This document shows positions 1-64,000 of a stretch of DNA of 64,000 bases, piece after piece. Numbering within the stretch: the first letter of the stretch is position 1; every line of letters begins with the position of its first letter. This DNA is from Halorubrum sodomense (GTDB lineage: Archaea; Halobacteriota; Halobacteria; Halobacteriales; Haloferacaceae), in NCBI RefSeq assembly GCF_900111935.1, contig NZ_FOYN01000003.1, forward strand, positions 367,800 to 431,799, in the 5' to 3' direction. The position numbers and the translations under genes were made by a program. The notes beneath the pieces were generated by a model. The model saw only the letters and a program-made list of their open reading frames with translations. It ran no database searches and was not told the DNA's origin.

Positions 1-169
1 CGTCGACGGCGTGAACCCACTCGTCATCACCGAACAGGCGGTCGAGGAAGCTCTGTTCAACTGGAAAGTGCTTTTTCAGGCCCTTCGCACTCAGCAGCGG
101 TTCACCGCCCGACTCGGCTGACTGACCACCTGTGGTATCGGTGACTGATGATTCGAATTGGCTACTCAT
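1..169 (-). CDS. Oligopeptide ABC transporter ATP-binding protein (OppF/DppF type), N-terminal fragment
   Basis: Only the first 56 codons lie in the window; the rest continues past position 1. The visible peptide begins MSSQFESSVTDTT, then a typical ABC opening (LLSAKGLKKHFPVEQ) and an insertion before the conserved HAVDG. This matches the second ATPase of Opp/Dpp importers, which energises peptide or nickel uptake at the cytoplasmic face of the membrane. Its ATG overlaps the TGA of the upstream ATPase gene by four bases (ATGA), so the two are translationally coupled as the last genes of the operon. The Walker motifs are outside the window, so the OppF assignment rests on operon position and the N-terminus. 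Confidence 0.85.
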   Translation of the reverse strand, partial: MSSQFESSVTDTTGGQSAESGGEPLLSAKGLKKHFPVEQSFLDRLFGDDEWVHAVD

Positions 170-1377
170 CTGTACTCCCCTCCGAAGTTGGGCCGCTGCG
201 GGGTGACCAGATCGTCGCTGGCCTCGTGTTCTTGGATGAGTTGTTTCGCCTCCGCGTCGTCGACACGCTGGACCTCGTCCCCGTCGTTGGCAACCGCATC
301 GTTATAGAGGTGACACCACGTTCGATGGCCGGGCTCCTCCGCTGAGTAGGCGACAAGCGGCTCCTCACAGAGAGAGAATGCGGCGTCACACCGGGTTCGA
401 AACGGACAGCCCTGCGGTTTGGCCGTCGGGTCGGGAACGTTGCCTTCGATAGCATCGAGCCACTCACGGTCGTCGTCCGTCCGGGGGATGGAATCTATCA
501 ACCCTCGCGTGTACGGGTGGCGAGGATCTTCGAAGAGCGTCCTGGTATCAGCCGTCTCCATCATTTCGCCCGCGTACATCACGGCCACGCGGTCGCACGT
601 TTCGCGGACGACTGCTAAGTCGTGCGTGATGAGCATGATAGAGACGCCGAACTCATCGCGCAGATCGAGCAGTTCGTTGAGGATCTGGGCTTCGATCGTC
701 ACGTCGAGAGCGGTAGTCGGCTCATCAGCGATAATCAGGTCAGGATCGCCGGCGAGCGCTTGCGCGATCATCACCCGTTGTTTCATCCCGCCGGACAACT
801 GGTGCGGGTACTCGTTCGCCCTGTCGGCCGGGTCTGGAATGCCGACGGTGTCCAGCAACTCGACCGCTCGTTGCCACGAGGCGCTTGACTCGCTGGTGCC
901 GGTGACGTACTTCCGCCGGAGTTCTGCGAACAGCGACTGCGATTCACCGACATCACCGTGGTGGCGAACGACCTCAGCGATTTGCTCGCCAACGGTCATT
1001 ACCGGGTTGAGCGACGACATCGGATCTTGGAAGATCATCGAGATGTCGTTGCCACGGATCTCGCGGAGGGCTGCCTCATCTTTGGCGAGGAGGTCTTCAT
1101 CCCGGAAGCACAGCCGATCGGCGGTAACGGTCGCGCCGTCAGCGAGACCCAACAACGAGAGAGCGGTGACGGATTTTCCGGAACCTGACTCACCGACGAT
1201 GCCGAATACCTCCCCCTCGTTAATCGCGAAGGAAACCCCGTCAACGGCCGGGACATCTCCACGTTCTGTGGTGAACGTCGTGTGGAGATTATCAACAGCC
1301 AGCAGCGGCGGTTCCTCGGTGACAGTAGTCGATACGGACGGACCAGCCCGCTGTGTAGGACGTGGTTGCGAGCTCAT
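166..1377 (-). CDS. Peptide ABC transporter ATP-binding protein (DppD/OppD type)
   Basis: A 403-residue ABC ATPase with Walker A GESGSGKS (residues 62-69), Q-loop Gln117, signature LSGGM (194-198), Walker B LIIADEP (about 214-220) and H-loop His252. The C-terminal part after about residue 285 carries the oligopeptide-transporter extension with several cysteines (CPFRTRC, CEE, WCH) typical of DppD/OppD. It hydrolyses ATP to drive import through the two permeases encoded just upstream. The start overlaps the permease stop by four bases. A segment at about residues 145-170 between the Q-loop and the signature is longer than in minimal ABC domains, as is common in haloarchaeal members. The substrate cannot be read from the sequence. 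Confidence 0.93.
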   Translation of the reverse strand: MSSQPRPTQRAGPSVSTTVTEEPPLLAVDNLHTTFTTERGDVPAVDGVSFAINEGEVFGIVGESGSGKSVTALSLLGLADGATVTADRLCFRDEDLLAKDEAALREIRGNDISMIFQDPMSSLNPVMTVGEQIAEVVRHHGDVGESQSLFAELRRKYVTGTSESSASWQRAVELLDTVGIPDPADRANEYPHQLSGGMKQRVMIAQALAGDPDLIIADEPTTALDVTIEAQILNELLDLRDEFGVSIMLITHDLAVVRETCDRVAVMYAGEMMETADTRTLFEDPRHPYTRGLIDSIPRTDDDREWLDAIEGNVPDPTAKPQGCPFRTRCDAAFSLCEEPLVAYSAEEPGHRTWCHLYNDAVANDGDEVQRVDDAEAKQLIQEHEASDDLVTPQRPNFGGEYR

Positions 1378-2297
1378 GTTTGACCAGTCTCTTTCACGTC
1401 GAAGGCATCACGTAGTGCGTCGCCGAAGAGGTTGATTCCAAGCACAGTCACCATGATGGCGATCCCCGGAATGATGGAGATCCACCACGCCTGCGTGATG
1501 AATCCGCGACCCTGTCCCAGGAGGGCTCCCCACGTCGGTGTCGTCGGTTTAACGCCCAGTCCGAGGAACGACAGGGTGCTCTCAGCGAGGATCGCTCGCG
1601 CCGTGAAGATTGTGAATTGGACAATAAGCGGCGCAACCGTGTTCGGGAACACTTCTTCGAAGATGATCTCATAGTCTTCGAGCCCGACGCTCTTCGCCGC
1701 CATGGTATACTCCTCTTCACGGATCGCCAGGACCTCGCCACGGGCCAACCGTGCGAAATCATCGATATAGGCGAACCCGATAGCGACCATGACATTCCAG
1801 AACCCCTGGCCGAAGATCGCGACTAGCATAATGGCGATGAGTAGCCACGGGAACGCCCACATGACGTCGACGGCCCGCATCAGCAGGTCGTCGATGTACC
1901 CACCGTAGTAGCCTGCGAACAAGCCGATCAGGATTCCGAGGACCGCTCCAAATGTAACCGCCCCGAGGCCAACGGCCAGCGAAATCCGGGCGCCGTACAT
2001 CAGCCGTGACAGGAGGTCCCGGCCGAATGAGTCCGTGCCGAGTGGGTTGGCACTCAACGGGTCCGGTGGCATCAGTATCGGGAACTGTTGGGACATCGGG
2101 TCGTACGGCGCCAGCATCGGCGCAAAGATAGCCGACAGCCCGAACAGCGCGACAACGAGGAACCCGATCTTCGCTCTGAGGTCACGCCGAATCGTTTTGA
2201 TGAACCGCTCAAGCAGGTCAGACCGGATTCCAAAGGTCTTCCCGCTCTCACTCGAGCCGCTGAACGCACTTTCGACGAGATCAGAGACCGACATCAC
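1374..2297 (-). CDS. Peptide ABC transporter permease (DppC/OppC type)
   Basis: A 307-residue inner-membrane permease with about six transmembrane segments. The first follows a basic stretch (RRDLRAK) near residue 40. The cytoplasmic EAA loop is visible as EYTMAAKSVGLEDYEIIF, the contact site for the ATPases. DSFGRDLLSRLMYGARISL after the first periplasmic loop is characteristic of the DppC/OppC family. It pairs with the DppB-type permease encoded upstream; both junctions in this part of the operon are four-base ATGA overlaps, indicating one polycistronic message. Length and motifs are normal. Confidence 0.93.
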   Translation of the reverse strand: MMSVSDLVESAFSGSSESGKTFGIRSDLLERFIKTIRRDLRAKIGFLVVALFGLSAIFAPMLAPYDPMSQQFPILMPPDPLSANPLGTDSFGRDLLSRLMYGARISLAVGLGAVTFGAVLGILIGLFAGYYGGYIDDLLMRAVDVMWAFPWLLIAIMLVAIFGQGFWNVMVAIGFAYIDDFARLARGEVLAIREEEYTMAAKSVGLEDYEIIFEEVFPNTVAPLIVQFTIFTARAILAESTLSFLGLGVKPTTPTWGALLGQGRGFITQAWWISIIPGIAIMVTVLGINLFGDALRDAFDVKETGQT

Positions 2298-3253
2298 TCA
2301 CTACCTCCGTACTTGATCTGCGGGTTGATCGACGTGTATAACACGTCCACGAGCAGGTTCATGAACACGAACACGAACGAGATGAGGATCACCGCTCCCT
2401 GGATAGCTGGGAAATCCCGGCGTTGGATCGACGCAATCAGCAGCCGGCCGAGCCCCTGGATCCCGAACACGATTTCAACAGCGACGACGCCGCCGAGCAG
2501 CACGCCCAGCAGGATACCCGCGACGGTAACGATCGGGATGAGAGCGTTCTGTAACCCGTGTTTAAAAACGATCAGCCGGCCGTCTAACCCCTTGGCTCGC
2601 GCCGTTCGCATGTAGTCTTCGTTCAGCACTTCCATCATTGACGACCGAGTCATCCGCATCAAGATCCCGCCGTAGGGGAGCCCGACCGCCAAGGCCGGCA
2701 GAATGATGTGTTTTAGCCAGGGGATGATCCCCTGCCGGAACGACACGTAGCCGAACGCCGGCACCCAGCCGAGCCGGTCAGCGAAAATGATCAACAAGAC
2801 AATACCGATCCAGAACCCAGGCATGCTGATACCGATGAACGAGACCGTCGTCGCGACGTAGTCTTCCCACTGGTACTGTTTGACGGCGCTGGTGATGCCA
2901 GCGGGAATAGCTATCAACAGCGCAATTAGCATCCCGAGCCCAGCAATACTCAGCGTCGGTTCAGCCACACCAATGAGCATCTGGAGGACACTCTGGTCGC
3001 TAAACACCGAGGTGCCGAGATCTCCTTGTAAGATCCGGCCCATCCACCGGATATACTGAACGTACAGCGGTTCCGTGAGGCCCATCTCCTCCCGGAGTGC
3101 CGCAATGGCTTCGGCGCTGGCGTCGCCGCCGAGCAGGACTCGTGCTGGGTCGCCAGGGATGGCTCTGACGGCAAAGAACACGATTGTTGCAACAATGTAG
3201 ATTACCACCAGCGCGTGAGCGACTCGCTTGGCGATATAGCGACGCATCCCCAT
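2294..3253 (-). CDS. Peptide ABC transporter permease (DppB/OppB type)
   Basis: A 319-residue membrane protein beginning MGMRRYIAKRVAHALVVIYI, the standard DppB opening, with the family hallmark FFAVRAIPGDPARVLLGG and the EAA loop EDYMRTARAKGLDGRLIVFK. About six transmembrane helices are predicted. It forms the translocation pore with the DppC-type partner. It starts 60 bases after the stop of the substrate-binding protein gene; this is the widest gap in the operon and may separate the abundant binding protein message from the transporter part. I see no strong terminator in that gap. Confidence 0.93.
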   Translation of the reverse strand: MGMRRYIAKRVAHALVVIYIVATIVFFAVRAIPGDPARVLLGGDASAEAIAALREEMGLTEPLYVQYIRWMGRILQGDLGTSVFSDQSVLQMLIGVAEPTLSIAGLGMLIALLIAIPAGITSAVKQYQWEDYVATTVSFIGISMPGFWIGIVLLIIFADRLGWVPAFGYVSFRQGIIPWLKHIILPALAVGLPYGGILMRMTRSSMMEVLNEDYMRTARAKGLDGRLIVFKHGLQNALIPIVTVAGILLGVLLGGVVAVEIVFGIQGLGRLLIASIQRRDFPAIQGAVILISFVFVFMNLLVDVLYTSINPQIKYGGSE

Positions 3254-3313
3254 TACGGATCACCCCTAACGAGCCAGGTTGACATCGCCCGAGCTGTCAG
3301 TGTGAACAGCATG

Positions 3314-5056
3314 TTACTCCTCGAGGTAGGCGCGATGGAAGTTGCTCAAGCCAATCTGGTTGCCTACATTTTTGAGCTGTGTCACGCTCCCTTTCGGAGT
3401 GAGGGGGAACGTCGTCATCGCGAACGGCGCGTCTTCGAGGAAGATTTGCTCGGCCTCTCGGACGTATTCGATCCGTTCGTCCTGGTTCGGTGTGTTGAAT
3501 GATTTTGAAAGCGCTTCGTCGAAATTCTCGTTGGAGTAGAGGTTCTTTTGCCACGCACCCGAGGATCCCTCCTCCATCGGCGTGCGGAGCTGTTTCCACC
3601 ACGACATCCACGGGTCGATGTCGCCGCCACCGCCGTACATCATGAACATGTGATTGTATCGGTAGATGTTATCCCAGTAGGACGACTCCTGCTGGACGTC
3701 GAGTGTGGCATCGATACCGACGTTCGATAGCTGCTGTTGTAACACGGTCATCACCCGTTCGTCGGTCGGAGTGCCAAGAATGCTTCCGGAGAACCGTGGT
3801 TCGCCGGTGTACCCGGCTTCGTCTAATAGTTCTCGAGCTCGCTCGGGATTATACATTTGAGCGTTTTCCGGCTGTTCTTGATATGCCCAGGCAATAGCAG
3901 GGTTGATCAGGCTGTGTGCGGGCTCAGCGAAGCCAAAGTACGCGGTGCTGACCAGCTCCTCTCGGTCGATGGCCATCGCTACCGCCTGCCGGACTCGCCG
4001 ATCCGTCGTGGGGATATCCGTTCCCTCCCACGCATCGGTCGGCTGGTCGTTACCGCTCGCGTACGACTGCCGTTCAGCCCACTCATCGGAGGCCGGATCA
4101 TTACACAGCATCGCCAAACACGACCACTCGCCAGAGCTGACCCCCGCAACATCGACACTTCCACCCCCGCCCTGTACCTGCCGCGCGTTCTGAGGTGGGA
4201 GTTCGTCGGCATACTGGATCCCGTCGGTCGTAATTGCGCTCCACATTGTGGAGGGTTCAGGAATGAGGTTGATGACAACCTCGTCAAGGTACGGGAGACT
4301 ATTGCCCTCTGAGTCGGTCTCCCAGTAATCGTCGAACGCCGTCAGGGTGAGCGACTCTCCCGTGGACCGTTCCGTGAGTTCGAATGGGCCCGACCCGACG
4401 GGGTAACGCCGGTAGCGTTGGGGGTCCTCCTCGACTGCCGTTTTATTGACGATGGTTCCAGCCCGTCCCGGACCGCGCGTGAGGAATGTGATAAACGGAG
4501 CAACGGGCCTCGAGAGATTAATTCGGAGCGTCGTCGCATCCGGCGCCTCCACACTTTCGATATCAGCTACCTTCCCGATATGAGGCGAGTCATCGAGCCC
4601 CATCAATCGCTCAATGGACCACTTGATCGCGGAGGCGTCGAGTGTGTCTCCGTTGTGGAACGTCATTCCCTCGCGAATGGTGAACTCGTAGGTCGTGTTG
4701 TCAGGCAGCGTCCAATCGCTTGCCGCATCGCCCACGATCTCACCGTTGCGGTCCAGTTTGACGATACCCGAAAAGATGTTTGAGAAAATCGTGATCTGCT
4801 GGTAGAGATCAACGTAGTGGGGATCAAGCACCTCCACCGCGTTGAATGCCCAGCCGGCCTCAATAGAGCCGCCCATATTGGAATCACTATCGCTACCATC
4901 ACCACCGTCCCCACCGTTACTGCCGTCAGACCCTGGCTGACTACCATCACCAGTACAGCCGGCCACACCGGCCAAGCCCGCTGCGCTCAACAGTTTCATC
5001 GTTGTACGACGGTCAATACTCGGACCTTCTAGTTGATCCTTGTCAACGCCTCGCAT
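3314..5056 (-). CDS. ABC transporter substrate-binding lipoprotein (family 5, DppA/OppA type), Tat-exported
   Basis: About 580 residues. The N-terminus reads DRRTTMKLLSAAGLAGVAGC, a twin-arginine signal with a lipobox ending in Cys, followed by a Ser/Gly/Asp linker; haloarchaea usually export and anchor binding proteins this way. The body has family-5 features such as VGSGPFELTE and a C-terminal FMMYGGGGDIDPWMSWW segment. I chose the ATG at 5056 rather than 5116 because it places the Tat motif close to the N-terminus and sits about 30 bases downstream of a TATA-like ATATTTA. It captures extracellular ligand, probably peptides, for the importer encoded downstream; nickel or another ligand is possible. 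Confidence 0.92.
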   Translation of the reverse strand: MRGVDKDQLEGPSIDRRTTMKLLSAAGLAGVAGCTGDGSQPGSDGSNGGDGGDGSDSDSNMGGSIEAGWAFNAVEVLDPHYVDLYQQITIFSNIFSGIVKLDRNGEIVGDAASDWTLPDNTTYEFTIREGMTFHNGDTLDASAIKWSIERLMGLDDSPHIGKVADIESVEAPDATTLRINLSRPVAPFITFLTRGPGRAGTIVNKTAVEEDPQRYRRYPVGSGPFELTERSTGESLTLTAFDDYWETDSEGNSLPYLDEVVINLIPEPSTMWSAITTDGIQYADELPPQNARQVQGGGGSVDVAGVSSGEWSCLAMLCNDPASDEWAERQSYASGNDQPTDAWEGTDIPTTDRRVRQAVAMAIDREELVSTAYFGFAEPAHSLINPAIAWAYQEQPENAQMYNPERARELLDEAGYTGEPRFSGSILGTPTDERVMTVLQQQLSNVGIDATLDVQQESSYWDNIYRYNHMFMMYGGGGDIDPWMSWWKQLRTPMEEGSSGAWQKNLYSNENFDEALSKSFNTPNQDERIEYVREAEQIFLEDAPFAMTTFPLTPKGSVTQLKNVGNQIGLSNFHRAYLEE

Positions 5057-5085
5057 GACGGGAGGTGACAGTAGATAAACTGACC

Positions 5086-5092
5086 TAAATAT
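5086..5092 (-). promoter_or_regulatory. TATA-like element for the peptide transporter operon
   Basis: On the minus strand the sequence ATATTTA lies 30-36 bases before the chosen ATG at 5056, the spacing expected for a short-leader or leaderless haloarchaeal transcript. A perfect palindrome AGATATATCT follows at about 5100-5109 and could be a regulator site. The divergent regulator gene starts only about 155 bases away. Confidence 0.5.
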
Positions 5093-5180
5093 TCGGCCAG
5101 ATATATCTGGCTTCATTTCTCAGCGTAGACATTATTGATCCGTTCGGTTAATCCTGTTATATGGTAACTGATCACAAACA

Positions 5181-5188
5181 TATAAATA
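5181..5188 (+). promoter_or_regulatory. TATA box of the HTH-10 regulator gene
   Basis: TATAAATA lies 23-30 bases before the ATG at 5211, the standard distance for a leaderless archaeal transcript. The bases around it are A+T-rich, in contrast with the coding regions. It supports 5211 as the translation start. Confidence 0.75.
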
Positions 5189-5210
5189 CACGGACCGACG
5201 GCACCCAACC

Positions 5211-5957
5211 ATGTGGGAAGCAGAACTGGCCGTAAGACACTACGGCTGCCCCGTTTCAGACGTGTCCTCCTCCCACTCGTCGGTCAGAATCGAGAATGTC
5301 TCTCGTGTCAGGCTCACTGGCGGTGAAGCGAAGCGATTGCTTGCGGTCGACGGTGCGGAGAGTAAAGTAGCGGCATTCGCAGAGAACTATCGGGATCACG
5401 ACGCTACGGTCGAGTTCGAGCGCGTCTCAGCTGGTGACGCGAATCGAGCGTACTTCATTAGTGAGGTCAATTACCCAGCCAATAATCCCTCCATCCTCAA
5501 GCTCATCGACGACGCCGGCTGCTTCCAGTACTCGACAGTTGTAGTCGAACACGGGATCGAACACTGGGTTGTCTACACTCGACATAAGGACGCACTCCGG
5601 AGACTTGTGGACGCCATCGAGGAGCGGAGCAACAACGTTCGACTGGCCCGGAACGTCGATGTCGGTCCCATCAGCGACGAGGAGGCCATTCATTATCACG
5701 CGCTCCGATCTGAGCTGACGAAACAACAATTAGCCGCCTTTGAGGCAGCGCTCGAATTGGGGTATTACGCTGAGAATAATCAGGCCACGATTAGCGACAT
5801 CGCTGCGTTTCTTGATGTTCACCACTCAACGGCAGGGGAACACATTAAACGCGTAGAAAACACGCTTCTCTCGGAAGTTGGAAGACATCTGTTCCCTGAC
5901 GTGGTCAACCAAAACACGCAGCCTGAGACATTACGGAGTGACCCCTCCGAGTGTTAA
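5211..5957 (+). CDS. HTH-10 family (bacterio-opsin activator-like) transcriptional regulator
   Basis: A 248-residue protein. The C-terminal part, about residues 168-225, has the HTH-10 pattern LTKQQLAAFEAALELGYY followed by ISDIAAFLDVHHSTAGEHI, the DNA-binding helix-turn-helix of haloarchaeal Bat-type regulators. The N-terminal 160 residues form the ligand- or partner-sensing half seen in this family, with no recognisable PAS or GAF domain. It is divergent from the peptide ABC operon and shares its intergenic region, so it is probably the local regulator of that operon; this is inferred from position only. Start choice is supported by the TATA box 23-30 bases upstream. The stop TAA overlaps the beginning of the next, broken frame. 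Confidence 0.88.
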   Translation: MWEAELAVRHYGCPVSDVSSSHSSVRIENVSRVRLTGGEAKRLLAVDGAESKVAAFAENYRDHDATVEFERVSAGDANRAYFISEVNYPANNPSILKLIDDAGCFQYSTVVVEHGIEHWVVYTRHKDALRRLVDAIEERSNNVRLARNVDVGPISDEEAIHYHALRSELTKQQLAAFEAALELGYYAENNQATISDIAAFLDVHHSTAGEHIKRVENTLLSEVGRHLFPDVVNQNTQPETLRSDPSEC

Positions 5958-6486
5958 TCGCTACACTGGTGGTGTTTACTTCCGCAGTTTGGTACGTGGT
6001 CCGGCGGACGATGACCGAAAAGCCCTACACCGACGGGGGTGGGACGACTGAGGACGTCCGCCAGACAATGCGTGGCTTCTACGAGAAGGCCAGCCGAGAC
6101 GAACCGGACTACTTCCCGGCAGATGAGTCAGCCGAAAAAGAGTACAACACGAGTCAGTTGATGCCGCAGCGGGATATCCAGGGTGGTCGCGTCACATTCG
6201 AATCTGAACCGGGGCCCTCACAGCGAATTTCGATCGGGAAGGGTACGAGGTGTACGATTGCGAAAAACGACTTGTAAAACGGTCCATGTCGGAGAAGTCA
6301 GCGACGAGCGTCTATATTGGAGCCCCCGAAGAGTTCGCGGAGTGGGTCGGATTCTCGGTGGGTGAACTGCTGACCAACGAGACAGCGGTCGCGATAGACC
6401 GAAATACTTCCGAGTCTAAACACGGGGAGCCCACCGAAGCAGAAGACGGATCCAGTAGATTCCTGTCCCGGTTGCTCGGATGGTAG
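5951..6486 (+). pseudogene. Broken reading frame, unrecognised (probable frameshifted remnant)
   Basis: A frame opening with GTG at 5951 (overlapping the regulator stop) or ATG at 6011 encodes up to 108 residues, including EDVRQTMRGFYEKASRDEPD, and stops at 6277. The neighbouring frame continues coding-like sequence from about 6208 (GALTANFDREGYEVYDCEKR) to LSRLLGW and a stop at 6486. A single-base indel near 6205-6215 would join them into one protein of about 155-175 residues. I do not recognise the family. It could also be two separate small genes. The stretch shares the lower G+C of the peptide-transport block. Confidence 0.4.
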
Positions 6487-6668
6487 GCCGATATCGGCAG
6501 AAAGTATATCGAGAGATTCGCACGCCGGATGTGCTGATGGCAAACTCGGAGTCCCCGCAGGAAGCGTATCTCAAAGCCTTCGCAGCTCTCCACAATGCCA
6601 TCCTCTAACCTTGACACCCTTTCGGAGAACCATGGAAACCCGTCGAAACTCGACCGACCGCGATCGGC
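6487..6668. other. Intergenic spacer at the edge of the low-G+C block, with one tiny ORF
   Basis: Between the broken frame and the next gene the only candidate is a 23-codon frame at 6537-6608 (MANSESPQEAYLKAFAALHN...). It has no clear ribosome binding site, and I do not call it a gene. After about 6610 the base composition jumps to the high G+C of the rest of the window, marking the right edge of the low-G+C block. No tRNA or attachment repeat was found here. Confidence 0.4.
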
Positions 6669-7193
6669 TCACTCGTCCGCCGGTCCCGTGCGCCCCGACC
6701 GGTCGGTCGATTTCATGCGCTCCGAGTAGTCCCACGCGTGGAGCCGCTCCGGTTCGATCCGGATCTCGACTTCCTCGCGCTCGGGCCGCAGCAGTCGGTC
6801 GGCGGTCGCGTTGTCGACCCCGCCCAGATATCTGCGCAGGAGCGTTCGAAGGAGTCGCTTGTCGTCGTCCGGCGCCACCGTCGCGTGACCGCGGCCGCGG
6901 ACGCCCTTGTACGGGGGGTCGTTCGTCGACACGTCGAAGGAGACGTGATCGTCGTGTTCGACGAACTCGACGAGGTCGGCGCTCGCGCTCGTCGCACAGC
7001 GGATGGCGCCGGTCGGCTCGCCGGAGCCGCCCTCGGCGCCTTCGCCGCTCCCCGCCTCCGGTTCCCACGCGAACCACAGCGAGACGATCCACGGGCGGTC
7101 GCTCGGCGTGCGGCAGCCGAGTCGGACCGGGACTCGCGCGCTGCCGAGGAACTCGTCCACGCGCTCGCGGTCCCACGGGCCGGTCGGATCCAT
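6669..7193 (-). CDS. Pyridoxamine 5'-phosphate oxidase-like (split beta-barrel, FMN/F420-binding) protein
   Basis: A 174-residue protein. The N-terminal half has the flavin/deazaflavin split-barrel pattern RVPVRLGCRTPSDRPWIVSL followed by WFAWEP, with VSFDVSTNDPPYKGVRGRGH as the second conserved block (residues about 85-105). This fold binds FMN or F420 and carries out small-molecule redox reactions; substrate and cofactor are unknown. Residues 50-65 are an acidic/glycine-rich insertion (EAGSGEGAEGGSGEP) that is probably a flexible loop. It is divergent from arcS and shows no operon partner. The fold assignment is firm and the activity is open. Confidence 0.8.
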   Translation of the reverse strand: MDPTGPWDRERVDEFLGSARVPVRLGCRTPSDRPWIVSLWFAWEPEAGSGEGAEGGSGEPTGAIRCATSASADLVEFVEHDDHVSFDVSTNDPPYKGVRGRGHATVAPDDDKRLLRTLLRRYLGGVDNATADRLLRPEREEVEIRIEPERLHAWDYSERMKSTDRSGRTGPADE

Positions 7194-7309
7194 ACCGATC
7201 CATCGGCCGCGTCCCGCCTAACAGTTGCGCCGGGGCGCGTCGCCGGTCCTCGGTCCGCGGCGCGTCCGCGGAACACAAGAGAATTGACCGTCCCCGCGCG
7301 AGGGGTGGT

Positions 7310-9151
7310 ATGACCGACTACTTCGAGGTCCACGAGCGCGACGGCGCGGCCCGCCTCGGGGCGGTCCGCCTCGCCGACCCGGTGACGACGCCGGCGCTCG
7401 CGGACCCCTTCCTCGACGACGCCGGGAGCCTCTGGGCCGGCGACCGCGAGGTGCCGGACGGCGACGAGAGCGCGCTCACGGTGCTCCCCCACCGGTCGTT
7501 CCCGGCCGGCACCCGCGACGAGGTCCGCGAGTCGTTCGCGGTCGACCACCCCGATGTCGACTTCCCCTCGGCGGCGGTCGTCGACAGCCGGAGCGCCCGC
7601 GACCTCGGCGCCGACGCCTACCTCCTCTCGGACGCGCAGGGGTTCGTCGGCCACGGCGAGGCGTTCCGCGACGCGATCGTTCGTGCGAAGGAGGGCCTGC
7701 CCCCGGACGCCGCGCTCGGCCTCTCCGGCGTCGCCACGCCCCGGAACGTCGCGCTCCTCGCGTACGCCGGCGTCGACCTCGTCGACGCGACGCTCGCGCG
7801 GACGAAGGGGACGCAGGGGATGTACCTCACCGCCGACGCCGAACACTTCCTCGAGGACCTCGACGAACTGCCGTGCGCCTGCCCCGCCTGCGCGAAGGCC
7901 CGGAGCGAGTTCACGCGCGCCGACTGCGCCGACCACAACGCCAACGCCCTCCGCGCCGAACTCCGCCGGGTCCGCGAGCGGATCCGGAGCGGCCGCCTGC
8001 GCGACTACGTCGAGGGGCAGGCCCGCCACGAGGGGTGGCTCACGGCCGCGTTCCGCGAGTTCGACGACCAGTGGGGGTACCTCGAAGAACGGACGCCGCT
8101 CATGCGCGACGCGGAGCTGACGGCGGCGTCGGCGGAGACGCTCGACCGCGTCGAGATTCGGCGGTTCGCGGACCGCGTCACGAGCCGCTACCGCAACCGA
8201 TTCACCGACCAGCCGCTCGTGTTGGTCCCCTGCTCGGCCACCAAGCCGTACAGCGACTCCCAGAGCCACCGGCAGTTCCACGACGCGATCCAGTGGCGCG
8301 GCCACACCGTGTCGATGACCTCGCCCATCGGCGTGGTCCCGCAGGAGCTGGAGACGACCTACCCCGCCCAACACTACGACTCGGTCGTCACCGGCGACTG
8401 GAGCGAGGACGAGATTTCGTTCGTCGCGGAGGTGCTGCGACGGTACCTCGACCGCAACGACTACTCCCGCGTCGTCGCGCACGTCCCCGAGGACGGCTAC
8501 CGCGAGATCTGCGAGCGCGTCGAGGGCGCCGTCGACGTCGAGTTCGAGTACACCTGCGTCGACCACCCGACGGCCGACGAGTCGCTCGGCGAACTGAACG
8601 CGGCGCTCGAAGGCGAGCCCGCGTACAGCAAACGCGAGCGCGAGCACAACACCGTCCGCGCCATCGCGGACTACCTCCTCGGAGACGGCGCGGGCGACGA
8701 CCTCTTCGGCGGGCTCGGCGCGAGCGGCGGTGAGGCCGGCGACGGCGACGAGGCGTACGGCGGGGAGGCCGACGTGCGCACCACCGGTCGCTACCCGAAG
8801 CTCCAGGTGTGGGGCGACGACGCCGACGCCGGCCGCGAGGGCGAGCCGGGCGAGCAGCTGGCGACGATGGTTCCCCAGTACGGCACCCTCTCGTTCACCC
8901 TCGCCGGCGCGCACCGCTGGGTCGCGAGCGACGCGCCGACGAAGCGGATCGAGATCGACGCGTTCGTCCCGCACGGCTCCGTCCTCGCGCCCGGCGTCGT
9001 CGACGCCGACGACGGGATTCGGGTCGGCGACGAGGTCGTGGTCGAGGGCCCGAAGGCGTTCGCGGTCGGCCGCGCGGCGATGTCCGGCCCGGAGATGGCG
9101 GGGGCGACGCGGGGGGTCGCGGTCGAGGTTCGACACGCCGACGAGAAGTGA
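7310..9151 (+). CDS. arcS: Archaeosine synthase ArcS (TgtA2-type)
   Basis: A 613-residue paralogue of archaeal tRNA-guanine transglycosylase. It converts the preQ0 base already inserted at position 15 of tRNA into archaeosine. Visible features: a TGT-like N-terminal half with the cysteine cluster CACPAC (residues 189-194), the ArcS signature PCSATKPYS (307-315), and a C-terminal PUA RNA-binding domain from about residue 530 (KRIEIDAFVPHGSVLAPGVV). Between them is a Gly/Asp-rich linker at about 470-500. I chose the ATG at 7310 because conserved sequence begins there and upstream in-frame codons overlap the divergent gene's promoter region. The gene stands alone. Confidence 0.9.
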   Translation: MTDYFEVHERDGAARLGAVRLADPVTTPALADPFLDDAGSLWAGDREVPDGDESALTVLPHRSFPAGTRDEVRESFAVDHPDVDFPSAAVVDSRSARDLGADAYLLSDAQGFVGHGEAFRDAIVRAKEGLPPDAALGLSGVATPRNVALLAYAGVDLVDATLARTKGTQGMYLTADAEHFLEDLDELPCACPACAKARSEFTRADCADHNANALRAELRRVRERIRSGRLRDYVEGQARHEGWLTAAFREFDDQWGYLEERTPLMRDAELTAASAETLDRVEIRRFADRVTSRYRNRFTDQPLVLVPCSATKPYSDSQSHRQFHDAIQWRGHTVSMTSPIGVVPQELETTYPAQHYDSVVTGDWSEDEISFVAEVLRRYLDRNDYSRVVAHVPEDGYREICERVEGAVDVEFEYTCVDHPTADESLGELNAALEGEPAYSKREREHNTVRAIADYLLGDGAGDDLFGGLGASGGEAGDGDEAYGGEADVRTTGRYPKLQVWGDDADAGREGEPGEQLATMVPQYGTLSFTLAGAHRWVASDAPTKRIEIDAFVPHGSVLAPGVVDADDGIRVGDEVVVEGPKAFAVGRAAMSGPEMAGATRGVAVEVRHADEK

Positions 9152-9182
9152 CCGAGCCCCGAAAGACGACGCGGTAGCGGTC

Positions 9183-10793
9183 CTACGCGCTGTTCTCCTC
9201 GACGTACTCCCGAGCCGCCTCTCGGATGACGTCCTCCGGGCCTTCGACGCACTCGCGTCGGAGGTCGGGGTACTGTCCGTCGAGCTCGCGGGCGACGTAC
9301 CCGTCGAGGTCGGCGACCGCCTCGACCGACATCCCGGCGAGGTGCTCCGAGAGGAGGCTGGCGACGGCGCGGCTGACCGCACAGCTCCGGCTCTCGAAGG
9401 CGATCTCCTCGATACGGCCGTCGGCGATCGCGACGTGGAACTCGCCGTCGTCGCCGCAGGTCGTCTCCTCGGAGGACTTCACGAACGTCGGATCGGTGAG
9501 TGCGCCCGGGTTACGGGGGCGGTGGTAGTGTTCGCTGACGAGATCGTGGTAGCGATCGGAGGCGAGGTACGCGTCCAGGTCGTCTCGGGCGGTGTCGACG
9601 ACGTCGAGGAGGCGGTCGATGTCCGCGCGGGTGTTGTAGACGTAGAACGACGCCCGCGCGGAGCCGGGGATGTCGAGCCGGTCGTGGAGCGGCTGCGTAC
9701 AGTGGTCGCCGGCGCGGATGGCGATGCCTCGATCGTTGAGGAGGCTGGAGAGGTCGTGCCCGTGGACGCCCTCGACGTTGAACGAGACGAGGCCGGTGCG
9801 CTCCTCGCCGACGCCGGGACCATACGTCCGGACGAACTCTCGGTCGGCGAGTTCTCTGAGGAGGTACTGCGCGAGTTCGTTCTCGTGGTCGCGGACGGCG
9901 TCCATTCCCAGTTTCTCGAGATAGTCGACGGCCGCGCCGAGCGCGATACCCTCCGCGATCGGCGGCGTACCCGCCTCGAACTTCCAGGGAAGCTCGTTCC
10001 ACGTCGAGTCGGTGAGCGTGACGTTCCGGATCATCTCTCCGCCGAACAGGAACGGGTCGAGCTCCGCCAAGATCTCGCGTTTCCCGTACAGTCCCCCGAC
10101 TCCAGTGGGCCCGGCGAGCTTGTGGCCGCTGAACGCGAAGAAGTCCGCGTCCATCGCCCCCACGTCGACGGGCCGCGTCGGGGCGGACTGGGCGCCGTCG
10201 ACGACCGCGTACGCGTCGTGGTCGTGTGCGAGGACCGCGAGGTCGGCAACGGGATTGACCGTCCCGAGCACGTTCGAGACGTGGGGGACAGAGACGACCG
10301 CGGTGTCGTCGGTGACGAGGTCGCGGGCGGCGTCCATGTCGAGGTGGCCGTCGGCCGTGACGGGAATGTGGCGGACGGTCGCACCCGTGCGCTCGGCGAT
10401 CTGCTGCCAGGTGACCAGCGAGGCGTGGTGGTCCATCTCCGTCGCGACGATCTCGTCGCCCTCGCTGAGACGCCGGCTGAGACCGTACGCGACGAGGTTG
10501 ATGCTCTCGGTGGTGTTCTTGGTGAAGACGATCTCCTCGCGGCCGTCTGCGCCGAGGAAGTCGGCGACGCGGTCGTGCGCCTCTTCGTAGGCGAGCGAGG
10601 CCTCGTGACTGAGCTCGTGGATCCCGCGGTGGACGTTCGCGTTGTACCCCGCGTAGAACTCCTCGAAGACATCGTACACCTGCTGGGGTGTGTGCGTGGT
10701 CGCGGCGTTGTCGAGGTAGGTGAGCGGATGCCCGTTCACGCGTCGGTCGAGCACGGGGAAGTCCGAACGAACCGCTTCGGCATCGAAACTCAT
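9183..10793 (-). CDS. SufS-type cysteine desulfurase fused to a SufU-type sulfur acceptor/scaffold domain
   Basis: A 536-residue two-domain protein. Residues 1 to about 412 are a class V PLP-dependent cysteine desulfurase: PLP lysine Lys225 in FSGHK and catalytic Cys365 in RAGDHC. Residues about 415-536 are a complete SufU/IscU-like domain starting YHDLVSEHYHRPRNPG, with the zinc or cluster ligands Cys446 and Asp448 (TTCGD), Cys471 (SCAVS) and Cys515 (RREC), matching the C/D/C/C ligand set of SufU. The fusion would pass persulfide from desulfurase to acceptor in one chain for Fe-S cluster assembly. SufS alone is about 410 residues, so the extra length is wholly explained. A TATA palindrome lies 23-32 bases upstream. 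Confidence 0.93.
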   Translation of the reverse strand: MSFDAEAVRSDFPVLDRRVNGHPLTYLDNAATTHTPQQVYDVFEEFYAGYNANVHRGIHELSHEASLAYEEAHDRVADFLGADGREEIVFTKNTTESINLVAYGLSRRLSEGDEIVATEMDHHASLVTWQQIAERTGATVRHIPVTADGHLDMDAARDLVTDDTAVVSVPHVSNVLGTVNPVADLAVLAHDHDAYAVVDGAQSAPTRPVDVGAMDADFFAFSGHKLAGPTGVGGLYGKREILAELDPFLFGGEMIRNVTLTDSTWNELPWKFEAGTPPIAEGIALGAAVDYLEKLGMDAVRDHENELAQYLLRELADREFVRTYGPGVGEERTGLVSFNVEGVHGHDLSSLLNDRGIAIRAGDHCTQPLHDRLDIPGSARASFYVYNTRADIDRLLDVVDTARDDLDAYLASDRYHDLVSEHYHRPRNPGALTDPTFVKSSEETTCGDDGEFHVAIADGRIEEIAFESRSCAVSRAVASLLSEHLAGMSVEAVADLDGYVARELDGQYPDLRRECVEGPEDVIREAAREYVEENSA

Positions 10794-10815
10794 GTAACTA
10801 CCAAGAGATCAGTTC

Positions 10816-10825
10816 TATTTAAATA
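10816..10825. promoter_or_regulatory. Palindromic TATA element between sufS-sufU and the amidotransferase gene
   Basis: TATTTAAATA is a perfect 10-base palindrome in an A+T-rich island. It sits 23-32 bases before the sufS-sufU ATG (minus strand), which is ideal, and only 9-18 bases before the ATG of the divergent amidotransferase gene, which is too close for a leaderless message from that ATG. It could serve both directions if the amidotransferase starts further in, for example at the Met14 codon. Confidence 0.6.
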
Positions 10826-10833
10826 ACTTCCAA

Positions 10834-11475
10834 ATGATATTGGTACTCGATAACGCGGTCGACGGCGGCTACATGGCCGACGAGATCGTCCACTTCCTGC
10901 CCGACGCCCGCGTGTACAACTACCCGAACGAGGACGGCGACCCGGCCCTCGATAACGTGGACGGCGTCGTCATCGGCGGCAGCGAGGTCGGCGTGTACGA
11001 CGAGCCCGACCAGCCGTGGATCGCGGCCCAGAAGCGGTTCGCGCGCCGGCTCGTCGAGGAGGACGTCCCGACCCTCGGCATCTGCTTCGGCCATCAGATT
11101 CTGAACGCCGCCCTCGGCGGCGAGGTCGTCGACAGCGGGACCTCCCGCCTCCGGCTCCACGACGCCGAACTCGACGCCGACGAGCCGCTGTTCGACGGCG
11201 TCGAACCGAGCGTGCCCGTCCTTCACTCCGACGTCGTGACGGAGCTCGGCGACGGGATGGAGGTCATCGGGCGCGCGGACTACTACGAGTACTTCGCCAC
11301 GCGCCACCGCGACCGGCCCGTCTGGTCGGTCCAGTATCACCCCGAATTCACGCCTCGGATCACAGACGAGTACGACGACTGGGAGGCGGCCGACGGCTCT
11401 TTCGAGGACTCCACCGCCACCCGGACGCTCGCCAACTTCGCGGACCTCGTCGAGTCGTCCGAGAGCGAATCGTAG
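10834..11475 (+). CDS. Class I glutamine amidotransferase-like protein
   Basis: A 213-residue class I (triad) glutaminase domain: nucleophile Cys84 in GICFGHQ, and His169 and Glu171 in QYHPEF. It can hydrolyse glutamine to deliver ammonia, but no synthetase partner domain is fused to it. It resembles the free-standing GMP-synthase-like amidotransferases of haloarchaea, whose acceptor is not known. The ATG at 10834 gives MILVLDNAVDGGYM, a normal opening for this fold. The alternative start at Met14 would fit the upstream TATA better but would truncate the first beta strand, so I keep the longer form. The gene is divergent from sufS-sufU. Confidence 0.85.
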   Translation: MILVLDNAVDGGYMADEIVHFLPDARVYNYPNEDGDPALDNVDGVVIGGSEVGVYDEPDQPWIAAQKRFARRLVEEDVPTLGICFGHQILNAALGGEVVDSGTSRLRLHDAELDADEPLFDGVEPSVPVLHSDVVTELGDGMEVIGRADYYEYFATRHRDRPVWSVQYHPEFTPRITDEYDDWEAADGSFEDSTATRTLANFADLVESSESES

Positions 11476-11550
11476 CGTCCACTCCACTTCTCCGGGACGG
11501 CAACCGCAGACGACTCGCGTCGAAAAGCCGCCGGACGACGGGTCAGCGGC

Positions 11551-13095
11551 TCAGTCGTCCGCGGTCGCCCCGGGGCGGTACGCCTCGCTTATCTTCTTCC
11601 ACTTGCCCGAGCGGAACCGGAGGTAGTTGATCGCGGCGGGGATCGTCGTCTCCGCCATGAACGCGAGGTAGAGTCCCCACAGGCCGATCGCGGGGAGCGC
11701 GACCTCCGGGACCGTGACGCCGACGAGCGGGAGGTCGATAGCCGGGGTCGAGCTGTGGGCGCCGACGTACGCGAGGGGAATCGACACGCAGAACATCCCG
11801 AGGAACTGGCTCGCGAAGGGGATCTTCGTGTCGCCGGCGGCGTCGAGGGGGCCGGCGGCCCCGCCGGAGATCCCTTGGAAGATCACCGCCGCGCAGGCCG
11901 CGTACACGAGGTTCACGGCGATCGGTATCTCGGGGCTGTCGGGCGACTGGGCGAACAGCGAGACGATGTCGGTCGCGAAGACGGCGATCAGCACCGCGGA
12001 GACGGCGTACGTCGCCACCGAGAACCGGATGATGTCGCGGGCGTACGCCTCCGCCTCGTCGGGCCGCTCCACGCCGAGTTCCTGGCCGACCAGACTGGAG
12101 GAGGCGAGGCCGAACCCCCAGCCGGGGGTGTTCATGATCCCCCAGATGCGACGCGCGATGACGAACGCGGCCACCGTGTTCTCGCCGAACACGTCGAGGA
12201 TGGCGAGCATGGGGAACTCGGCGGCCGTCCACACGAGGTTGCGCGCGCCGACGGGAACCCCGATCTCGACGAGGTCGCGTAGCATTTCGGGATTGAGATA
12301 CGAGCCGGCCGGGTCGATCGCGACCGGGAACTCCCCGACCAGCGGGGCGCTCCCGCGGACGAGTCCGACGGTGAACCCGGCGACCGCGAGGACGTTCGAG
12401 AGGACGGTGCCGACCGCGGCGCCCTCGACGCCCCAGCCGAGGCCGAAGATGAACAGCGCGCTGAGGACGATGTTCGCGACCGCGCCGCCCGCCCGGACCC
12501 GCATCGCGGTGTACGCGTCGTCGCAGCCGACCAGCACGCGGCTGCCGACGAGGTTGAGCGCGGCGAAGGGGACGCCGAGGCCGACCACGCGGAGGTAGTC
12601 GGCGCCGTAGGCGATCGCCGCCTCGTTGCTGCTCAGCGCGTCGATGAACGCCGGCGCGTACAGCCAGAAGGCGCCGCTGACGGGGACGCTGATCGCGATC
12701 ACGAGGAGGACGCTCGACCGGACCGCGTCCCCGAGTTCGACGAACGCCTCGGCGCTGTACCGCTGGGAGACTAAGGCGATGGTGCCGCCGGCGACGCCGC
12801 CGCCGAGCGCGAACGCGAGCCCCCAGTAGGGGCCGGCGAAGCCGACGCCGGCGACGGCGCTGGTGCCGACCGCGACGCCGACCATCGCGATGTCGACCGC
12901 GTTCTTCGACATCCGGGCGATCCCGGTCACGATCCGCGGCCACGCGAGGTCGGTGGTCCGGACCACGCGGTGGCGGTCGATCAGCCCGATCCTCGCGAGT
13001 GCGAAGCCGATGTAGAGGATGAGCGCGCGGAACGGGTTCGGGAGGTCGGCGACGTACGAGATCAGCGCGCGGAGGGAACTCGGAAGGCGAGACAC
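11551..13095 (-). CDS. MATE family efflux transporter
   Basis: A 514-residue polytopic membrane protein with about twelve transmembrane helices in two homologous halves. Motifs typical of MATE transporters include GVAVGTSAVAGVGFAGPYWG in the first half and a second-half repeat around GVPVGARNLVWTAAEFPMLA. These export cationic drugs or metabolites in exchange for H+ or Na+. The N-terminal about 60 residues form an extra amphipathic or membrane segment before the core. It is not clearly in an operon; a 98-base gap separates it from the EamA gene to its right, also on the minus strand. Confidence 0.88.
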   Translation of the reverse strand: MSRLPSSLRALISYVADLPNPFRALILYIGFALARIGLIDRHRVVRTTDLAWPRIVTGIARMSKNAVDIAMVGVAVGTSAVAGVGFAGPYWGLAFALGGGVAGGTIALVSQRYSAEAFVELGDAVRSSVLLVIAISVPVSGAFWLYAPAFIDALSSNEAAIAYGADYLRVVGLGVPFAALNLVGSRVLVGCDDAYTAMRVRAGGAVANIVLSALFIFGLGWGVEGAAVGTVLSNVLAVAGFTVGLVRGSAPLVGEFPVAIDPAGSYLNPEMLRDLVEIGVPVGARNLVWTAAEFPMLAILDVFGENTVAAFVIARRIWGIMNTPGWGFGLASSSLVGQELGVERPDEAEAYARDIIRFSVATYAVSAVLIAVFATDIVSLFAQSPDSPEIPIAVNLVYAACAAVIFQGISGGAAGPLDAAGDTKIPFASQFLGMFCVSIPLAYVGAHSSTPAIDLPLVGVTVPEVALPAIGLWGLYLAFMAETTIPAAINYLRFRSGKWKKISEAYRPGATADD

Positions 13096-13193
13096 GGCGG
13101 GTGCGCTCCTTTCCCGCTGGCGGCTAAAGGGGTTTCGTCACGCGGCAGGCCGTTCCGGATCGCGGGGTCGGCGGGCCGGGATCGACCCACCGG

Positions 13194-13634
13194 TCAGGCG
13201 CCGGAGACGAGGTACACCGCGGCGGCCGCGAAGACGATTCCGAGCCCCTTCCGGGCCGTGAACGACTCGCCGAGGAACAGGAAGCCGATCACCGACGAGA
13301 AGACGAGGAACATCGCGAAGATGGGGGTCACGACGCTCACCGGGCCGAGCGAGAGCGATCGGTACAATGCGAGGATGCCGATCCCGAGGAACACGCCCGC
13401 CGCGAGCACGTGGGGCAGCTTCGGCGACGCGAGGTGGGTCGCGAACCCCTGCCCGGTGTACGCGATCACGCCGACCGCCATGGCGACGAGCAGGGTGTTC
13501 GAGACGACGACGGCGACGTCGCTCGGGATCGCGTTCGGACCGGTCGTTGCGACGCGCATCAGCGGCGAGACGAGCGCGTACGCGCCCATCGCGAGCAGCG
13601 CGTAGGGGAGATAGGTCGTGGCCGTAGCGTCCAT
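13194..13634 (-). CDS. EamA-like (DMT superfamily) small transporter
   Basis: A 146-residue, almost entirely hydrophobic protein with about five transmembrane helices, equal to one EamA repeat. The end has the EamA signature SVVTPIFAMFLVFSSVIGFL followed by FLGESFTARKGLGI. Full DMT carriers have ten helices, so this would work as a dimer, as the short EamA/SMR-type proteins do. Substrate unknown. It starts 30 bases from the stop of the histidine kinase gene to its right, on the same strand, so co-transcription is possible. Confidence 0.8.
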   Translation of the reverse strand: MDATATTYLPYALLAMGAYALVSPLMRVATTGPNAIPSDVAVVVSNTLLVAMAVGVIAYTGQGFATHLASPKLPHVLAAGVFLGIGILALYRSLSLGPVSVVTPIFAMFLVFSSVIGFLFLGESFTARKGLGIVFAAAAVYLVSGA

Positions 13635-13664
13635 ACCTCGGGGTCGCCGCCCGGCGTCAAGTGC

Positions 13665-15455
13665 CTATCGACCCGCGTTCGGCGGCGGCCCGAGCGAGCC
13701 CGACTCGTCGCTCGGCGCCGGGTCATCGAGGTGCGGATCCGGGGGCTCACCGTCCGGGCCGGCGCCCGGCGTCTCCGAGCGGTCGACCGGGACGCAGACC
13801 GTCACGACCGTCCCGGTCGGCTCGCGCTCGTCGAACGAGATCCGCCCGCCGAGGTGGTCGACGCCCCACTTGACGATCCACAGGCCGATCCCGCTGCCGT
13901 GTCGCAGCGGCGTCTCCGTGCCGCGGTCCAACACGTCGTACTCGGCGGGGTCGATCCCGGGCCCGTCGTCCGCGACGGTGACCTCGACCCAGCCGTCCGC
14001 GACCGCGGCGTCGATCCGCATCCACGGCGTCGCCGCGTCGTTGTGCCCGACCGCGTTCGTACAGAGGTTCCCGAGGACGACCGCCAGCACGTCCGGAACC
14101 GGGACCGGCGCCACCTGCCCGACCTCGATCCGCGCGTCGGGGGCGACGGCTCTCGCCTCCGCGACGGCCTCGTCGACGGCGTCCGTGAGCGGCGCCGTCT
14201 CGGACTCCTCCGTCGGGTCGAACAGCTCGCCGGCGGTCCGGGTGCGCTCGCTGAGTTCGAGCATCCGCTCGGCGCTCTCCTCGATGACCGACAGGGCGCG
14301 CTCGTCGGTCGGGTCCGAGCGGAGCTGTTCGGCGTACCCCTGGATGAGGTTAGTCTCCGTCCGAACGTCGTGACGGAACACGCGGTTCAAGACGTTGAGC
14401 CGCTGCTGTTGGCCGAGGTACACCCCGACGTCGTGGAAGGTGATCACCCGGGCCGTGGTGCGGTCGTGGTCGTCGATCACGTCCCTGACCGTCGCCTCGT
14501 ACGGCCGTTGGCCGTCGCGGCCGACGATCGGTATCGGCCGCGGTTTGTCGGCGTCGGCGCCGTCGAGCTCGCGGATCGCGTCGTACTTCGGCACGACGGT
14601 CGCCGCGGGCTCGCCGATCGCGTCGCGTCGGTCGATCCCGAACGTCTCGGCCGCGCACTCGTTCAGGTCGACGAGGAGGCCCTCCGTGCCGACGACGAAG
14701 ACGGGGTCGTGAAGCTGCTCGAAGACGAGCTGCCGGGCGCGGCGGCGGGGGGCCGGCGCGAGCGTCAGCAGGCGGAACCGCGAGAGCGCGAGCAGGTACG
14801 CCACGCCGGAGACCGCGAACGCCAGCGGGGTGGGGTCGAGCCCGGGGATCGGCACCGCGCCGGAGAGGTGCGCGAGGTTCCCGGCCCACGGCGCAGCGGT
14901 CCCGACGAGCAATGCCGCGCTCTGTCCCCGGAACGGGCGGGCGTCGTCGCGGATCAGCTGGATCAGCGGAACCGATCCGACCGCGCCGAGGAGGTAGGTG
15001 TACCCCGCGATGACGTAGTACAGCGGCCCCGGAACCACGCCGAGGAACGTCCCGACGGCGGTCTCGCGCACCACCCGGTCGACCGCGAGGAGGTTCCCCG
15101 GGTCACCGGCGGCGGCGACCGCGACGGTCGCGGCGGGCACGACCGACACGAGCGCCACGGAGAAGGGCGTCACGTAGCGGTCGTAGCCGGTGTACGCCAG
15201 CGCGAAGAAGAGCCAGCCGACCGGGATCGCGACGACGCCGACCCACTGGACGTCGTACCACAGCGCCTTCGCCGGCAGCGTCGTCGCCTCCAGTTCGAAG
15301 ACGAGGAACGTCGCCCACCAGACCTGCCCGGCGAGGAGCACGGCGAGCCACGTCGCGCCCGGCTCCGGGCGCTCCCGCCACGCGAGAATCGCCGCCGCCA
15401 GTCCGACCGTCACGGCGACGAGGAGGGCGACGGACAGCGGACTCAGCGCTGCCAT
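13665..15455 (-). CDS. 7TM-sensor histidine kinase with PAS domain
   Basis: A 596-residue kinase. Residues 1 to about 230 contain about seven transmembrane helices of the histidine-kinase N-terminal 7TM domain; residues about 245-350 form a PAS domain (QLHDPVFVVGTEGLLVDLNE). The phosphorylated histidine is His362 in the H-box VFRHDVRTETNLIQGYAEQL. The N-box (NLCTNAVGHND) and G1 box (DDGPGID) show a complete ATPase. It would sense a membrane-embedded or extracellular signal. No response regulator is adjacent. A TATA box at 15478-15484 supports the start. The C-terminal about 30 residues are an acidic/proline tail. Confidence 0.9.
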   Translation of the reverse strand: MAALSPLSVALLVAVTVGLAAAILAWRERPEPGATWLAVLLAGQVWWATFLVFELEATTLPAKALWYDVQWVGVVAIPVGWLFFALAYTGYDRYVTPFSVALVSVVPAATVAVAAAGDPGNLLAVDRVVRETAVGTFLGVVPGPLYYVIAGYTYLLGAVGSVPLIQLIRDDARPFRGQSAALLVGTAAPWAGNLAHLSGAVPIPGLDPTPLAFAVSGVAYLLALSRFRLLTLAPAPRRRARQLVFEQLHDPVFVVGTEGLLVDLNECAAETFGIDRRDAIGEPAATVVPKYDAIRELDGADADKPRPIPIVGRDGQRPYEATVRDVIDDHDRTTARVITFHDVGVYLGQQQRLNVLNRVFRHDVRTETNLIQGYAEQLRSDPTDERALSVIEESAERMLELSERTRTAGELFDPTEESETAPLTDAVDEAVAEARAVAPDARIEVGQVAPVPVPDVLAVVLGNLCTNAVGHNDAATPWMRIDAAVADGWVEVTVADDGPGIDPAEYDVLDRGTETPLRHGSGIGLWIVKWGVDHLGGRISFDEREPTGTVVTVCVPVDRSETPGAGPDGEPPDPHLDDPAPSDESGSLGPPPNAGR

Positions 15456-15477
15456 GGAGTTTTTTACGCAGATTGGA

Positions 15478-15484
15478 TTTATAA
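15478..15484 (-). promoter_or_regulatory. TATA box of the 7TM histidine kinase gene
   Basis: On the minus strand TTATAAA lies 23-29 bases upstream of the ATG at 15455, inside a short A+T-rich run that stands out from the surrounding high-G+C sequence. The spacing indicates a leaderless transcript. Confidence 0.7.
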
Positions 15485-15554
15485 CTCATTGGGTCGAGTT
15501 ATCTCATTGAAAAAATCGGTCGCTGCGCCGCTCGGAGTCGGGTTCCTCGCCGCC

Positions 15555-16520
15555 TCACCCGCCGATCGCGAGCAGGACGGCGCCGGCGACGAGGTAGCTA
15601 CAGTCGGGCGCGACGCCGAGCGCCGCCCCGCCGAGCCGGTCGGCCAGCGCGGTGACGGCCACGGAGACCGCCAGCCCCGCGGCGAGCGCGGCGAGGACCG
15701 GACGCGGGACGGCGTCGATCGCGGCCACGGCCCCCAGCAGTCCGGCGGCGACCGCGTCGACGCCGAGCAGGATCCGGCGGGTCCCGGCGGTCCCGTACAC
15801 GACCGGGAGCGTCGCCGTGCCCCGCGCCGCGTCGGCCGCGACGTCCCTGACGTTCGGGACCTCGACGTCGACGAACGATCGCACGGCGACGTACGCGAAA
15901 AGCAGCGCGACCGTCGGCGCACCGACCGCCTCGAGCGTGACCCCGGTGAACGCGAGCGGCGCGGCGACGACGGCGACCGCCCACGCGATCGCGACCGCGG
16001 CGGAGTTGAGGAGGAAGACGTCCTTCAGCCGCGGCACGGAGACGGTCCCGAGCGGTGCGGCGAGGTCGCCGGCGGCCGCCGGCCGGCCGGTGGCGTACCC
16101 GACCCACACCGCCCCGGGGACGAGGGCGAGCGCGAGCGCCGCGGGACCGGCGCCGACCGCCAACGCGACCGCCAGCCCGTAGCTCACCGCGGCGGCGGTC
16201 ATCAGCTGATCGCCGTAACGTAACGCGATCCGCGCCCGAGACGGGGTCGAACTCACGTCGCCCTCGGCGTCGGCGACGTGGTCCGCGGCGTACACCGCGA
16301 ACGCGATCAGTCCCACCGCGACCGGCGCGGCCGACCGCGGAACGCCGAGCGCAACCGTCACGACCGCCACCTCGACGGCCGCGACGAGCGCGGTGAACGG
16401 GGCGCCCGCGGCGAACGCGGCGACCCGCCGTACGGCCCCCGAGTCGGGGGGAGTCGATTGCGAGCGATACTGCGCCGTCGTGCCGTCCGGCGCGGACGGC
16501 TTCGTCGGTTCGTTCGCCAT
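15555..16520 (-). CDS. UbiA family prenyltransferase
   Basis: A 321-residue membrane protein with about eight or nine hydrophobic helices after a 30-residue soluble N-terminus. The two aspartate-rich motifs of UbiA prenyltransferases appear as AADHVADAEGD (about residues 78-88) and DVEVPNVRDVAAD (about 217-229). These bind Mg2+ and prenyl diphosphate. In haloarchaea UbiA proteins make ether lipids, menaquinone or carotenoids; the first motif is not the usual NDxxDxxxD, so I do not assign the substrate. It starts 178 bases from the divergent glyoxalase gene. It ends 99 bases from the histidine kinase start and is separate from it. Confidence 0.82.
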   Translation of the reverse strand: MANEPTKPSAPDGTTAQYRSQSTPPDSGAVRRVAAFAAGAPFTALVAAVEVAVVTVALGVPRSAAPVAVGLIAFAVYAADHVADAEGDVSSTPSRARIALRYGDQLMTAAAVSYGLAVALAVGAGPAALALALVPGAVWVGYATGRPAAAGDLAAPLGTVSVPRLKDVFLLNSAAVAIAWAVAVVAAPLAFTGVTLEAVGAPTVALLFAYVAVRSFVDVEVPNVRDVAADAARGTATLPVVYGTAGTRRILLGVDAVAAGLLGAVAAIDAVPRPVLAALAAGLAVSVAVTALADRLGGAALGVAPDCSYLVAGAVLLAIGG

Positions 16521-16698
16521 GGAGACGTCCGCCGCCGGTGGGCGGCGAACGTCAGGTATGGGGGATCGAGACGTATCTATCCACTCCGTAAGGTGTTAAT
16601 AAAACTCGAATCGTCGCGGTATCAGTTTCTCTCGGAGGCGTCGCGGGCCGGCTTCGGGCTTCAGTACGCTTTTGACCCGAGCGGCCGATCGCTCGCGT

Positions 16699-17466
16699 AT
16701 GGACGGAACGCTCGACCACGTGATGATCCGCGTCGAGGACTTAGAGGAGAGCCTCGACTGGTACCAGACGCACCTGAACTACGAGGAGAAGGGCCGCTGG
16801 GAGGCGGACACGTTCACCAACGTCTTCCTCGGCCCCGAGGACGTCCACGAGGACGGCGCCCTCTTGGAGCTCACGTACAACCACGACGGCCGCAGCTACG
16901 AGATCGGCGACGCCTGGGGGCACATCGCGGTCCGCGTCCCTGAAGACGCGCTTCAGGAGTCGTACGACCGGCTGATGGACGAGGGCGTCGACGACTACCG
17001 CGACCCCGAGTCCTGCGGGAACCGCTACGCGTTCGTGAAGGACCCCGACGGCCACGAGATCGAGATCGTCAAGCGCGACTACGGCGCGAAGTGGAGCATC
17101 GACCACACGATGATCCGCGTCGAGGACGCCGACGAGGCGCTCGGCTACTGGACCCGCAAGTTCGAGTACACCGAGGTGCCCGGCCGCTGGGAGGCCGACA
17201 GCTTCTCGAACTACTTCGTGGCCCCAGAGGACGCCCCGGAGGAGGCGATGAAGATCGAGCTCACCTACAACTACGACGGCCGCGAGTACACGATGGGCGA
17301 CGCCTGGGGCCACGTCGCGGTCCGCGTCGACGACCTCGACGACGCGTGGGACGACCTGCTGACCCGCGAGGCGCCCGACTACCGCGACCCCGCCTCCTGC
17401 GACCACAACTACGCGTTCACGAAGGACCAGGACGGCCACGAGGTCGAACTGGTCACCCGCGACTGA
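16699..17466 (+). CDS. Two-domain glyoxalase I-like VOC protein with two complete metal sites
   Basis: A 255-residue tandem duplication of the glyoxalase I fold. The metal ligands of dimeric GlxI (His5, Glu56, His74, Glu122 in E. coli) are present twice, at His7/Glu57/His75/Glu122 and at His136/Glu187/His205/Glu250. The halves share GRWEAD, ELTYN, DAWGH and the GHE tail, separated by about 129 residues. Glyoxalase I isomerises the hemithioacetal of methylglyoxal and a thiol; in haloarchaea the thiol is probably not glutathione. I start at the ATG at 16699, preceded by a T-rich promoter-like stretch about 28 bases away (CTTTT), not at the upstream in-frame codon at 16672. Confidence 0.85.
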   Translation: MDGTLDHVMIRVEDLEESLDWYQTHLNYEEKGRWEADTFTNVFLGPEDVHEDGALLELTYNHDGRSYEIGDAWGHIAVRVPEDALQESYDRLMDEGVDDYRDPESCGNRYAFVKDPDGHEIEIVKRDYGAKWSIDHTMIRVEDADEALGYWTRKFEYTEVPGRWEADSFSNYFVAPEDAPEEAMKIELTYNYDGREYTMGDAWGHVAVRVDDLDDAWDDLLTREAPDYRDPASCDHNYAFTKDQDGHEVELVTRD

Positions 17467-17499
17467 TCGCCGCTCGAACCGGCGACCCGTCGCGCGGGG

Positions 17500-20346
17500 T
17501 CACTCCGCGAAGTCGACCCCGGTGATCTCGAATCGCGCCCCGCCCGCCTCGCTCTCGACCGCGCGCACCGACCAGCCGTGCGCGTCGGCCACCTGCTCGA
17601 CGATCCGTAACCCGAACCCGGTCCCCGACTGCGACGTCGAGTGGCCGGCGTCGAACACCGCCTCGCGGCGGTCCGGGTCGATCCCCGGCCCGTCGTCCTC
17701 GACGTAGAAGCCGTCGGGGAGCGTCCCGACCGCGACCGTCACCGACTCGCCGCCGTGCTCGACGCTGTCGTCGGGCTCCGCCCGACTGTCACCGGGCGGA
17801 GCCCGGTTGCCCGAGGGACTCCGTCCCTCGCTGCTCGTGGAACCGTGTTCCACGCTGTCGCCGGACTCCGTCCGGCTGCCAGTCGAGCCGTGTTCCACGC
17901 TGTTTCGGATCAGGTTCTCTAACAGCTGTTTGAGCCGCCCCTCGTCCGCGACGACCGTCGCGTTCGCCTCCGCGCGCAGCGTCGCCGCCTTCGTGTCGAC
18001 GGTCCGCCAGCAGGAGTCGACGACCGCCCCGAGGTCGACCGGCTCGGCGTCGGTCACGGGGTCGCCCTCGCGGGCGAGCGTGAGCAGGTCGTCGATCAGC
18101 GCGGTCATCCGGTCGTGGGCGCGCTCGACCGACTCCAGGTGGTCGCTGTCGCACTCCTCGCGGGCGAGCTGCGTCCGGCCGCGCGCGACCTCGAGCGGGT
18201 TCCTGAGGTCGTGCGACACCACGCCAGCGAACTCCTCCAACCGGTCGTTCTGCCGCTCCAGCTCCGCGGTCCGCTCGGCGAGCCGCCGGGTGCGCGCCTC
18301 GGCCTGGAACGCCGTTTCGGCCGCTGTCGCGAGGATACCGGCGAGGTACTCGTCGACGCCGTCGAACACCTCCGGCTCGGACTCCCCGATCGCGATCGTC
18401 CCGTGGTCGCCGACCGGGACGATCAGGAGGCTCCGGAGCGCCGTGTCGGCGTCGAGCGCGTCCGTCTCCCGGATGTCGTCGTACATCTCCGGTTCCCCGG
18501 ACTCGAACACCGCCCAGTTCAGGCTCCCGCCGTCGGGCGTGAACGTCTCGCGCTCCGGCAGCAGCTCCTCCGCGTGCGGCGAGACGGCCATCGGAACCAA
18601 CCCGCCGGCCGCCTCGTCGTGGATCCGGACGGTGACGATCGAGAACCCCAGCACGTCGGTGGCCGCCTCGACCGCCCGCCGGGCGATCTCCTCCCGGGAA
18701 TCCGCCCCGACGAGCGTCCGCGTGGCCCCGTGGAGCCGCTCGACGCGGCGCTCCCGTTCGATGCGGTCGAGCGCCGCCTCGAGGTGGCCGGAGAGGATCT
18801 CGGCCACGAGGACGTCGGTGTCGGTGAACTCGCGCGGCTCCGGCGAGGAGACGACGAACAGCCCGTGGTCGCCGATCGGGCGCAACACGAGACTCTCCGC
18901 CGGCGAGGACTCGTCGAGCGGCTCGTACGTCGAGAGTTCGTCGACGACGACCGACTCCTCGCCGTGAAAGGCCTCCCACGCCAGCGCCGCCCGGCTCCCT
19001 TCCGGCGCGTCCCGGTCGTAGGACGGCTGCGTCTCGAACAGCGCGGGGACCGACTGGCCGAGCGCGGCCGGTTCGAGGCTGTCCCCGTCCGCCGTTCGCA
19101 GGTGGATCCCGCTGAGCCCCGCGTCGATCAGGTCGTCGACCGCCTCGACCGCCAGTTCGGCCGCCTCCTCCGTGGTCCGGGTGTAGTTGAGCTCCCGCGT
19201 CCACTCCCGGAGCCGGGAGAGGGTCCGCTCGCGCTCCTTCCGTTCGGAGACGTCGCGCGTGGTTACCACGTACCCCTCGACGCCGTCGGCCTCGATCCGA
19301 TCGCTACCGACCGATTCGAGCCAGCGGTACCCACCGTCCGCCGTCCGGAACCGGTACTCGGCGCTCGGGGGCGTTCCGCCGGGGTCGACGCTGGCGAAGG
19401 CCGACTCGACGGCCTCGCGGTCATCGGGATGGACGTAGTCGAGCGACCGTTCGCCGAGCAGTTCCGACGGGGCGTGGCCGGTCACGCGCTCGCAGGAGGG
19501 GCTCAGGTACCGGAACCGCCAGTCCCTCGACAGCACCGCGACCACGTCGCTGGCGTGCTCGATGAACGCCCGGTGTCGGTCGCGCTCGGTCTCGTCGCGG
19601 ATCACCCCGACGAACTGCCGCTCCCCGTCGACGGCGAACTCGCCGTACGACAGGGAGACGGGGACCTCGTCGCCGTCGCGGCGGAGCGCGTTGAACCGAA
19701 CGTTCGACCAGTCGACGCCCCGCTCGCCGGTGTCGAGGTACCGCTCCATCGCCTCGCGGTGGTCGTCGCGGTGTCGCTCGGGCATCAGCGTCGTCAGCGG
19801 TTTCCCTTCCAACTCCGACGGTTCGTACCCGAGCACGGACTCGACGGCCGGGTTCGCGAACCGGATCACGCCGTCGGTGTCGATCGTGACGATCGCGTCG
19901 GACGCGCCCTCCGCGACCGCGCGGAACTGCTCGACCGCCTGCTCGGCGTCCCGCTCGGCACGCCGCTTCTCGACGGCCTCGACGATCCGGTTCGCCAGCC
20001 GCTCGTACCGCTCCGTGCCGCCGCGCTTCTGGAGGTAGTCGGTGACGCCGGCGGAGATGGCCTCGCTCGCGACCTCCTCGCTCCCGCGTCCGGTGAAGAG
20101 GACGAAGGGGAGGTCGGGGTCGCGCTCGCGGACCGACTCGAGGAACGCGAGGCCGTCCTTCCCGGGCATCTCGTAGTCTGACACGATACACTCGACCTCC
20201 CGGTCCGCGAGGACGTCGAGCCCGGCTGCGGCGTCGGCCGCGGTCTCGACCGCCAGCCGGTCCTCCTCGCGTTCGAGGAAGGAGGCGGTGACCGCGCGCA
20301 GGTCCGGGTCGTCGTCGACGAGGAGGACCGGAATGCGGTCGGACAT
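17500..20346 (-). CDS. Receiver-PAS-PAS-GAF-GAF histidine kinase with an inserted repeat block
   Basis: A 948-residue soluble signalling protein. Domains in order: receiver (1-120, phosphoacceptor Asp57 in IVSDYEMPG), PAS (about 140-255), PAS (about 258-372), GAF (about 390-535), GAF (about 540-690), HisKA with His712 in VVSHDLRNPLEV, and HATPase (N-box 810-820, G1 DDGPGID at 884-890). Having the receiver at the N-terminus is common in haloarchaea. The ATPase domain carries an insertion of about 45 residues (821-865) right after the N-box, in which the host sequence SVEHG occurs three times and the DNA is made of short perfect hairpins. It may still fold, since the insertion lies in a loop before the ATP lid. 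No transmembrane segments. Confidence 0.92.
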   Translation of the reverse strand: MSDRIPVLLVDDDPDLRAVTASFLEREEDRLAVETAADAAAGLDVLADREVECIVSDYEMPGKDGLAFLESVRERDPDLPFVLFTGRGSEEVASEAISAGVTDYLQKRGGTERYERLANRIVEAVEKRRAERDAEQAVEQFRAVAEGASDAIVTIDTDGVIRFANPAVESVLGYEPSELEGKPLTTLMPERHRDDHREAMERYLDTGERGVDWSNVRFNALRRDGDEVPVSLSYGEFAVDGERQFVGVIRDETERDRHRAFIEHASDVVAVLSRDWRFRYLSPSCERVTGHAPSELLGERSLDYVHPDDREAVESAFASVDPGGTPPSAEYRFRTADGGYRWLESVGSDRIEADGVEGYVVTTRDVSERKERERTLSRLREWTRELNYTRTTEEAAELAVEAVDDLIDAGLSGIHLRTADGDSLEPAALGQSVPALFETQPSYDRDAPEGSRAALAWEAFHGEESVVVDELSTYEPLDESSPAESLVLRPIGDHGLFVVSSPEPREFTDTDVLVAEILSGHLEAALDRIERERRVERLHGATRTLVGADSREEIARRAVEAATDVLGFSIVTVRIHDEAAGGLVPMAVSPHAEELLPERETFTPDGGSLNWAVFESGEPEMYDDIRETDALDADTALRSLLIVPVGDHGTIAIGESEPEVFDGVDEYLAGILATAAETAFQAEARTRRLAERTAELERQNDRLEEFAGVVSHDLRNPLEVARGRTQLAREECDSDHLESVERAHDRMTALIDDLLTLAREGDPVTDAEPVDLGAVVDSCWRTVDTKAATLRAEANATVVADEGRLKQLLENLIRNSVEHGSTGSRTESGDSVEHGSTSSEGRSPSGNRAPPGDSRAEPDDSVEHGGESVTVAVGTLPDGFYVEDDGPGIDPDRREAVFDAGHSTSQSGTGFGLRIVEQVADAHGWSVRAVESEAGGARFEITGVDFAE
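17767..17886 (-). repeat. In-frame block of palindromic hairpin repeats inside the kinase gene
   Basis: Four perfect short hairpins lie within 120 bases: 17771-17785 (TCGGGC-TCC-GCCCGA), 17791-17807 (ACCGGGC-GGA-GCCCGGT), 17812-17830 (CGAGGGAC-TCC-GTCCCTCG) and 17861-17875 (CCGGAC-TCC-GTCCGG). Each has a three-base TCC (or GGA) loop. Between them the host sequence encoding SVEHG is duplicated (copies at about 17753-17770, 17844-17860 and 17889-17904), as if units had been inserted with duplication of the target. The whole block keeps the reading frame. A matching hairpin pair occurs in purA at 53932-53967. Confidence 0.85.
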
Positions 20347-20475
20347 ACGTCCCGAATACCGAACACCCGGATATAACGGTTTTGGCGTTGACAGGCTCTG
20401 TCTCCGAACTTCGCCGGGAGGGGGACCGATTCCGTCGCGTTTCGCCTCGTCGACGCGGCCCGTCGACTCCCCGTC

Positions 20476-20937
20476 TCACTCGTCGGTCGCAGGGCGGAAG
20501 ACGACGAGCCGTTCGCCGTCGGTGACGCGCTCGCCGACGCCGACCGTCACCGCGTCCCCGATCGCCGCCTCGGGCGGGGCGTCGTCCGCGTCCTCGCCGT
20601 CGGTCGCGCCGCCCCCGTCGCCCTCGCCCCGGACGATCCCCGTCAGGCGCGTCGGGCCGAAGTCGGCCACCGCGGTCGCGTACGGCGCGTCGTCCGCGAA
20701 GCGCGGCGAGGGGACGTGGACGACGCTGTACGTCGCCACCGTCCCCGTCTCCGCGAGGGGTTCCCGCGAGAGTTCGGTCGACCCGCACTCCGGACACACC
20801 CGTCGCGGGGGGAGCGAGCCGTGCCCGTTCGGGCAGACCAGGGCGAACCCGTCGCCGTCGGCCAGCGCGTCGAGCCACTCGGCGTGGTCGCGGTCGGTCG
20901 GCGGCGAGCCGCCGGCCGCCCCGTCCCCGTCGCTCAT
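20476..20937 (-). CDS. DUF35/OB-fold zinc-ribbon protein, partner of the thiolase
   Basis: A 153-residue protein with the DUF35 layout: a short helix (DHAEWLDALADGDG), a rubredoxin-like zinc ribbon (CPNGH...VCPECG, residues about 36-55) and an OB-fold (TVATYSVVHVPSPRFADDAP). In archaea such proteins bridge thiolase and HMG-CoA synthase or serve as acyl-CoA-binding partners of SCP-x thiolases. One usual zinc Cys appears as His (CPNGHG), which may still bind metal. An acidic Gly/Asp insertion sits in the OB-fold. The ATG overlaps the thiolase stop by four bases, so the two are translationally coupled and very likely form a complex. Confidence 0.85.
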   Translation of the reverse strand: MSDGDGAAGGSPPTDRDHAEWLDALADGDGFALVCPNGHGSLPPRRVCPECGSTELSREPLAETGTVATYSVVHVPSPRFADDAPYATAVADFGPTRLTGIVRGEGDGGGATDGEDADDAPPEAAIGDAVTVGVGERVTDGERLVVFRPATDE

Positions 20938-22100
20938 TCCGCCACCTCCAGCACGTGGACGACCGCGCTGGCGACCGTGCCGCCGGCGTTGTGCGCGACG
21001 CCGACCTCGGCGTTCGGAACGTGCTCGCTGTTGGGGTGGTCCCCCCGGAGGAGTCGGGTCAGCTCCGCGATCTGCGAGCCGCCGGTCGCGCCGACCGGGT
21101 GCCCCTTCGCCTTCAGGCCGCCGGAGAGGTTCACCGGGAGGTCGCCGTCGGCGGTCGTGATCCCCTCGCGGGCCGCCGAAATCCCCTCGCCCGGCTCGAA
21201 CAGCCCCAGCGACTCCAGCGCCAGCACCTCCGCGATGGTGAAGCAGTCGTGGACCTCCGCCACGTCGACGTCGGTCGCCTCGACGCCGGCGTCGGCGTAG
21301 GCCGCGTCGGCCGCGTCGTCGGCCGCGGGCGTCCGCGCGAGGCGCTCCCGGTCGCCGAGCGCCATCCGGTCGGTCCCCTGCCCGGTCCCCGTCACCGCGA
21401 CCGGCGCGTCGAGGTCGTGACGCTCCGCGTACTCCGCGGAGACCAACACGATCGCGCTCGCGCCGTCGGTGATCGGGCAGGCGTCGTAGAGGTGGAGCGG
21501 CTCCGCGACCGGCGGGGCGTCCATCGCCTCCGCGACGGACACCTCCTTCCGGTACTGGGCGTACTCGTTGGGGACGGCGTTGGCGTGGTTCTTCGACGCG
21601 ACGTGCGCGAGGTCCTCGCGGCTCCCGCCGTACGCGTCGAAGTAAGCGTTCGCCATCAGCGCGTAGGCGCCGGGGAACGTGACGCCCGAGCGCACCTCGA
21701 AGAGGTCGTCGGCCGCGATGGCGAGCCCCTCCGTCACCTCGTCGGTCGGGAGGTTCGTCATGCGCTCCATCCCGCCCGCGAGGACGACGTCGGCGTCGCC
21801 CGCCGCGACCGTTCGGACCGCCTCGCGGACCGCCACCCCGGCCGACGCGCACGCCGACTCGTAGCGCGTCGCCGGGCAGCGGACCCCCGCGGCCTCGGCC
21901 ATCAGCGGCGCCTGATGGCCCTGGTGTTCGGCGAGCGCGCCCATGAAGTTCCCGTAGTTCAGCTCCTCGACGTCGGCCCTGTCGACGTCGGCGTCCTCGA
22001 ACGCCCGGAGCGCGGCCTCGCCGAACAGGTCCCGGCCGGTCCGTTCCGGGTGGCTCCCGAAGCGCGTGAGCCCGACCCCGGCGACGCGTACGTCTGTCAT
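20934..22100 (-). CDS. Thiolase family acyl-CoA acyltransferase (SCP-x / acetyl-CoA acetyltransferase type)
   Basis: A 388-residue thiolase. The nucleophile is Cys84 in YESACASAG; the catalytic histidine lies in KGHPVGATGG near residue 330; HDCFTIAE is the other conserved block. The C-terminal second cysteine of classical thiolases is replaced (AHNAGGTVASA), as in archaeal SCP-x-like enzymes. It condenses or cleaves acyl-CoA thioesters. Co-encoded with the DUF35 protein, it fits either acetoacetyl-CoA formation for the mevalonate pathway or beta-oxidation; the sequence alone does not decide. Upstream is an intergenic region of 118 bases with no strong TATA. Confidence 0.9.
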   Translation of the reverse strand: MTDVRVAGVGLTRFGSHPERTGRDLFGEAALRAFEDADVDRADVEELNYGNFMGALAEHQGHQAPLMAEAAGVRCPATRYESACASAGVAVREAVRTVAAGDADVVLAGGMERMTNLPTDEVTEGLAIAADDLFEVRSGVTFPGAYALMANAYFDAYGGSREDLAHVASKNHANAVPNEYAQYRKEVSVAEAMDAPPVAEPLHLYDACPITDGASAIVLVSAEYAERHDLDAPVAVTGTGQGTDRMALGDRERLARTPAADDAADAAYADAGVEATDVDVAEVHDCFTIAEVLALESLGLFEPGEGISAAREGITTADGDLPVNLSGGLKAKGHPVGATGGSQIAELTRLLRGDHPNSEHVPNAEVGVAHNAGGTVASAVVHVLEVAE

Positions 22101-22218
22101 ACACGGACGGTGATCGGGGATGCGGTTTAGCTCTGCCGGAACCGGGGGTTCCGAGGCGCGACCTTCGAGCGCGGTTCACCGGACGGAAAAGCGGCCGCCG
22201 GCTCGAACGCGCCCCGAC

Positions 22219-22971
22219 TCAGCCGATGTACCGCAGGTCGTCGTCCGGCACCGCCGGCCCCTCCTGCATCTCGCGGATCTTGCCGACGACCTCCTCCATC
22301 TCCTCGGCGCGGTCCTCCAGGCTCTCGTAGTCGACGGACATGTCGAGGACGGTCTCTAAGACCTCCAGCACGGCGCGCGCGCTCTTCGGGTCGACGAGGT
22401 AGCCGCTCGTCTCGCCCATCAGGCAGGCGGCCTCGACCCCGCGGCGGCCGCCAAGCCCGAGCACGAGCCCGGAGACGCCGACGATGCCGCCGGCCGGCTC
22501 GTCAGCGCGGAACTCCACGCCGGCGTCTTCGAGGTCGTCGACGAGATCGGCGTCGGAGACCGCGCCGAGGACGGTGTACTCCTCGACGAGCTCGCCGGTG
22601 GGGACGCCCCCGAGCGCGAACGCCCGCTCGGCGCCGAACTCCTCGGCGATGTCGAGGAACGTCGAGGTGAGCCGGTAGTGACCCGCGTTCGAGCCGGCCT
22701 GGTGGTCGCCGGTCAACACGAGCAGGTCGGCGCCGTCGGTCTCGACGGCGTGGAACTCGGCGCAGGTCAGCGCCGCGACGCCCCCGTCGTCGACGCTCAC
22801 CTGCGGCGGGAACTCCGTGGCGTACACCCGGCGGACCAGCTCCCCGTCGAACTCCTCCAACAGGTGTTCGGCCGCCAGCTTCCCCACGTGGCCGACGCCC
22901 GGTAGCCCCTCGATCAACACCGGGTCGTCCAGTTCCGGCGTCGCGACCGCGTCTATCTCGATGTCGTCCAT
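22219..22971 (-). CDS. PAC2 family protein (proteasome assembly chaperone-like)
   Basis: A 250-residue PAC2-fold protein. It opens with the family pattern PVLIEGLPGVGHVGKLAAEH and contains LVLTGDHQAG and ALGGVPTGE, as in archaeal homologues of proteasome assembly chaperone 2. It ends with a helical EMEEVVGKIREMQ stretch. It is the last gene of the L44e-S27e-aIF2alpha-Nop10 cluster, a pairing conserved in haloarchaea, and lies 101 bases after nop10. A role in proteasome maturation is inferred from the family; direct function in archaea is not established. Confidence 0.87.
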   Translation of the reverse strand: MDDIEIDAVATPELDDPVLIEGLPGVGHVGKLAAEHLLEEFDGELVRRVYATEFPPQVSVDDGGVAALTCAEFHAVETDGADLLVLTGDHQAGSNAGHYRLTSTFLDIAEEFGAERAFALGGVPTGELVEEYTVLGAVSDADLVDDLEDAGVEFRADEPAGGIVGVSGLVLGLGGRRGVEAACLMGETSGYLVDPKSARAVLEVLETVLDMSVDYESLEDRAEEMEEVVGKIREMQEGPAVPDDDLRYIG

Positions 22972-23072
22972 ACCGTATCCGTCCGAGCGGCGGTCACAAG
23001 AGCGTGGCTATTCCGGCGGCGCGCGATAGGTCGCGGCCGACGACCGTCCGTCTGACCTCTGCCGGGCGAGGG

Positions 23073-23249
23073 CTACTCCGACCGCCGCGCCCGCCGGCGG
23101 TACTCGCCGTAGGGGTCCTCCGGGCCGAACGGGGCCGGCGCGCTGTTCTCGGTCGGGCCGTCACATTCGGGACAGCGCTCGCCGAGCGCGTACACCGGGC
23201 GGTCGTGAGCGGTCTCCCAGTTCGCGCAGACGCGGATATCTGATTTCAC
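23073..23249 (-). CDS. nop10: H/ACA RNA-protein complex component Nop10
   Basis: A 58-residue protein starting with GTG (KSDIRVCANWETAHDRP). It has the Nop10 zinc-ribbon remnant CPECDGPTENSAPAPF and a C-terminal basic tail (EYRRRARR). Nop10 stabilises Cbf5 in the H/ACA box pseudouridine synthase complex that modifies rRNA. I chose GTG at 23249 because the family N-terminus starts there and no ATG is nearby. It lies 36 bases after the aIF2-alpha gene in the same operon, the usual archaeal arrangement. The four Cys of longer Nop10s are partly retained: one near the N-terminus plus two in CPEC. Confidence 0.9.
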   Translation of the reverse strand: MKSDIRVCANWETAHDRPVYALGERCPECDGPTENSAPAPFGPEDPYGEYRRRARRSE

Positions 23250-23285
23250 GGGTGAAAAGGCGTCGTGGCGTCGGGTCGCTCTGGG

Positions 23286-24086
23286 TTACTCGTCGTCTTC
23301 GCGCCGCTCGCGGTGGAACTCGCCCACGCCGCCGGCGGCCTCGATGGATTCGCGGGCGCGCTCGGCGGCGGACTCGAGCTGGGCCTCCGCCAGCTTGTAG
23401 TCGGGCGCCCGGACCTTGATCCGGTACTCCGGCGAGCCCACGTAGCCGACGTCGAGCTCGACGCCGTCCGGAATCTCGCCGTTCCCCTCGGCGGCGGCGA
23501 GCGCGTCGCGCACGTCGTCGACGCCGTCGGGGGCGGCCGATTCGAGGTCGACGTATCCGGTCACGTCGACGTACGGGACGGAGACGTTGTTCCGGGCCGC
23601 CTGGACGATGGCCGCGGCGGCCTCCTCGTCGACGTCGACGTCGTCGAGCGCCTCGTTCCCGCTGATCGCGGCCGCCTCGAAGGCGTCGTAGAGGCTCTCG
23701 TACTCCGCGAGGAGCGCGTTCGCGACCGTCGCGTAGCGGTCGTCGTCGACGTCCTCGCCGAGCGCGATGAGCATCCAGTTATCGGCCTTCTGGGCGTTCT
23801 TCCAGTCCTGAATCGTCTCCTTGCGCTGGTGTTCGTTGACGTCTTTGATCGAGAGGTCGATCTGGTTCGACGACTCGTCGATCTCCAGCACCTTCGCCAC
23901 GACCGTCTGCCCCTCGCGGACGTGGTCGCGGACGTTTTTGATCCAGCCGGACGCGACCTCGCTGATGTGACAGAGGCCGCGCTTGTCCTCGTACTCCTCT
24001 AAGTCGACGAACACGCCGAAGTCGGCGATCTCGTCCACCTCGCCGACCACTAGCTCGCCGGGTTCGGGCCAGCCGCTGTACTTCAT
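23286..24086 (-). CDS. Translation initiation factor aIF-2 alpha subunit
   Basis: A 266-residue protein. Residues about 1-85 form the S1 RNA-binding domain ([20 protein letters not shown]), followed by a helical middle domain and a C-terminal alpha-beta domain (about 175-260) that binds the gamma subunit. It takes part in delivering initiator Met-tRNA to the small subunit. Eukaryotic-type Ser51 regulation is not apparent: the loop reads [15 protein letters not shown]. It is in the ribosomal protein operon between S27e and nop10, with 18 bases to S27e. The acidic composition is typical of haloarchaea. Confidence 0.95.
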
Positions 24087-24104
24087 ATCGGGGAAGCGAG
24101 GCGG

Positions 24105-24278
24105 TTACCGCGCCTCAACGGTTTCGACGATCTCGCCGTGAAGCTCCGCCTCCCCGCCGGTCGGGGTCGCGAGGGTCGTGCCGCAGACCGCACACGACAC
24201 CGTCGAGGAGGCCTTGCCGAAGACGACCTGTTCGTTCTCGCAGTCGCCGCAGGCGACGCGGTGGAAGTCTCCCGCCAT
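24105..24278 (-). CDS. rps27e: Small subunit ribosomal protein S27e
   Basis: A 57-residue zinc-ribbon protein: MAGDFHRVACGDCENEQVVF with paired CxxC motifs (CGDC and CAVC) separated by 16 residues. It binds 16S rRNA in the small subunit. The ATG at 24278 is two bases after the L44e stop; an upstream in-frame codon at 24314 lies inside L44e and is not used. It is in an operon with L44e, aIF2-alpha and nop10. Confidence 0.95.
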   Translation of the reverse strand: MAGDFHRVACGDCENEQVVFGKASSTVSCAVCGTTLATPTGGEAELHGEIVETVEAR

Positions 24279-24280
24279 GC

Positions 24281-24562
24281 TTACTCCTGGAACGTGAGAC
24301 GGCCGGCGCGCCATCCCTCTCGCATGTGGGCCTTTCCGCAGTCGCCGCAGCGGTACTTCAGGTGGGTCTTCTTCGTCGGCTTGTCGCCACCGGGGACCTT
24401 CGAGTACCCGCCGGCGTTGCCGATCGTCGCGAGCGCGCGGCGCTGCTGCCGCGCGTCGCGCTTCATTCCGGTCGCGCGACCCGATCGGACCTTCTCCACC
24501 TCGTGCTCGTGGTGGGAGTCACAGTGGGGACAGTACGTGTTGAAGCGGCGTGGCATTTCCAT
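24281..24562 (-). CDS. rpl44e: Large subunit ribosomal protein L44e
   Basis: A 93-residue protein, starting [14 protein letters not shown] (the native start may be the second Met at codon 3). Four cysteines in two CxxC pairs (CPHC near residue 11, CGDC near residue 72) form the zinc site; [15 protein letters not shown] is the conserved central block contacting tRNA at the E site. First gene of the translation operon. A T-rich promoter element (TTTTAA) lies about 40 bases upstream of the ATG, implying a leader of about 10-15 bases. Confidence 0.95.
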
Positions 24563-24681
24563 GGATATCGACCTTGAGTCGCGGTTCGTCTCCGACGCTT
24601 AAAACGGGTTTGGTCTCGGGCGCCCGCGATCCGGCCCGTGACTTGCTCCCTCGCGGAGGATGTCCGGCCGCAGTCCCGAGG

Positions 24682-25356
24682 TCAGTCCTCCCACTCCGCG
24701 ACCGCGCGGACCGGCGACCCGTCCCCGTCGCGGAGCCGGAGCGGGAAGGCGTACAGCCGGAACCGCGCGGGGAGCCCGTCGAGTCCGCACAGGTTCTCGA
24801 CGATCGGGAGCGAGCCGCGTAAGAGGGCGTCGTGGGCGGGGGTGCCGTCGGGCTCGTCGGGAGTATCCGGGTCCGGATTCGCTCCACCCGCGGCGGGCGT
24901 CGGATCCGGCCCGAACGTGTCGAGCCCGACGCCGACGCCCGCGGCCCGACAGCGCTCGGCGGCCGCAGCGGTCAGGTACGGGTGGTCGCGGTACCTGTCG
25001 GTCCCCCAGTGCGCCGCCCAGCCGGTCCGGACGACCAAGAGGTCGACGTCGGGGTCGATGGCGTCGGGGTCGGGCAACGCCTCGGCCCCGATCGGCTCCC
25101 GCGGCGTCAACGGCCGGGAGTCGACGAGACGCGCGTCGAACGCGAACTTCCCGACGCCGCGCTCGTCGATCGCCTCCCCCTCGGGGAGCGTGTGCCGCGG
25201 CGCGTCGACGTGCGTTCCCGCGTGGGTTCCGGTGCGGAGTTCGCTCGTGGCGTAGCCATCGGCCTCGTGGGTCGCGTCCGGCGCGAGCGACACGTCGGGG
25301 TCGCCCGGGTACGTCGGCATACCCGTCTCGATCGGTCGCGAGCAGTCGCGGAACAC
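24682..25356 (-). CDS. Cyclase family protein (kynurenine formamidase-like metal-dependent hydrolase)
   Basis: About 224 residues. The metal-binding signature HxGTHxDxPxH is seen as HAGTHVDAPRH, preceded by the family opening SRPIETGMPTYPGDPDV. I place the start at GTG 25356 (MFRDCSRPIETG) because the conserved N-terminus begins there and a TTAA-type element lies 25-30 bases upstream; an ATG start at Met13 would cut into the first conserved strand. Members hydrolyse N-formylkynurenine or related amides, or act as isatin hydrolase or polyketide-cyclase-like enzymes; the substrate is unknown. A Gly/Pro/Asp-rich loop (about residues 146-165) is a haloarchaeal insertion. Divergent from the S9 peptidase. 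Confidence 0.85.
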   Translation of the reverse strand: MFRDCSRPIETGMPTYPGDPDVSLAPDATHEADGYATSELRTGTHAGTHVDAPRHTLPEGEAIDERGVGKFAFDARLVDSRPLTPREPIGAEALPDPDAIDPDVDLLVVRTGWAAHWGTDRYRDHPYLTAAAAERCRAAGVGVGLDTFGPDPTPAAGGANPDPDTPDEPDGTPAHDALLRGSLPIVENLCGLDGLPARFRLYAFPLRLRDGDGSPVRAVAEWED

Positions 25357-25380
25357 GGCCGGCGGTCGAACCGCGGCGGG

Positions 25381-25386
25381 GTTAAG
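25381..25386 (-). promoter_or_regulatory. TATA-like element of the cyclase gene
   Basis: On the minus strand GTTAAG occupies 25-30 bases before the GTG at 25356, in otherwise G+C-rich sequence. It decides the GTG start over the ATG 36 bases further in. Confidence 0.45.
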
Positions 25387-25513
25387 TCGGTCGCCGGCGC
25401 TCCGGGTCGGCCCGCGGCCGCGAACCGAATCGGTCCGCGCCGGACCGTCCCCCACCGCCCCGCGAGGTTCCGCGGCCCGAACGTATTTCCTCCGCCCGCC
25501 GCTGCTTCGGTCC

Positions 25514-27664
25514 ATGTCGGAACTGCCGCTGGACGCGTATTACGATCTGACGCAAGTCGGCGAGGTCGCCGTCTCACCGACCGGCGACCGCGTCGCCTTC
25601 ACCGCGACCGAGTACGATCAGGCCGCCGACGAGGCGGTCTCGTCGCTGTTCGTCGCCCCGACCGACGGCTCGCGAGAGCCGCACCGGCTGACGAGCGCGT
25701 CGGGCGCCTCCGCGCCGGCGTGGGGGCCGGACGGCGACCGGCTCGCGTTCCTGGCCGCCCGCGAGCGCGACGCGGAGCGGCGGGTCGGCTGGCGGGACCG
25801 GGACGAGGAGGACGAGGAGGGCGCGGAGGTGGAAGCTGACGAGACGGAGGACGACGAGGCCGACGACGCCGAGGACGACGAGCCCCTCGAAAACGGCGAC
25901 GAGGAGCCGAAACCGCAGGTGTGGATCTTCGACCTCGCGCTCGGGGGCGACGCGCGCCAAGTGACGGAGCGCGACGAGGGCGTCGCCGGCTTCGACTGGT
26001 CGCCCGACGGGGACCGGCTGGTGATCGAGTCGCGCGACCCGACGGACGAGGAGTCGGAGTACCTCGATCAGGTGCGCGAGGAGGGGGGCCCGATCGAGAC
26101 GACCCGGCTCCAACACAAGGTGAACGGCGCCGGCTGGACCGACGACGTGACGCGGTACCTGTTCGTCGTCGACCCCGACGACCCCGAGAGCGACCCCCGT
26201 CGGCTCGACGACGCGTACGGCGGCGGGGCCTTCGAGGACCTCGCCGGCATGGACCCCGCGTGGGGTCCGGACGGGCGAATCGCGTTCACGTCCTGTCGAC
26301 TGGACCGCCCCGACGACACCACCGTCCGCGACCTCTACGCGGTGTCGCCCGAGGGCGGCGACGCGGAGCGGCTCACGGGCGGGGACCTCACCCACGGCGC
26401 GCCGGCGTGGCGTCCGGACGGCGACGGGATCGCGACGGTCGCAAGCGACCCCGACGACCCGCCGGCGCCGGCGGAGGTGTACCTCGTCGACGCCGCGACG
26501 GACGCGGACGCCCGCAACGACCCGGTTTCGCTCACCGGCGGCCTCGACCGGACGGTCGCCCGCGGCGGCGGGATCGAGTGGGTCGACGGCGCGATCTACA
26601 CCCGGATCGCCGACGAGAGTCACACGCGGCTGGTCCGCGTCGAGACCGACGGCACCGCGGAGCGCGTCTTCGAGGCGCAGGGCCGCGACCGGGCGTTGGC
26701 CGGGTTCGACGTCGCCGACGACGGGTCGACGGCCGTGACGGTCCTCTCGGAGCCGGAGGCCGGAACCGACCTGTACGCGGTCGACGTCGACGACCTCGAC
26801 GCCGCCGGCGGGCCGGAGTCGTTCCGGCGGCTCACCGAGGTCAACGAGTCGCTCGTCGACGAGTTCGCGATGCCGGAGGCCCGCCGCGTCGAGTGGGAGT
26901 CCGACGGCTGGACGCTCGACGGCGTGCTCTACCACGACCCCGACGTCGACCCAGAGGACGGCGACCACCCGCTCGTGGTGGCGATCCACGGCGGCCCGAT
27001 GTCGTACGACGAGCCGGTGTTCAGCTTCGGTCACGCCGCGCTGACGAGCCGGGGGTACCTCGTCTTCCGCCCGAACTACCGGGGCGGTACCTCCCGCGGC
27101 CGCGAGTTCGCCGCCGAGCTGACCGGGAAGTGGGGGACCGCCGAGGTCGACGACATCGCGGCCGGCGTCGGGTCGCTCGCGGACCGCGGCTGGGTCGACC
27201 CCGACCGCGTGTTCGGCCACGGGTTCTCGTACGGGGGGATCGCGCAGGGATTCCTCGTCACGCAGGAGCCGGACCTGTTCACCGCGGCGGCGCCCGAGCA
27301 CGGCATCTACGACCTCCGCTCGGCGTTCGGCACGGACGACACCCACGTCTGGCTGGAGGCCGAGTTCGGGCTCCCGTGGGAGAACCCCGAGGCGTACGAC
27401 GCGTCGACGGCGGTGCTGGACGCCGGGAACATCGAGACCCCGCTGCTGGTGATGGCCGGCGGCGAGGACTGGCGGTGCCCCTCCTCGCAGTCGGAGCAGC
27501 TGTACGTCGCCGCCCGGAAGCGGGGAATCGACGCCGAGCTGGTCGTCTACCCGGACGAGCACCACAACATCGGCGACCCCGACCGAGCGATCCACCGGTT
27601 AGCGAAGATCCTCGACTGGTACGAGACGCACGACCCGGCGGTCGAGGCCGAGTCCGCGGACTGA
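25514..27664 (+). CDS. Prolyl oligopeptidase family (S9) serine peptidase
   Basis: A 716-residue peptidase. Residues about 1-445 form a beta-propeller with TolB/WD-like repeats (VAVSPTGDRVAF, VAGFDWSPDGDRL, DPAWGPDGRIAF); residues about 455-716 are the alpha/beta hydrolase domain with nucleophile Ser572 in GHGFSYGG, an Asp in AGGEDWRCP and a His in DEHHN. It cleaves short peptides or amino-acyl esters in the cytoplasm; no signal peptide. A run of about 40 acidic residues (about 97-135) is inserted between two propeller blades. The start is supported by a GTATTT element about 30 bases upstream. It ends 163 bases before the convergent epimerase, with a tandem repeat in between. Confidence 0.92.
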   Translation: MSELPLDAYYDLTQVGEVAVSPTGDRVAFTATEYDQAADEAVSSLFVAPTDGSREPHRLTSASGASAPAWGPDGDRLAFLAARERDAERRVGWRDRDEEDEEGAEVEADETEDDEADDAEDDEPLENGDEEPKPQVWIFDLALGGDARQVTERDEGVAGFDWSPDGDRLVIESRDPTDEESEYLDQVREEGGPIETTRLQHKVNGAGWTDDVTRYLFVVDPDDPESDPRRLDDAYGGGAFEDLAGMDPAWGPDGRIAFTSCRLDRPDDTTVRDLYAVSPEGGDAERLTGGDLTHGAPAWRPDGDGIATVASDPDDPPAPAEVYLVDAATDADARNDPVSLTGGLDRTVARGGGIEWVDGAIYTRIADESHTRLVRVETDGTAERVFEAQGRDRALAGFDVADDGSTAVTVLSEPEAGTDLYAVDVDDLDAAGGPESFRRLTEVNESLVDEFAMPEARRVEWESDGWTLDGVLYHDPDVDPEDGDHPLVVAIHGGPMSYDEPVFSFGHAALTSRGYLVFRPNYRGGTSRGREFAAELTGKWGTAEVDDIAAGVGSLADRGWVDPDRVFGHGFSYGGIAQGFLVTQEPDLFTAAAPEHGIYDLRSAFGTDDTHVWLEAEFGLPWENPEAYDASTAVLDAGNIETPLLVMAGGEDWRCPSSQSEQLYVAARKRGIDAELVVYPDEHHNIGDPDRAIHRLAKILDWYETHDPAVEAESAD

Positions 27665-27670
27665 GTCACG

Positions 27671-27817
27671 ACCGGTCGGTGACGGTCGCGGTCGGGCGGT
27701 GACGGTCGCGGTCGGGCGGTGACGGTCGCGGTCGGGCGGTGACGGTCGCGGTCGGGCGGTGACGGTCGCGGTCGGACGGTGACGGTCGCGGTCGGACGGT
27801 GACGGTCGCGGTCGGCG
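27671..27817. repeat. 20-bp tandem repeat (minisatellite) between two convergent genes
   Basis: Six complete 20-base units with consensus gacggtcgcggtcgggcggt occupy 27681-27800, flanked by a partial unit on each side (27671-27680 and 27801-27817). The first four are identical; the fifth and sixth carry one substitution (ggacggt for gggcggt). It fills nearly all the space between the stop codon of the S9 peptidase and the stop of the epimerase. No spacers, so it is not CRISPR. It could act as a bidirectional transcription end or roadblock or be neutral slippage DNA. Confidence 0.95.
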
Positions 27818-27827
27818 CGACCCCGCC

Positions 27828-28214
27828 TCAGCGCTCGACGAACTCCACGAGCACGCCGCCCGTCGAGCGCGGATGGCAGAACGCGACCTCGTGGCCCCAC
27901 GCGCCGGGGCGCGGCTCCTCGTCGACGAGGTCGATGCCGAGGTCGCGCGCCTCGTCGAGCGCGGCCGGGAGGTCGTCGACCGCGAGCGCGACGTGGTGGA
28001 CGCCGGGGCCCTCCCGGTCGAGGTAGTCCGCGATCGTCCCGCCGGCGTCCGGTTCGAGCAGTTCGAAGTAGCCGCCGCCGTCGAGTTCGAGGAAGACGAT
28101 CCGCATCCCGTCGAACGTCTCCTCGTGGGCGACCGGAGCGTCGAGCAGGCCGCCGAACAGGTCGGCGAGGGCGGTGGCGTCGCGGGTCGCGACGCCGACG
28201 TGATCGAAGCGCAT
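27828..28214 (-). CDS. Methylmalonyl-CoA epimerase (VOC family)
   Basis: A 128-residue single-domain VOC protein: MRFDHVGVATRDATALADLF, YFELLEPDAGGTIADYLDREG, and GVHHVALAVDD are the epimerase motifs, with metal ligands His5, the Glu of FELLEP, the His of HHVALAV and a C-terminal Glu. It interconverts (R)- and (S)-methylmalonyl-CoA in propionate metabolism. The mutase subunit gene lies 972 bases away on the same strand (29186-30859), with an FNT-type gene between them on the opposite strand. Start supported by a TATA element 26-31 bases upstream. Length is normal for the family. Confidence 0.93.
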   Translation of the reverse strand: MRFDHVGVATRDATALADLFGGLLDAPVAHEETFDGMRIVFLELDGGGYFELLEPDAGGTIADYLDREGPGVHHVALAVDDLPAALDEARDLGIDLVDEEPRPGAWGHEVAFCHPRSTGGVLVEFVER

Positions 28215-28239
28215 ACGAACCGGATCGGGCGCCCGCGAC

Positions 28240-28245
28240 TTATAA
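28240..28245 (-). promoter_or_regulatory. TATA box of the epimerase gene
   Basis: TTATAA lies 26-31 bases before the epimerase ATG at 28214 on the minus strand and indicates a leaderless transcript. Being palindromic, it could also be read toward the FNT gene, but the distance to that start (about 90 bases) is not leaderless. Confidence 0.65.
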
Positions 28246-28332
28246 TGAGCGAGCGAAGTGGAACACCACTCGCCTCGCCGGGATCCAAAGGCTTGGGTGC
28301 GATCCGGGAGTACCGATCGTAGGCCCCCATTA

Positions 28333-29136
28333 GTGAGCGACTCACAGTCCGACGCTTCGACGGAGCAGATGACGTCGCGGAACATCCTCGGATCGCTGCT
28401 CGATAGCGGCCTCCACGAGATGAACCGAGAGCGGTCCGGACTCCTCCTCTCGGGGGTGTCGGCGGGGCTCGACATCGGCTTCGGCCCGCTGATGATGGCG
28501 GTCGTGTTGACCCTCTCGCCGGGGACGTTCGGCGACCTCACGACCGAACTGCTGCTGGCGAGCGTCTACTCCATCGGCTTCATGTTCGTCATCTTGGGCC
28601 GCTCGGAGCTGTTCACGGAGCACACGACGCTGGCCGTGATACCGGTGCTCGACCGGCAGGCCTCGGCCCGACAGTTGGGCCGGCTCTGGGGCCTGGTGTA
28701 CGTCGGGAACCTGGTCGGCGGCCTCCTGTTCACGCTGCTCGTGACGCTGTTGCTGCCGGAGCTCAGCGTCGTCGACCCTCAGTCGTTCGAGACGATCGCC
28801 CTGAAGCTCGTCGACCACAGCCTCCCGTGGCTGTTCGTCGGCGGCGTGTTCGCCGGGTGGCTGATGGGGCTGCTGGCGTGGCTCGTGACCGCGGCGAAGG
28901 ACACGACATCCCGGATCCTCCTCGTGTTGATCGTCACCGGAACGATCGGGCTCCTCCACCTCCCGCACTCGATCGCGGGCAACGTCGAGGTGCTGTTCGG
29001 GCTGTTCTCCTCGCCCGCGATCACGGTCGTCGACTACGTCGGGTTCCTCGTGTTGTCGACGATCGGTAACGCCTTCGGCGGCGCGGTGTTCGTCGCGCTG
29101 CTGAAGTACGGCCACGTCGTCCGCGGCGCGGAGTGA
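28333..29136 (+). CDS. Formate/nitrite transporter (FNT) family membrane protein, YfdC-like
   Basis: About 267 residues starting at GTG 28333 (SDSQSDASTEQ); an upstream in-frame GTG at 28258 is possible. Six transmembrane helices follow a 30-residue cytoplasmic N-terminus. Family motifs include SGVSAGLDIGFGPLMMAVVL and ILGRSELFTEHTTLAVIPVL, and a C-terminal IGNAFGGAVFVALLKYGH, as in the FNT channel branch containing YfdC. FNT proteins move small monovalent anions such as formate. It lies between methylmalonyl-CoA epimerase and mutase genes but on the opposite strand, so a metabolic link is only suggested. Confidence 0.85.
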   Translation: MSDSQSDASTEQMTSRNILGSLLDSGLHEMNRERSGLLLSGVSAGLDIGFGPLMMAVVLTLSPGTFGDLTTELLLASVYSIGFMFVILGRSELFTEHTTLAVIPVLDRQASARQLGRLWGLVYVGNLVGGLLFTLLVTLLLPELSVVDPQSFETIALKLVDHSLPWLFVGGVFAGWLMGLLAWLVTAAKDTTSRILLVLIVTGTIGLLHLPHSIAGNVEVLFGLFSSPAITVVDYVGFLVLSTIGNAFGGAVFVALLKYGHVVRGAE

Positions 29137-29185
29137 GCGCGCTCCGCGGGACGAGTTCGCCCCGCGAGCCGATCCCCTCCCGGAT

Positions 29186-30859
29186 TCACCGCCCCGGCTT
29201 GTACTCCCCGAACTCGTCGCGGAGTACGTCGGAGATCTCCTGAACCGTCGCGTACGACTTCACCGCGTCGACGACGTGTGGCATCACGTTCTCGGTCCCC
29301 TGCGCCGCCTCGCGGAGGCCGGCGAGCGCGTCGTCGACCGCGTCGCCGTCGCGGTCGGCTTTCACCTCGTTCAGCCGGTCGCGCTGGTTCTGCTCCTGGT
29401 CGGGGTCGACCTCTTCGAGGTCCATCTCCGGCTCCTCGTCCACCTCGAACTCGTTGACGCCGACGATGATCCGCTCGCCCGCCTCGATCTCCCGCTGGCG
29501 CTCGAAGGCGACGTCCTGGATCTGCCGCTGGACCCAGCCGCTCTCGACGGCCTCCAGCATCCCGCCGCGGCGGTCCACCTCCTCGATGATCTCGAAGGCG
29601 TCCTCCTCGATCCCGTCGGTGAGGCTCTCGACGTAGTACGACCCCGCGAGCGGGTCGATCGTGTCGGCCGCGCCCGACTCGTGAGCGAGGATCTGCTGGG
29701 TGCGGAGCGCGGTGCGGACGGACTTCTCGGTCGGGAGCGCGAGCGCCTCGTCTTTCCCGTTCGTGTGGAGGCTCTGGGTCCCGCCGAGGACGGCCGCGAG
29801 CGCCTGATAGGAGACGCGGACGACGTTGTTCTCGATCTGCTGGGCGGTGAGCGTCGAGCCGCCGGTCTGGGTGTGGAACTTGAGCTGTTTCGACTTGGGG
29901 TTCTCGGCGCCGAACCGCTCCTCCATGATCTGGGCCCACATCCGGCGGGCGGCGCGGAACTTCGCGGCCTCCTCGAAGATGTTGTTGTGGGCGTTGAAGA
30001 AGAAGGAGAGCTGGGGGGCGAACTCGTCGACGTCGAGCCCGGCGTCGAGGGCCGCCTCGACGTACTCGATGCCGTCACCGAGGGTGAAGGCGATCTCCTG
30101 GGCCGCGGTCGAGCCCGCCTCGCGGATGTGGTACCCCGAGATGGAGATGGTGTTGAAGTTCGGCGTCTCGGCCGCGCAGAACTCGAAGATGTCCGTGATC
30201 AGCCGCATCGACTGCTTCGGCGGATAGATGTAGAGGTTCCGCGCGATGTACTCCTTCATGATGTCGTTCTGGATCGTCCCGCGGAGCTGCTCCCGCGGGA
30301 CCCCCTGCTCGTCGCCCATCGCGACGTACATCGCGAGGAGGACGGCGGCGGGCGCGTTGATCGTCATCGACGTGGACACCTCGTCGAGCGGGATGCCGTC
30401 GAAGACGGTCTCGAAGTCGTCGAGCGTGTCGATGGCGACGCCCGAGCGGCCGACCTCGCCCTCGGCCATCGCGGCGTCGGAGTCGTATCCCATCTGCGTC
30501 GGGAGGTCGAACGCCATCGAGAGGCCCGACGAGCCCTCGTCGATGAGGTACTGGAAGCGCTCGTTGGTCTCCGCGGCGGTGCCCATCCCGGCGTACTGGC
30601 GCATCGTCCACAGGCGCCCGCGGTACATCGTCGAGTAGACGCCGCGGGTGTACGGCTCCTCGCCGGGGTAGCCGAGGTCCTCGCGGTAGTCGGTCTCCAC
30701 GTCGGCGGGGGTGTAGAGGGGGTCGACCTCCTGCCCGCCGGTGTCGGTGGTGAACGTCTCCTCGCGCTCCCCGAACCGGTCGACCGTCTCGCCGTAGGTT
30801 CCGTCCTCCCACGACTCCTTGGCCTCCCGGATCGCGGCGAGTTCCTCAGGGTCGTACAT
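29186..30859 (-). CDS. Methylmalonyl-CoA mutase large-subunit catalytic (N-terminal) domain
   Basis: A 557-residue acyl-CoA mutase catalytic subunit: [37 protein letters not shown] and [17 protein letters not shown] are the TIM-barrel motifs of the mutase family. It rearranges methylmalonyl-CoA to succinyl-CoA with adenosylcobalamin. The B12-binding domain is not in this chain; as in other archaea it must be a separate small subunit, which is not in the window. A highly acidic linker sits near residue 475 ([18 protein letters not shown]). The TA-rich start region (TTCAGTAATG on the minus strand) is near 30859. Normal length. Confidence 0.92.
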
Positions 30860-30948
30860 TACTGAATCGGTCGACCGAACGGGACTTAACGCTTTTCAGG
30901 GCGGACCCGGTCGACCGCGGGTCACCGCGCTGCTTCCCCGCCGACCCG

Positions 30949-30955
30949 ATTTAAG
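30949..30955 (+). promoter_or_regulatory. TATA element of the O-methyltransferase gene
   Basis: ATTTAAG lies 24-30 bases before the ATG at 30979, which supports that start over an earlier in-frame codon at 30955 that would fall inside the promoter. Confidence 0.6.
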
Positions 30956-30978
30956 TGTCGCGCGTCCGAGGCGCGGGC

Positions 30979-31644
30979 ATGGACGTGCTCACAGATCCCG
31001 CGCGCCGGTTTCTGGCCGCGACGGCGCCGGAGCACACCCGGATCCAGTCGGAGATGGCCGACCTCGCCGCCGAGTGGGGATTCCCGATCATCGGCCCCGA
31101 GGCGGGGGCGGTCCTCCGCCTGCTCGCGCGGCTGACGGACGCGGAACGCGTCTTCGAGTTCGGGTCCGGGTTCGGCTACTCCGCCACGTGGTTCCTCCGC
31201 GGCGGCGCCGAGCGCGTGATCTGTACCGAGTTCGACGCCGACGAGGCCGAGCGGGGCGTGGCGTTCGCCGCCGATTACGGCTACGCGGACCGCGTCACCT
31301 TCGAGGTCGGCGACGCGATGGAGACGATAGACCGCTACGAGGGCCCCTTCGACGTGGTCCTGATCGACCACCAGAAGGGGCGGTACGCCGACGCCTACCG
31401 GGCGGTCCTCCCGAAGGTCCGGACCGGGGGCGTGATCGTCGCCGACAACGTCACCCGCGGCCCCATCGACTTCGAGGCCCTCGTCGCGCACTTCGAGGCG
31501 GGCGAGCCGCTCCCGGACGCGGCCGTGGACGCCGAGACCCGCGGCATCGGCGAGTACCTCGGCACCGTCCGCTCGGACGACGCGGTGGAGACCGCGGTCC
31601 TCCCGGTCGGCTCCGGCATCGCCGTTTCGACGGTCGTCCGGTGA
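30979..31644 (+). CDS. SAM-dependent O-methyltransferase (family 3)
   Basis: A 221-residue methyltransferase. The SAM-binding loop is visible as FEFGSGFGYSATWFL (residues about 55-69), the acidic residue ending strand 2 in CTEFDADEAE, and the metal/substrate region in VVLIDHQKGRY and VADNVTRG, matching cation-dependent catechol-O-methyltransferase-like enzymes. Substrate unknown. Stands alone between two oppositely regulated genes; 46 bases separate it from the downstream kinase start, so read-through is possible. Confidence 0.87.
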   Translation: MDVLTDPARRFLAATAPEHTRIQSEMADLAAEWGFPIIGPEAGAVLRLLARLTDAERVFEFGSGFGYSATWFLRGGAERVICTEFDADEAERGVAFAADYGYADRVTFEVGDAMETIDRYEGPFDVVLIDHQKGRYADAYRAVLPKVRTGGVIVADNVTRGPIDFEALVAHFEAGEPLPDAAVDAETRGIGEYLGTVRSDDAVETAVLPVGSGIAVSTVVR

Positions 31645-31690
31645 AACCGAACGAAACGGTTATCATGTCGAATTGAAAACATCAACTCGG

Positions 31691-34357
31691 ATGGAGGGAC
31701 CGGACGGAACCGACGACGGCGAGGGGCCGCGAGCGGCGTCGCTCGTGCGCGTCCTCGCCGTCGACGACGAGTCGGGGTTCGCCGACGCGGCGGCCTCGCG
31801 CCTCGAGGCGCGCGACGACCGGACCGAGGTGGTGGCGGTCGAGGGCGCCGAGGCGGCGCTGGACGCGCTGTCGTCGGCCTCGTTCGACTGCGTGGTGTCC
31901 GGCTACGAACTGGCCGAGGCCGACGGCGTCGGGCTGCTGGAGACCGTCCGCGACCGACACGGCGACGTGCCGTTCGTGCTGTTCACCGGGTCTGGGTCGG
32001 AGGCGGTCGCCAGCGAGGCGATCTCCGCCGGCGTCGATGAGTACGTCCGCCGAGCGGAGCCGGCCGACCCGTACGCGCAGCTCGCGAGCGCGGTCGAGGG
32101 CGTGGTCTCGCAGGCGCGCGGCGACCGCCGCCTGGCCGCGCACCTGGAGCGCACCACCGACGCGTTCTGTCAGGTCGACTCGGAGTGGCGGCTGACCTAC
32201 CTCAACGAGCGGGCGGCGAGGTTCCTGGAGCGCGACGCGGAGACGGTGCTCGGCGAGCGGATCTGGGAGCTGTTCCCGGAGGTCGTCGGCACCGAGGCCG
32301 AGGCGGCGCTCCGCGAGGTCGCCGAGACCGGTGAGGCGAGCCGGCTGGAACACCACGTCGACCGCCTCGGCGCCGACCTCGTCGTGAACGCGTACCCGAC
32401 CGCCGGCGGCCTGGCGCTGTACTTCCGCGACGTGACGGAGCGCCGGGAGCGCGAACGGGAGCTCCGGGAGGTCTCCGAGCGGCTTCAGCTGGCCGTCGAG
32501 GGCGCCGACCTCGGCGTCTGGGACTGGAACGTACGGACCGACGAGGTGCGGTTCGACGACCGGTGGGCCGCGATGCTCGGCCACGACACCGACGAGATCG
32601 ACTTCGACCTGTCGACGTGGGAGGACCGCGTCCACCCCGACGACATCGGCGACGCCTGGGACGCCATCGAGGCCCACTTCGCCGGCGAGACGGACCTCTA
32701 TCAGTGCGACTTCCGGATGCGGACGAAGTCGGGCGACTGGAAGTGGATCCGGGACCGGGGTCGGGTCGTCGAGCGGACGGACGACGGCGAGCCGCTCCGG
32801 GCCGTCGGCATCCACATCGACGTCACCGAGGAGAAGGAGCGCCAGCGCGACCTCGAGCGGTACCGTCGCATCGTCGACGAGCTGCCGGAGTCCGTGTGTA
32901 TCTACGACGCCGACGGCCGCATCGCGCTCGCGAACGACCACACCGGCGACGTGCTCGAGGCCGATCCGGAGGCGCTCGTCGGCCACGAGAGCCGGCTCGT
33001 CGACCGCATTCGAGCCGCGGGCGACGGCGACCGGTACGACGCGCTCGTCGACGGCGACCGCAAGTCGATGACCGGGACGGTCGAGGTCGACCTGCCGAGG
33101 CAGTCCGGGGCGATCGTCGACTACGGGCTGACCCGGCTCGTCATCGACGGGGAGTTCGACGGCGTGGTCGGCATCTCTCGCGACGTGACGGAGGAGCGTC
33201 GGCGGCAGCGGCGGCTCGAACGCACCTCGGCGCGGCTGGAGGCGCTGTTCGAGCGCTCGCCGGACATGGTCGACATCCACGACGAGTCCGGGGAGATCGT
33301 CGACGCCAACCGGGCGATGACGGAGGCGCTCAGCTACGACCGCGAGGAGCTCGTCGGGATGGACGTCTGGGAGGTCGACGCCGAGCTCGAGCCGGAGGAG
33401 GGCGTGCGGCTCTGGGAGGACCTGGAAATGGACGAGACGGTCCGGCTGGAGACGACGTTCGCCCGCGCCGACGGCTCGACGTTCCCGGCCGAGGTCCACG
33501 TGCGGCGCATCGACGTCCAGGGCGAGGACCGGTTCCTGGCGAGCAGCCGCGACATCTCCGAGCGCAGGGCGTACGAGCGCCGCATCGAGCGGGAGAACGA
33601 GCGGCTCGACGAGTTCGCCTCGATCGTCTCCCACGACCTCCGGAACCCCCTCAACGTCCTCTCTGGGTACCTCCGGCTCGCCCGTGAGACGGGGACCGAC
33701 TCCTACTTCGACCGCTGCGAGCGCGCGCTCGACGAGATGGAGGGGCTCATCGAGGACGTGCTCGCGCTCGCCAGGCAGGGCGAAGCGGTCGGCTCGTTCG
33801 AGCGCGTCCACCTCGGCGAACTGGCCGCCCGCTACGGCGACGACGCGTTCGGATCGACCGACGGCGAGGACCCGTTCGGCGGCGACGCGGGCGGCGGCGG
33901 AGCGGAGACCGCGCCGATCGAGGTCGCGGTGGAGGCCGACGGCGAGATCTGCGCCGACCCCGGCCGGGTCCGGCAGCTCTTCGGGAACTTGTTCCGGAAC
34001 GCCGCCGAACACGGCGGCGAGCGCGTCGTCGTCGGCGACCTCTCCGACGGCTTCTACGTCGCGGACGACGGGCCCGGGATCGACCCGGACGAACGGGACA
34101 CGGTGTTCGAGAGCGGCTACACCACCTCCGAGACGGGCACCGGCTTCGGGCTCGCCATCGTCCAGCGCATCGTCGAGGCGCACGGCTGGGCGGTCGAGGT
34201 CACGGCGGGCGAACGCGGCGGCGCCCGGTTCGAATTCACCGGAGTCGACCGGCCTGAATCGAGCGCCGAGGAGACGGAGCCGCCGGGCGCCGAGGAGACG
34301 GAGCCGCCGGCCGACGCGTCCGGCCGGTCCGCGGAGGAGGCGGGGTCGCAGGACTGA
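31691..34357 (+). CDS. Histidine kinase with a degenerate receiver and several PAS domains
   Basis: An 888-residue soluble kinase starting at the ATG at 31691. Domains: receiver-like (about 18-135), then four PAS segments (about 148-258, 262-388, 390-500, 512-632), HisKA with His648 in IVSHDLRNPLNV and HATPase (GNLFRNAAEHGG, DDGPGIDPDE, GTGFGLAIVQRIVEAHGW). It closely resembles the kinase at 17500-20346 in the receiver, but its phosphoacceptor position is Gly71 (VVSGYEL) rather than Asp, so the receiver cannot be phosphorylated there. The C-terminal 30 residues repeat EETEPPGAEETEPPA. The paralogue lacks such a tail. No partner is adjacent. Confidence 0.9.
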   Translation: MEGPDGTDDGEGPRAASLVRVLAVDDESGFADAAASRLEARDDRTEVVAVEGAEAALDALSSASFDCVVSGYELAEADGVGLLETVRDRHGDVPFVLFTGSGSEAVASEAISAGVDEYVRRAEPADPYAQLASAVEGVVSQARGDRRLAAHLERTTDAFCQVDSEWRLTYLNERAARFLERDAETVLGERIWELFPEVVGTEAEAALREVAETGEASRLEHHVDRLGADLVVNAYPTAGGLALYFRDVTERRERERELREVSERLQLAVEGADLGVWDWNVRTDEVRFDDRWAAMLGHDTDEIDFDLSTWEDRVHPDDIGDAWDAIEAHFAGETDLYQCDFRMRTKSGDWKWIRDRGRVVERTDDGEPLRAVGIHIDVTEEKERQRDLERYRRIVDELPESVCIYDADGRIALANDHTGDVLEADPEALVGHESRLVDRIRAAGDGDRYDALVDGDRKSMTGTVEVDLPRQSGAIVDYGLTRLVIDGEFDGVVGISRDVTEERRRQRRLERTSARLEALFERSPDMVDIHDESGEIVDANRAMTEALSYDREELVGMDVWEVDAELEPEEGVRLWEDLEMDETVRLETTFARADGSTFPAEVHVRRIDVQGEDRFLASSRDISERRAYERRIERENERLDEFASIVSHDLRNPLNVLSGYLRLARETGTDSYFDRCERALDEMEGLIEDVLALARQGEAVGSFERVHLGELAARYGDDAFGSTDGEDPFGGDAGGGGAETAPIEVAVEADGEICADPGRVRQLFGNLFRNAAEHGGERVVVGDLSDGFYVADDGPGIDPDERDTVFESGYTTSETGTGFGLAIVQRIVEAHGWAVEVTAGERGGARFEFTGVDRPESSAEETEPPGAEETEPPADASGRSAEEAGSQD

Positions 34358-34436
34358 CCGGCCGGAGCGCGGATACGACCGTGTGCGGCGACGAACGAGC
34401 GCGAAAAGCGAAGTACCGGAGAGAGTGAGGACCGAC

Positions 34437-34835
34437 TCAGAACGCGCCGGGGTAGACGCTCACGTCGGCGTGGAGCCCCTCGCGGAGCGCGCTGTGGACG
34501 TGACAGATGCCCTCGGCGCGCTCGGCGATGTCAGCGGCGGTCTCGTCGTCGAGGTCGGCCTCGACGTGGACGTCGAACGCGATCGATTCGAGGTCGTCGT
34601 CCTCGTCGAGTTCGGCGCTCGCGTCGATCTGGACCTTCCCGAGTTCCTCCTCGCCGCGCTGGCTTCCGCCGACGCGGAGCGCGGGGAGATAACAGGAAGC
34701 GTACGTCGCGACGAGCGCCGCGTTCGGGTTCGGCCCCGTCTCGTCCGTCGCGTCGATCCGGAGGTCGAACTCGCCGACCTGACTGGTACTGGCGTACCCC
34801 GCTTCGGAAACCGTGGACGTCTCGATGTCTGCCAT
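34437..34835 (-). CDS. OsmC/Ohr family protein
   Basis: A 132-residue OsmC-fold protein: TGPNPNAALVATYASCYLPA holds the first catalytic Cys and GICHVHSALREG the second, the pair that reduces organic hydroperoxides. The start at 34835 (MADIETST) is preferred over 34880 because the OsmC fold begins there. In haloarchaea these small OsmC proteins are stress peroxidases; the thiol partner is unknown. The gene is flanked by a 79-base gap to the kinase on the opposite strand. Confidence 0.87.
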   Translation of the reverse strand: MADIETSTVSEAGYASTSQVGEFDLRIDATDETGPNPNAALVATYASCYLPALRVGGSQRGEEELGKVQIDASAELDEDDDLESIAFDVHVEADLDDETAADIAERAEGICHVHSALREGLHADVSVYPGAF

Positions 34836-34967
34836 AGTCGAGTGTCGATTAGTCCCCCCGCCGCTAAAGGCTGCCGACACGGGGCGTCGCTGCCGGCGAG
34901 GGGAGCGGTCGACATCGTCGGACGAAAGTCGGAGAACCGCCGAGTCGGACCGTCGACGTCGGGCCCG

Positions 34968-35690
34968 TCAGTCCAGCGTGTACGTCTCGTCGCCGTCGAG
35001 CACGACGGGTTCGGCGGCGGCGCCCGCGGCCTTCACCTCGTTGACGAACTCGCGGGTCTCGATCTCGATCGGCCCGAACGAGTCGTAGTGCATCGGGAAG
35101 ACGACGTCGGCGCCCACCCAGTCGGCGGCGATGCCGGCGCCCGCGGGCCCCATCGTGAAGTGGTCGCCGGCGGGCAGAGCGGCCGCGTCCGGTTCGAGGT
35201 ACGGCGCGATCACGTCGACCATCTCGGACATGAGTCCGGTGTCGCCGGCGTGATAGAACGTGGTACAGTCCGGGTCGGACTCCTGGGTCGGCTTCTTGTC
35301 GCCGATCACGAACCCGGTCGGCATGCCGGCCGAGTAGTCGGGATCGTTCTCGATCCCGTTCGAGTGGTCCGCGCGGACCATCGTCACCCACGCGTCGCCG
35401 CACTCGACGGTGCCGCCGATGTTCATCCCGCCGGCCGGGAGGGCGTGTTCGAGGCCGAAGTTCTCCTGGACGTACGCGGTCAGCTCCGGGGTCGCGACCA
35501 CGGTGGCGTCCTCGAACTCGGCCGCGTCCGAGATATGGTCCGCGTGCCCGTGAGTCAGGAGGAGGTAATCGGGGTCGATGTCCGCGGGGTCGACGTCGGT
35601 CTTCGGGTTGTCGAAGAACGGGTCGATGAGCAGCTCCGTGTCCTCGACGACGACGTGCCACGTGGAGTGGCCGTGCCAGGTGAGTTCCAT
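34968..35690 (-). CDS. UPF0173-type metal-dependent hydrolase (metallo-beta-lactamase fold)
   Basis: A 240-residue hydrolase. Metal ligands appear in [13 protein letters not shown] (HxHxDH), in the Asp of YHAGDTGL, and in the His of MHYDSF. It opens [20 protein letters not shown], the family signature. It hydrolyses an unknown substrate, perhaps a phosphodiester or lactone. The start is at the ATG at 35690; a TATA element 29-36 bases upstream confirms it. The 132-base gap to the OsmC gene holds no obvious coding sequence. Confidence 0.9.
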
Positions 35691-35718
35691 GGTACGTTCG
35701 GTACATCTCGGCGCGGCG

Positions 35719-35726
35719 TAATAAAA
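35719..35726 (-). promoter_or_regulatory. TATA element of the UPF0173 hydrolase gene
   Basis: On the minus strand TTTTATTA lies 29-36 bases before the ATG at 35690, inside the only A+T-rich patch of this region. It selects that ATG over an in-frame codon 75 bases upstream. Confidence 0.6.
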
Positions 35727-35795
35727 CTCGACGCCGCGGAACTCGTCGCCCGCCGGCGAAAGCAATTAACAGGGACGAACGCGAACGCCGATCAG

Positions 35796-36911
35796 ATGCC
35801 CTCCGAGACCAGCGACCCAGGCGACCCGCCGGCCGCCTGCCCCGCCTGCGGCGAGGCGGTGCCGGCCGGGGCGAGTTTCTGCCCCGACTGCGGTGCCGAC
35901 CTCGGCGACCCGGACGACCCCGCGTACTGTTCCGCGTGCGGCGAGGCGTTCGACGACGGCGACCGGTTCTGTTCGAACTGCGGCGCGTCGCGGTCCGGCG
36001 GTGAACGCCTCGCGTCCGAGCCGACGGGCCGCACGCCCGAGGAGTCGGACGGGCCGAACTCGTCCACGTCGCGCTCGGCGTCGACCCCGGTCGAGAGCGA
36101 GCGCGCCTTCCGCCGTCGGGTTCAGGACCACCTCGACGCCGGGTGGGACATCGAGCGGGACGACGGCGACCGCGTCGTCCTCGTCGACCGCGGTATCGGC
36201 TCCGTCGGCGTCCATGTCCTGCTGTTCATCTTCACTAGCGGTATCGGGAACGTGCTGTACGGCTGGTGGCACTACTCGAAGCTGGCGGAGCGGCGCCGGC
36301 TCGTCCGCGGCGACGAGGCGCCGGCGCTCGCCCCGTCGAGCGTCGAGGACGCGGGGCGGACGGAGGCGGCTACCGCCTACGTCCTGACCGGGCTGCTGTT
36401 GCTTATCGGCGGCCTGATCGGCTACTTCGCCGCGACGAGCGGTTCCCCGCCCGCCGCGCTGGTCGGACTCGCGTTCGCCGGTCTCGGCCTCGGCGTCGCC
36501 CCGCCGGTCCGCCGGCGCCTCGACCGTCGCCACGGAATCACGGCGTTCGGCCGGCAGAAGACGGTCGACCACCGGATCGTCCGGCCGCCCGAGTCCGTCG
36601 ACGAGCCCTGCGTCGTCTGCGGCGAGGCGTTCGAGCGCGGCCTCGTCAGGCGGCGCCGCGACGAGACGATCGCCGCGGGCGTTCCGGTTCGCACCCACTC
36701 GATCCGCCACAACCACTACTGCGTCGACTGCGCGCGGTCGGAGGTGTTCGGCGGGGACGGCGGGGCACCGCCGCTCGACGACCTCGCGATCGGTGACGGA
36801 CGCCTAAGCGACTTCGATGTCGCGGAGGGCGACACCCCGGACGACGACGTCGTGGAGGGCGACACCCCGGACGACGAGAAAGCCGCGGAGACGAGCGACT
36901 CGGCGGAGTGA
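35796..36911 (+). CDS. Zinc-ribbon membrane protein, function unknown
   Basis: A 371-residue protein starting at 35796. Residues about 14-63 form two zinc ribbons (CPAC, CPDC, CSAC, CSNC). A Ser/Thr-rich linker follows, then a basic amphipathic domain (about 105-140: RRRVQDHLDAGWDIE), a hydrophobic stretch VGVHVLLFIFTSGIG, and two hydrophobic helices near 190-235 (LTGLLLLIGGLIGYFAA). A further pair of CxxC motifs (CVVC, CVDC near residues 271 and 310) may bind another zinc. The C-terminus carries two 10-residue acidic copies (VxEGDTPDDx). I do not recognise a function; double zinc ribbons suggest nucleic acid or protein contacts near the membrane. A TTAA element about 28 bases upstream fits the start. 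Confidence 0.8.
   Translation: MPSETSDPGDPPAACPACGEAVPAGASFCPDCGADLGDPDDPAYCSACGEAFDDGDRFCSNCGASRSGGERLASEPTGRTPEESDGPNSSTSRSASTPVESERAFRRRVQDHLDAGWDIERDDGDRVVLVDRGIGSVGVHVLLFIFTSGIGNVLYGWWHYSKLAERRRLVRGDEAPALAPSSVEDAGRTEAATAYVLTGLLLLIGGLIGYFAATSGSPPAALVGLAFAGLGLGVAPPVRRRLDRRHGITAFGRQKTVDHRIVRPPESVDEPCVVCGEAFERGLVRRRRDETIAAGVPVRTHSIRHNHYCVDCARSEVFGGDGGAPPLDDLAIGDGRLSDFDVAEGDTPDDDVVEGDTPDDEKAAETSDSAE
36819..36878 (+). repeat. Two tandem 30-bp copies in the 3' end of the zinc-ribbon gene
   Basis: Positions 36819-36848 and 36849-36878 differ at only two bases and encode two copies of V-x-EGDTPDD-(D/E). The duplication adds a short acidic tail and keeps the frame. It looks like recent slippage. 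Confidence 0.85.
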
Positions 36912-36989
36912 CTCGGCGGGATCCACCCGTCGCGGTCGTCGCTTGCCTCTCCGGGAACGCTTTTCGGGCGGCCGCCCGTTCGCTCGCGT

Positions 36990-37733
36990 ATGTACCGCGC
37001 ACGGTTCCGCGACCCGGCCGGATCGATCCGCGAGGGAGAGTACGACCCGGCGACGGACACCGTCGCCTTCGGCGGCGACGAGTACGCGTTTTCCGACCCC
37101 GACGTCGACGTGCTCGCCCCGACCGACCCCTCCAAGATCGTCTGTATCGGGCGCAACTACGCCGACCACGCCGCCGAACTCGGCAACGACGTGCCGGACC
37201 GCCCGCTGCTCTTCCTGAAGCCGCCGAATGCGGTGGCGAGCCACGGCGACACCGTGACCGTCCCCGCCGGCAAAGAGCGGATCGACTGGGAGGCGGAGTT
37301 CGCGGTCGTGATCGGCGAGCAGTGTAAGGCGGTCGACGCCGCCGACGCGATGGACGTCGTCGCCGGGTTCACCTGTATGAACGACGTGTCGAACCGCGAC
37401 GACCAGAACCGCGAGCAGAACTGGGTGCGCGGGAAGGCGTTCGACGGCGCCGCGCCGCTGGGCCCCGTCCTCGCCACGCCGGACGAGGTGCCGGACGACG
37501 CGGGCGTCGAGCTCCGCGTCAACGGCGAGACGAAGCAGTCGAGCGACCGCGAGCACATGATCTTCGACGTGCCGACGCTGATCGAGGAGATCACGACGTA
37601 CCTCACGCTCGAGCCGGGCGACGTCATCGCGACGGGGACGCCCGAGGGGGTCGGCGCGCTCTCCGACGGCGACACCGTCGAGGTCGAAATCGAGGGCGTC
37701 GGCACCCTCGAACACGACGTTCGGATCCCCTGA
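36990..37733 (+). CDS. Fumarylacetoacetate hydrolase family protein
   Basis: A 247-residue FAH-fold enzyme. The metal site is E-x-E in DWEAEFAVVIG with Asp in CMNDVSNRD. KIVCIGRNYADHAAELG and FLKPPNAV are the family's substrate loop motifs; TGTPEGVGAL is near the C-terminus. Members cleave C-C bonds of beta-diketo acids or act as 2-oxo-hept-3-ene-1,7-dioate hydratases/acylpyruvases. It lies in its own transcription unit after the zinc-ribbon gene with 78 bases between them. Substrate unknown. Confidence 0.9.
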   Translation: MYRARFRDPAGSIREGEYDPATDTVAFGGDEYAFSDPDVDVLAPTDPSKIVCIGRNYADHAAELGNDVPDRPLLFLKPPNAVASHGDTVTVPAGKERIDWEAEFAVVIGEQCKAVDAADAMDVVAGFTCMNDVSNRDDQNREQNWVRGKAFDGAAPLGPVLATPDEVPDDAGVELRVNGETKQSSDREHMIFDVPTLIEEITTYLTLEPGDVIATGTPEGVGALSDGDTVEVEIEGVGTLEHDVRIP

Positions 37734-37987
37734 GCACCGCTCGCCGTTCGGAGGACTCCCAGTTGTTGCGGCTCGGTACCACACCTCGTTTCCGGTGAAC
37801 GCTTATGTGGCAGCCCCCAGAGTCGGAGGTATGGAGACCTGTTCGTTCGTCGCCGGTTCGTGACGGTACCGCCGCGGCGCGACGCGGCCGCCCCGCTTCG
37901 CGAGGCGGAGCCCGTCGCCCGCGCCGCAGAGCCGCGACCGGAGCGCGAGACGCTCCCCTCTCCGGGCCGACGCGAGCGCCCGACCGA
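37734..37987. other. 254-base spacer before hflX
   Basis: No gene longer than about ten codons is convincing here. A tiny frame at about 37831 (METCSFVAGS, then TGA) has a GGAGGT immediately before its ATG. A G+C-rich imperfect palindrome (CCGCTTCGCGAGGCGG) sits near 37897. Neither is called a feature. The segment probably holds the promoter of hflX; a TTATG-type patch at about 37803 is the only A+T-richer stretch. Confidence 0.35.
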
Positions 37988-39553
37988 ATGTCACGAGACG
38001 ACGCTACGACGAACGAGACCGCCGAATCGATCGAAACCGACGCTCACGCGGACGACGACGCGCACACAGACGACTCCGGCTCCTCCGTCCTCGAGTCCGC
38101 CGCTCCGGACGCGTCCCCCGCCGTCGTCGCGGCGCGGGCCGACGACGACCTCCCGGACACGGCCGAGATCCGGGACCTCGCCGCCGCGGCCGGCTACGCG
38201 GTGGTCGGCGAAGTGACCCAGCGGCGCCGCGAGGACCCGACCTACGACCTCGGCCGCGGGAAGGCAGAGGATCTGATGCGGCTCGCGGCCGAGACCGACG
38301 CCGAGGCCGTGGTCTACGACGGGAGCCTCTCGCCGGGACAGACGTTCTCGCTCGGCGACCTGCTCCCGACCGGGACCGCGGTGATCGACCGCCCTCGGCT
38401 CGTCTTGGAGCTGTTCGCCGACGCCGCCGACTCCCGGGCGGCCAACCGCCAGCTGGAGCTGGCGCGCCTGCGCTACGAGCTGCCCCGGCTCCGGGAGGCG
38501 ATCGCCCGCGACTCCGGCGAGGACGTGCGCCTCCGGCCGGAGGGCGACAGCCGCGTCCTTGACGTCGAGAAGCGGATCGAGTCCGCCGAGCGCGCGCTCG
38601 ACGAGATCGCCGACGACCGCGCCGGCCGGCGGGCGGAGCGCCGCGACGCCGGGTTCGACCTCGTCGCGCTGGCGGGGTACACCAACGCCGGGAAGTCGGC
38701 GCTCGCGCGCCGGCTCGCCGACGAGTCGGACGACCCCGAGTTCGGGGACGAAGCCGCGCCTCGCGACGCCGACCTCACCGACGCCAGCGAGGGAGGCCCG
38801 GCGGACGGGGACGGAGCGCTCGCGGTCGCGGACCGCCCGTTCGAGACGCTCGCCACGACGACGCGGCGGGCGACGGTCGGCGGGCGACGCGCCCTCGTCA
38901 CCGACACCGTCGGCTTCCTCGACGGGCTCCCCCACGAGGCGGTGCGCTCGTTCCGGACGACCATCGACGCGATCCGAGCGGCCGACTGCGCGCTGCTCGT
39001 CGCCGACGCGAGCGACGACCCCGCGGACCTCCGCCGGAAGCTCCGCGCGTCGCTGTCCGCGATCGAGGCGACCGAGGGGCCGGTGATCCCCGTGCTGTCG
39101 AAGGCCGACGAGGTCGGACCCGACGGGCTCGCGGCCGCGGTGGCGGCCTACGAGGGCGCGGTCGCCGACTTGGACCCGCGGGGCGCCCCCGTCGTCAACG
39201 CCCTCCGGTCGCCGATTCCGGTCAGCGTCCGCGACGGGACGGGGCTCGGCGACCTCGCCGACGCGGTCGCGGACGCGCTCCCGACCGCGACGGCGTCCGT
39301 CGAGGCCCCGAACGGCGGCGCCGCGCAGGCCGCGCTCTCGTGGGCGTACGACCGCGGCGTCGTCGCGGACGTCGGCTACGGGAGCGAGACCATCGCCGTC
39401 GAGCTCGCGGGCCGCCCCGCCGTCGTCGCCGAGGCGGAGCGGCGGCTAGCGGGGGGCGAGAGGGACCGCGGCGAGGGCGGGCGCGTCGACGGCGAGAGGG
39501 ACCGCGGCGAGGGCGACGACGGCGGCCCGTCCGGCGGTCAAGACCACGCTTAA
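37988..39553 (+). CDS. hflX: GTPase HflX
   Basis: A 521-residue HflX. The N-terminal domain has the HflX signature (DLGRGKAEDLMRLAAETDAE), then a long helical glutamine/arginine-rich linker; the G domain shows G1 GYTNAGKS, G3 DTVGFLDGLPH and G4 LSKADE, with SKAD in place of the usual NKxD. HflX binds the 50S subunit and splits stalled ribosomes. The first 45 residues are a highly acidic extension (TNETAESIETDAHADDDAHT). The C-terminus holds an exact 24-bp duplication. Start at 37988 is chosen because conserved sequence and acidic extension begin there and the earlier in-frame region is not coding-like. Confidence 0.88.
   Translation: MSRDDATTNETAESIETDAHADDDAHTDDSGSSVLESAAPDASPAVVAARADDDLPDTAEIRDLAAAAGYAVVGEVTQRRREDPTYDLGRGKAEDLMRLAAETDAEAVVYDGSLSPGQTFSLGDLLPTGTAVIDRPRLVLELFADAADSRAANRQLELARLRYELPRLREAIARDSGEDVRLRPEGDSRVLDVEKRIESAERALDEIADDRAGRRAERRDAGFDLVALAGYTNAGKSALARRLADESDDPEFGDEAAPRDADLTDASEGGPADGDGALAVADRPFETLATTTRRATVGGRRALVTDTVGFLDGLPHEAVRSFRTTIDAIRAADCALLVADASDDPADLRRKLRASLSAIEATEGPVIPVLSKADEVGPDGLAAAVAAYEGAVADLDPRGAPVVNALRSPIPVSVRDGTGLGDLADAVADALPTATASVEAPNGGAAQAALSWAYDRGVVADVGYGSETIAVELAGRPAVVAEAERRLAGGERDRGEGGRVDGERDRGEGDDGGPSGGQDHA
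39455..39514 (+). repeat. Exact 24-bp duplication in the 3' end of hflX
   Basis: The same 24 bases occur at 39455-39478 and 39491-39514 with a 12-base spacer, encoding two copies of GERDRGEG. The 36-base period keeps the frame and enlarges a disordered C-terminal tail. Confidence 0.9.
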
Positions 39554-39578
39554 GCCCGCCCGTCCCCGACCCGGTGGC

Positions 39579-40673
39579 ATGGAACCACGGGATCTCTCCG
39601 ATCACTCGCCGTACGTGCCCGGGCGGGGCGTCGAGGAGGTCGCCCGCGAGCGCGGGCTCGACCCCGACGACCTGATCAAGCTCTCCTCGAACGAGAACCC
39701 GCACGGGCCGAGCCCGGCGGCCGTCGAGGCGATCCGCGAACACGCCGACCGGGTGAACCAGTACCCGAAGTCCTCGCACACGGACCTCACCGCGAAGATC
39801 GCCGAGCGGTGGGGCGTCGACGACGAGCAGGTGTGGGTGTCGCCGGGCGCCGACGGCTCGATCGACTACCTCTCGCGCGCCGCCCTCGAGCCGGGCGACG
39901 AGGCGCTGGTGCCCAGCCCCGGCTTCGCCTACTACGCGATGTCCACCCGATACCACCACGGCGAGGTAACGGAGTACGCACTCACCCCCGACGACGGCTT
40001 CGCGCAGGACGCGGAGACCGTCCTGCGCGCCTACGGCGGCGAGCGGATCGTCTACGTCACCTCCCCGCACAACCCCTCCGGTTCCACGATGCCCCTCGAC
40101 GAGGTCGAGGCGATCGCGGACGCGACCGCGCCGGAGACGCTCGTCGTCGTCGACGAGGCGTACGGCGAGTTCGCCGACGTGGACAGCGCGATCCCGCTCG
40201 TCGACGAGCGCGACGACGTGGCCGTCCTCCGCACCTTCTCGAAGGCGTACGGCCTCGCGGGGCTCCGGATCGGCTACAGCGTCGTCCCCGAGGCGTGGGG
40301 CGAGGCGTACGCCCGCGTCAACACGCCGTTCGCGGCCAACGAACTCGCCTGCCGCGCCGCGCTCGCCGCGCTCGACGACGCGGACCACGTCGAGCAGTCG
40401 GTCGAGACGGCGCGCTGGGCCCGCGAGCACATCGAGAGCGAACTCGACGCGCCCACCGTCGACTCCGCGGGCAACTTCGTCCTCGCCGCGGTCGGTGACG
40501 GCGAGCGCGTCGCCGAGGCGGCCCAGGAGCGCGGCGTCATCATCCGCGACTGCACCTCGTTCGGGCTCCCGGAACACGTCCGGATCTCGACCGGGACTCG
40601 CGAGGAGACCCGCGAGGCCGTCGACCTGCTCAACGAGACGCTGGCGGACCTCGAACTCGGGGCTCGCGCGTGA
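39579..40673 (+). CDS. hisC: Histidinol-phosphate aminotransferase
   Basis: A 364-residue class I/II PLP enzyme. The PLP lysine is Lys222 in TFSKAYGLAGLRIG. NENPHGPSPAAVEAI at residues 38-52 and the C-terminal VRISTGTREE match archaeal HisC. It transfers an amino group to imidazole-acetol phosphate in histidine synthesis. It starts 25 bases after hflX. Its stop overlaps the next gene's GTG start (GTGA), so the two are translationally coupled. Confidence 0.92.
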   Translation: MEPRDLSDHSPYVPGRGVEEVARERGLDPDDLIKLSSNENPHGPSPAAVEAIREHADRVNQYPKSSHTDLTAKIAERWGVDDEQVWVSPGADGSIDYLSRAALEPGDEALVPSPGFAYYAMSTRYHHGEVTEYALTPDDGFAQDAETVLRAYGGERIVYVTSPHNPSGSTMPLDEVEAIADATAPETLVVVDEAYGEFADVDSAIPLVDERDDVAVLRTFSKAYGLAGLRIGYSVVPEAWGEAYARVNTPFAANELACRAALAALDDADHVEQSVETARWAREHIESELDAPTVDSAGNFVLAAVGDGERVAEAAQERGVIIRDCTSFGLPEHVRISTGTREETREAVDLLNETLADLELGARA

Positions 40674-41218
40674 CCGACGGCACCGAGACCCAAGCCGACC
40701 GCGGCCGCGCCGACCGCGTCGCCGTGACGGGAACCCCCGGAACGGGCAAGACGACGGCGACGGCGCTGCTCGACGGAGAGTACGACGTGATCCACCTCAA
40801 CGACCGGATCAAGTCCGACGACGACCTCTGGAGCGAGCGCGACGACGACCGCGACACGCTCGTCGCCGACCTCGACGCGGTCCGCGCCGACCTGGGCGAC
40901 TGGGCCGGCGTCCTCGACTCGCACCTGGCGCACCGGTTCGACGTCGACCGCGTCGTCGTACTGCGCTGTCACCCCGAGACGATCGAGTCCCGGCTCCGCG
41001 AGCGCGGCGAGTCGCCCGAGACCGCCGCCGAGAACGCCGAGAGCGAGGCGCTCGACGTGATCCTCTCGGAGGCGGTCGCCGAGCACGGCGCCGAGAACGT
41101 CTACGAGGTCGACGCGACCGACTGCGACCCCGAGGCGGTGGCCGACGCGATCCGCGCGGCGGTCGAGGGGGAGCGCGAGCCCAGCGCCGGCACCGTGGAC
41201 TTCATCGATTATATATGA
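40670..41218 (+). CDS. Adenylate kinase family protein (archaeal Fap7/AK6-like)
   Basis: A 182-residue P-loop kinase: Walker A GTPGTGKTT near residue 21, then the AK6-type segment VIHLNDRIKSDDDLWSERDD. The acidic tail DFIDYI is typical of the haloarchaeal members. AK6/Fap7 proteins bind ribosomal protein S11 and combine AMP kinase and ATPase activities in small-subunit maturation. Translation starts at GTG 40670, overlapping hisC by four bases. The last codons include a TTATATAT stretch that acts as the promoter of the next gene. Confidence 0.87.
   Translation: MTDGTETQADRGRADRVAVTGTPGTGKTTATALLDGEYDVIHLNDRIKSDDDLWSERDDDRDTLVADLDAVRADLGDWAGVLDSHLAHRFDVDRVVVLRCHPETIESRLRERGESPETAAENAESEALDVILSEAVAEHGAENVYEVDATDCDPEAVADAIRAAVEGEREPSAGTVDFIDYI
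41209..41216 (+). promoter_or_regulatory. TATA box of the CDP-alcohol transferase gene
   Basis: TTATATAT is embedded in the final codons of the upstream kinase gene and lies 29-36 bases before the ATG at 41245. The A+T run is striking at this G+C content. It lets the transferase be transcribed independently of hisC. Confidence 0.6.
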
Positions 41219-41244
41219 GCCGGCCGCGACCGTCGAGACGGTAG

Positions 41245-41847
41245 ATGACCCTCGACCAGTACCGGTCCGTGGCGGACCGCCTCCTCGGCCCGTGGGTGTC
41301 GACGGCCGACAGGCTCGGCCTCTCGCCCGACCAGGTGAGCGTGATCGCCTTCCTCGTCGCCGTCGCGGCCGCCGGGGCCTTCGCCGCCGGGTCGGCGCCG
41401 CTGTACGCGGCCGGCGCGCTCCTCGTCCTCCTCAACGGCTGGCTCGACGTGGTCGACGGGGCGCTCGCCCGCCACCAGGGGGTCGCCTCCGACGGCGGCG
41501 ACTTCCTCGACCACGTCCTCGACCGCTACGCCGACGTGGCGATCATCGCGGGGTTCACGGCCGGGATCGAGGCGTACGCGCTCGGCTTCGCCGCCGTCAC
41601 GGGCGTCCTCCTCACCTCCTACCTCGGCACGCAGATCCAGGCGGTCGGCATCGGGCGCGAGTACGGCGGGCTGCTCGGCCGCGCCGACCGCCTCGCGCTG
41701 GCGGGGATCGTCGGCGTCGTCGCCGCGGTGTACTCGGCGCCAGTCGTCGCCGGGCTCAACGTCGTCGGCCTCCTGCTCGCGCTGTTCGCCGTCGTCGGGC
41801 ACCTCACCGCGGTCCAGCGGTTCCTCGGCGCCTGGCGGGACCTGTGA
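41245..41847 (+). CDS. CDP-alcohol phosphatidyltransferase family protein
   Basis: A 200-residue integral membrane enzyme with about six helices. The CDP-alcohol motif DG-x2-AR-x7/8-G-x3-D-x3-D is seen in DVVDGALARHQGVASDGGDF followed by LDHVLD. It transfers a CDP-activated lipid (CDP-archaeol in archaea) to an alcohol such as inositol phosphate, glycerol phosphate or serine; the acceptor is not readable here. In haloarchaea it commonly follows hisC and the kinase gene. Confidence 0.87.
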   Translation: MTLDQYRSVADRLLGPWVSTADRLGLSPDQVSVIAFLVAVAAAGAFAAGSAPLYAAGALLVLLNGWLDVVDGALARHQGVASDGGDFLDHVLDRYADVAIIAGFTAGIEAYALGFAAVTGVLLTSYLGTQIQAVGIGREYGGLLGRADRLALAGIVGVVAAVYSAPVVAGLNVVGLLLALFAVVGHLTAVQRFLGAWRDL

Positions 41848-41852
41848 ACTAC

Positions 41853-41930
41853 CCTACCCTACTCGCTCACGGCTGACGCCGTTCGCTCCTTGAGAGTGGG
41901 GGCTTAGCGCCTATATCAAGCTAATCCCCG
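41853..41930 (-). mobile_element. Possible scar of an IS200/IS605-type element
   Basis: Read on the minus strand this stretch contains a short coding-like run LKERTASAVSE ending at a TAG followed by GGTAGGGTAG. Similar tails and CTACCCTACC repeats are remembered from haloarchaeal tnpB-type elements. Most of the element is absent, with no transposase gene here. It could equally be unrelated spacer, so this is a tentative call. Confidence 0.3.
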
Positions 41931-41955
41931 CGGCGACCCTGCCTCCGCCGCGGCT

Positions 41956-42603
41956 TCAGAACGGCGCGTCGGTCGAGCGGCCGCCCGCGCTCGCGTCCCC
42001 CGTTCCGCTCGTCGGATTCGATCCGACGCCGAACGACTCCCCTCCCTCGGCCTCCACGTCGCCCGTTTCGAGGTACGACTCCTCCAGCTCCGCGAGCCGG
42101 TCGTTCACCGCCTCGCTCTGGTCGTGCATCGGGGCCGCGCGGACCCGGACCAGGTCGTACTCGTGGCGGTCGGAGAGCCCGTTCCACGCCCGGAACGCGC
42201 CGATCGTCAGCGTGTGCGTCTGCGGGCAGAACGCGGTCGTCGGCGTGAACTCCGCCCGGAGGACGCGGTCGACCTCGCCGCCGTCGACCGCGTCCTCGTC
42301 CACCTGGGCGGGGTCGACCGCGTCGGAGGCGCCGGCGCGCTCGACTGCGTAGCGGAAGCCGGCGTCCCCGTGGCGCGTGTCCAGGTTCAGCCGCGCGAGG
42401 TTGTAGTCGAACGTCATGTCGTACACCGTCCGCTCCTCGAAACAGTCGCGGGTGAGCCGGTGGAAGGCGAGGTGGTCCGCTCCCGCGAGCACGTCGTGCC
42501 CGTCGAGGAACTCGCCGGGTCGCGGGAGGTTCTCCGCGACGAACTCGTCGTAGCCGTCGAACAGGTCGTCGTCGGCGCCGAAGGGAGACGGGAAGCCGGG
42601 CAT
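41956..42603 (-). CDS. Haloarchaeal conserved protein with a MIP18/DUF59-like motif
   Basis: A 215-residue acidic soluble protein. The C-terminal half contains TPTTAFCPQTHTLTIGAFRA followed by YDLVRVRAAPMHDQSEAVND. The TPTTxxCPxT pattern resembles the reactive-cysteine segment of MIP18/PaaD-type iron-sulfur assembly proteins. The N-terminal half (FDGYDEFVAENLPRPGEFLD) has no family I recognise. The last 35 residues are a low-complexity tail (SGTGDASAGGRS). Function unknown; a link to Fe-S or metal handling is only an inference from the single Cys motif. Convergent with the CDP-alcohol transferase gene. Confidence 0.6.
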   Translation of the reverse strand: MPGFPSPFGADDDLFDGYDEFVAENLPRPGEFLDGHDVLAGADHLAFHRLTRDCFEERTVYDMTFDYNLARLNLDTRHGDAGFRYAVERAGASDAVDPAQVDEDAVDGGEVDRVLRAEFTPTTAFCPQTHTLTIGAFRAWNGLSDRHEYDLVRVRAAPMHDQSEAVNDRLAELEESYLETGDVEAEGGESFGVGSNPTSGTGDASAGGRSTDAPF

Positions 42604-42675
42604 GCGCGTGCGTTGGTACGCCGCCCGGGTACCCCTGACCCCGCAGATGTTCGGGCCGTCGCCGGCGGCCGGCCC

Positions 42676-43089
42676 TCAGCCGCTCTCGTCCGAGCGCGAA
42701 CGCAGGGTCGCCGCCCGCTCGTGGACGGCGTTGACGGCGTCGCGGACGACCGGCTCGTCGACCTCGAACGCAGCTGCGGCGTACGCGATCGACAACCGGA
42801 CGGCGAGGTACGTCATTCGGATCTCCTCGTCGGCGCCGGCGATCCTCGGCGGGACGCCCCGCCTGCCGGTCTGCGACTCGTCGAATCCGTCGGTGATCGC
42901 GTACAGGTCGGCGTACAGTCGAGCCGCCTCCGGGAGCTCGAACGACGCGATCCGACCGCCGGGCCCGTCGAAGTGGTAGGCGTCGGGACGGTTTCGGGCC
43001 TCGCGCACGATTCGGTGGCCGTCATCGTACGCCTCGATCACGGTTTCGCTGTCGTCGGTCACGTGAATCGGCCTCGCCGGACGCCTCAC
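42676..43089 (-). CDS. Conserved haloarchaeal hypothetical protein
   Basis: A protein of up to 137 residues; GTG at 43089 or GTG at 43062 are both possible starts, the second (TDDSETVIEAYDDGHRIV) fitting better with a conserved-looking N-terminus. Contains VIEAYDDGHRIVREARNRPD and FELPEAARLYADLYAITDGFD. No domain recognised; it is short, soluble and acidic with a helical C-terminus. It is divergent from the small gene at 43134, from which it is separated by only 44 bases sharing a TTTAAA element. Ends 72 bases from the convergent stop of nothing recognised; the left neighbour is on the same strand. Confidence 0.6.
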   Translation of the reverse strand: MRRPARPIHVTDDSETVIEAYDDGHRIVREARNRPDAYHFDGPGGRIASFELPEAARLYADLYAITDGFDESQTGRRGVPPRIAGADEEIRMTYLAVRLSIAYAAAAFEVDEPVVRDAVNAVHERAATLRSRSDESG

Positions 43090-43133
43090 GCAACGAGGGA
43101 ACGATTTAAAAGTGTCCGGTCGGAACGGGAGGT

Positions 43134-43370
43134 ATGCCCACTTTCGAGCTGAACCTCTCGGACGACGTGTACGCGGAGTTTCAGCAGCTGGCGGACGAGG
43201 AGTTCGTCTCCGAGGAGCAGGCCGCGGAGGACCTCATCGCGTCCGGCATCGAGGCGTACAACGTGAGCGTCGTCGACGACGACCCACGCGACGAGATGCT
43301 CGACGGCGCCGAGAACAACATGTTCGACACCGCGGAGGACCCGGGCAGCATCGAAGACGACCGGCTCTGA
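43134..43370 (+). CDS. Small conserved haloarchaeal protein
   Basis: A 78-residue acidic protein (MPTFELNLSDDVYAEFQQLA, then ADEEFVSEEQAAEDLIASGIEA). The first part could adopt a ribbon-helix-helix-like fold (beta strand followed by two helices), but the C-terminus (about residues 45-78) is acidic and unstructured-looking. A TTTAAA element at about 43104-43110 lies 25-30 bases upstream. A GGGAGGT directly precedes the ATG, an arrangement that would suit either a leaderless or a Shine-Dalgarno-led message. A DNA-binding role is possible but unproven. Confidence 0.7.
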   Translation: MPTFELNLSDDVYAEFQQLADEEFVSEEQAAEDLIASGIEAYNVSVVDDDPRDEMLDGAENNMFDTAEDPGSIEDDRL

Positions 43371-43409
43371 GACGCCGTCGCGCGCTCTGCGTTCTCGTTT
43401 TCCTTCGGT

Positions 43410-44612
43410 TCAGTACCCCAGCCCGAGCAGCCGGTTCGCGGACAGCGTCGCCAGCCCGAGCGCCATCACGCAGGCGAGCAGGCCGAACGCGACGGGCCAC
43501 CCCGCGGCGTCGGAGACGGCGCCGACGACGACGCTGCCGGTGGCGCCGGTCACCATGTACGCGGTCCGGACGAGCCCGAAGCCGGCGCCCCGTTCCGAGT
43601 CGGACAACAGGTCCATGAACCGCGACTGGACCGGCGCGCCCCACGACATCGCGAGGCCGACGAACCCCACCCCTGCGACCGTGACCGGCAGCCCCAGGTC
43701 GAGCGTCGCGGCCGCGACGAGCGTCCCGTAGCCGACGACGCCGGCGCCCATCGTCACCATCGCGGTGGCGTCGCGACCGATCCGGTCGGACACCGAGCCG
43801 GTCACCGGCTGGGTGCCGCCGTGGACGAGGAAGTACACGGAGAACAGCAGCGCCGACAGCGCGCTCGACAGGCCGGTCCCGAACTCGAGGAACGTGGGCA
43901 GGAAGGAGGCGGTCGCCTGCCACGTGAACGCGCCCATCGTCGCCAGCGCGGTCGTATAGAGGATCCGCGGCCGTGAGAGCAGTTCGACGAGCGGCCCCAG
44001 CGCGAACCGCTCCCCCATCGGCTGGTCGGGACGGAGGGGCTCGGTCGGCCGGACCTTCCACGCGAACAGGAGGAACACGGGCACCGCGACGACGGCGCCG
44101 AGGAGGACGCCGGCGCGCCAGCCGTACCGCGATCCGACGAGCGCGGCGGCCGGCGGCGCGGCGAGCCCCGCGAGCGGCCCGCCGGCGACGTGGACGCCGA
44201 CGGCGCGGCCGGTGTCCTCGAACTGCCGCGTCAGGAACGTCGTCGCGACCGAGTAGTGGAGGCCGGCGCCCACGCCCAGCGCGGCCGCGAACAGCCCGAA
44301 CGCGAGCATCGACGGCGACGCGGCGAGGAGGACGGAGGCGACCGCGGTGGCGCCGACGGCGGCGAGGATGACGCGGCGCTCGCCGTAGCGGTCGCCGAGG
44401 ACGCCGGAGGGGAACTGCGTCAGCGCGTACGTGAGCCACATCCCGCTGAGCGCGAGCCCGACGGTGCCGTTGGTCACGTCGAACCGGGTCGTGATCTCCG
44501 GCACGAGCGGGCTGACGACGAGCCGCGCCACCATCGTCCCCGTGAACGCGAGCGTACAGAGCGCGAGCGCCGTGTGTTCGTACCGCCAGTTCACGGTCGC
44601 CGTTCCCGACAC
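43410..44612 (-). CDS. Major facilitator superfamily transporter
   Basis: A 400-residue protein with twelve hydrophobic helices. The MFS motif between helices 2 and 3 is seen as SGVLGDRYGERRVILAA and its counterpart as GSVSDRIGRDATAM. The N-terminal loop ends FDVTNGTVGLALSGMWLTYA. It carries a small solute by proton or ion coupling; the substrate is unknown. Gly/Ala-rich helices are normal. It stands alone between a small protein gene and the Xaa-Pro peptidase, with 39 and 87 bases to its neighbours. Confidence 0.88.
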   Translation of the reverse strand: MSGTATVNWRYEHTALALCTLAFTGTMVARLVVSPLVPEITTRFDVTNGTVGLALSGMWLTYALTQFPSGVLGDRYGERRVILAAVGATAVASVLLAASPSMLAFGLFAAALGVGAGLHYSVATTFLTRQFEDTGRAVGVHVAGGPLAGLAAPPAAALVGSRYGWRAGVLLGAVVAVPVFLLFAWKVRPTEPLRPDQPMGERFALGPLVELLSRPRILYTTALATMGAFTWQATASFLPTFLEFGTGLSSALSALLFSVYFLVHGGTQPVTGSVSDRIGRDATAMVTMGAGVVGYGTLVAAATLDLGLPVTVAGVGFVGLAMSWGAPVQSRFMDLLSDSERGAGFGLVRTAYMVTGATGSVVVGAVSDAAGWPVAFGLLACVMALGLATLSANRLLGLGY

Positions 44613-44699
44613 GGGTCAAAGCGGCTTCCGATCGCGGTCAGACGGGCCGGGTGTCGCGCGGCGGTCGCCCCCGACGCCCGCGTCTCCACCGTCCCGGGC

Positions 44700-45887
44700 T
44701 CACTCCGCCGCGAACCGGATCGGGTAGTCGGTGAGGTTCTCGTAGCCGTCCTCGGTGACGACGACGAGGTCCTCGATCCGGACGCCGCCGACCTCGGGGT
44801 CGTAGAGGCCGGGCTCGACGGTGATCACGTGCCCCGGTTCCAGCTCCTCACCGCCGTTCGCCAGCCGCGGCGACTCGTGGACGTCGAGGCCGATCCCGTG
44901 GCCGGTCGAGTGGATGAACCCCGTCTCGGTCTCGGGATCGGTCCGGAAAGTGGGTTCTCCGGCCTCCTCGTACACCTCGCAGGCGGCGGCGTGGACCTCC
45001 TCGCCGGTGGCGCCGGGCTCGACCGCGTCGAGCGCGGCGTCCAGCGCCCGCTCGGTGAGGTCGTACCACTCGCGGAGCGCCTCGCCCGGCTCGCCGACGC
45101 AGAACGTCCGCGTCATGTCGGCGTTGTACTTCGTCGCCTTCGACCGCGGGAAGATGTCGACGATGACCGCCTCGTTCGCGCGGAGCGGGCCCGAGCCGCG
45201 GTCGTGCGGGTCCGCGGCCTGCGCGCCGCCGGCGACGATCGTCTCGTCGAGCGCACAGCCGTGTCGCAGGAGGGTCACCTCGATCTCCTCGGTCACGCGT
45301 TCGCTCGTCAGCGGTTCGCCATCGCGGAGCAGGGTGCCGGGCTCGACGCCGCCGTTTGCGGGAACGTCCTCGCCAGCCACGTCGGCTCCGGCGATCAGGG
45401 CCTCCGCGGCCCCCATCGCCGCCTCGTTGGCGCGCTGTGCCTCGCGGATCGCGTCGATCTCGTCGTCGGTCTTCACCGCCCGGACCGCCTGAAGGCGGTC
45501 GTCGGTGTCGACGGTGACCTCGACGCCCCGCTCGCGGAGGGCGTCGGCGGTGCCGACCGGGCCGCGGGGTGGCATCGAGACGGCGTCGACGCCCTTGTCG
45601 CGGACGAACGCCGCGTACATGTTGTTCTTCTCCTCGCGACTGCCGTACTCGTAGTCGTAGTCGGCGTGGCGTTCCACCGTGTCGGCCGTCGCCTCCGACT
45701 TCGCGCGGCCGTACTCCAACCCGCTGACGAGGACGTGGACCTCGCCGTCAGCGTACAGCGTGAGGAACGGGTCGTGCCCGGTGAACCCGGAGAGGTACAG
45801 CTGGTTGGCGTCCTCCTGCGAGGCGTCGAGCAGGTAGCCGTCCGCGTCGATGTCGGCGAGGCGGTCGTCGAGTCGCGTTCGGTTCAT
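44700..45887 (-). CDS. Xaa-Pro peptidase (M24 family)
   Basis: A 395-residue protein starting at 45887 (MNRTRLDDRLADIDADGYLL). The N-terminal creatinase-like domain (about 1-150) and C-terminal M24 domain carry the metal ligands: Asp of VIVDIFPRSKATKYNADMT (two Asp), His of HSTGHGIGLDVHES, Glu of TVEPGLYDPE and Glu of GGVRIEDLVV. It removes N-terminal residues next to proline. The start was chosen at this ATG because the fold begins there and the upstream in-frame sequence runs into the MsrB gene's promoter region. Confidence 0.9.
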   Translation of the reverse strand: MNRTRLDDRLADIDADGYLLDASQEDANQLYLSGFTGHDPFLTLYADGEVHVLVSGLEYGRAKSEATADTVERHADYDYEYGSREEKNNMYAAFVRDKGVDAVSMPPRGPVGTADALRERGVEVTVDTDDRLQAVRAVKTDDEIDAIREAQRANEAAMGAAEALIAGADVAGEDVPANGGVEPGTLLRDGEPLTSERVTEEIEVTLLRHGCALDETIVAGGAQAADPHDRGSGPLRANEAVIVDIFPRSKATKYNADMTRTFCVGEPGEALREWYDLTERALDAALDAVEPGATGEEVHAAACEVYEEAGEPTFRTDPETETGFIHSTGHGIGLDVHESPRLANGGEELEPGHVITVEPGLYDPEVGGVRIEDLVVVTEDGYENLTDYPIRFAAE

Positions 45888-46073
45888 ACCCGAACTGCTC
45901 GGGCGAGGCCCAAATCGATTGCCCTCGCGGAACCCTCGGGGGTCCGGCGTCGAACCGTCCGAGTAGGCGGGAATCTCACGGGGGCCGGCCGACCGACGCG
46001 TCGGTCGCGTCCGTCTCCGTCCGTCTGCCGGGACCGCCGCAACGGCCTTTGGCGTGGGGCTCGTATCGGTGGT

Positions 46074-46511
46074 ATGAGCGAAACCGGCGAGCGCGACGCG
46101 GCCGACGGCTCGACGCCGACCGACCCCGACGAACTGACCGACGCGGAGTGGCGCGAGCGGCTCTCCGAGGAGGAGTACCGCGTGCTTCGCGAGAGCGGCA
46201 CGGAGGCGAAGTTCTCCGGGGAGTACGTCGACCACCTCCCCGACGACGGGGAGTACCGCTGTGCCGGCTGCGGCACGGTGCTGTTCGACGCCGAGACGAA
46301 GTACGAGTCCGGCTGCGGCTGGCCCGCCTTCTACGCCGCCGAGGAGGAGTCCGTGACGACGACGGTCGACACCAGCCACGGGATGCGCCGGACCGAGGTC
46401 CGGTGTGCGAACTGCGACTCGCACCTCGGCCACGTGTTCGACGACGGCCCCGAGCCCACCGGGAAGCGGTTCTGTATCAACTCGGTCGCGATGGAGTACG
46501 ACGAGGAGTAG
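46074..46511 (+). CDS. msrB: Peptide-methionine (R)-S-oxide reductase
   Basis: A 145-residue MsrB. The catalytic Cys134 sits in KRFCINSVAM; the zinc site is two CxxC pairs (Cys63/66 and Cys111/114); the substrate residues are in CGWPAFY and HLGHVFDDG. It reduces the R epimer of methionine sulfoxide in proteins. The first 20 residues are an acidic extension. Divergent from the Xaa-Pro peptidase gene with a 186-base spacer that holds no recognised feature beyond ordinary promoter sequence. Confidence 0.93.
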   Translation: MSETGERDAADGSTPTDPDELTDAEWRERLSEEEYRVLRESGTEAKFSGEYVDHLPDDGEYRCAGCGTVLFDAETKYESGCGWPAFYAAEEESVTTTVDTSHGMRRTEVRCANCDSHLGHVFDDGPEPTGKRFCINSVAMEYDEE

Positions 46512-46562
46512 CTCGGACGGCAGGACCGGGCCGGGATCGGCGGCGCGGTGGATCCCGTCTGG

Positions 46563-47309
46563 TCAGGCGTCACAGAGCGGGAGCCGGACGACGAAGACGG
46601 CGCCCTTCGGCTCGTTGTCCTCGATCCGCGCGTCGCCGCCGTAGATCTCGACGAGCGATCGGACCAGGTAGAGCCCGATCCCGGCGCCCGGGCTGTCGAG
46701 CCCCTTCTCGCCCTTCCCGAATATCTCGTCGCGCTGGTCCTCGGGGATCCCCGGTCCGTTGTCCGCGATCCGCACCTCCGCGACGCCGTCGGCCTCGTCG
46801 ACCGTCGCGGACACAGTCACCTTCGGCGGGGTCTCGTCGTTGTGCTGGACCGCGTTCCGCAGGAGGTTCCGGAACACCGAACTCAGCATCTCGTCGCCGA
46901 CGACGTCCGCCTCCGGGAACGACCCCTCGACCGTGAAGACGGCCTCGGAGTACGCCGACCGGACCTCTTCGACCTGCTGTGAGAGAACCCGATCGAGCGA
47001 AACGCGGCTCGGCTCGGCGTCCTCTCGAAGCATCACCTCCGCGAGGTCCCGGACCGTCGTCGTGAGCGAGACGGCGCTCTCCGTGTTCCGCTTGATCACG
47101 TCGAGGTACTCTTTCCCCTCCTCATCGACGTGGTCGTCGAGCAGTTCGGCGTACGCGCCGACGAGCTGGAGGTCGTTGCGGATGTCGTGGCGCATCACCT
47201 GGTTCAACAGCTGTAGGTCGTCTCGCTGCCGCTTGAGACGCTCTTCGGGGCTGAGATCCCCATCCGCGTCCGCCTCGCGGTCCGGTTTAGCGTTCGCCTC
47301 CTCGCTCAT
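46563..47309 (-). CDS. Histidine kinase core without a sensor domain
   Basis: A 248-residue kinase. It consists of a short charged N-terminus, the H-box with His41 (VMRHDIRNDLQLVGAYAELL), and a HATPase domain (N-box LRNAVQHND, G1 ADNGPGIPEDQ, G2 PGAGIGLYLVRSLVEIYGG). There is no PAS, GAF or membrane sensor. It may take its signal from a partner protein or phosphorylate a remote regulator. It is followed by 51 bases and msrB in the convergent direction. Size is at the low end for haloarchaeal kinases. Confidence 0.87.
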   Translation of the reverse strand: MSEEANAKPDREADADGDLSPEERLKRQRDDLQLLNQVMRHDIRNDLQLVGAYAELLDDHVDEEGKEYLDVIKRNTESAVSLTTTVRDLAEVMLREDAEPSRVSLDRVLSQQVEEVRSAYSEAVFTVEGSFPEADVVGDEMLSSVFRNLLRNAVQHNDETPPKVTVSATVDEADGVAEVRIADNGPGIPEDQRDEIFGKGEKGLDSPGAGIGLYLVRSLVEIYGGDARIEDNEPKGAVFVVRLPLCDA

Positions 47310-47378
47310 GAGGATCCGTACGCTCCCCCGTCGCTTTTACGTACCGGTCGCTCCCGACGCGTCCTCCCGACGGCGGGG

Positions 47379-48533
47379 TTACATCCCCTCGTCGAGCAGC
47401 TCGCGGGCGACGATGTTCTTCTGAATCTCCGTGGTGCCCTCGTAGATCTGAGTGATCTTCGCGTCGCGGTAGAGCCGCTCGACGTCGTGGTCGTTGACGA
47501 AGCCGGCGCCCCCGTGGACCTGGACCGCCTCGTCGGCGACCTCGACCGCGGTGCGCGAGGCGAACTCCTTGGCCATCGACGCGAGCGCGGTGAGGTCGCC
47601 GGCCTCGTTGTCGACCGCCCACGCCGAGCGGTAGGTGAGCCAGCGGGCGGCCTCGGTGTTCGTGTGCATCTCCGCGAGCTTGTGTTTGATCGCCTGGAAG
47701 TCGCTGATCGGGCGGTCGAACTGCTCGCGCTCCTCGGCGTACTCCAACGCGCGCTCGGCGGCGCCGCGGGCGATGCCGACGCCCTGCGCGGCGACCGCGG
47801 TGCGGGTCTCGTCGAAGAACTGCATCAGCTGGAGGAACCCCATCCCGCGCTGACCGATGAGGTTCTCCTCGGGGACTCGCACGTCGTCGAACCGCAGCTC
47901 CGCGGTGTCGCTCGCGCGGATGCCGAGCTTGCCGGTGATCTTGTCGCGGGTGAGCCCGTCGCGGTCGCCCTCGACGAGGATCTGCGAGTACCCGGAGTAG
48001 CGGTCGTCGACCTCGGGGTCCGTCTCGCAGACGACGACGAAGTAGTCCGCGACGGTGCCGTTCGTGATCCACATCTTCGAGCCGTTGATCACCCACTCGT
48101 CGCCGTCCTTCTCCGCCCGAGTGGCGACCGAGGTGACGTCCGAGCCCGCCTGCGGCTCCGAGATGGCCGAGCCCATCACCGCGTCGCCCGCGGTCACCTC
48201 GGGGAGGACGCGCTCCTTCTGTGCCTCCGTGCCGAACTCCATCAGCGCCTCCGCGCCGAAGCCGGCGCTGGAGATACAGAGCCCGATCCCCGGGTCGGCG
48301 GCGAACAGCTCCTCGGTGAGGATCGCGTTCTCCAGCGAGGAGTAGCCGATCCCGCCGTACTCGACCGGGACGTGCGGCGCGAGCAGCCCCATGTCGGCCG
48401 CCTTCTCCATCACCTCGTGGGGGTACGCCTCGTCGACGTCGTACTCCGTCGCGACCGGTCGGATCTCCTCGTCCGCGAACTTCCGCACCTCCTCGCGAAG
48501 CTGTTTCTGTTCGTCGGTCAGTTGGAACTCCAT
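47379..48533 (-). CDS. Acyl-CoA dehydrogenase
   Basis: A 384-residue flavoprotein. FAD- and substrate-binding motifs appear as SAISEPQAGSDVTSVATRAE and WITNGTVADYFVV; the catalytic base Glu is in ITQIYEGTTEIQKNIVARELL-type C-terminus (YEGTTEIQ). It oxidises acyl-CoA thioesters to enoyl-CoA in fatty-acid or amino-acid breakdown, donating electrons to ETF. The start is supported by a TTATCA-type element about 26 bases upstream. The acyl-chain preference cannot be read from the sequence. Confidence 0.93.
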   Translation of the reverse strand: MEFQLTDEQKQLREEVRKFADEEIRPVATEYDVDEAYPHEVMEKAADMGLLAPHVPVEYGGIGYSSLENAILTEELFAADPGIGLCISSAGFGAEALMEFGTEAQKERVLPEVTAGDAVMGSAISEPQAGSDVTSVATRAEKDGDEWVINGSKMWITNGTVADYFVVVCETDPEVDDRYSGYSQILVEGDRDGLTRDKITGKLGIRASDTAELRFDDVRVPEENLIGQRGMGFLQLMQFFDETRTAVAAQGVGIARGAAERALEYAEEREQFDRPISDFQAIKHKLAEMHTNTEAARWLTYRSAWAVDNEAGDLTALASMAKEFASRTAVEVADEAVQVHGGAGFVNDHDVERLYRDAKITQIYEGTTEIQKNIVARELLDEGM

Positions 48534-48648
48534 GTCCCGACGAACAGGATCGAACGTGATAATCGTTGGCGAACAGCGATGAATTCGAGAAGAGTTGTTC
48601 GTTTATTTGTGCCGCGTTTCCGGCGGCGGAGCGATCCGAGACCGCCGC

Positions 48649-48969
48649 TCAGTACTCGCGCTCCTCGCGCACCTCGTAGTGGCGCGCGCGGTCGTCGTAC
48701 CGCTTCAGCACCTCGCGGGCTGCGTCCGGGACGTGCGCGTCGCGGTACTCCTCGCCCGCGAACCGCTTCACCGACTCAACCGAGTCGAACCGGAGGATCG
48801 TGACGAACTCGACCTCGTCGGCGTCGGCCTCGCGGCGGAGTATTCGAGCGCCCCGGTAGCCGTCGTTGTCCGCGTCCGCGAACGAGGGGAGGATCTCCTC
48901 ACGGAGCAGTCGCTCGTACTCGTCCGCGTTCTCCCGAGTCGTCCAGCCGTGCCAGATCCTGTCGATCAT
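48649..48969 (-). CDS. Antibiotic biosynthesis monooxygenase-like (dimeric alpha-beta barrel) protein
   Basis: A 106-residue protein with the ferredoxin-like dimeric barrel pattern: MIDRIWHGWTTRENADEYERL, VEFVTILRFDSVESVKRFAG, and a C-terminal ARHYEVREER. Members act in polyketide oxygenation or heme degradation or bind small ligands; here no partner enzyme is adjacent except the aminotransferase. The ATG overlaps the aminotransferase stop by four bases, so they are translated together as the last gene of a three-gene operon (Lrp, aminotransferase, this). Function unknown. Confidence 0.75.
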   Translation of the reverse strand: MIDRIWHGWTTRENADEYERLLREEILPSFADADNDGYRGARILRREADADEVEFVTILRFDSVESVKRFAGEEYRDAHVPDAAREVLKRYDDRARHYEVREEREY

Positions 48970-50105
48970 CGGCCCTCCACGAACGCCGCGACCCGGTCGG
49001 TCGCCTCCTTCAGCTCGCGCATCGAGGTCGCGTACGAGACGCGGAGGTGGCCCTCGCCGCCCGTGCCGAAGACGGAGCCGGGGACGACCGCGACGCCCTC
49101 CGCCTCCAGCAGCGCCTCGGCGAACGCCTCGTCGTCGCCGCCGCACTCGGGGAACGCGTAGAACGCGCCGCCCGGCTCGAACGTGTCGAGGCCCATCTCG
49201 TTGAACCGGGAGACGACCAGCCGCCGCCGGCGGTCGTACTCCTCGACCATCTCCGTCACCTCGTCGTCGCACCGGTCGAGCGCCTCGATGGCGGCGTACT
49301 GCGGCGTCGTCGGCGCCGACAGCATCGTGTACTGGTGGATGCGGTTCATCGCGTCGATGGCGTCGGTCGGGCCCAGCGCGTAGCCGAGCCGCAGCCCCGT
49401 CATCGCGTACGCCTTCGAGAAGCCGTTGACGACGACGGTCCGCTCGCGCATCCCCGGCTGCGTCGCGATCGAGGCGTGGTCCGTCCCGTAGGTGAGCGCG
49501 GCGTAGATCTCGTCGGCCACGACGCGGAGGTCCTCGTCGCGGCAGAACGCGGCGACCTCGGCCAACTGCTCGCCGGTCATCGTCGCGCCCGTGGGGTTGT
49601 TCGGGTAACAGCACACCAGCAGGTCGGCCTCGGCGGCGCCGGCCGCCTCCAGCGCCTCGCGGGTGAGCGCGAAGTCGTCCGCGGCCCGCGTGGGCACCGT
49701 CAGCTGCTCGCCGCCGGCGAGCTCGATTCCGGGGCCGTAGGAGATGTACGTCGGCTCGTGGACGGCGACCGTGTCGCCGGGGTCGACCAGGGCCCGGAAC
49801 GCGAGGTCGACCGCCTCGCTCGCGCCGGTGGTGACCAGTATCTCCGACTCCGGCTCGTACGACTGATCGTAGCGCTCGTGGTGGTCGGCGACCCGCTCGC
49901 GGAGCGCCGCCATCCCGCGGTTCGCGGTGTATGAGGTCTTCCCGCGTTCGAGCGAGTCGATCGCCGCGGTCCGGGCGGTCCACGGGGCCGAGAAGTCCGG
50001 CTCGCCGACCCCGAGCGAGATGACGTCGTCGCGCGCCTCCGCGAGCTCGAAGAACTTCCGGATCCCCGACTCCGGGAGGGTGCGCGCGCGGTCCGAGAGC
50101 CTCAT
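48966..50105 (-). CDS. Class I PLP-dependent aminotransferase
   Basis: A 379-residue aminotransferase. PLP lysine Lys231 is in NGFSKAYAMTGLRLGY; YPNNPTGATM (167-176) and VADEIYAALTYG (196-207) are the fold-type I motifs. The substrate is likely an aromatic or branched amino acid or alanine, as in archaeal AspC-like enzymes. The ATG overlaps the Lrp stop by four bases. An Lrp regulator in the same operon fits amino-acid-responsive control. The regulator is read first and may autoregulate the unit. Confidence 0.9.
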   Translation of the reverse strand: MRLSDRARTLPESGIRKFFELAEARDDVISLGVGEPDFSAPWTARTAAIDSLERGKTSYTANRGMAALRERVADHHERYDQSYEPESEILVTTGASEAVDLAFRALVDPGDTVAVHEPTYISYGPGIELAGGEQLTVPTRAADDFALTREALEAAGAAEADLLVCCYPNNPTGATMTGEQLAEVAAFCRDEDLRVVADEIYAALTYGTDHASIATQPGMRERTVVVNGFSKAYAMTGLRLGYALGPTDAIDAMNRIHQYTMLSAPTTPQYAAIEALDRCDDEVTEMVEEYDRRRRLVVSRFNEMGLDTFEPGGAFYAFPECGGDDEAFAEALLEAEGVAVVPGSVFGTGGEGHLRVSYATSMRELKEATDRVAAFVEGR

Positions 50106-50590
50106 GGCGACACGGAGAGGCGGTCGTCGCCGTCGCCGTCCTCGAACCGGATCCCGCCGTCCTTGTACGTCTCCATGATGTAGTGGGTCACCGTCTGGGT
50201 CACCGCCGGCATCGGCGCGACCTGCTCGGAGATGAACTCGGAGACGTCCTGCATGTTCTCGCCGAGCACCTCGACGGCGAAGTCGTAGTCGCCCGAGACG
50301 AGGTGGAGGGCGTCGACCGCGGGGAACTTCGCGATCCGGTCGGCCACCTGCTCGTAGCCGGTCTCGCGGTCGAGCTCGACGTTGATCTCGACGACCGCGC
50401 GGATCTTCCCCTCGTCGACCCGGTCCCAGTCGATCACGGCCTGGTAGCCGTGGACGACGCGGTTCGACTCCAGCGCGTCGATCGCGTCCGCCACCGCCGC
50501 CGCGTCGAGGCCCGTCTGGGCCGCGATGTCGTCGATGTCCTCGCGGGCGTTCCGCGCCAACACGTCGAGTACCTCGCGCTCGGCGTCCAT
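50102..50590 (-). CDS. Lrp/AsnC family transcriptional regulator
   Basis: A 162-residue regulator. The winged helix-turn-helix spans about residues 1-55 (VLDVLARNAREDIDDIAAQTG), and the RAM ligand domain occupies about 65-140. It senses amino acids and controls nearby metabolism. Promoter: CATAAACC-type element about 25 bases upstream on the minus strand. It heads the operon with the aminotransferase and the small monooxygenase-like gene, all four-base coupled. Confidence 0.9.
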   Translation of the reverse strand: MDAEREVLDVLARNAREDIDDIAAQTGLDAAAVADAIDALESNRVVHGYQAVIDWDRVDEGKIRAVVEINVELDRETGYEQVADRIAKFPAVDALHLVSGDYDFAVEVLGENMQDVSEFISEQVAPMPAVTQTVTHYIMETYKDGGIRFEDGDGDDRLSVSP

Positions 50591-50683
50591 ACCTCACGAT
50601 CGCGCGGGGGCGGTTTATGAGTAGCGACGGGCGCAACACGGACGAGCGGCGGGGCGTCGGGTGCGTGCGCCCCGAACGCTTTT

Positions 50684-50697
50684 CAGTGGTACCACTG
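50684..50697. promoter_or_regulatory. 14-bp palindrome, candidate operator of the CopG/RelE unit
   Basis: CAGTGGTACCACTG is a perfect 14-base palindrome lying 12-25 bases before the antitoxin ATG at 50709 and overlapping the expected TATA position. Ribbon-helix-helix antitoxins bind short palindromes in their own promoter, so it is a good candidate for autorepression. Confidence 0.6.
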
Positions 50698-50708
50698 TAT
50701 CACACGAT

Positions 50709-50984
50709 ATGAGCACCGACACAGACGCGGGCGACGACCGGATGGAGAAGATTAACGTCCGGGTTCCGAAGTCCCTGCTGGACCGTATCGACGAGGAGTG
50801 GGAACGGCGGGGGTACGCGAGTAAGTCCGAAGCGATCCGCGACGCGCTGCGCGACTGGGTGGACCCGTCGGTGACGCTCTCCGAGGAGACGCTGTCTGAT
50901 CTGGCGGAGAGCCGCGAGCAGGCGGAACGCGACGAGACGGTGTCGGCCGACGAGGGACGCGAGCGACTGGGCCTGGATGACTGA
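50709..50984 (+). CDS. CopG/ribbon-helix-helix antitoxin-like protein
   Basis: A 91-residue protein. Residues about 14-50 form a ribbon-helix-helix domain (EKINVRVPKSLLDRIDEEWE, then SKSEAIRDALRDW). The C-terminal 40 residues are acidic and helical, as in antitoxins that wrap a toxin. Start at 50709 is after the palindromic operator. Its stop overlaps the start of the RelE-like gene by eight bases, the usual antitoxin-first arrangement. Since the partner toxin carries a stop codon, this protein may be an orphan regulator. Confidence 0.85.
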   Translation: MSTDTDAGDDRMEKINVRVPKSLLDRIDEEWERRGYASKSEAIRDALRDWVDPSVTLSEETLSDLAESREQAERDETVSADEGRERLGLDD

Positions 50985-51240
50985 GGTCGAGTACACCGAA
51001 CAGGCGCTCTCTCACCTCGAATCACTCGATCCGTAGGCCGCCGACCGGATTATGAACAAGGTCGACGAGGCGACGGAGTGGACCGAGCACCGGTTGGAAC
51101 CGCTCTCCGGCTACCCGTACCACAAGCTCCGAGCCGGAGACTACCGAGCCATCGTCACGTGGGACCGGAGCGCCGACCTCATCCGCGTCGAGGCCGTCGG
51201 TCACCGCCGGAACGTGTACGACCGACACCTCCCGCCCTGA
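50977..51240 (+). pseudogene. RelE/ParE family toxin with an in-frame amber codon at codon 20
   Basis: Read from the ATG at 50977 the frame gives MTEVEYTEQALSHLESLDP, then TAG (51034-51036), then AADRIMNKVDEATEWTEHRL and LRAGDYRAIVTWDR to the end VYDRHLPP at 51240, in the same frame throughout. The protein matches haloarchaeal RelE toxins across the stop codon; a CAG-to-TAG change is the simplest cause, though the ancestral residue is inferred. A later ATG at 51052 could yield a truncated protein lacking the first helix. The downstream frame is well preserved, so the change is probably recent. Confidence 0.85.
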
Positions 51241-51314
51241 CCGCTCACTGCTGCTCCTCTCCCTCTCCTTCCGGCATCCCCACGGCTTTCCGCGTGGCGC
51301 GAGATCGGTGACCC

Positions 51315-52178
51315 ATGGCTTCCAACACCACCGGCGGACGCGAGACGTTCGACGTCGGCGGCGAACTGACAGTCAACCGCCTCGGCTTCGGCGCGATGCG
51401 GGTCACGGGCGAGGATATCGTCGGCCGCCCGGACGACGAGGCGGCGGCGAAGGACGTGCTCCGGCGCGCGGTCGACCGCGGCGTCGACTTCGTCGACACC
51501 GCCGACTCCTACGGCCCGGGCGTCTCGGAGCGGCTCATCGGCGAGGCGTTGGGCGACCCCGACGACGTCGTCGTCGCCTCGAAGGCCGGACTGCTCCGCA
51601 ACCGCGAGGGCGACTGGCTCCCCCACGGCGACCCAGACTTCCTGAAGAACCAGGTGCTGTGTAGCCTCGACCGGCTCGGCACGGACACCATCGACCTCTA
51701 CCAGTACCACCGGCCGGACCCGGACACCGACTTCGAGGAGTCGGTCCACGCGTTCGCGGAGATGAAGGACGCCGGCCAGGTCGCCCACGTCGGCCTCTCG
51801 AACGTCACCGTCGAGCAGCTGGAGACGGCGACGGAGATCGTCGATATCGCCACCGTCCAGAACCGTTACAACGTCGGCCACCGCGACGACGAGGACGTGC
51901 TGCGCGCCTGCGAGCGCCGCGACGTCGGCTTCATCCCGTGGGGCCCGATGTACGCAGTCGACGAGGGGGACGCCGGCGACGCGCTGGACGAGGTCGCGGA
52001 GCGCCGCGACGCCACGCCGCATCAGGTCGCGCTCGCGTGGCTGCTCGACCACTCCGACATGACGCTCCCGATCCCGGGCACGTCGAGCGTGGAGCACCTC
52101 GAGTCGAACCTCGCCGCCGCGGATCTGACGCTCACCGACGAGGACCTGGCGACGCTGAACGCCGTCGACCCGCAGTGA
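51315..52178 (+). CDS. Aldo/keto reductase
   Basis: A 287-residue TIM-barrel oxidoreductase. The catalytic tetrad is visible: Asp and Tyr in FVDTADSYGPG, Lys in VASKAGL and His in LYQYHRPD. The C-terminal PIPGTSSVEHLESNL binds NADP(H). It reduces aldehydes or ketones; the substrate is unknown. The reading frame starts MASNTTGGRETFDVGGELTV. It lies 74 bases downstream of the toxin-antitoxin remnant on the same strand, with no coupling. Confidence 0.9.
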   Translation: MASNTTGGRETFDVGGELTVNRLGFGAMRVTGEDIVGRPDDEAAAKDVLRRAVDRGVDFVDTADSYGPGVSERLIGEALGDPDDVVVASKAGLLRNREGDWLPHGDPDFLKNQVLCSLDRLGTDTIDLYQYHRPDPDTDFEESVHAFAEMKDAGQVAHVGLSNVTVEQLETATEIVDIATVQNRYNVGHRDDEDVLRACERRDVGFIPWGPMYAVDEGDAGDALDEVAERRDATPHQVALAWLLDHSDMTLPIPGTSSVEHLESNLAAADLTLTDEDLATLNAVDPQ

Positions 52179-52208
52179 GCGAACGGCTCGGTCGACGACC
52201 GACGACCG

Positions 52209-53018
52209 CTACCCGACGGTCTCGATCCCGGCCATCTCGGCGACCTTCAGCGCGGTCGCGACGTTGAACGCGAGCCCCAGCGGCGCGGCGACGACCGCGG
52301 CCGCGACCGCGCCGCCGGGGCCGGCGTGCGCGAGGAGGCTCACGGGGACCGAACAGAGCGCCGTGACGACCGCGACGGCGAGGAAGAAGCCGAGCGGTCG
52401 GTGTTCGTCCACGAGCGCCCGCGCCCGCCGCGCAGCGGACTCGATCCCGCGGTCCTCCAGGGCGATGACGTAGACGGTCGGGAAGTACAGGTACGAGACG
52501 ACGAGCGCCGCGAGGACCGCGACCACGAACAGCGGCGGGACGACGACCAACGGGAGGAACAGCGCGACGAGCGCGGCGACCACGAGCGCTTCGAGGAGGA
52601 TCATCCGGACGCCGAACCGCCGGACGCCGGCGGTGAAGTCGAACCGACCGGTCGTGATCCCGGCCGCGATGCTCCCGAAATACCCCGCGCTCAACGCGCC
52701 GGAGACGACGACGTACGCGCCGATCAGGGGGACGAGGAGCGGCAGCGGATCGACGGCCCCGAACGGGAGCGACACCGTCACGCCGCCGCCGCGCGGCGCG
52801 TCGACGAAGCTCCAGAGGTCGTACCGGTAGACGGGGAACGAGGCGCGGAGCGAGACCCCGTTCGTCCGTCCCGTCGCGAGCAGTTCCCGGGCGCGGAACA
52901 GCGCCGTAGCCAGCGGGACGAGCGCGAGCGGAAGCAGCCGCCCGAGGTGCGAGGCGGTTCGTTCGACGAGCGATTCCAGCGAGTCGGGATCCGAGCGATC
53001 GCTGGAGGGCTGCGCCAT
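52209..53018 (-). CDS. Multi-pass membrane protein, DUF4013-like
   Basis: A 269-residue hydrophobic protein with about five to six helices and a 20-residue soluble N-terminus. The middle section LVVVPPLFVVAVLAALVVSY and the pattern FTAGVRRFGVRMILL resemble haloarchaeal DUF4013 membrane proteins, but I am not certain of the family. No catalytic residues seen. It is convergent with the aldo/keto reductase gene; its start lies 102 bases from the purA stop, on the same strand. Confidence 0.6.
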   Translation of the reverse strand: MAQPSSDRSDPDSLESLVERTASHLGRLLPLALVPLATALFRARELLATGRTNGVSLRASFPVYRYDLWSFVDAPRGGGVTVSLPFGAVDPLPLLVPLIGAYVVVSGALSAGYFGSIAAGITTGRFDFTAGVRRFGVRMILLEALVVAALVALFLPLVVVPPLFVVAVLAALVVSYLYFPTVYVIALEDRGIESAARRARALVDEHRPLGFFLAVAVVTALCSVPVSLLAHAGPGGAVAAAVVAAPLGLAFNVATALKVAEMAGIETVG

Positions 53019-53120
53019 AGCGGCGGTTCGCGTTCCGGCCTCAAAAACGTCGGCCGGCCGCGACGGTCGTTCGCACGGGCGAGCGGGTCCGACGTCTGCC
53101 CCGTCGCCGTCGGCCGCGCC

Positions 53121-54518
53121 CTACGCCTCGAACGGGTTCGTCAGTTCGACCGTCTCCTCGCGGTCGGGGCCGACGCCGACGGCGTAGACCGGGGTGTCGA
53201 TCTCGTCGGCGACGAACTCCAGGTACTCGCGGGCCGCCTCGGGTAAGGCGTCGTAGCCCGCCTCGGCGACCGCGGCCGAGTCGAACGGCTCCCACGTGTC
53301 GAGGGTCTCGTAGACCGGCTCGCAGCGCTCCCAGCGGTCGGTGGTGGTGGGCACGGTGTCGAGCGCTTCTCCGTCCAGTTCGTAGCCAGTACACACCTTC
53401 AGCTCGTCGAGCCCGGCGAGCACGTCGACGTGGTTGACCGCCACCCCGGTGAACCCGGAGACGCGCGCGGCGTGGCGGAGCATCGGGAGGTCGAGCCAGC
53501 CGATCCGGCGCGGGCGCCCGGTGACGGTGCCGAACTCGCCGCCCCTCTCGCGGATCTCGTCGGCGAGCGCCTCCTCGTCGGCGTCGCCGTCGAGCTCGGT
53601 CGGCATCGGCCCCTCGCCCACTCGGGAGAGGTACGCCTTCACGATGCCGACGACCTCGCCGGCGCCGACGGTCGTGACGCCGACGCCCGAGCCGACCGCC
53701 GCGGCGCCGGCGGTCGGGTTCGAGGAGGTGACGAACGGGTAGTTCCCGTGGTCGACGTCGATGTGGGTACCCTGTGCGCCCTCGAAGAGGATCTCGTCGC
53801 CCGCCTCGCGGCGGCTGTGGAGGTAGTCGGAGCAGTTGACGGTCATCCCCTCGTCGGCGAGGCGCTCGCCGATCGCGGCGAACTCCTCGTGGAGCGCGTC
53901 GACGTCGAACGCCTCGGCGCGGTCGTCGCCGCCGGACTGCGTCCGGCTGCCGGGGGCGCTCTGCGCCTCGCTGCCCGTGAGGTCGATCCCGTACACGTCC
54001 TCGACGAGCGCGCGCTTCTGCGGGACGACGTACTCGAGCTTCTCGCGGAGCGCGTCGGGGTCGAGCAGGTCGGCGACCCGGATCCCGCGACGCCCGGCTT
54101 TGTCCTCGTAGGTCGGGCCGATGCCGCGGCCGGTCGTGCCGACCTCGTCGCCCGCGTCGTCGTCGGCCTTGACCTCCTCTTCGATCCCGTCCAGCACGCG
54201 GTGATACGGCATGATGACGTGGGCGCGGCGGGCGACTCGCACGTCCGGATCGAGCCCCCGTTCGCGCAGGTCGTCGATCTCGGTGAACAGCGTGTTCGGG
54301 TTGACGACGCAGCCGTTTCCGAGGACGCCGACCGTGCCTCGGACCGCGCCGCTGGGAACCAGCGAGAGCTTGTACTCCGCGCCGCCTTCGACGACGGTGT
54401 GACCGGCGTTGTCGCCGCCCTGATAACGGACTACGACGTCCGCGTCCCCTCCCCATCGGTCGACGAGCGCGCCCTTGCCCTCGTCGCCGAGCTGGGAGCC
54501 GACGATGGTGAGTGTCAT
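53121..54518 (-). CDS. purA: Adenylosuccinate synthase with an inserted hairpin-encoded loop
   Basis: A 465-residue synthase. GTP-site motif GDEGKGALVDRWG near the N-terminus (catalytic Asp and Lys in GDEGKG), IMP-binding GGDNAGHTV, and the C-terminal GVGPDREETV are all present. It makes adenylosuccinate from IMP and aspartate. At about residues 183-197 an insertion (TGSEAQSAPGSRTQSGG) interrupts a region that is shorter in other PurA proteins; its DNA consists of two short hairpins like those in the kinase at 17.8 kb. The loop lies between conserved elements, so the enzyme may remain active. Start at 54518 gives the conserved MTLTIVGSQLGDEGKG. Confidence 0.92.
   Translation of the reverse strand: MTLTIVGSQLGDEGKGALVDRWGGDADVVVRYQGGDNAGHTVVEGGAEYKLSLVPSGAVRGTVGVLGNGCVVNPNTLFTEIDDLRERGLDPDVRVARRAHVIMPYHRVLDGIEEEVKADDDAGDEVGTTGRGIGPTYEDKAGRRGIRVADLLDPDALREKLEYVVPQKRALVEDVYGIDLTGSEAQSAPGSRTQSGGDDRAEAFDVDALHEEFAAIGERLADEGMTVNCSDYLHSRREAGDEILFEGAQGTHIDVDHGNYPFVTSSNPTAGAAAVGSGVGVTTVGAGEVVGIVKAYLSRVGEGPMPTELDGDADEEALADEIRERGGEFGTVTGRPRRIGWLDLPMLRHAARVSGFTGVAVNHVDVLAGLDELKVCTGYELDGEALDTVPTTTDRWERCEPVYETLDTWEPFDSAAVAEAGYDALPEAAREYLEFVADEIDTPVYAVGVGPDREETVELTNPFEA
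53932..53967 (-). repeat. In-frame hairpin repeats inside purA
   Basis: Two short hairpins: 53932-53946 (CCGGAC-TGC-GTCCGG) and 53955-53967 (GGCGC-TCT-GCGCC), joined by a CTGCC module that also follows the hairpins in the kinase gene. Flanking sequence matches the kinase elements in order (GCTGCC after the first hairpin, CGCTGCCCGTG after the second). The reading frame and the encoded peptide (GSRTQSG against GSRTESG) are the same in both genes. Confidence 0.85.
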
Positions 54519-54819
54519 ACGACCTGCCGATTCCCGGCGGGGGGTAAAACCGATTACGGTCTGGGACCACGAGACCACCACAGACATGGATCACAAACAC
54601 GATACACTGATGGGAATACTCCCGTTCGTGTATTTACTCGACTTCGCTCCGCGGCGTCAGCTTCGGTCTCCTCCGTCGCGGTACGGTCCCCGTCCGCCGT
54701 GGCGGGATCGAACACGTTAACTACTGTCACGTCAAAGCGTTGGGTCACGCGATCTACCGGGTCCGTGCCGGCCGCCGACAGCAACTTTTAAACGGGGGCA
54801 TGACGAGTTAACATGTGCC
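54519..54819. other. 301-base spacer between purA and a winged-helix gene
   Basis: No convincing gene. A minus-strand frame at 54554-54784 lacks recognisable conservation and reads against typical codon bias, so I do not call it. A+T-rich patches at about 54600-54640 and 54730-54745 may hold the purA promoter. TATA for the plus-strand gene is near 54785-54793. Confidence 0.4.
54785..54793 (+). promoter_or_regulatory. TATA element of the small winged-helix-like gene
   Basis: CTTTTAAAC lies 27-35 bases before the ATG at 54820 and is the most A+T-rich patch in the spacer, consistent with a leaderless transcript. Confidence 0.6.
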
Positions 54820-55125
54820 ATGATAGATCGACTAGAGAAAGAGGTAGACATGCTGGAGCGTCACCTCCAGGTCCTACGGATGGTCATCGAAAACGAGCCG
54901 ATCGGCATCGTGAAGATGTCGAACGAGACCGGCTACCCGCACCACAAGGTGCGGTACTCGCTGCGCGTCCTCGAGGAGGAGAACCTCATCGAGCCGTCCA
55001 GCCAGGGCGCGATCACCACGGAGCGGACCCACGAGTTCGTCGACGAGCTCGACGAGAAGCTCGACGAGACCGTCGAGAAGCTCGGCTCCATGCGGATCGA
55101 CGACGCCGCCGAACTGGAGAACTGA
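54820..55125 (+). CDS. Small winged helix-turn-helix-like protein
   Basis: A 101-residue protein common in haloarchaea. After a helical start (EKEVDMLERHLQVLRMVIEN) comes the wHTH-like core EPIGIVKMSNETGYPHHKVR and ENLIEPSSQGAITTE, then an acidic helix (DELDEKLDETVEKLG). Likely a DNA-binding regulator, or a component of a larger complex, but targets are unknown. The strong TATA element and leaderless start support it as a real gene. Confidence 0.78.
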   Translation: MIDRLEKEVDMLERHLQVLRMVIENEPIGIVKMSNETGYPHHKVRYSLRVLEEENLIEPSSQGAITTERTHEFVDELDEKLDETVEKLGSMRIDDAAELEN

Positions 55126-55208
55126 CCTGAATTTCGATTTCGCCCGCCGACGTGACTGCCGCGCTTTCGCTCCCCGCGTAGCCGCGAGTCCGAACCGCTC
55201 GGCGGCAG

Positions 55209-57527
55209 CTACAGGTCCGGAACCGTCATGTGGAACCCGCCGTCGCGCGCCTCGACGAGACACAGGTGGAACCCCTGCTTGCGCGAGAGCTTCACGAAGC
55301 TCGCTCGCTTCGACCGGCTGAACAGGCCGCCGCCGACCGCGTCGCTCGCGGTCTCTAACGCCCCCGGCTCGAAGAAGCTCTCCGTCACCGCGAACGCTCC
55401 GGCGAACGTCTCGTTCGACGCCGCGATGTCGCGCCCGTTCCCGACGAGCGACTCCAGCGTCCCCTCGGGCGTCGGGTCCCGACTGTCGTTCAGGTCGGCG
55501 ACGAACAGGGGGTGGCCCATCCGGTCGCGCAACACGAGGTCGAACGCGCGCTGTTCGCGGGTCTCCTCGCCGCCCTCGCGGAGTTCGATCGACACCGTCC
55601 CGCCGATCTCGGCGCGGTCGACCTCGGGCAGCGCGTCGTAGAGGTCGCGGAGGGTCCCCTCGTTGCCCGTGCCGCGGACCTCGAACGGGAGGTCCTCGAC
55701 GAGCCAGCGGGTGAAGCCGTACTCGATGGTGTCCGCTAAGAACTCCTCGAACGGCTGTCCGTCGACCGCGAGGCCGTCCGTCTCGAAGCTCGTGTGGTGT
55801 TCGACCCGGAGGTTCTCGCGGAGCGCCTCGCGGTCGACGCTTCCCTCGTGGGCGTCGGCCAGCGTCGCGCCCTCCTTCGAGTCGTACCTGATGAACAGGT
55901 TCGTCCCGTTCCGGGCCTCGGACGGCGTGAGCGTCCGGTCCGCGTCCGGGAGCCGTTCCCTCGCGTTCGAGAGCTCGCGACGGAGGCGGTCGCGCTCCTC
56001 CCTGAGGTCGTCCACGTCCGATTCGAGCCGCTGGACCTCGTCGGCCAACTCGTCGCGTTCCGTCTCGATCTCGTCCCGCTCGGCGGCCAGCCGGTCGCGT
56101 TCGTCGGCGAGCGACTGCCGCTCCGTCTCCGTCTCCTCGAGCGCCGTCTCGAGCTTCCGGACCCGCTCGGGGGCCGCGTCGCTCGACGCGTCGCGCCCCT
56201 CGCGCTTCGAGACCGCCGACGGCCCCGACGCCGACTGGGCGGTCGAGCGCGGCGACGGCGACCCGCCGGCCTCGCTCGACTCGCTCCGTTCGGACCGACC
56301 GCGGTCGTCAGCCGACCGAGAGCGCCCCGACGATCCGGTGCGTCGGTCGTCGGTCGTTCGGGGCTCGCCGCCCGCTTCGGAGGGGTCGAGCGCCGGAATC
56401 GACTTCTCTTCCCGCCACTCGGCCTCCTCCGAGAAGACGTCTTCCGCGTCCGGCGCGTCGCCGGCGTTCGAGTCGGCGGCGCCCGCTGTCGGGCCTCGGT
56501 CGGAGTCCCTCGGCGGCCGTCGCCCGGGGTCGGGCGCGCCTGCCTCCTCGGTGTCCCGGTCGGCGGACTCGGCGTCTCCGATCTGAACCGCACCGGACGT
56601 CGGCGCGTCGTCCGCATCCGTGGCCTCCCCGCTCGCATCGGCGTCGTCGGATTCGTCCGCGACGGGGCCCGCGTCGGCGCCCGTCGGCTCATCCCCTCGG
56701 GTCGGCGCCGTCGAGTCGCCGTCTCGGCCGGCGCTCGAGGCGGAGCCGACGGCGCGCGGCGGATCGTCGTCGCCTCGATCCGCGGTCTCCGTTTCGTCGT
56801 CACTCCCGATGCCCGCAGTCTCGTCGTCACTCCCGACGCCCGCAGTCTCGTCAATCGGCTCTCCGTCCGCGGCGGCGGTCGATCGATGCGGTTCGGTCGG
56901 GTCAGTCGAGTCGGTCGGGTCAGTCGAGTCGGTCGAGTCGGTCGGGTCAGTCGAGTCGGTAGTGCCGCTCGCCTCGCCCGCACCGTCTCCGTCCGGGAGG
57001 TCGCGAACGTCGAGTTCGACCTCGTACACGGTGTAGATGCCGACCTCGTCGGCGGCGAGGTCGAACGCCTCGTCGCCCGTCTCCAGCCGCCTCGCGTTGC
57101 CGACGTACGCCGCCGCCATCGACTCGCCGCCCGTGTAGGCGACGTAGTAGTCGCCCGAGAGAACGTTCTCCGACAGCTCGATGTAGCCGGTGAATCCGCC
57201 CTGCGAGAGCTTGCGGTCCGCCTCTGCCAGCGGCGTGTCCTTGGTGTAGTACTTCGCCCGCGGCTCGCCGTCGAGCTCCTGCATCGCGAAGAGCACCGGG
57301 AGCGCGTCGTCCGGGGCCCGGTAGACGGTCCCCGAGGCGTCGGCGAAGGCGTCGAGCGTCGCGTCCGCGACGCCGACGACGCGCCCGCCGACGAAGAACA
57401 GCCAACCGGTCCCGTCGGTCGCCGCACCGGAGAACCCGTCGTCGACGATCCGACGGAGCCCCGCGAACCCGTCCGAAAACGAGCGGTCGTCCCACTCGGC
57501 GATCGCTTCCCGTCGCTGTGCGTCCAT
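55209..57527 (-). CDS. Large coiled-coil protein with a disordered middle and conserved ends
   Basis: A 772-residue protein starting at 57527. N-terminal globular domain (about 1-175; GWLFFVGGRVVGVADA, GFTGYIELSENVLSGDYYVA), a 270-residue low-complexity Asp/Ser/Thr/Glu-rich stretch (about 185-450) with 18- and 27-base repeats, a coiled coil (about 454-525; ETERDELADEVQRLESDVDD), and a C-terminal domain (about 540-772; FDLVLRDRMGHPLFVADLND). I do not recognise a function. The build, two folded ends tethered by a flexible linker and a dimerising coil, suggests a scaffold or sensor. It lies between the winged-helix gene and a Nudix gene. Confidence 0.75.
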   Translation of the reverse strand: MDAQRREAIAEWDDRSFSDGFAGLRRIVDDGFSGAATDGTGWLFFVGGRVVGVADATLDAFADASGTVYRAPDDALPVLFAMQELDGEPRAKYYTKDTPLAEADRKLSQGGFTGYIELSENVLSGDYYVAYTGGESMAAAYVGNARRLETGDEAFDLAADEVGIYTVYEVELDVRDLPDGDGAGEASGTTDSTDPTDSTDSTDPTDSTDPTEPHRSTAAADGEPIDETAGVGSDDETAGIGSDDETETADRGDDDPPRAVGSASSAGRDGDSTAPTRGDEPTGADAGPVADESDDADASGEATDADDAPTSGAVQIGDAESADRDTEEAGAPDPGRRPPRDSDRGPTAGAADSNAGDAPDAEDVFSEEAEWREEKSIPALDPSEAGGEPRTTDDRRTGSSGRSRSADDRGRSERSESSEAGGSPSPRSTAQSASGPSAVSKREGRDASSDAAPERVRKLETALEETETERQSLADERDRLAAERDEIETERDELADEVQRLESDVDDLREERDRLRRELSNARERLPDADRTLTPSEARNGTNLFIRYDSKEGATLADAHEGSVDREALRENLRVEHHTSFETDGLAVDGQPFEEFLADTIEYGFTRWLVEDLPFEVRGTGNEGTLRDLYDALPEVDRAEIGGTVSIELREGGEETREQRAFDLVLRDRMGHPLFVADLNDSRDPTPEGTLESLVGNGRDIAASNETFAGAFAVTESFFEPGALETASDAVGGGLFSRSKRASFVKLSRKQGFHLCLVEARDGGFHMTVPDL
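56794..56957 (-). repeat. Short tandem repeats in the linker of the coiled-coil protein
   Basis: Two 27-base copies (56794-56820 and 56821-56847, one mismatch) encode SDDETAG-type units. An 18-base unit repeats at 56895-56912, 56913-56930 and 56940-56957 with a half unit between, encoding DSTDPT repeats. All multiples of three preserve the frame. They enlarge a disordered acidic linker and probably arise by slippage. Confidence 0.9.
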
Positions 57528-57654
57528 CCTGCGTTTACGTCGCCAACACCGACCCAAATACCTTCCGGAGCGTGAGACGGCCGTCTGACGCCTCGACTCC
57601 GGGTCCGCGTCGAACGACGGCGGTTCCGTTCGACCGCTCGACGGTCCGAACCGC

Positions 57655-58128
57655 TCAGTCGCCGTCGACGGCGGCGATCGCCTCCCGACCGAGGTCGACG
57701 ACGTCTTCCGGGAGGTCGCTCGCCGCGAGCTCCTCGGGGGTGTACCACCGCCACTGCGTCGGGTCGACCTCGTCGTCGCCGTCGGGAGCGATCGCTCGGG
57801 AGTCGACCCGGGCGTAGTAGAGGTGGTCGACGTGCTGGTGGCCCACCGACCCGTCTTCGTGAACGTTGATGTCGTGGAGCATGAGGTGGGCCGGCTCCGG
57901 GAGCCCGCGGGTGTTCGGGCCCGTAATCTCCGACGCCGTCGCGATCAGCTCGGGGGTCAGCCCCGTCTCCTCGCGGACCTCGCGGCGCGCGGCCTCGTGG
58001 GGGAGCTCGTCGCGGTCGACGTGGCCCCCCGGCGGCAGCGTGATCCCGAGCCGCTCGTGCTGGTGAAGGGCGGTCGCCCCGTCGTTGACGATGTACGTCG
58101 TCGCCGTGAAGTGGCGAGTCGTCTCCAT
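57655..58128 (-). CDS. Nudix hydrolase
   Basis: A 157-residue Nudix protein. The Nudix box GX5EX7REUXEEXGU is seen as GGHVDRDELPHEAARREVRE followed by ETGL. It hydrolyses a nucleoside diphosphate linked to another moiety; the substrate is unknown. The start at 58128 (METTRHFTATTYIV) is chosen because the fold begins there; an upstream in-frame extension is not coding-like. Lies 127 bases from the coiled-coil gene. Confidence 0.88.
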   Translation of the reverse strand: METTRHFTATTYIVNDGATALHQHERLGITLPPGGHVDRDELPHEAARREVREETGLTPELIATASEITGPNTRGLPEPAHLMLHDINVHEDGSVGHQHVDHLYYARVDSRAIAPDGDDEVDPTQWRWYTPEELAASDLPEDVVDLGREAIAAVDGD

Positions 58129-58253
58129 ACGGTGCGGTGGCGACGCGCCGCCTTCGCGGTTTCGGCTCCCGACCGCGCCGGGCCGAGGGGCCGGACAGCG
58201 GACGTTCCCCCGGCGACGCGAACGACTTTGGCGTTCCCTCCTAACGGTCGTCC

Positions 58254-58742
58254 ATGCCACCGATAAACGCGGACGACCTGTCGTGGACGACGCCCGACGC
58301 CGACGACGCCGCCTGGCGGCGGAAGCAGCTGGCCGAGGCGGCGGGCGGCGACGCCCTCGGCTGTAGCCTCTACGAGTTGCCGGCGGGGGAGCGCTCGTGG
58401 CCGTACCACTACCACACGGCCAACGAGGAGGCCCTGTACGTCCTCGCGGGCGAGGGGACGCTGCGTCTGGACGACGAGGCGCACCCGCTTCGACCGGGGG
58501 AGTACGCCGCGTTCCCCGCCGACGCCTCGGGCGCGCACCGGGTCGTCAACGACGGCGACGAGGTCCTGCGCTACCTCGTCGTCTCGACGATGCGCGAGCC
58601 CGACGTGACCGTGTACCCGGACTCAGAGACGTTCGGCGTGTACGTCGGCTCGCCGCCCGGCGGCCGCGAGGAGCGGTCGCTGTCGGGGTACTATCGGATC
58701 GGCGACGAGGTGGACTACTGGGAGGGCGAAAGAGGCGATTGA
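58254..58742 (+). CDS. Cupin domain protein
   Basis: A 162-residue single cupin. The motifs are RSWPYHYHTANEEALYVLAG (metal ligands in HxH...E) and RPGEYAAFPADASGAHRVVN (last His). The active-site metal and substrate are unknown; related proteins sequester metals or oxygenate small molecules. Starts 125 bases from the divergent Nudix gene; ends 50 bases from the convergent TFB gene. Confidence 0.85.
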   Translation: MPPINADDLSWTTPDADDAAWRRKQLAEAAGGDALGCSLYELPAGERSWPYHYHTANEEALYVLAGEGTLRLDDEAHPLRPGEYAAFPADASGAHRVVNDGDEVLRYLVVSTMREPDVTVYPDSETFGVYVGSPPGGREERSLSGYYRIGDEVDYWEGERGD

Positions 58743-58792
58743 AACCGGGAGCGACCTCCGAACGCCGCGACGCACGGACGCGGAGCGACGCG

Positions 58793-59764
58793 TCAGTTCA
58801 GCGCGACCGAGTCCTCGGCCTCGAGGAGCTCGTGGTACCGGTTCCGGATGGTGACCTCGCTGATGTTCGCGACCTCGCTGACCTCGCTCTGGGTCACCTT
58901 CTCGTTGACGAGCAGCGAGGCGGCGTAGACGGCGGCGGCGGCGAGCCCGACCGGTGACTTCCCGGAGTGGATCCCCTGTTCTTTCGCCGTGTCGAGCAGG
59001 CCGCGTGCGCGCCGCTCGGCCTCGTCGGAGAGGCCGAGGTCGGAGGCGAACCGCGGGACGTAGCTCTCGGGGTCGGCGGGCTGGATCTCCAGCTTGAGCT
59101 CGCGGACGACGTAGCGGTACGTCCGGGCGATCTCGTCCTTCTCGACGCGGGAGACGCCCGCGATCTCGTCGAGGCTGCGCGGCGTCCCCGCCTGCCGGGC
59201 GGCGGCGTACAGCGACGCCGTCGAGACGCCCTCGATGGAGCGGCCGGGGAGCAGGTCCTCGTCGAGCGCGCGGCGGTAGATGACCGAGGCGGTCTCTCGG
59301 ACGTTGTCCGGAAGGCCGAGGGCGCTGGCCATGCGGTCGATCTCGCCGAGCGCCTGCTTGAGGTTGCGCTCCTTGGAGTCGCGGGTGCGGAACCGCTCGT
59401 TCCAGGTGCGGAGCCGCTGCATCTTCTCGCGCTGGCGGCTGGACAGCGACTTGCCGTAGGCGTCTTTATCCTGCCAGCCGATGTTCGTCGAGAGCCCCTT
59501 GTCGTGCATCATGTTCGTCGTCGGGGCCCCGACCCGCGACTTGTTGTCCTTCTCCTTGGAGTCGAACGCACGCCACTCCGGCCCGCGGTCGATCTCGTCC
59601 TCCTCGACGACGAGCCCGCAGTCGACACAGACGGTCTCGCCGTGCTCCGTGTCGGTCGCTAACTGGCCGCCGCACTCCGGGCACTGCAGCTCCTCTGTCT
59701 CGCTCTCCGACTCGGTCTCGCTCTCGTCCTGCTCGGTCGTGTACGTTCGAAGGTTCTCGCTCAT
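58793..59764 (-). CDS. tfb: Transcription initiation factor IIB (TFB)
   Basis: A 323-residue factor. The zinc ribbon uses Cys28, Cys31, Cys46 and Cys49; then the B-reader/linker (RVGAPTTNMMHDKGLSTNI, NERFRTRDSKERNL), and two cyclin folds (about 120-215 and 220-323). TFB recruits RNA polymerase to the TBP-TATA complex. Haloarchaea carry several TFBs; this one has a Glu-rich N-terminal extension (SETESESETEELQ). A TTTAAG element about 80 bases before the ATG gives a leader of about 55 bases, longer than usual. Confidence 0.95.
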   Translation of the reverse strand: MSENLRTYTTEQDESETESESETEELQCPECGGQLATDTEHGETVCVDCGLVVEEDEIDRGPEWRAFDSKEKDNKSRVGAPTTNMMHDKGLSTNIGWQDKDAYGKSLSSRQREKMQRLRTWNERFRTRDSKERNLKQALGEIDRMASALGLPDNVRETASVIYRRALDEDLLPGRSIEGVSTASLYAAARQAGTPRSLDEIAGVSRVEKDEIARTYRYVVRELKLEIQPADPESYVPRFASDLGLSDEAERRARGLLDTAKEQGIHSGKSPVGLAAAAVYAASLLVNEKVTQSEVSEVANISEVTIRNRYHELLEAEDSVALN

Positions 59765-59843
59765 TGGTTTGGTGCGTGGAGGGAAAGACGAAACCGAGAG
59801 ACGGATCTCGGTGTTTTCCTCACCCTACGGTAAGGGATCCGAA

Positions 59844-59851
59844 TACTTAAA
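59844..59851 (-). promoter_or_regulatory. TATA element of tfb
   Basis: On the minus strand TTTAAGTA lies 80-87 bases before the ATG at 59764, implying a 5' untranslated leader of about 55 bases. This is unusual for haloarchaea, where most messages are leaderless, and could allow translational control. Confidence 0.5.
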
Positions 59852-59894
59852 TGTTCGTGTGTTTGGCGTCCCAGGGACACGCCCGAAACTGCCG

Positions 59895-59910
59895 TGTACA
59901 ACCCTGTACA
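59895..59910. promoter_or_regulatory. Paired TGTACA sites upstream of tfb
   Basis: Two copies of the palindromic hexamer TGTACA, separated by four bases (59895-59900 and 59905-59910), sit about 45-65 bases beyond the tfb TATA element. Paired dyads at this distance suggest a regulator binding site. No regulator is known for it. Confidence 0.4.
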
Positions 59911-60035
59911 ATTCGGGATTGCCGATCGAGTCGACTGAGCGGCGACGAGCGGGTAATCGACGGCTTCTGAGCGAGGTATAGTATATAGGCGTTTCGCGGG
60001 CGTTCGGGTGCCATCCGGAACGAGCGCACCGGCCG

Positions 60036-60689
60036 TCAGTCGCCGGCCGCGACCGCCGCCGCCGCGCCGGCGAGACCGCCGACGGTCACGCTCAGTCCCG
60101 TGACGAGAACGAGGGCCGCGACGAGGTCGGGCCCGGCGGACACGCCCGTCGCCTGCGACACCGGAATCCCGTCGGCGTCCGATATCGGAACGGCCCCGTC
60201 GGCCGCGTGGCGAGTGAGCGGCACGCGCGAGATCCACCGCAGCGCGAGCATCGTCGGGAGGTACCCCAGCGCCGTACCCGCCCCGGTCACGGCCCCCGTC
60301 AGCGGGTCGGTGGTCCCGAGGTACCGGACCGCGCCCGCACCGGCGACTCCGATCACCGCCACGACCCCGCGGAGCGGCCACAGCGCGGCGTCCGCCTGTA
60401 CCAGCGGCCGGCCGAAAATCGTGGTCCCCAGTCCGGGGCCCGTTCGTATCCGAACCCAGTGCGCGTCGAAGAGGAACCAGATCGCGCCCTCGACCGCGGA
60501 GATCGGACCCCCGACCGTCCACCGAGCCACCTCCGAACCGCCGGGCGTCACGCCGGCGGTCACGAGACCGATCCAGGCCGACGCCAGTCCGAGCAGCGCC
60601 GCGCCGCTCCCGGAGGCGACGACGACCGGCAGCCAGCCCGCGGGGAGGGTCACGAGCGAGCGGACGGTAGTCCGTTCGGTTGTCGGCAT
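60036..60689 (-). CDS. Multi-pass membrane protein, unrecognised
   Basis: A 217-residue protein with about five to six hydrophobic helices (LVTLPAGWLPVVVASGSG, GVVAVIGVAGAGAVRYLG, LVAALVLVTGLSVTVGGLAG). No catalytic motif. It is Gly/Ala/Val-rich and neutral, so probably a small transporter or regulator of membrane organisation; I do not assign it. Divergent from the CDGSH gene. Confidence 0.6.
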   Translation of the reverse strand: MPTTERTTVRSLVTLPAGWLPVVVASGSGAALLGLASAWIGLVTAGVTPGGSEVARWTVGGPISAVEGAIWFLFDAHWVRIRTGPGLGTTIFGRPLVQADAALWPLRGVVAVIGVAGAGAVRYLGTTDPLTGAVTGAGTALGYLPTMLALRWISRVPLTRHAADGAVPISDADGIPVSQATGVSAGPDLVAALVLVTGLSVTVGGLAGAAAAVAAGD

Positions 60690-60775
60690 CCCGGACCCCG
60701 TTACCTAATGAGCGGTATATGCCTTGTCGCGGTGCCGGCCGCAAGCCGTATTCGGGTGCGCACCGATCGACGACT

Positions 60776-61063
60776 ATGGCGCGCGAAGTGACGCACGAGG
60801 AGCGCGGACCGGCGATACTCGACGAGTCCGACGCCGGCGACGACGGCCTGATCTACGTCTGTCAGTGCGGTCTGTCGGACGCGAAGCCGCTCTGTGACGG
60901 CTCGCACAACGCGACCGACGACGAGGCGGACGGCGTCGTGTACAAGTACTCGAACGACGACGCCGACGGGGAGCGCCGGGAGGTCGGCGAAATCGACGGC
61001 GGGCGGCGGGGAGTCAACAGCGAGCGGCGGGAAATCGACGGAAACGACGACGCGGACCGGTAG
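60776..61063 (+). CDS. CDGSH iron-sulfur domain protein
   Basis: A 95-residue protein with CQCGLSDAKPLCDGSH at residues 29-44: Cys29, Cys31, Cys40 and His44 are the three-Cys one-His ligands of a 2Fe-2S cluster. The tail (about 60-95) is acidic and repeats ERREVGEIDGGRR-like blocks (ERREIDG), apparently disordered. Such proteins are redox- or cluster-transfer proteins. The start at 60776 is chosen because the conserved fold begins soon after. Convergent with topoisomerase VI A. Confidence 0.85.
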   Translation: MAREVTHEERGPAILDESDAGDDGLIYVCQCGLSDAKPLCDGSHNATDDEADGVVYKYSNDDADGERREVGEIDGGRRGVNSERREIDGNDDADR

Positions 61064-61082
61064 CGGATGCGGCGGCGGGCGT

Positions 61083-62168
61083 TCAGAGCACGCCCATCTC
61101 CCCGAGCCGCTCGGGGAGGTACGTGTCGGTGACGAAGTCCAGCCCGCGGCTCGCGAGCGACTGCTGTTCGGACTTCTTCCCGATGTCGAGCTGGAGTTCG
61201 ATCTGCTCCTCCCAGTAGTCGGTCTGGAATCGCGGGTCCTCCAGCTCCGATTCGAGGGCGTTCACGTCCGAGTCGGACAGCGGGTCCGAGGGGAGGTCGT
61301 ACTCGACGATGTCCTCCGGTTGGATCCCGATGAACCGCGCCTCGGGGGTCGCGAGGTACTTCGAGAGGTGCGCCGACTTGATCGAGCCGTACGCCACGGA
61401 GCCGTAGATCCGGTACGACCACGGGTCGCCGTCGGTGAACACCACCACCGGGAGGTCCAGCTCGTCGCGGAAGCGCTTCGTCAGGCGGCGCGTCGCGCGG
61501 GCGGGCTGCCCGCCCAGGTGGACGACCAGGGCGTCGTGCGCCTCGTCGAACCCGTTCTCGACGAGCCGGTCGCGCATCCCGCCGGTCTCGACGCAGAGGA
61601 CGAACTCGGCGTCGTTGTCGAGGAACTCGATGGTGTCCGGGTTGTTGGGGATCTGGTAGCCGCCCTGGCCGACGTCGAGCTGACAGTGGATCTCGCGGTC
61701 GCCGCGGTTGGTCTGCTCGCGGATCTCCAGCGGCCCCATCACCTTCGCGCCCGACTCCTCCGGTCGCATGTGGAAGTCCTCGCGGGTGACCCCGGTGACG
61801 ATTTCGAGGTCCTCCACGAGGTCGTTCGACTCGTCTTGGCTCTTGAACTGCGCCTCGTCGTTGTTCCACGACTCCGAGAGGTAGTACAGCTCACGCAGCG
61901 TCGACGAGCGGTCGTCGTCGAGCTGGTTCGCGAGGAACTCGATCGTGTACGCCGCCTTCAGCAGCTTGCGCGCGCCCCGAACCGAGTTGGCGCTTCGCGT
62001 CGAGGTGCGGTCGCCGTAGGTCCAGACGCCGCTCGCCTCGTCGTACTCGATGTTGCTCTTCGTCCGCGTGGGAAGCGTCATCTCCGGGATGTCGCCGGCC
62101 GCGAACTGGTCGTAGAAGTCTGCCGCCAGGTCGATCAGCTCGTCTCGTGCGTCGCTTTCGGTCGTCAT
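61083..62168 (-). CDS. DNA topoisomerase VI subunit A
   Basis: A 361-residue Spo11-like type IIB topoisomerase subunit. The candidate active-site Tyr is Tyr95 or Tyr96 in [11 protein letters not shown]; the Toprim acidic residues are in [15 protein letters not shown]. It cuts DNA and forms the covalent link; subunit B binds ATP. Stop-start junction with subunit B is immediate (ATG at 62168, B's TAA at 62169-62171), so B is translated first from a shared message and A follows. Confidence 0.93.
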
Positions 62169-64000
62169 TTAGGCGTTCACCGTGAGTTTCTCGGTCTCCA
62201 CGCCGCCGACACTGACCTCGAACTCGGGGTCGCCGTCGACCGCGTACGTCAGTTCCCGCTCGTCGCCCGAGGGCACCTCGGGCTTCCACTGGACGAACCA
62301 CTCGCCGTCCATGTCCACCACCGTGCCGTCCGACAGATCGGTCGGCTCCGTCGAGACGATGTCGGTGATCTCCAACGCCTCGTTCACGTCCGAGTGGTTC
62401 TCGACGACGAGCGTCACCGACTCGCCGTTCACCTCGCGCTCGACGCTGACGTTGTTCATGATCCGCGCCAGGGCCCCGTCGATGTCCGGGCGCGGCCGGC
62501 CCGTCACCTCCGAGACCTTGTCGGCCATCTCGGGGAGGATCTTGCCGAGCACGTCCTGCTTCTCCCGGCGCTGCTGCATCGAGCGCCGCTTGTTGAGGAA
62601 CGACTTCAGCTCGCGGGCGGCCTCCCGCACCGCGAGCTCGATCTCGTCTTCGATCGCCGGGACGTTCGCGAGCGCGTCCTTCGACTCGCTCGTGAACGGG
62701 ACGTTCGTGGAGGCGACGTGGATGCTGATGACGGCCGGGCCGTTGGGGAGCCCCGAGCCGCCGGGCTGATCGAGCCCGTAGTTGCGCCACCCGATCCGCT
62801 TTATCACGTCCGTCGTCGCGCAGGCGCCGCGCTGGTAAACGAGCGGGACGCGGTTCGCGAACCGGAGCAGTTCCACGGACCCGTCCGCCGGAATCTCGCC
62901 GCCGTACGCGATGCCGGCCTCGACGATGAACGGGTCGCCGCCGTGGACCTCGGCGTCGCGGGTCGCGGCCGCGTAGAAGTCGGCGTCGTACTCCTTCCGG
63001 AGCCCGGCCTCGACCAACTCGGCGGTGATCGGCGCGAGGCAGTCGGTCGGCGGCGCGAGGATGTCGGTCGTCCGCATCGCGTCGAGCAGGTCGGCGGCCG
63101 CGTCGCGGCTGCCCGCGATCGCCTTCACCTTCGGCGGGTCGTCGGGGACCCTTCGCGCCCGCGACCAGAACGCCTCGACGACGTTCTCGCGCGCGGTCTC
63201 GCCGAACGTCGCGTCGCGCTGCTCGGCGACGAACGACGCCGCGTCCGCGACGAGCCGTTCGAGGTCGTCGCGGGTGATCCGGAACGCGTCGCCGTCGAGG
63301 TTCTCGAACCGGCGCGCGAGCGCCTCGGCCATCGCCTGAACCGCGGCGTCGTCCTTGCGCGTCGACGTCGCCTCGTCGACGAGCGCGTAGGCGTCCGCGA
63401 CGAGCGGCGACTCGTCCGCGTCGTCACCGCTTTCGGTGTCCCCGCCCGAATCGGTGGCCTCGTCCGCGTCGCCGCCGAGCCCCGTCACCGCCCGCCACGC
63501 GGCGTCGACGGCGTTCTCGCGGACGGTGCCGCCGAACGTCTTGTCGGTGTCGTTCTCGACCGTCTCCGCGACGGTGTCCACGACCTCCGCGAGCTCGGAG
63601 CGGGTGATTCGGTCGCTGTTCCCAACCGTCTCCGCGACGCCCTCCGCGAAGGCGGTCGTCGCTTCCGCGCCCTTGTTCGCGACGGCCTCGCTCACCGCGC
63701 TCGCGACGTCGCGGTCGTCGCGGGCGCGCGGCGGCGACCAGGCGAGCTCGCGGCCGTAGTAGACGTCGCGGAAGTTGTCGATCACGCTGTCGGCGGTCTT
63801 CTTGCCGACCCGCGTGAACTCCTCCTGGAGGAACCCGGAGACGGAGTACGACTCGGTCGCCTCCAGCATCTTGATCAGCGCGCCGAGTTCGACGCCGTGC
63901 GGGTGCGGGCGGATCTCCTCCGTCTCCGCCGGCAGCTCGTCGGTCGCGCGCTCGAACTTCAGCGGCTCGTCGAGCCCGGGCTCGCGGAGCTCGATCCGCG
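62169..64000 (-). CDS. DNA topoisomerase VI subunit B, 5' end outside the window
   Basis: The last 610 codons of subunit B; the N-terminal ATPase (GHKL) domain continues past 64000. The visible part has a segment [20 protein letters not shown], an expanded middle region, and the transducer domain ([40 protein letters not shown]). The middle region contains two similar copies of about 65 residues, each with an RITR-x2-L motif and a TFG-x-T-x-REN-x-V motif, separated by an acidic linker ([15 protein letters not shown]). It relaxes and decatenates DNA with subunit A, encoded immediately downstream. Confidence 0.93.

Follow-up and report, generated by a model that had tools for sequence, protein, structure and literature searches.

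Palindromic elements that code for protein have so far been known chiefly as a peculiarity of Rickettsia, apart from occasional reports in other organisms. The RPE of Rickettsia and the WPE of Wolbachia are palindromes found in frame in a wide range of unrelated genes, often essential ones, as well as between genes, and the encoded peptide is thought to be tolerated (PMC10969869, PMC2229807). For archaea, palindromic repeats that have become part of protein genes are on record in M. jannaschii, as far as two secondary accounts convey (PMC2996958, PMC2229807). REPs are hairpins of 20 to 40 nt tagged with GTAG or CGTC that occur as dimers, in clusters, and sometimes in genes, the CGTC class also without a known transposase; head-to-tail pairing of hairpins is reported as absent or negligible in GTAG/CGTC REPs, in a text that does not mention haloarchaea (PMC3733652). 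The PATEs of Haloquadratum are haloarchaeal, lack a transposase gene, carry palindromes near their ends, cause no target duplication, and have an IS605-type origin (PMC3119063). Finally, the palindromic amphipathic repeats called PARCEL are protein-coding palindromic DNA that can expand in tandem and has been reported absent from archaea (PMC2996958).

The present study concerns a 64,000-nucleotide stretch of Halorubrum sodomense DNA (the window, whose positions are used below). Here, a histidine kinase gene on the minus strand (17500..20346; response-regulator/receiver, PAS, GAF, HisKA, and HATPase domains by Pfam matches and translation) carries an array of six hairpin modules. The array spans 135 nt (17767..17901, minus strand), and its modules follow one another on that strand in the order A B A A B B. 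The leading A module (17878..17901; AGC GTG GAA CAC GGC TCG ACT GGC), identified from the sequence, forms an imperfect hairpin. It is followed by a B module (17857..17877; AGC CGG ACG GAG TCC GGC GAC, hairpin 17860-17876), two A modules (17833..17856; AGC GTG GAA CAC GGT TCC ACG AGC, hairpin 17836-17854; and 17809..17832; AGC GAG GGA CGG AGT CCC TCG GGC, hairpin 17812-17830), and two further B modules (17788..17808; AAC CGG GCT CCG CCC GGT GAC, hairpin 17791-17807; and 17767..17787; AGT CGG GCG GAG CCC GAC GAC, hairpin 17770-17786), all on the minus strand. These five hairpins, located between 17770 and 17876, are perfect, with stems of 7-8 bp and loops of 3 nt; all were recovered by hairpin search and, except for the A module at 17833..17856, also by the covariance model. 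The cluster stands far above chance: in 451 kb of the contig there are 16 pairs of such hairpins with a spacing of 0-9 nt, four of them in the kinase gene, whereas 20 order-4 Markov simulations gave a mean of 3 and a maximum of 9. The original prediction had placed four hairpins in the kinase and two in purA, and its positions are borne out within 1-2 bases. All four kinase hairpins are present; the fifth perfect one (17836-17854) was not listed, and the sixth module is the imperfect one. The peptides it gave, GSRTESG in the kinase and GSRTQSG in PurA, are correct by translation, and the linkers it described as matching in the two genes are present.

Comparison of the flanks of related copies revealed a standard unit of 45 nt, AGC-hairpinA-(T/G)GGC-AGC-hairpinB-GGCGAC, in which two hairpins stand in direct orientation (head-to-tail). 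Module A (24 nt) consists of AGC, a 7-8 bp hairpin, T/G, and GGC, and module B (21 nt) of AGC, a 7-bp hairpin, and GAC. The loops are of 3 nt, the tag 5′ of each hairpin is of the CAG[CT] type, and the element ends in GAC. An example of the peptide encoded by the 45-nt unit is SEAQSASGSRTQSGD, and each unit inserted in a gene gives the host protein 15 extra residues. Three- and four-hairpin forms were seen at insertion sites other than those of the kinase and purA; hence, modules can be gained one at a time or in nested form. The single kinase and purA hairpins, previously taken as the element, do represent a real family of hairpin modules, but the true unit is a hairpin pair. This two-hairpin unit (24 + 21 nt, direct orientation), the intergenic majority of copies in this genome, and the fixed site 3′ of GAC were all absent from the original prediction.

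In purA, which encodes adenylosuccinate synthetase (Pfam PF00709; 53121..54587, minus strand), the hairpin search, the covariance model, and the orthologues together define one A+B unit of 45 nt, SEAQSAPGSRTQSGG (53928..53972, minus strand). The unit is partly decayed, with an A hairpin of 5 bp (53955-53967), a B hairpin of 7 bp (53931-53947), and the terminal GAC now GGC. Empty orthologues read GLDL-DDDDRAEAF, with the nucleotide boundary at CTC GAC/GAC GAC (slashes mark insertion points). An intact 45-nt copy occupies the same purA site in another species (L061), and a second, different purA site is filled in two further species.

The comparison with orthologues lacking the insert, proposed at the outset, defined exact boundaries. 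Nine filled/empty comparisons showed an insert of exactly 45 nt immediately 3′ of GAC, or of AAC in kinases, and such differences were found in acetyl-CoA synthetase, a dihydrolipoamide-dehydrogenase-like gene, sulfite reductase, 3-isopropylmalate dehydratase, aconitase, DUF7095, purA, and the kinase. The aconitase insert starts 3′ of AAC, and the DUF7095 site holds either 45 extra nt or larger inserts made of modules. Similarly, ribosomal protein uL2 of a haloarchaeal MAG shows one clean 15-residue insert (VEFED/GDRRL) relative to PDB 1s72 chain A, which we take to be the Haloarcula marismortui protein. Although the search pattern fixed only AC, the triplet before the insert is GAC at all 32 distinct non-kinase coding sites among the matches listed. 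In the collection scan, one strand and phase is shared by 57 of the 58 copies of coding-like context among the matches listed, and the 34 coding copies among the matches listed have at least 31 distinct non-kinase upstream contexts with no common flank beyond GAC. A MITE would have terminal inverted repeats and a target-site duplication produced by a DDE transposase. At most sites, a 3-bp GAC duplication and a GAC target combined with a terminal GAC predict identical sequence; the AAC...GAC arrangement in the kinase and in aconitase speaks against duplication. On its gene tree, the acetyl-CoA synthetase insert has a scattered distribution that needs at least 4 changes, and it could be one old insertion with losses (AU p = 0.050 for a single clade). 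At the DUF7095 site (L158, L162, L080, L261-L264), hairpin variants differ and the hairpins number 2-4 by species, which suggests a hot spot of repeated turnover.

The kinase array encodes 45 amino acids, SVEHGSTGSRTESGDSVEHGSTSSEGRSPSGNRAPPGDSRAEPDD, placed directly after the catalytic N-box Asn (AAC, 17902-17904) and before the native SVEHGG. Kinase orthologues without the insert, which include the closest ones, read RNA[VIL]EHGG, and the empty AAC/GCG becomes AAC/AGC...GAC/GCG when filled. Since the A module in kinases re-supplies SVEHG directly after the N-box Asn, the N-box helix is completed by the element itself, which may be the reason why this site is so often used. In an AlphaFold model of the catalytic region (19 sequences), the fold is retained at a mean pLDDT of 80, and the insert, lying between the N-box helix and the strand that follows, is predicted as a low-confidence loop (pLDDT under 50 at residues 140-165 and 177-181). 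The model fits an insert that would behave as a tolerated loop. Two more histidine kinase genes of this genome have an insert at the same N-box position (G000 C7:614347-614438 and C8:786346-786392). A Halorubrum californiense kinase gene (L056, L312) shows at least four tandem 45-nt units, an ambiguous base, and a frame change, reflecting either an assembly collapse or a genuine frameshift from repeat instability.

In an alignment of 21 units, which were chosen partly for pairing, no sequence breaks any of the 14 base pairs, eight pairs are altered on both sides, and none of 500 shuffles matched the score. A fairer test was a scan of the whole collection with most stem letters left free, which gave 88 copies among the matches listed. 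In these copies, hairpin A shows 20 different stem sequences and is perfectly paired in 79, and for each of five A pairs, 85-87 of the 88 have complementary bases. Perfect pairing, originally described as invariable, is thus the state of most copies in this wider sample. The A module in kinases reads VEHGST; 68 of its 78 codings among the matches listed are perfectly paired and represent seven synonymous haplotypes. At the Val codon, position three and its partner are G-C in 49, C-G in 24, and other in 5. As synonymous codons shift in compensating pairs, it is the pairing, not the peptide, that persists, and the peptide alone offers no explanation. The suggestion that structure rather than sequence is conserved therefore gains from every dataset in which stem covariation was checked (21-unit alignment, free-stem scan, and kinase codings). 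Furthermore, loops giving TAG in frame occur in 0/57 coding copies versus 4/30 elsewhere (p = 0.012, among the matches listed); the contrast sharpened to p = 0.0009 after adding this genome's intergenic copies, counted by hand.

In this genome, covariance-model searches located 53 matches, of which codon statistics assign about ten to genes, namely three kinases, purA, acetyl-CoA synthetase, the dihydrolipoamide-dehydrogenase-like gene, and one gene in antisense; the others are mostly intergenic, often with longer stems, within a larger composite repeat. The only likely antisense genic copy of this genome (L122, G000 C8:612933-612979) lies in a strongly coding frame. The composite repeat around the intergenic copies is itself multi-hairpin, with recurring tracts GAGGCTGGGGAGGYGTGAGG and TGCCCCTTTGAGTCCC (G000 C7:638338, C6:71213, C9:639972, C9:291968, C8:156436, and others). 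Extending the search to relatives, as the original prediction had advised, placed the element in dozens of unrelated genes, and in many genomes, beyond the kinase and purA. With one genome sampled per species, the motif is present with at most 3 mismatches in 47 of the 53 genus genomes, while the reversed-pattern control was almost empty, and the covariance model finds matches in 208/245 genomes and 68/79 genera of Halobacteriales. Outside this order, matches are weak (E >= 9.9e-6, covariance-model E-values being rough) and confined to 5 of about 164 genomes of the phylum. One genome of the phylum outside the order (G415) has at least 20 weak model matches (best E about 1e-5), possibly an unrelated GC-rich hairpin repeat family. 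Everything among the matches listed in the whole-collection scan is from Halobacteria. The large searches scored about 25-31 candidates per genome, and copy numbers are therefore lower bounds.

Coding status was assigned mostly by codon statistics, and 18 host proteins were checked against Pfam. Hosts confirmed in this way include uL2, a class I tRNA synthetase (LeuRS, judging by its N-terminus), CobN, a phosphorylase-superfamily enzyme, a CBS-domain protein, a beta-CASP nuclease, a molybdopterin oxidoreductase, aconitase-family enzymes, NIR/SIR, an AMP-binding enzyme, and PurA; ppsA and an alkaline phosphatase family gene come in addition from annotated plasmids. Unrelated genes seldom share an identical copy. 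Low complexity or chance was ruled out by the reversed-pattern control, the Markov simulations, and the free-stem complementarity. Carriage by viruses was rejected, as the strict pattern had no match in IMG/VR, and so was a CRISPR repeat or known structured RNA, as eight loci gave no Rfam match at gathering scores.

The hairpin element works like RPE or REP and belongs to neither. Like RPE and WPE, it is a palindromic repeat inserted in frame in unrelated protein genes. Unlike RPE, which measure about 105-150 bp as one long palindrome, the haloarchaeal unit is of 45 nt with two separate short direct hairpins and a fixed GAC target; RPE-4 and RPE-6 are CGTC-tagged REP-like units, whereas the haloarchaeal tag differs. 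RPE and WPE are also bacterial, while our element, set apart by the RPE descriptions, belongs to another domain of life. The early comparison with Rickettsia therefore holds for the mode of working, but length, architecture, and the RPE-4/6 tags speak against membership. The M. jannaschii elements, likened here by description only and through the secondary accounts, are similarly archaeal palindromes in protein genes. That organism belongs to another phylum, and the model search of the haloarchaeal phylum found nothing comparable outside Halobacteriales. In contrast to REPs, the haloarchaeal element has a CAG[CT] tag instead of GTAG/CGTC, hairpins paired head-to-tail instead of single, 3-nt loops, and a GAC end; in contrast to GTAG REPs, which are RAYT/Y1-associated, it occurs in a genome with no Y1_Tnp, and 30 Y1 loci in relatives lack it. 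With PATEs, it shares the haloarchaeal host, the lack of a transposase gene, and the palindromes, but no IS605-type link emerged at the 30 Y1 loci examined. PARCEL, likewise palindromic DNA that codes for protein and can grow in tandem, differs in length and peptide, and the haloarchaeal element normally occurs as a lone in-frame insert of a housekeeping enzyme. Because length, tag, dimer orientation, or transposase link disagrees, we place the element in none of RPE/WPE, REP, PATE, and PARCEL. It is apparently a separate, undescribed family, set apart from the nearest kinds partly by their descriptions; no haloarchaeal description was found in the open-access literature, and one in a subscription journal is possible.

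The most likely reading is that these hairpin modules make up miniature mobile elements, devoid of a transposase, whose family extends across the haloarchaea. A single-stranded element would fold into its two hairpins and be recognized by structure, not stem sequence, by a putative enzyme acting in trans. Insertion would follow GAC, less often AAC, on its 3′ side, and the terminal GAC carried by the element would recreate the target; such regeneration can explain the head-to-tail tandem arrays. Since the unit is of 45 nt without stops, the frame is never shifted. With GAC read as an Asp codon, the product would be a hydrophilic 15-residue loop, presumably neutral and tolerated by acidic haloarchaeal proteins, and the other phases and strands, which are nearly absent, would presumably have been removed by selection. 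Perfect stems may be kept because new copies derive from paired sources, or because one arm serves as the template for correcting the other. The search for a mobilizing gene found none. An autonomous larger element bounded by two inverted copies 1.1 kb apart (G000 C9:639972-641172) was rejected, as no transposase-like gene was recognized by eye between them.

Could known machinery account for these copies? Hairpin ends and insertion 3′ of a short fixed target without duplication are compatible with Y1 chemistry, and the element shows such ends and inserts 3′ of such a target, with no evident duplication of it at the kinase sites. If the element were a derivative of the PATE or REP type mobilized by an IS200/IS605 Y1 (HUH) transposase, the PATEs of IS605 origin in Haloquadratum would be a precedent (PMC3119063). 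Nevertheless, Y1_Tnp (PF01797) is unmatched in this genome and in G016 and G020, all element-carrying and the latter two element-rich, and the element adjoins none of the 30 Y1 loci examined in relatives (the best match scoring 15.9 bits), which makes this origin quite improbable. Spread without dedicated mobility, by gene conversion and unequal crossing-over with stems kept by template switching between arms, seems unlikely as a general account. The 45-nt tandem arrays in kinases, the many kinase paralogues filled at the same site, and the one stem type that recurs in acetyl-CoA synthetase are what it would predict, but the diverse upstream contexts noted above, with only GAC common to the flanks, and the two purA sites filled in different species are not. 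Recombination between copies probably contributes in kinases, where many copies may have spread between paralogues.

Retention of the insert for its peptide, as an acidic linker of Ser, Gly, and Asp or a segment that regulates the kinase, and whose hairpins are a by-product of codon choice, would accord with the N-box restored by VEHGST after the split Asn, with the stem subfamily peculiar to kinase copies, and with the single phase of all coding copies but one among the matches listed. We consider it very unlikely, given the compensating codon changes, the mostly intergenic location of this genome's copies (one being antisense in a gene), the absence of the insert from the closest kinase orthologues, and a loop predicted by AlphaFold to be disordered between intact elements. 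It is scarcely conceivable that the element is removed from the mRNA, like an archaeal intron or as structured RNA, so that the protein never carries it. Strong hairpins would suit such removal, but splicing needs neither a length that is a multiple of three, nor stops avoided in coding copies only, nor one reading phase, and Rfam gave no match.

The reading of miniature mobile elements can be carried further, tentatively and at rather less than even confidence. Haloarchaea would possess a hairpin-recognizing mobility system independent of Y1, whose GAC target is the Asp codon over-used in acidic surface loops. Insertion would then be automatically in frame and usually harmless, and the system would act as a genome-wide generator of 15-residue loops, reused at the histidine-kinase N-box. 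The family explains a class of lineage-specific 15-residue haloarchaeal inserts, including those in uL2 and in the ATP-binding domain of many histidine kinases, which could otherwise pass for functional adaptations or sequencing errors. As its hosts are free-living archaea of a whole order, some of them amenable to genetics, how palindromes enter genes, how their pairing is kept up, and how essential proteins tolerate them become testable.
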